Below, piece after piece: positions 1-16,809 of a stretch of 16,809 nt of DNA. A model generated the notes under the pieces. That model had not been told where the DNA came from, made no database searches, and saw only the letters and a list, made by a program, of their open reading frames with translations. The translations under genes and the position numbers were made by a program. The first letter of the stretch is position 1, and each line of letters starts with the position of its first letter. The stretch is from an uncultured Campylobacter sp. Lineage in GTDB: Bacteria; Campylobacterota; Campylobacteria; Campylobacterales; Campylobacteraceae. The stretch is from NCBI GenBank assembly GCA_949294425.1, contig CASFHJ010000248.1:1-16809 (forward strand), read 5' to 3'.

Positions 1-247
1 TATTGTTTTCAAATTTAAAGCTAAAATTTTCCTTTTTTCCAAGCAGTTTTTCTTGATATTCATTAAAAATTTTAACAAAGGCATTATTTTTTTTAAAATA
101 TATATTTTTTTCGCCTTCTCCACTTATGCTTATGCTTGAAATTTTACTTCTTTTTATACTGATTTTATTAAAAAATTTAAGGCTAAGTCCCAAACAGTCA
201 AAGCCGGGACCCAAATTTGCACTAGTTGCAGGCACTATTATTTGCAT
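1..247 (-). CDS. thrB: Homoserine kinase ThrB, N-terminal part (runs off left edge)
   Basis: Phosphorylates homoserine with ATP in the cytoplasm, the step before threonine synthase. About 82 codons are present, starting at ATG 247-245 and leaving the window at base 1. Seen: the N-terminus [20 protein letters not shown] is the classic start of a GHMP-family homoserine kinase. The catalytic glycine-rich motif would lie further on, outside the window. An AGGA at 257-254, overlapping the TAG stop of tsaB, sits 6 bases before the ATG and selects it over the GTG just upstream (250-248). The gene follows tsaB by 8 bases and is the last visible member of the M23 peptidase-lpxC-tsaB-thrB unit, the same neighbours as in C. 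jejuni (from memory). Identification is firm despite the truncation. Confidence 0.93.
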
Positions 248-255
248 CACATATC

Positions 256-702
256 CTAAATCACATCTAAAAAATAAAAGGGTAGGTTATCTTTTTCTAA
301 CTTTAAAGAACTTAAATTTTGTGGTAAAAAAAAGTCAGCACTAGCAACTTTTTTTAAAGAAATTTTTCCTTCTTCATAAACAAAGCAAAAATTTTTGTTA
401 GCACTTATTGCCTTGTAGCCATTTAACTCAAAGGCACTTACGGCAAAAAGAGGTATCTTAAGAACTATGCTTAGGGTTTTTAAGCTCAAATAGCTAAGCT
501 TTATACCCATGTAAGAACCGGGACCATTTGCGTAGTAGAGTTTTTTCAGCTTGTAGCCTTTTAAAATTTCATCTAATAAGATAGGTAAAGCCTCGCTTAC
601 TTTTTCCTCTTTTTTATACTCTTTTATGAGTTTATCATCTTCATAAAGCCCTATCATAAGGGGCTTTGATATGGCGTTTAAAAGTAGGCAGACTTCTTTT
701 AT
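256..702 (-). CDS. tsaB: TsaB-like protein of the tRNA t6A37 threonylcarbamoyl complex, start codon uncertain
   Basis: TsaB is the non-catalytic partner of TsaD in making N6-threonylcarbamoyladenosine at position 37 of ANN-decoding tRNAs. Seen: a segment [10 protein letters not shown] (about residues 59-68) matches the GPGSFTGLR signature of TsaB, and the N-terminus reads as the first beta hairpin of the fold only if translation starts upstream of the first ATG. That ATG (657-655) has no ribosome binding site and would remove the first strand. The frame is open upstream, and ATA at 702-700 lies 7 bases after AAAAGG (715-710) and overlaps the lpxC stop. I therefore place the start at 702, giving 148 residues; the conventional alternative is 657 (133 residues). 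E. coli TsaB is about 230 residues, so the C-terminal lobe is short; I recall the C. jejuni homologue being short as well. Confidence 0.72.
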
Positions 703-1583
703 GCAAAAACCTTTTCATAAGCTTTTTCATACTCTTTTTCTACACTTACTATCTCGTAGGAGCTAGGGTTTTTTAAAACCTCTTTTGTTAAGAGATGATT
801 TAGGTGATGACTTCCTAGATAAGAGGTATAATCCCCAAAAACTCTGTATCCAAGCAGAGTAATATCTCCAATGGCATCTAAAATTTTATGCCTTACAAAT
901 TCATCTTGAAATCTTAAGCCTTCCGGATTTAAAACCTTATTATCATCTAAGATGATAGCGTTTTCAAGGCTACCTCCTAAGCCTAAATTCATGGCTCTTA
1001 AGGTGTTTACATCTTTTAAAAAACCAAATGTCCTTGCTCTGGCTATTTCTTCTATGTAGTTTTTCTTGCTAAATTCAAAATTATAACTTTGCTCACCTAT
1101 TATAGGATTGTCAAATTTTATAGTGTAGTTAATGCAAGGATTCTTAGTGGGACTTAGTCTTACAAATTTTTCCCCATCTTTAACCTCAACTACCTTTTTT
1201 ATAAGCATTATTTTTTTAGGGGCATCAAGCTCCTTTATCCCTGCCTCATCAAGCATCATACAAAAACTTATGCTACTTCCGTCCATTATAGGTGCTTCAT
1301 TTGCGTTTAAAACTATACGTATATTATCTATACCATAAGCATTTATGGCACTCATTAAATGCTCTATAGTTGATACAAAGCCTCTTTCATCTCCTATAAC
1401 CGTAGCCATTTTTGTATTTATAACATTTGATACATCAGCCTTATAGCTTACATTTAAATCACTTCTAAAAAAAACTACTCCAGAATTTGCTTCCATAGGC
1501 TCTAACCTTATTTCTATAGGTTGTCCTTTGTGAAGTCCTATGCCAACTCCTTTTACTGGCTTTGCTATACTAAGTTGTTTCAT
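699..1583 (-). CDS. lpxC: UDP-3-O-acyl-N-acetylglucosamine deacetylase LpxC
   Basis: Zinc-dependent cytoplasmic deacetylase that removes acetate from UDP-3-O-acyl-GlcNAc, the first committed step of lipid A synthesis. Seen, in 294 residues: STIEHLMSA with Glu74 and zinc ligand His75, RHKILDAIGD with His232 and Asp236 as the other zinc ligands, and a GSHHLNH segment where His259 corresponds to the E. coli catalytic His265. Length is close to E. coli LpxC (305). The ATG at 1583-1581 lies 2 bases after the stop of the M23 peptidase gene, with a GGTAGG-like binding site inside that gene's end. The stop TAA (701-699) overlaps the probable tsaB start. No key residue is missing. Confidence 0.96.
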   Translation of the reverse strand: MKQLSIAKPVKGVGIGLHKGQPIEIRLEPMEANSGVVFFRSDLNVSYKADVSNVINTKMATVIGDERGFVSTIEHLMSAINAYGIDNIRIVLNANEAPIMDGSSISFCMMLDEAGIKELDAPKKIMLIKKVVEVKDGEKFVRLSPTKNPCINYTIKFDNPIIGEQSYNFEFSKKNYIEEIARARTFGFLKDVNTLRAMNLGLGGSLENAIILDDNKVLNPEGLRFQDEFVRHKILDAIGDITLLGYRVFGDYTSYLGSHHLNHLLTKEVLKNPSSYEIVSVEKEYEKAYEKVFA

Positions 1584-1585
1584 CT

Positions 1586-2968
1586 TTACCTACCTAAAAT
1601 ATGCTTTGAAGCATCATCTAAAACTTGATGTATATGACTTTGTAGCCACTTTCTATCCTGCCACTGCTCAGGTCTTGTTTCAACTCCTTGCACTAAAATT
1701 CCAAAATGCAAGTGATCTCCCAAGGCAAGTCCGCTAACTCCGGTTGTAGCTATTTTATCATCTTTTTTCAAGTCCTCATCAAGCTCTACATAAGAATTTG
1801 TGCAATGCCCATAAAGACTATAAAGCCCAAATCCATGATATACTATCACATTTAAGCCATAAATTCCATTTTCTCCCACAAAAACTACCTTGCCCTCATT
1901 GCTATTTATAATGGGTGCTTGTGCCACACTTGCTAAATCAAGACCTAAGTGATAAGAATTTGACAGGCTTTGACCCTCATAAGAATAAAATCTATGATCG
2001 GCAAAATCAGCTACCTTAGCGGAGTTTTTAAGTGGTAAAAAGGGGCTTAGTTTGAAATTTTTTAGCTCATTTTCAGGCACCTTAGAGCTTATCTCGTGTA
2101 TTATTTTTTCATTTGATTCTCTTAGGGTTTCGTTTATAAATTTAAATCTTTCAAGTCTACTTAGCTCTGAATTTTGAGAGTATTGTTCGCTTAAGGTTTT
2201 TATTTTTCCGTCTAAAAACCTATCATTTAAGCTTATGTTTGAAACTCTGTATTTTCTATCTCTAAGATAAAATTTTATCCTTTCTTTTGTTATATTTTTA
2301 GCCTTGTCCTTAGCCACTATATCTGCAAAAAATTCTGCTTTTCTAGGATCCCATGCTATTAAAGCTGCGTAAAATCCATCTTTTAGGTATTTTTTGGCTA
2401 TGAATTTTTTTCCCTCATTATCCTCTATGTAAATCTCATCTAAATTCTCGTCCCTAGCCCTAAATACAACAGCAGCTGCACCGCCTTTTTCTATATATGG
2501 TGAGCTTGCTATGAGGTCTACGCTTGGCTTTTTAGAATCAAGCACCAAGACTATGTCTTTGGAAGCTGAATTTCCTCTTAAGAAATTCCAGTAAGAATTA
2601 TCCTTAGCCTCTATGCTTAATATATAATATTTAGCAACAGGTTTTGGCAAGATATCTGCTAAATTTATCCTTAGATCTAGGCTCTTGCTTTTATTTATCC
2701 TTTGTTCGCTTATAAGCACCCCGCTATCGTTTGAATCTAGCTTAAGGCTTATTTTAATAGAGCTTATGCCTGATTTTTCATCTTTTATGTTTATACTTAG
2801 GCTATCATCTGCCCTTGCAAAGATTGTGCTACCGCTGTTTATTATAGGTTCTTCTTTTTCAAAAATTTCAAATTTATTAAAACCATAAAATAAAATTATA
2901 AAAAGAAGTAGCAAGATAAAATAATAAATATATTTCTTTTTTTTACTTTTTTGCCTAGTTCTAAACAC
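1586..2968 (-). CDS. Membrane-anchored M23 (LytM-type) metallopeptidase
   Basis: Predicted peptidoglycan endopeptidase acting in the periplasm. Seen, in 460 residues: a basic N-terminus followed by one hydrophobic segment (about 13-30) that anchors the protein; a mid region (about 45-235) that looks like beta-rich Ig-like domains; a helical stretch (about 250-300); and a C-terminal LytM domain with HLGLD (His340, Asp344), YGH (His388) and HLHFG (His419, His421), the complete zinc and catalytic set. The start is GTG at 2968-2966, backed by AAAGGA (2980-2975) with a 6-base spacer. It is the first gene of the unit with lpxC, tsaB and thrB. The C. jejuni counterpart is Cj0131 (from memory). M23 enzymes in Campylobacterota help set cell shape, but which cross-link this one cuts cannot be read here. 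Confidence 0.92.
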   Translation of the reverse strand: MFRTRQKSKKKKYIYYFILLLLFIILFYGFNKFEIFEKEEPIINSGSTIFARADDSLSINIKDEKSGISSIKISLKLDSNDSGVLISEQRINKSKSLDLRINLADILPKPVAKYYILSIEAKDNSYWNFLRGNSASKDIVLVLDSKKPSVDLIASSPYIEKGGAAAVVFRARDENLDEIYIEDNEGKKFIAKKYLKDGFYAALIAWDPRKAEFFADIVAKDKAKNITKERIKFYLRDRKYRVSNISLNDRFLDGKIKTLSEQYSQNSELSRLERFKFINETLRESNEKIIHEISSKVPENELKNFKLSPFLPLKNSAKVADFADHRFYSYEGQSLSNSYHLGLDLASVAQAPIINSNEGKVVFVGENGIYGLNVIVYHGFGLYSLYGHCTNSYVELDEDLKKDDKIATTGVSGLALGDHLHFGILVQGVETRPEQWQDRKWLQSHIHQVLDDASKHILGR

Positions 2969-2992
2969 GATTTTTCCTTTCTTTAAGCCTTG

Positions 2993-2998
2993 ATTATA
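2993..2998 (-). promoter_or_regulatory. Probable -10 box for the M23 peptidase-lpxC-tsaB-thrB unit
   Basis: On the minus strand a perfect TATAAT lies at 2998-2993, in an A/T-rich upstream region as is usual for Campylobacter sigma-70 promoters, which lack a clear -35 box. Transcription would start near 2986, leaving a leader of under 20 bases before the GTG start. It sits in the 75-base gap after tyrA, where I see no terminator, so read-through from tyrA is also possible. Confidence 0.5.
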
Positions 2999-3043
2999 AC
3001 TATTTTTAGTAAATATTAACTACATCTTAAGGGCTAAAATATT

Positions 3044-3871
3044 TTATAAAATTTTTCTTAGCTCATTTGCCTTTTTCATCCACTCATCAAGCTCCTTTGA
3101 ATTTGATGATTTTATCATTTGTTTGCAATACTCTAGCTCTTTTTGAAAGAATTCTATACTTGATATTAAATTATCCTTATTTTGTTCAAAAATGCTTACC
3201 CACATGTTTGGATTTGATTTTGCAAGGCGGGACATTCCTTTAAAAGATGGTCCGCCAAGATAGGCTATATTTCTTTTATCTTCCTTACTCATAACATAAT
3301 TTGCCAGTGAAAAACTAATGGCATGAGGTAGATGAGATATTATGGCTGTGTGCTCATCGTGTGCTACGCTATCCATAAAGATTATACGCATTCTTAAATT
3401 TGAAAATAATTCCACAGCTCTTTTTTGGTGCAAATCATCAGCTACTTCACTATCGCAAAGCACACAAACTGCGTCTGTGTATAGGTCTTTTTGGGCTGCT
3501 TTTGGACCGCTATTTTCTGTTCCTGCCATTGGATGTGCGAAGATACTTTGTTTTATGAGTTGCTTTGGTAAATTTTCTATAATCTTTCTTTTTGTGCTTC
3601 CAAGTTCTATTATTGTCGTGCTTGGTAAGAGATGAGTTAGTTTTTTTAGTATCTTAATGATGGCATCAACAGGCACGGCTATAAAGACTATATCACATTT
3701 TTTAAGATCATTAAATTCTATAAGCTCATGTATGAGTCCTAGTTTTAAAGCCTCTTCTTCGTGTTTTTTGTCTAAATCAAGCCCATAAACAGTGCTTATT
3801 AATTTATTTTCTTTTAGGCAAAGTCCAAGTGAGCCGCCTATTAGCCCAAGACCTATAATAGCTATTTTCAT
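3044..3871 (-). CDS. tyrA: Prephenate dehydrogenase TyrA
   Basis: Converts prephenate to 4-hydroxyphenylpyruvate with NAD(P)+, feeding tyrosine synthesis in the cytoplasm. Seen, in 275 residues: an N-terminal Rossmann fold opening with IGLGLIGGSLG (about 6-16), the acidic LDLD (31-34) after the second strand typical of NAD preference, ELGSTK (89-94), FAHPMAG (111-117), and the helical domain with AHDEHTAIISHLPH (about 170-183) and GGPSFKGMSRLA (206-217) that bind prephenate. It is monofunctional, with neither a chorismate mutase nor an ACT domain attached. The ATG at 3871-3869 is preceded by GGGGGA (3886-3881) with a 9-base spacer. It is divergent from bamA and upstream of the M23 peptidase unit. 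Confidence 0.95.
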   Translation of the reverse strand: MKIAIIGLGLIGGSLGLCLKENKLISTVYGLDLDKKHEEEALKLGLIHELIEFNDLKKCDIVFIAVPVDAIIKILKKLTHLLPSTTIIELGSTKRKIIENLPKQLIKQSIFAHPMAGTENSGPKAAQKDLYTDAVCVLCDSEVADDLHQKRAVELFSNLRMRIIFMDSVAHDEHTAIISHLPHAISFSLANYVMSKEDKRNIAYLGGPSFKGMSRLAKSNPNMWVSIFEQNKDNLISSIEFFQKELEYCKQMIKSSNSKELDEWMKKANELRKIL

Positions 3872-3914
3872 AAGCTTTTATCCCCCAAATAACCTTAAGT
3901 TAAATAATATTAGA

Positions 3915-3921
3915 TATTATA
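3915..3921. promoter_or_regulatory. Overlapping divergent -10 boxes for tyrA and bamA
   Basis: The 81-base gap between the two divergent genes holds one near-palindromic A/T element. Read on the minus strand it is a perfect TATAAT (3921-3916), about 45 bases before the tyrA ATG; read on the plus strand it is TATTAT (3915-3920), about 33 bases before the bamA ATG. Both distances fit sigma-70 promoters. The two promoters would then share the same bases and could not be occupied at once. Inference from sequence only. Confidence 0.4.
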
Positions 3922-3952
3922 CAGGCTTTGTTTTAAGAAAAAATGGAAAAAT

Positions 3953-6181
3953 ATGAAAAAAAGTATAAGTGTTTTAATTTTATCTTTTGCTTTTTCTTAC
4001 GCCCTACCCATTAGCTCTATAAGCTTTGAGGGACTTACTCATATCTCACAAGATAGTGCTATAGTGCTTAGTGGTCTTAAAATAGGTGATGAGCTTAATG
4101 AGGAAAAGATAAATGAGGCTATTTTAAATTTATATAAGCAAAATTATTTCAGCGATATAGAAGTCTTGCAAGAAGGCAGTGCTTTGGTATTTCGTGTAAA
4201 GCAAAGACCTGTGATTTCTAGGATAGATATAACAGGAGTATCATCTAATGATAGAAAACAAATAGATACTATCTTAGGTATAAGAAAGGGAACTCTTTAC
4301 AATGAATATATCTTAAAAGAAGCAGCACAAAGAATAAAACTTTATTACGAGTCAAAGGGTTATTTTGATAGCGTTGTTGAATTTAACACACAAAGTCTTA
4401 GTGAGTCTGATTCTTTACAGGTAAATTTTTTAGTAAATCGCGGTGAAAATATAATAATACAAAATGTAATTTTAGCTGGTGCAAAAGAATTTTCTTACTC
4501 TCACATAGAACCAGCCTTAGTGAATAAAAAAAGAGAATTTATGGGCTGGATGTGGGGTAGAAATGATGGAAAATTAAATATCTTTGAACTACCAAATGAT
4601 AGCTCTAGAGTGGCTGATGAGTATATGAAAAAAGGATTTTTAGATGTAAAAGTCTCCCCAGCAGCACTTAGTGTTGATTCTAAAAACTACAATGCTAAGT
4701 TATCGTTTTTCATAGAAGAAGGACAGGTTTATAAAATTTCAGATATAAGGATAGAAAATCCCGTATTTACTGAGGAGCAAAATGAGGCTAAGCTAAATTC
4801 TTTAGAAAGCAAGGTAGATGAAGTAGCTAGTATAGAAAAAATAAGAGCTGATATAAATTTTATACAAACAGATACTGCAAACCTAGGTTACGCCTTTTCT
4901 GAGGTTTATCCTGATATACAAAAAGATGAGTTAAATGCTAGAGCCAGTATAGTTTTTAGAGTTATTCCAAATGATAAGGTCTATATAAGAGATGTTATCA
5001 TAAAGGGAAATACAAGAACAGCTGATAGAGTAATAAGAAGAGAGCTTTATTTAACAGAGGGAAATTTATATCATAAAGATGACCTAACAGAGTCTATAAA
5101 CGCACTTAAAAGAACCTCTTATTTTGATGATGTTAAGGTGGAGGAAAGAAGGATAAATTCCTCGCAAATTGATTTATTTGTCGAGGTAAAAGAGGCTTCA
5201 ACCGGTGCAATTAGCGGTGGGCTTGGCTTTAGCTCTGCTGATGGACTTTTATTAAACGCCTCTTATAGCGATAATAACTTGCTTGGCTCTGGTATGAGAA
5301 GCATAGTGAGTGTGGATAGGTCTTATAATTACTTAATGGGTAGGATAGGGCTTACAAATCCACGCTTAGCAGATAGCGAGTATAGTTTAGGCGGTAGCTT
5401 ATATGCTAATCAATACGCTTGGGATAATTATAGCGATAGAATTTATGGAGGAGAGATAAACATAGGCAGGAGATTTGCTAGATATTTTTCTGCTGGATTT
5501 TCTTATAACTTAGAGCAAAATGATATATATTCATTAAGTCAAGAGCTTATCTTAACTGGCTATGAGCTTGGAAAAACTATAAAAAGCTCGCTAACTCCTT
5601 ATATTTCTTTTAACAATACAGATGATTACTACCTACCAAGAAGAGGTATAATAGCCTCAACTAGACTTGAAGTAGCAGGAGTTGGCGGAGATCAAAAATT
5701 CTTAACCTCTACCACATCTTTTAATTTTTATCAAGGGCTTGAGGATTTTATAGGCTTAGATCTTATATATAGGTATAAATTTAATTTTTACAAGACTTGG
5801 GATATGGGAAATTTACCGATAAATCAAAGATTTTTCTTGGGCGGCATTGGCTCTATAAGAGGTTTTGAAAATAGAAGTTTAAGCCCTAAAAATATATATG
5901 GTTATGATGAGGGTGGAACCATAGCCTTTACAAACTCAGTAGAGCTTTCCTTTCCTTTGATAGATAGGGTAAAACTAAGAGGAGCCTTGTTTTTTGACTA
6001 TGGTGCCATAGGAAGAGAGGTTTTAGACCCTCACAAAAGTAAGCACAGATATAGCACCGGAGTATCTATAGAGTGGATAACTCCATTTGGTCCTTTGCAG
6101 TTAGTCTTTGCAAAACCTTTAAATGCCAAGCCAACAGATGAGCCTAGCACATTTGAATTTACAATAGGAACTAGATTTTAA
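3953..6181 (+). CDS. bamA: Outer-membrane protein assembly factor BamA
   Basis: Central barrel of the BAM machine, which folds and inserts beta-barrel proteins into the outer membrane. Seen, in 742 residues: a Sec signal peptide (about 1-17, ending near SYALP); a chain of POTRA-type repeats up to about residue 410, each with the beta-alpha-alpha-beta pattern and phrases such as ISFEGLTHIS and VIIKGNTRTADRVIRREL; then a barrel from about residue 417 with the conserved IRGF tip of loop 6 (Arg636-Gly637-Phe638) and a C-terminal aromatic residue (TIGTRF) that acts as the barrel signal. It is somewhat shorter than E. coli BamA (810). A GGA 5 bases ahead of the ATG is a modest binding site. This gene would also be needed to insert the PagP barrel encoded later in the window. 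Confidence 0.95.
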   Translation: MKKSISVLILSFAFSYALPISSISFEGLTHISQDSAIVLSGLKIGDELNEEKINEAILNLYKQNYFSDIEVLQEGSALVFRVKQRPVISRIDITGVSSNDRKQIDTILGIRKGTLYNEYILKEAAQRIKLYYESKGYFDSVVEFNTQSLSESDSLQVNFLVNRGENIIIQNVILAGAKEFSYSHIEPALVNKKREFMGWMWGRNDGKLNIFELPNDSSRVADEYMKKGFLDVKVSPAALSVDSKNYNAKLSFFIEEGQVYKISDIRIENPVFTEEQNEAKLNSLESKVDEVASIEKIRADINFIQTDTANLGYAFSEVYPDIQKDELNARASIVFRVIPNDKVYIRDVIIKGNTRTADRVIRRELYLTEGNLYHKDDLTESINALKRTSYFDDVKVEERRINSSQIDLFVEVKEASTGAISGGLGFSSADGLLLNASYSDNNLLGSGMRSIVSVDRSYNYLMGRIGLTNPRLADSEYSLGGSLYANQYAWDNYSDRIYGGEINIGRRFARYFSAGFSYNLEQNDIYSLSQELILTGYELGKTIKSSLTPYISFNNTDDYYLPRRGIIASTRLEVAGVGGDQKFLTSTTSFNFYQGLEDFIGLDLIYRYKFNFYKTWDMGNLPINQRFFLGGIGSIRGFENRSLSPKNIYGYDEGGTIAFTNSVELSFPLIDRVKLRGALFFDYGAIGREVLDPHKSKHRYSTGVSIEWITPFGPLQLVFAKPLNAKPTDEPSTFEFTIGTRF

Positions 6182-6203
6182 GCTAAGATTTTTTTAATTG
6201 TAG

Positions 6204-6209
6204 TAAAAT
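6204..6209 (+). promoter_or_regulatory. Possible -10 box for the accD-led operon
   Basis: TAAAAT at 6204-6209 sits behind a T-rich run in the 54-base gap between bamA and accD, 26 bases before the accD ATG, and an AAGG (6226-6229) gives the binding site. No terminator separates bamA from accD, so the operon may also be read through from bamA. Confidence 0.33.
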
Positions 6210-6235
6210 ACTTAATTTCTTGAAAAAGGTTTTTT

Positions 6236-7072
6236 ATGAATTTTTTAGATATGTTTTCAGGGATTAGACGTAAGCAATCAAGTCCAAAAGATGCGCCAGA
6301 TCACTGGGTGAAGTGTGATAATTGTTTTGCTCTTATGTATGATAAAGAAATTCAACTAAATTTAAATGTATGCCCAAAGTGTAATTTTCACATGAGAATT
6401 TCTGCCATGGATAGGATAAATATTTTATGCGATGAAAATTCTTTTGTGGAATATGATGCAAATTTAGAAGCTGTAGACCCACTTAAATTTGTAGATAGTA
6501 AGTCTTATAAGAAAAGGTTAAGCGAGGCTGAGGCAAAGACGAGTAAAAAAAGCTCTGCTATTAGTGGAGAATGTAGCGTAGATGGGGTAAAAACTCAAAT
6601 AGTAGTTTTTGACTTTGCCTTTATGGGAGGATCTTTAGCCTCTGTTGAAGGAGAAAAGATAGTAAGAGCTTGTCAAAGGGCAAGATCTAGAAAAACGCCT
6701 CTTCTTATCGTCTCTGCTTCAGGTGGAGCTAGAATGCAAGAAAGCACCTTTTCTTTGATGCAAATGAGTAAGACAAGTGCCGCTTTAAAATTACTAGCAC
6801 AGGACAAGCTTCCTTATATAAGCCTCTTAACCCACCCTACCTTAGGAGGAGTTTCAGCTTCCTTTGCCTTTTTAGGAGATATAATCATAGCCGAACCGGG
6901 CGCTTTAATAGGCTTTGCAGGAGCTAGGGTTATAAAGCAAACCATAGGAGCTGACTTACCAGAGGGCTTTCAAACTGCTGAATTTTTGCTAGAGCATGGC
7001 TTAATTGATGGCATAGTTCCTAGAAGCGAACAAAAAAAATATCTGGGCGATTTTTTGAAATTTTTTAGCTAG
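6236..7072 (+). CDS. accD: Acetyl-CoA carboxylase carboxyltransferase subunit beta AccD
   Basis: With AccA, transfers the carboxyl group from biotin to acetyl-CoA to make malonyl-CoA, the first step of fatty acid synthesis; cytoplasmic. Seen, in 278 residues: the zinc ribbon with Cys27, Cys30, Cys46 and Cys49, then the crotonase-like carboxyltransferase domain with GGSLASVEGEKI (131-142), SASGGARMQES (160-170), GGVSASFA (204-211) and PGALIGFAG (221-229). Length is typical for bacterial AccD. It opens a run of six plus-strand genes and is followed by rlmH after 8 bases. In C. jejuni a suhB gene lies between bamA and accD as I remember it; here it is absent. Ends in TAG, which matters for reading the secA amber. 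Confidence 0.96.
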   Translation: MNFLDMFSGIRRKQSSPKDAPDHWVKCDNCFALMYDKEIQLNLNVCPKCNFHMRISAMDRINILCDENSFVEYDANLEAVDPLKFVDSKSYKKRLSEAEAKTSKKSSAISGECSVDGVKTQIVVFDFAFMGGSLASVEGEKIVRACQRARSRKTPLLIVSASGGARMQESTFSLMQMSKTSAALKLLAQDKLPYISLLTHPTLGGVSASFAFLGDIIIAEPGALIGFAGARVIKQTIGADLPEGFQTAEFLLEHGLIDGIVPRSEQKKYLGDFLKFFS

Positions 7073-7080
7073 GAATAATC

Positions 7081-7530
7081 TTGCAAGTTTATATAAATTC
7101 TATACAAAAAAATGCTGATTTTGCAGAGCTTGGAGCAAGATATATTAAGCTAATTAGCATTTATGCTGATGTTAAGGATAATGTATTTTTCAACTCAAAG
7201 ATAGCAAGGGCACAAAAAGAGGGGCTTAGTTTTGCTCAAAAAAGCTATGAGGAGCTTTTTTTACCTCTTAAAAAGGGCTTTAATATAGTCCTAGATGAAA
7301 AGGGCAAGGAGCTTGATAGTAAGGCTTTTTCAAAGCTTTTGTCTTCAAAGTCTGTGCTAAGCTTTTTTATAGCCGGAGCTTATGGTTTTAGCGATAATTT
7401 TAAAAAAAATTGCGATTTTACTCTGTCTTTAAGTAGGTTAACTCTAGCGCATAGTCTTGCTAAAATCCTTCTTTTAGAGCAAATTTATCGTGCTTTTTGC
7501 ATAAATAATAAACACCCCTATCACAAATGA
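7081..7530 (+). CDS. rlmH: 23S rRNA pseudouridine-1915 N3-methyltransferase RlmH
   Basis: SPOUT-class methyltransferase that modifies pseudouridine 1915 in helix 69 of 23S rRNA on the assembled 70S ribosome, using S-adenosylmethionine. Seen, in 149 residues: the knot-forming SAM-binding loop FFIAGAYGF (about 95-103), the SLSRLTLAH segment (116-124), and the family's C-terminal HPYHK (145-149). The start is TTG at 7081, preceded by AGGA with a 6-base spacer; no in-frame ATG lies near the family's usual N-terminus. Length is close to E. coli RlmH (155). C. jejuni has a DksA-like gene next to the equivalent locus, from memory; none is present here. Confidence 0.93.
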   Translation: MQVYINSIQKNADFAELGARYIKLISIYADVKDNVFFNSKIARAQKEGLSFAQKSYEELFLPLKKGFNIVLDEKGKELDSKAFSKLLSSKSVLSFFIAGAYGFSDNFKKNCDFTLSLSRLTLAHSLAKILLLEQIYRAFCINNKHPYHK

Positions 7531-7540
7531 GGAGATTTTT

Positions 7541-8524
7541 ATGAAGATAAGATTATTTGTTTTTTCTTGTGTTTTATATTTTGTTATTTTGGCTGCGTTT
7601 ATTTTTCTTGTAAATTCTAGTGTATACACGCTTTCATTTTTAGGTTTTTCTTATACTATGCCTGTTCTTATGTGGGTTTTGTTACCAGCCTTGATTCTTT
7701 TTATCTTTGCCTTTTTGCATATGAGTTTTTATGGTTTTTTAAGACATGTAAAATACAAAAATTTCTTTAAAGATTCTGCTAAATTTGAGGACTTTGCTTG
7801 TGATATTTTGCTAGAAAAAGATCCAAGACCAAATTTTAAAACTAGCGAATTTAAAAGGGCTGCCGAGCTTTGCTTAGCTGTGAAAAAACTAGAAAAAATT
7901 CATAATTTAGATAAATTTAATGAGCTAATTGATTTACTTGTAGATATAAAAGATGAAAAGCTTGTAAACCTTAAAAAATTTAGGCTAAGCGAGGATAATA
8001 AGCTTTTCATACAAAATGAAAAAAATCATATTAAAAGTGATTTAAACTATGCTTATGATAGATTAAGATATAAAAAAGAGCTGGAAAATGAGCTTGATGA
8101 ACTAGCTTTTAGCAGGGTTTTAGAACTAGCCAGTATAGAGCAAATAAGAGCCTTAAAACTTCCTAAGGATAAAAAATTTGTAGAGCTTTACATAAATAGA
8201 CTAAAAGAGGAAAGCTTTAATCCTAGCTTAAATGAAATAGAAGAGCTTTTAAAAAGCGTAGAGCTTGACGAGAAAGACTTTTTAGCCCTAGCGAAATCTT
8301 GCATAAATAAATTCGAGCCAAGCACCTTTGTAGCCTTTTTCAAAAAGCTTGGCGAGGAAAAAAGTGAGGCTAAGAGAGCTTATTATTTTATCTTAGCTGA
8401 TTTGGCACTTTTTGACGAGCTAAGACTTGAAATGAAAGATAAGAAGGAATTTAAGGATTTTGAGCTTTTACTTTTAGCAAGAGATAAAAATATCAAAATA
8501 GATTTAAATGATTTTATAAGATGA
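7541..8524 (+). CDS. Two-helix membrane protein of unknown function
   Basis: I do not recognise a functional family. Seen, in 327 residues: two hydrophobic segments near the N-terminus (about 4-25 and 38-63), joined by a short loop, then a soluble domain of about 260 residues rich in Lys, Glu and Leu that looks almost entirely helical, with possible coiled coil around 145-185. The basic residues after the second helix suggest that the C-terminal domain is cytoplasmic. A GAGGAG binding site precedes the ATG. Its stop overlaps the start of the dus gene by ATGA, so the two are probably translationally coupled. Position between rlmH and dus matches C. jejuni Cj0124c (from memory), also annotated only as a membrane protein. 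Confidence 0.82.
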   Translation: MKIRLFVFSCVLYFVILAAFIFLVNSSVYTLSFLGFSYTMPVLMWVLLPALILFIFAFLHMSFYGFLRHVKYKNFFKDSAKFEDFACDILLEKDPRPNFKTSEFKRAAELCLAVKKLEKIHNLDKFNELIDLLVDIKDEKLVNLKKFRLSEDNKLFIQNEKNHIKSDLNYAYDRLRYKKELENELDELAFSRVLELASIEQIRALKLPKDKKFVELYINRLKEESFNPSLNEIEELLKSVELDEKDFLALAKSCINKFEPSTFVAFFKKLGEEKSEAKRAYYFILADLALFDELRLEMKDKKEFKDFELLLLARDKNIKIDLNDFIR

Positions 8525-9444
8525 TAGATTTTAGCAAAAAACCACTTTTTTTAGCTCCTATGGCTGGTTTTACGGATCTAGCTTTTAGGTCTGTGGTTAA
8601 AAAATTTGGTGTTGATGTTACTGTGAGTGAGATGATAAGCTCAAATGCCCTTGTTTATGAGAGTAAAAAAACGCTTAAAATGCTTGAAAAAGATGAGTTT
8701 GAAAAGCCTTATATAGTTCAAATCGCTGGTTCTAACAAGGAAGTTTTGAAAAAAGCTGTGCTTATTTTAAATGATTTTGACTTCATAGACGGCATAGATT
8801 TTAACTGCGGTTGCCCTGTAAAAAAGGTGATAAAACAAAATGCAGGCTCATCTTTGCTAAGGGATTTAGATGAGTTAAAATCTTGTTTAGAGCTTATAAA
8901 AAAATACAATAAGAAAAAAAGCACTAGCGTAAAGGTAAGGCTTGGTTTTGATAAGGAAAATATAGTTCAAATTGCTAAAGCTTGTGAGGAAGCTGGAGTT
9001 AGCTACATAAGCATACATGCAAGAACCGCAAAGCAAATGTATAGCGGCAGTGCTGATTATGAGGCTATAAAAAGAGCTAAAGAAGCCATTAAAATTCCTC
9101 TTGTTGCAAATGGGGACATAAATGCTAGTAATGCCAAAGAGGTTTTGGATAGCACTAAGGCTGATGCCTTGATGATAGGTAGAGCCTCTGTGGGAAATCC
9201 ATGGATTTTTTACGAGATAAAAAATTCTAAAAAGGTTTCTAAGCAGCTTAAAAAAGAAATTATACTAAGTCATTTTGAAAGTATGTTAAGACATCACAAA
9301 GAGCTTGGGCTTTGTATGTTTAAAAAACACTTACACGAGTATTCTAAGGGCTATGAAAACGCTTCTAGCTTTAGGCAAGATATTAATAAAAGCTCGGATT
9401 ATAAGCAAAGTTTAAGGCTTGTAGAGGACTTTTTTTCTCAATGA
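8521..9444 (+). CDS. tRNA-dihydrouridine synthase (DusB-like)
   Basis: FMN enzyme that reduces specific uridines of tRNA to dihydrouridine with NADPH. Seen, in 307 residues: a TIM-barrel start with FMN-binding LFLAPMAGFTDLAFR (9-23), the active-site segment DFNCGCPVKKV with catalytic Cys98 (aligned to the GCP cysteine of E. coli DusB), AGSSLL just after it, a SIHART segment and VANGDI for phosphate and flavin binding, and GRASVGNPW near the C-terminal end of the barrel. The set fits the Dus family; assignment to DusB rather than another Dus is by overall resemblance. Overlaps its upstream neighbour and the downstream dnaG start by ATGA at both ends. Confidence 0.92.
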   Translation: MIDFSKKPLFLAPMAGFTDLAFRSVVKKFGVDVTVSEMISSNALVYESKKTLKMLEKDEFEKPYIVQIAGSNKEVLKKAVLILNDFDFIDGIDFNCGCPVKKVIKQNAGSSLLRDLDELKSCLELIKKYNKKKSTSVKVRLGFDKENIVQIAKACEEAGVSYISIHARTAKQMYSGSADYEAIKRAKEAIKIPLVANGDINASNAKEVLDSTKADALMIGRASVGNPWIFYEIKNSKKVSKQLKKEIILSHFESMLRHHKELGLCMFKKHLHEYSKGYENASSFRQDINKSSDYKQSLRLVEDFFSQ

Positions 9445-11231
9445 TAGAAAAGTCAAGCATAGAAGAGCTTAGACAAAGAGCTGATATAGTAGATATTATT
9501 TCTTCTTACATAGAGCTTAGAAAAAATGGGGCTAATTATCTTGGGATTTGCCCTTTTCATCAAGATAAAAACCCAAGTATGAGTGTAAGCTCTGTAAAGG
9601 GCTTTTACCACTGCTTTGCTTGTGGAGCTGGGGGAGATGTCTTTAAATTCGTGCAAGATTATGAAAGGCTTTCTTTTAGTGAGGCTGTTGAAAAGGTGGC
9701 ACATCTTGGTAATTTTTCTCTTCGTTATACAGATGCAAAATCTTATAAAAATGATAGAAGCTTAAAAAATATCTTGCCTCTTTTAAATTCCTTTTATAAA
9801 AACTCACTAAGCAAACACAAACAAGCCTTAAACTATCTTTACTCTAGAGGTTTAAATGATGAGGATATAAGAAAATTTGAACTTGGTTTTGCCCCAAATT
9901 CAAATGAAAGCTTAGAACTTTTAAAAAGAGAGCAAATAAGCCTAGCTGATGCCCTAGCAGTTGGGGCTGTAAAGCTTGGAGAGGATAAAAACTACTATGC
10001 TGCTTTTTCTAGGCGAATTTCCTTTCCCATTTATGATATGAAAGGTTTTTTAGTAGGTTTTGGAGGCAGGATTATAGATGATAGTCAAAGGGCAAAATAC
10101 CTAAATTCAGCACAAAATATTTTTTTTGATAAATCACGTATTTTTTACGCCTTAAATTTAGCAAAAGATGAGATAAAAAGAAAAAAACAAATCATCATTT
10201 GTGAGGGTTACCTAGATGTTATAGCCTTTCACAAAATAGGTCTTAATAACGCAGTAGCAGTGCTTGGCACAGCCTTAACTCCCTTGCATATAAATATCAT
10301 AAAAAAGCTTGAAGCAGAGGTTTTGCTTTGCTTTGACAGCGATAATGCCGGGCTTAATGCCGCTACAAAGTCCTCTTTTTTGCTAAGTCTTGCAAAGATA
10401 GATGGTAAGGTTTGCTTTGTAAAGGGTGGAAAAGACGTAGCAGAGCTTGTTTTTAGCTCACAGGAAAAGAAGGTTTTTGAAATTTTTGATGAGGGTTTTT
10501 CCTTTGTGGAGTTTTATATAAGACGTCTTGTTTCAAATTTTGACCTAAGTAAGATAGTCCAAAAGCAAAAAGCATTAGAAGCGGTGCAAGAATTTAGCTT
10601 TCAGCTAGACCCGCTTATAGCTCAGCATTATGAAGCCTTGCTTGCAAATTTATTAAATACCTCAAAAGATTTTATAAAGCTTAGTAAGATTAAAACAAGT
10701 CAGCAAAAAAGAACATCTAGCCTTAAAATAAAGACTAGCTTTGTTTTAGCAGAGGCTGAGGTATGTAAATTTTTATATGAAAACGAGCATTATAAAGAGC
10801 TTTTTTTAAGGATAAGTAATGAAAATTTTTTCATTATGAAAGAGACTATTAGCAAGGTTTTGCAAGGTGCAAAAAGCGAAGATCCTTTCATAAGAGAGCT
10901 TGAGATGAAGGATTTAAACAGTTTAAAAGCAAATGAGTTTTTATCTGCCATATGCAAGATAAATTATAATTTTTTCATGCGTCAAAAACAAGTCTGCTTA
11001 GAAGATGCTCTTAAAAAACAAGCCCTACACGCCCTAGATAAAAGTATGCACAAAATACTTAAAAATTTGGCTAAAAAAGATGCCTTTGATTATTTATGCA
11101 AAAACTTATCTTTTATAAATCAGGATAAAAACCTAGGTGAGAGTTATTGTAAGGATTTACAAAGCCTTATAAGCTCTTTGGCAAAAGATGAGTTTATTTT
11201 AGATAAGACAAATACAAATGAACCTTTTTAG
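9441..11231 (+). CDS. dnaG: DNA primase DnaG
   Basis: Makes the RNA primers for the lagging strand at the replication fork with DnaB helicase. Seen, in 596 residues: an N-terminal CHC2 zinc-binding domain with Cys37, His40, Cys58 and Cys61; the RNA-polymerase core with LNSAQNIFFDKS ahead of the TOPRIM fold; catalytic Glu255 in CEGYLDV and Asp299/Asp301 in FDSDNAG, aligning with E. coli Glu265, Asp309 and Asp311; and a helical C-terminal region that would bind DnaB. Length is near E. coli DnaG (581). The start overlaps the dus stop by 4 bases. As I recall, in C. jejuni dnaG lies far from dus, so this junction is a rearrangement. Ends in TAG. Confidence 0.96.
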   Translation: MIEKSSIEELRQRADIVDIISSYIELRKNGANYLGICPFHQDKNPSMSVSSVKGFYHCFACGAGGDVFKFVQDYERLSFSEAVEKVAHLGNFSLRYTDAKSYKNDRSLKNILPLLNSFYKNSLSKHKQALNYLYSRGLNDEDIRKFELGFAPNSNESLELLKREQISLADALAVGAVKLGEDKNYYAAFSRRISFPIYDMKGFLVGFGGRIIDDSQRAKYLNSAQNIFFDKSRIFYALNLAKDEIKRKKQIIICEGYLDVIAFHKIGLNNAVAVLGTALTPLHINIIKKLEAEVLLCFDSDNAGLNAATKSSFLLSLAKIDGKVCFVKGGKDVAELVFSSQEKKVFEIFDEGFSFVEFYIRRLVSNFDLSKIVQKQKALEAVQEFSFQLDPLIAQHYEALLANLLNTSKDFIKLSKIKTSQQKRTSSLKIKTSFVLAEAEVCKFLYENEHYKELFLRISNENFFIMKETISKVLQGAKSEDPFIRELEMKDLNSLKANEFLSAICKINYNFFMRQKQVCLEDALKKQALHALDKSMHKILKNLAKKDAFDYLCKNLSFINQDKNLGESYCKDLQSLISSLAKDEFILDKTNTNEPF

Positions 11232-11239
11232 GAGGGAGC

Positions 11240-12070
11240 TTGTTTGAAAAGATTTATATAGAATTAAGCGATATTTGCGGACTTGAGTGTAGTTTTTGTC
11301 CCAGTAAAAAAGGCGTTAGAGGTGTTTTAAGTCTTGAAAATTTTGAGCTTATTGAAAGTAAGGTGCATAAAAGAGCTAGAATTTTTACCTTTCATGTCCT
11401 AGGAGATCCCTTGCTTTTAAGAAATTTAAAAGATTACATAAATATTGCTAAAAACTACTCCATGAAGCTAGAGCTTACAAGTAGCGGCTTTTACTTAGAT
11501 AAACAAAGGCAAAAACTTTTGCAAGATAGCACAAGTATAAGGCAGATAAATTTTTCCCTAGCCTCTTTTTTCTCGCAAAAAAAGCTTTCTTTTAAGCAGT
11601 ATTTTACACCTATACTTGAGTTTTTAAGATATGATTTTAGGCAAAAATTTGTAAATTTAAGATTGTGGAATTTGGATAAAAATTTTAAGCCCCCGCTTGA
11701 AAATGAGTCCTTTTATAAAGCCTTAGAAGATGAATTTAAGCTAAAGATACACAGGGATAAAAGATTTAATAAATTAAAATCCTATGTCAGCCTTGAGCAA
11801 AGATCTTTTTTTGACTGGTCCTTTTCTAGCATTAAAAATGAAAACGGCACTTGTTATGGGCTTTCTAAGCAGCTTGGGATCTTAAGTGATGGCACTATTA
11901 TACCTTGTTGTATGGATTATGAGGCAAGGATAGCCTTAGGAAATATAATTTATGAGGATTTAGATCTAATACTTAAAAGCCAAAGGGCAAGTTCTATAAA
12001 AGAGGGCTTTAAGAAAGGAATTTTAGTTGAAGAGCTTTGTAAGAGTTGTGATTTTGCAAGGCAAAGATAA
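11240..12070 (+). CDS. Radical SAM protein with SPASM-like C-terminal cysteines
   Basis: Substrate unknown. Seen, in 276 residues: the radical SAM cluster motif CX3CX2C (Cys13, Cys17, Cys20) close to the N-terminus, a short barrel region with HVLGDPLL (52-59) in the place of the SAM-binding GGEPLL strand, and a C-terminal group Cys205, Cys223/Cys224, Cys267 and Cys270 of SPASM type that could hold one extra iron-sulfur cluster. SPASM proteins often modify ribosomal peptides or activate enzymes; no precursor peptide or partner is visible nearby. The start is TTG at 11240, preceded by AGGAGG (11230-11235), which overlaps the dnaG stop. Last gene of the accD-led run; it converges on pagP with only 2 bases between the stop codons. 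Confidence 0.88.
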   Translation: MFEKIYIELSDICGLECSFCPSKKGVRGVLSLENFELIESKVHKRARIFTFHVLGDPLLLRNLKDYINIAKNYSMKLELTSSGFYLDKQRQKLLQDSTSIRQINFSLASFFSQKKLSFKQYFTPILEFLRYDFRQKFVNLRLWNLDKNFKPPLENESFYKALEDEFKLKIHRDKRFNKLKSYVSLEQRSFFDWSFSSIKNENGTCYGLSKQLGILSDGTIIPCCMDYEARIALGNIIYEDLDLILKSQRASSIKEGFKKGILVEELCKSCDFARQR

Positions 12071-12072
12071 TT

Positions 12073-12594
12073 TTAAAATCTAAAAGAAAGATAAGTAAAG
12101 GCTACATTACCAAAATTTTTAAATCCGGGTATATAAGCCATTTGCACAGAAAGTCTATCAAAGTTTACACCTATTATCGGCAGGGGCAGGGGTATTGGTA
12201 TGTAGTAGTATTCCTTTCTTTGTGCAAAACCTATTGTATATCCTAGTGAAAATTTTATTTTATTATCATTTAAAAAATAATTATGCAAATAGCCAAACAT
12301 TGTTTGTAGATTGTAGTTTGAGTCCTTAAAGCCTAGAAAATAAAGCCCGTATTGCTCCTTATTTTCTTGCACTAATCTTGCATAACCAATGCCAAGAGGA
12401 CTTTCATTGTATCTATCTATATGGCTTTTATCATAGGCTAGTCTATTATGCCAGGTATTAAGTGGGAGAACAAGGGAGTGAGAGCCGTAATGATAAGTCT
12501 TTTTAAATTGATCGTGAAAATAAGTAAGTAAAGAAAAATCCTCACTAAGCAAGGGCTTTAAGCAAAAAAAGAGCAAAAATAAAAGTCTTTTCAT
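12073..12594 (-). CDS. pagP: Lipid A acyltransferase, PagP family
   Basis: PagP is an outer-membrane beta-barrel enzyme that moves an acyl chain (palmitate in E. coli) from phospholipids to lipid A. Seen, in 173 residues: a short signal peptide (about 1-17), then strong similarity to E. coli PagP along the whole chain: TWHNRLAYD with catalytic His49, DRYNE (60-64), GFKDS with catalytic Asp91 and Ser92, YIPIPLPLP (131-139) and MAYIPG (152-157), closing with the aromatic barrel signal SFRF. His49-to-Asp91 spacing (42) is one less than in E. coli (His33, Asp76). The position equal to E. coli Gly88 is Leu103. Its ATG overlaps the lolA stop (ATGA). I know of no PagP in C. jejuni. Confidence 0.9.
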   Translation of the reverse strand: MKRLLFLLFFCLKPLLSEDFSLLTYFHDQFKKTYHYGSHSLVLPLNTWHNRLAYDKSHIDRYNESPLGIGYARLVQENKEQYGLYFLGFKDSNYNLQTMFGYLHNYFLNDNKIKFSLGYTIGFAQRKEYYYIPIPLPLPIIGVNFDRLSVQMAYIPGFKNFGNVAFTYLSFRF

Positions 12595-13094
12595 TTAAGT
12601 ATATCATAAGAGCTTGGAATTTTAGGCTTAAAAATATCCTCATCTATCTTTGTGTCTCTTTGTTGATTATGCAAGCTTATAGTAACTATATTATCAAAAT
12701 CGTCCTTATAAGAAACCTCGCTTATCTCATCATCTTTAAGCCTTATCTTATAAAGCACACCTTCATAAAGGGTTTCGTATCCATCATCTTTTTTCTTTGC
12801 ATTTTGAAATATAAGGCTTAAATTTGGTAGCTTTTCAAGCCTTGTGTAAATGACTTGTTCTAAGTCTTCTTCTACTATTACAACCTCTTTTTCATTTATA
12901 TAAATTTGCTTTTTGCTAGGGTTTTCATAGAGCCAAAATGCCTTAGAAGGTGTTAAAACAAAACTACCTTGGTATTTTATGCTTGAATTTATAGACTCAA
13001 CAAGCTGGGTAAAATCACTTTTAAAAGTTTTAAAGTCTTTGTTAAAGGCTAAAAGGTTCACGCTTAGTAAAAATATTAAGAAAAAAATCCTCAA
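12591..13094 (-). CDS. lolA: Periplasmic lipoprotein carrier LolA
   Basis: Carries lipoproteins released by the Lol ABC transporter through the periplasm to the outer membrane. Seen, in 167 residues: a Sec signal peptide (about 1-16, cleavage after NLLA), then the family opening FKSDFTQ (24-30), YQGSFVL (41-47), a FWLYENPSKKQIYI strand pair (53-66), and a C-terminal half of alternating strands. Slightly shorter than E. coli LolA. The start is TTG at 13094-13092, fixed by AGGAG (13105-13101) with a 6-base spacer; no ATG would preserve the signal peptide. Divergent from secA, as with C. jejuni Cj0943 and secA (from memory). Identity rests on context as well as on moderate sequence resemblance. 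Confidence 0.87.
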   Translation of the reverse strand: MRIFFLIFLLSVNLLAFNKDFKTFKSDFTQLVESINSSIKYQGSFVLTPSKAFWLYENPSKKQIYINEKEVVIVEEDLEQVIYTRLEKLPNLSLIFQNAKKKDDGYETLYEGVLYKIRLKDDEISEVSYKDDFDNIVTISLHNQQRDTKIDEDIFKPKIPSSYDILK

Positions 13095-13116
13095 ACTTAT
13101 CTCCTAAATTTTTCTT

Positions 13117-13122
13117 ATTGTA
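13117..13122 (-). promoter_or_regulatory. Probable -10 box for lolA-pagP
   Basis: TACAAT on the minus strand (13122-13117) follows an A/T-rich stretch and lies 22 bases before the TTG start of lolA, so the leader would be short. It would drive both lolA and the overlapping pagP. Confidence 0.42.
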
Positions 13123-13145
13123 GCTAAGTTTAATTAAATAAAGGT

Positions 13146-13151
13146 TATAAT
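13146..13151 (+). promoter_or_regulatory. Probable -10 box for secA
   Basis: Perfect TATAAT at 13146-13151 in the 87-base gap between divergent lolA and secA, 30 bases before the secA ATG. It is separate from the lolA box by about 23 bases. AAGGA at 13170-13174 with a 7-base spacer supports the secA start at 13182. Confidence 0.5.
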
Positions 13152-13181
13152 TTGCCTTTCATTACCTAAAAGGATTTCTTT

Positions 13182-15770
13182 ATGATAAAGATAATAAAAA
13201 GTATTTTTGGCACGAAAAATGACAGGGAGGTCAAAAAATATTTTAAAAGAGTAAATGAGATAAATTTCTTAGAAAGTAAGTATGAAAAATTAAGCGATGA
13301 GGAGCTTAAAAATGAATTTAAACTCTTACAAGATAAAGTAGATACAAAACACGCCTTACTTGATAATATACTAAACGATGTTTTTGCCATAGTTAGAGAG
13401 GTTAGTAAAAGAGTTTTAAATATGCGTCATTTTGATGTGCAACTAATAGGCGGTATGGTCTTGCACGAGGGAAAAATAGCAGAAATGAAAACAGGAGAGG
13501 GAAAGACCTTAGTGGCTTCTTTGGCTGTGGTTTTAAATGCCATGAGTAAAAAAGGAGTGCATGTAGTTACTGTAAATGATTATCTAGCCAAAAGAGATGC
13601 CCAGCAAATGGGAGAAATTTATAAATTCTTAGGCTTTAGCGTAGGGGTAGTACTTTCAAGTGATAATAGCGATGAGCTTAGAAAAAATGCTTATGAGTGC
13701 GATATAACCTATGGAACTAATAATGAATTTGGCTTTGATTATTTAAGAGATAATATGAAATTTTCAAGCACAGACAAGGTGCAAAGAGAACATAGCTTTG
13801 TCATAGTAGATGAGGTAGATAGTATACTTATAGATGAGGCTAGAACACCACTTATCATAAGTGGACCAACTAGCAAAACCTTAGACGGCTATATAAAGGC
13901 AAATGAGGTAGCCTCTAAAATGCAAAGAGGAGAAGCTGCTACTATGCCAAATGAAAAAGCTAGTGGGGACTTTGTAGTAGATGAAAAAAATAGAAGCATA
14001 CTTATAACAGAAGCGGGTATTGCCAAGGCTGAAAAGCTTTTTAATGTAGAAAATCTTTATAGCCTAGATAATGCTATGTTGGCTCATCATTTGGATCAAG
14101 CTTTAAAGGCTCATTATCTATTTGAAAAAGATGTGCATTATGTTTTAAGGGATAATCAGGTTGTAATAGTTGATGAATTTACAGGCAGACTTAGTGAGGG
14201 CAGACGTTTTAGTGAGGGACTTCACCAAGCCTTAGAAGCAAAAGAGGGAGTTAAGATACAAGAAGAAAGCCAGACCCTAGCTGATATAACCTTTCAAAAT
14301 TATTTTAGAATGTATGATAAATTAGCCGGTATGACAGGCACAGCACAAACAGAAGCAGCCGAATTTTCACAAATTTATTCCCTTGATGTTATCTCCATAC
14401 CTACAAATTTACCTGTAAAAAGGATAGATAAGCACGACTTAATCTACAAGAGCCAAGAGGAAAAATTTAAAGCTGTCATAGAGGAAGTAAAAATAGCAAA
14501 CAAAAAAGGACAACCAGTTTTAATAGGAACTGCAAGTATAGAAAGAAGTGAGCTTTTTCACTCCATGCTTGTTAAAGAAAGGATAGCCCATCACGTTTTG
14601 AATGCAAAAAATCACGAGCAAGAGGCTTTGATTATAGCTGATGCTGGAAAAAAATCAGCAGTAACCATAGCTACAAATATGGCTGGACGCGGAGTGGATA
14701 TAAAGATAGATGATGAGGTAAGAGCTCTTGGTGGGCTTTATATCATAGGCACTGAAAGACATGAAAGTAGACGCATAGATAATCAACTACGAGGGCGTGC
14801 TGGTAGACAAGGAGACCCCGGAATGAGTAGATTTTATCTCAGCTTAGAGGATAATTTGCTTAGAATTTTTGGCGGAGATAGGATAAAAAATATTATGCAA
14901 AGACTCGGTCTAAAAGAGGGAGAAAGTATATAGTCAGGCATAGTTACAAGAGCTGTTGAAAATGCACAAAAAAAGGTAGAAAGTATGCATTTTGAAAGCA
15001 GAAAACACCTGCTTGAGTATGATGATGTGGCAAATGAGCAAAGAAAGACCATTTATAAATATAGAAACGAGCTTTTAGATGAAAACTACAATATGAGAGA
15101 AAAAATTTCACAAAATATAAACGAATATGTTTCTTCCTTACAAAATGATCAAAGCCTTATCAAAGAGGATTTAGATATAGATATACAGGCTTTAAAAGCT
15201 AGGATAGCCTCTGATTTAAACCTTGATTTTAATGAAAATTTAGAAAAGCTAAATATGCAAGAGCTTTTAGATAAGCTAGAAGTCTTTCTTAACGAAAGTT
15301 ATGATAAGAAGATGTCTTCTTTAGATGACTTAGATAGAAAAAAGATAGAAAGAATTTTTTATTTACAAGTGCTTGATAATGCTTGGAGGGAGCATTTATA
15401 TCAAATGGATATATTAAAAACAGGAATTTCACTAAGAGGCTATAATCAAAAAGATCCCCTAGTAGAGTATAAAAAAGAAAGCTATAATCTCTTTCTTGAG
15501 CTAGTAGACAGGATAAAATTTGAAAGTATAAAACTGCTTTTTAGCCTAAGCATAAGCGAAAAAAATGCAGATAATTTAGAACAAAGAGCAAGTGAGCAAA
15601 ATGAGGATTTGCTCAAAAGCTCTAGTGAAAACATAAAAACACAGGAAGCAAAACAAGTAGAGGCTAGTTCTAAAAAGGTGCCTAGAAATTCTCCTTGTCC
15701 TTGTGGATCTGGTAAGAAATATAAAGAATGCTGCGGTAAAAGTGGACCAAAAAGAGGCTTATTAGCATAG
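13182..15770 (+). pseudogene. secA: Protein translocase ATPase SecA, interrupted by an in-frame amber codon
   Basis: SecA is the essential ATPase that drives preproteins through SecYEG. The reading frame runs from ATG 13182 to TAG 15768-15770 and would encode 862 residues, full length for the family, except that codon 584 (14931-14933) is TAG. Seen before it: Walker A TGEGKT (104-109), [15 protein letters not shown] with the DEVD box (210-213), the preprotein-binding region, and the second nucleotide-binding domain with [12 protein letters not shown]. Seen after it: the helical scaffold ([15 protein letters not shown]), the wing region, and the C-terminal zinc motif with Cys839, Cys841, Cys850 and Cys851. 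Relatives read GESIE where this frame reads GESI-stop. No frameshift or other lesion is visible. Because secA is essential, a sequencing error is as likely as a true mutation. Confidence 0.93.
14931..14933 (+). other. In-frame TAG within secA
   Basis: Replaces the Glu codon expected after GESI; GAG to TAG is one base. It separates a 583-residue N-terminal ATPase part from the 278 codons of scaffold, wing and C-terminal tail. TAG also ends accD, dnaG, tsaB and secA itself, so the codon is a normal stop in this genome. Confidence 0.95.
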
Positions 15771-16809
15771 ATGAAAAAAAATCTTGTTTTATTTTTACTT
15801 TTTAAGTATTTAAGATTTGATAAAAGCCAACCTTTCATAAGTGTATCTATGATACTTGCCTTTTTGGGTGTTTGTGTGGGGCTTTGCGTTTTGCTCGTTG
15901 CTATGGCTATTATGAACGGCTTTTCTAAGGAATTTAAGGAGAGGTTTTTTGTTATGAACTACCCTCTTACTGCTGTGCCAAAATTTTATGAAAGAGTTGA
16001 TGAGGACTTAGTAAGTAGCTTAAAAGATAGTTTTAAAGATCTTAAATTTAGCCCTTATATAAGCACTCAAGTAATATCAAGAACAGATGGTAAATTTGAG
16101 GGCGGGATTTTATTTGGCATAAATTCAAAAGATGAAAAGGAAATGAATAAGGTCTTAAAAGAAGCCTTAAAAGATGAGGAGCTTAAGGACTTTGATATAG
16201 TTATTGGATCGTCTTTATCAAAGGACTTTTCCTTGCAAGAAGGAGATAAATTAACATTAATATTTTCAAATTTTAACCCAAACGGACTTTCCTTGATACC
16301 CCAAACTAAGAGATTTGATGTAAAAACTAGCTTTACCTCAGGTCTTAGTTTTTACGATAAGGCATTTTTATACACAGATGTAAATGCTTTACGCAAGGTT
16401 CTTGGCATAAGAGATGGTCTTTATAGTGGGGTGCACATCTTTTCAAATGATGCCATGAAAGATATTGATAGAATTCAAAGCTTTTTGGGAGATAATTTCT
16501 TGGTTTATGGTTGGTGGGAGGATAATGCAAATTTATTTTCAGCACTTGAGCTAGAAAAAAGAGCCTTATTTATAGTTTTAATGCTTATCATCTTGGTTGC
16601 AAGCTTAAATATAGTAAGCTCTTTGCTGATGCTTGTTATGAATAGACGCTCTGAAATAGCCTTACTCTTAGCACTTGGAGCTTCCAAAAAAGAGATTAAA
16701 ACTAGCTTTTTTTCACTCGGCTCTTTTATAGGGCTTAGTGGCATGGTAGCTGGTGTTTTATTAGCCTTTTTTATTATGTGGCTTTTGAAAAATTTTGATA
16801 TTATAAATT
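15771..16809 (+). CDS. LolC/LolE-type lipoprotein-releasing permease, N-terminal part (runs off right edge)
   Basis: Inner-membrane permease of the ABC transporter that extracts lipoproteins and passes them to LolA. 346 codons are visible without a stop. Seen: a first membrane helix (about 23-48) followed by AIMNGFSKEFKERF, the family's signature after that helix; a periplasmic domain of about 210 residues; a second helix (about 266-292) followed by MNRRSEIALLLALGASKKEI, the cytoplasmic coupling segment shared by LolC, LolE and related MacB-type permeases; and a third helix cut by the window edge. The ATG directly follows the secA stop (TAGATG), so it depends on secA transcription, and any polar effect of the amber codon would reach it. 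C. jejuni Cj0941c occupies this place (from memory). Whether it acts as LolC, LolE or a single homodimeric form cannot be told here. Confidence 0.9.
   Translation, partial: MKKNLVLFLLFKYLRFDKSQPFISVSMILAFLGVCVGLCVLLVAMAIMNGFSKEFKERFFVMNYPLTAVPKFYERVDEDLVSSLKDSFKDLKFSPYISTQVISRTDGKFEGGILFGINSKDEKEMNKVLKEALKDEELKDFDIVIGSSLSKDFSLQEGDKLTLIFSNFNPNGLSLIPQTKRFDVKTSFTSGLSFYDKAFLYTDVNALRKVLGIRDGLYSGVHIFSNDAMKDIDRIQSFLGDNFLVYGWWEDNANLFSALELEKRALFIVLMLIILVASLNIVSSLLMLVMNRRSEIALLLALGASKKEIKTSFFSLGSFIGLSGMVAGVLLAFFIMWLLKNFDIIN

Follow-up and report, generated by a model that had tools for sequence, protein, structure and literature searches.

A counterpart of the gene considered here is secA of E. coli, where SecA is essential and its viability-essential part extends to about residue 827, according to the accessible portion of PMC13178939. 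Broken forms of the E. coli protein exist as laboratory fragments: in the accessible portion of PMC5456053, the fragments N68 and C34 are separable and overlapping fragments regain translocation when mixed, the overlap being needed for this, whereas the non-overlapping pair N609 and C34 forms some pore structures and gives no translocation. Two other bodies of work concern stop codons that lie inside genes. A U directly after the stop (+4U) lowers read-through in E. coli, with an effect mainly on UAA, in the part of PMC5289835 available; and of stops that arise spuriously in assemblies, the available part of PMC12007338 treats those caused by long-read errors, unlike the present case, in which isolated substitutions predominate.

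The window (the whole stretch of 16,809 nucleotides that was analysed) carries secA at 13182-15770 on the + strand, with an ATG start and a terminal TAG at 15768-15770. The sole break in this otherwise intact 862-codon gene is an in-frame TAG at 14931-14933, codon 584 counted from the start at 13182. The 5' part (13182..14933, 583 codons plus the TAG) is an open reading frame recognised by Pfam and by the NCBIfam SecA equivalogs; from 14934 onwards the frame is open once more, and the 3' part (14934..15770, + strand, 278 codons plus the terminal TAG) is recognised by Pfam in the same frame. A reading of this DNA made from the sequence alone, which we refer to as the sequence-only reading, had described the gene as intact on both sides of a single conserved Glu codon turned into TAG, and the alignments bear this out. 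The SecA of the nearest relative, G041, is matched both before the TAG (556 of 583 residues identical, 95.4%) and after it (232 of 277 compared residues, 83.8%), 39 of the 40 flanking residues match upstream and 40 of 40 downstream, and the aligned column holds Glu in 25 and Asp in one of 26 other SecA proteins. The frame with the TAG is not a chance frame. The window consists exclusively of A, C, G and T, so that the TAG is called unambiguously, and the base that follows it (+4) is T.

All domains of a canonical Campylobacter SecA translocase are shared by this locus, spread over both sides of the TAG. Pfam places SecA_DEAD at residues 6-396, SecA_PP_bind at 235-352 and P-loop_SecA (NBD2) from 411 in the first part, and SecA_SW (scaffold/wing) at 2-205 and SEC-C at 251-269 of the 278 residues in the second. 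The order by Pfam and NCBIfam over both parts is thus DEAD motor, preprotein-binding, P-loop, scaffold/wing and SEC-C, and the SecA translocase domain set (NF009538 / TIGR00963) is complete and ordered only if both parts are counted together; the difference from the canonical protein is that the single unbroken frame of a SecA is here interrupted by the TAG at codon 584. As the sequence-only reading had it, the first part stops short of the scaffold, SecA_SW lying wholly after the TAG, and because the scaffold match in the intact SecA of G041 starts at residue 583 (Pfam), the TAG sits at the motor/scaffold border. By alignment to chain h of 6s0k, we take codon 584 to correspond to about residue 619 of E. 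coli SecA, assuming four extra residues at the start of that chain. The likeness to N68/C34 would therefore be a break near the same domain border, although those fragments, unlike this split, were made in the laboratory.

The 3' part does not look like a gene remnant drifting free of selection. After the TAG, dN/dS is 0.108 for the comparison of this genome with G041, 0.124 with relative G003 and 0.109 between G041 and G003; before it, the corresponding values are 0.043, 0.057 and 0.041. Purifying selection past the TAG is much as in the intact pairs, with no marked relaxation, and from these ratios the entire frame appears to have been under selection as a single gene up to the very recent past, or to be so still. 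Residues private to this SecA number 10 before the TAG (6 in G041) and 14 after it (23 in G041), and none of its private residues falls in a column that is invariant in 26 other SecA sequences. Because this SecA has no excess of odd residues, the private-residue test is neutral on whether the sequence is in error.

The surrounding assembly is fragmentary. It comprises 1,246,105 bases in 281 contigs (mean about 4.4 kb), is 77.4% complete and 1.28% contaminated, and from its fragmentation and completeness we infer that it is a metagenome bin. To judge by its relatives the genome is that of a Campylobacter: among the matches listed, the closest loci that bear a name belong to Campylobacter sp. 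LR291e (83%) and to a Campylobacter MAG (76%), in a listing from which records of the genome itself may have been omitted, and the closest protein among the matches listed is 95% identical over the pre-TAG part and has a full length of 862 residues. No SecA nearer than 95% occurs among the best 80 loci and 120 proteins listed. A stop within secA occurs in none of 48 same-genus relatives (47 whole matches; in G032 a contig end truncates the match at 352 residues). The 90% cluster of the 261-residue C fragment has one member, itself, and that of a neighbouring hypothetical gene at 7541-8524 has five member sequences; read at face value, the cluster sizes hint at unbroken sister sequences of the species.

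To place the stop in the context of its own assembly, we took 1,015 frames from 1.23 Mb of G003 (in stretches overlapping by 5 kb) as references and compared them with 77 contigs or contig parts of this genome, 369,868 bases or about 30% of it. At a cut-off of at least 60% identity, 172 reference proteins were matched; removal of two shadow frames (L171_267_1001, with nine stops, and L202_529_903, with two), opposite which longer frames lie on the other strand of these contigs, left 170, which fall on 167 distinct places and 53,124 columns. For each reference protein the scan covered the best stretch, and breaks near the ends of stretches may escape. The first scan gave six genes with stops, from which L115, L123 and L156 were dropped, since their stops, within the first nine reference residues and preceded by poor identity, probably lie upstream of the true start; in the larger scan these stops and those in L228 and L227 (reference residues 5 to 14), all with poor identity before them, were dropped as probable start-site artefacts. 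An apparent frame change in L223 (C204, 266-305), near a contig end and at 60-63% identity, was left uncounted; its counterpart in G003 has 418 residues and no NCBIfam match.

Isolated mid-gene stops with good identity on both sides were found at three of the 167 places. Besides the TAG in secA, these are a TGA in aspartokinase (lysC, L127; C258 position 3016) at reference residue 163 of 402, and, in an HD-domain (YfbR-like) protein about 408 residues long (L104; C263 position 11066), a TAG at reference residue 145 of 408. The other 164 places are free of isolated mid-gene stops, and a possible frame change was seen at one place. When proteins of G041 were compared with the contigs of this genome (16 matched), the single stop was that of secA, and G041 and G003 compared directly (28 and 26 matched proteins) showed stops solely within 11 residues of the start or 5 of the end.

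The same genes have no isolated mid-gene stop in relatives, nor do bamA and dnaG, taken as a wider control. Stops are absent from aspartokinase in all 48, from the middle of the HD-domain gene in the 46 that were matched, from bamA in the 47 that were matched (one in part), and from dnaG in 47 of 48; a TAA met in the HD-domain gene of seven relatives is the terminal stop in each case (codon 409 or 410). The dnaG of G016 (G016:C1:1566194-1567882), in a one-contig, near-complete genome, reads with ten stops (1 TAG, 9 TAA), which suggests a frame change. In sum, isolated mid-gene stops number 0 in 237 matches in relatives (secA, lysC, HD-domain protein, bamA and dnaG) against 3 in 167 in this genome, a contrast with p of about 0.02 by codons (taking an estimated 140,000 or so codons for the relatives) and Fisher p of 0.07 by genes, in which the controls are mostly better assembled, only G037 and G040 of the 48 being less than 90% complete.

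Because two further isolated stops of different kinds share the assembly, the secA TAG is best explained as an error in the consensus or a mutation carried by few of the sampled cells. Judging from the assembled sequence, we regard this as probable. A substitution would have entered the consensus either from a mutation in a few sampled cells or because thin coverage let an error of sequencing or assembly through, and the species would make an ordinary full-length SecA. Coverage was presumably thin, and the TAG should then be absent from the reads or from another isolate; most likely it is absent from the living lineage. Core genes broken by isolated stops of mixed kind (TGA in lysC and TAG in the HD-domain gene, among 167 places), without surrounding decay, are the pattern expected of scattered substitutions in a thin consensus. 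Like spurious assembly stops, the TAG also stands alone and in frame within an essential, single-copy gene that is otherwise intact, under constraint and unbroken in relatives. Of random substitutions in the window's genes, about 5% would create a stop, so the stops seen would imply a rate of about 4 wrong or unfixed bases per 10,000, and with a single candidate frame change observed, the errors would be mostly substitutions. Set against this reading, the number of events (three) is small, and so is the statistical weight of the contrast with relatives (p 0.02 to 0.07); nothing else within secA looks error-like, although about one substitution would be expected there at the implied rate; and it is this genome's own branch that carries the more private residues before the TAG (the 10 against 6 given above).

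Could the TAG instead be a true, recent nonsense mutation in the dominant strain sampled, in cells that are failing or that shelter the mutation by unseen means? The unambiguous base call would agree with this, and three nonsense codons of mixed kinds could mark a decaying lineage. However, SecA is essential in E. coli (accessible part of PMC13178939), the 164 places of 167 without an isolated mid-gene stop speak against wider decay, the 3' part shows no marked relaxation of selection, and the size of the genome, about 1.6 Mb once corrected for its completeness, falls inside the 1.2-2.9 Mb spanned by relatives. We therefore hold a true mutation to be unlikely, if still worth bearing in mind.

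It is improbable, in our estimate, that the lineage has a genuine, fixed TAG and that SecA works nonetheless, whether by a lineage-specific amber suppressor tRNA encoded outside the assembled sequence or from two pieces that assemble at the domain border; suppression, read-through and a two-piece SecA all have little positive support. As regards decoding, full-length SecA would result if an amber suppressor tRNA read the TAG or if read-through were strong, and the conserved, constrained coding stretch past the in-frame TAG is indeed what such systems would show; the HD-domain gene likewise has a mid-gene TAG. Unlike in such systems, TAG here is a general terminator: of 141 sampled genes that include their 3' end, it closes 25 (TAA 80, TGA 36), and RF1 is present and intact in the genome. 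An efficient suppressor would thus extend many proteins. A CUA anticodon is absent from the 11 tRNAs called by ARAGORN, a set drawn from 12 tRNA matches in a 77.4%-complete genome, compared with 40 matches in each of G003 and G041, 42 in G012 and 26 in G037, so that a suppressor may be out of view. The +4 T also argues against read-through, as far as the effect described for E. coli (mainly for UAA; available part of PMC5289835) extends to TAG. Finally, the aspartokinase stop is TGA and would need another device; with stops of both kinds, one amber suppressor cannot explain both. Decoding of the TAG thus seems to us a poor prospect. A TAA stop in a second release-factor match (C222:354-1376) proved to be a terminal stop, which the match overruns by one codon, as the open frame on that strand stops at 357.

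A SecA made in two pieces would consist of the motor part up to the TAG and a scaffold/wing part restarting at the first in-frame ATG past the stop, seen by inspection at 14985..14987 (+ strand, codon 602). This ATG lies 51 bases past the TAG, with the last base of an AAGG 8 bases ahead of it, and of possible restarts it is the most plausible candidate. The position of the TAG at the motor/scaffold border fits such an arrangement, as does the behaviour of E. coli SecA, whose N68 and C34 fragments are separable and whose overlapping fragments regain translocation on mixing; but the pieces here would lack overlap, with 17 sense codons lost, and the non-overlapping N609/C34 failed in translocation (both in the accessible part of PMC5456053). 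The same Met and the residues upstream of it are present in the intact SecA of relatives P0001, P0002 and P0007, and for that reason the Met at codon 602 is no special adaptation. The split is seen in none of the 48 relatives, and the C fragment stands alone in its 90% cluster. We consider a two-piece SecA very improbable.

Equally improbable is a second, intact secA outside the assembled sequence, with the present copy a spare. The genome is only 77.4% complete, which would leave room for one; the sequence-only reading had called for a search for such a copy, and within the assembled part there is none, secA giving a single match in this genome. Against a spare copy stand the single secA match in each of the 48 relatives (48/48), selection that is not markedly relaxed, and a gene neighbourhood that is the same as in G041 and G003, where the neighbours are lolA-like, hypothetical and permease-like genes. 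At 12060-12085 of the window, a gene that we take to be radical-SAM-like abuts the inverted block of hypothetical gene, presumed lolA and secA, an arrangement that differs in G041 and G003; this junction is a rearrangement or a contig join. Full reassignment of TAG can be set aside in practice, as had been claimed from the sequence alone, since TAG is an ordinary terminator (25/141 genes) and RF1 is intact.

Of the explanations that the sequence-only reading had listed, error (widened to include an unfixed mutation) is thus the best fit, and suppression, read-through and a second secA find little support. That reading had also presented the amber codon in an essential gene as a paradox. Because error or an unfixed mutation fits best, the paradox is probably not biological, and similar stops occur elsewhere in the assembly. 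If the TAG were real, it would be an amber codon within an essential gene, and bacteria are not known to dispense with secA. For a lone stop in an essential gene of a metagenome bin, the other breaks in that bin should be weighed before suppression or recoding is proposed.
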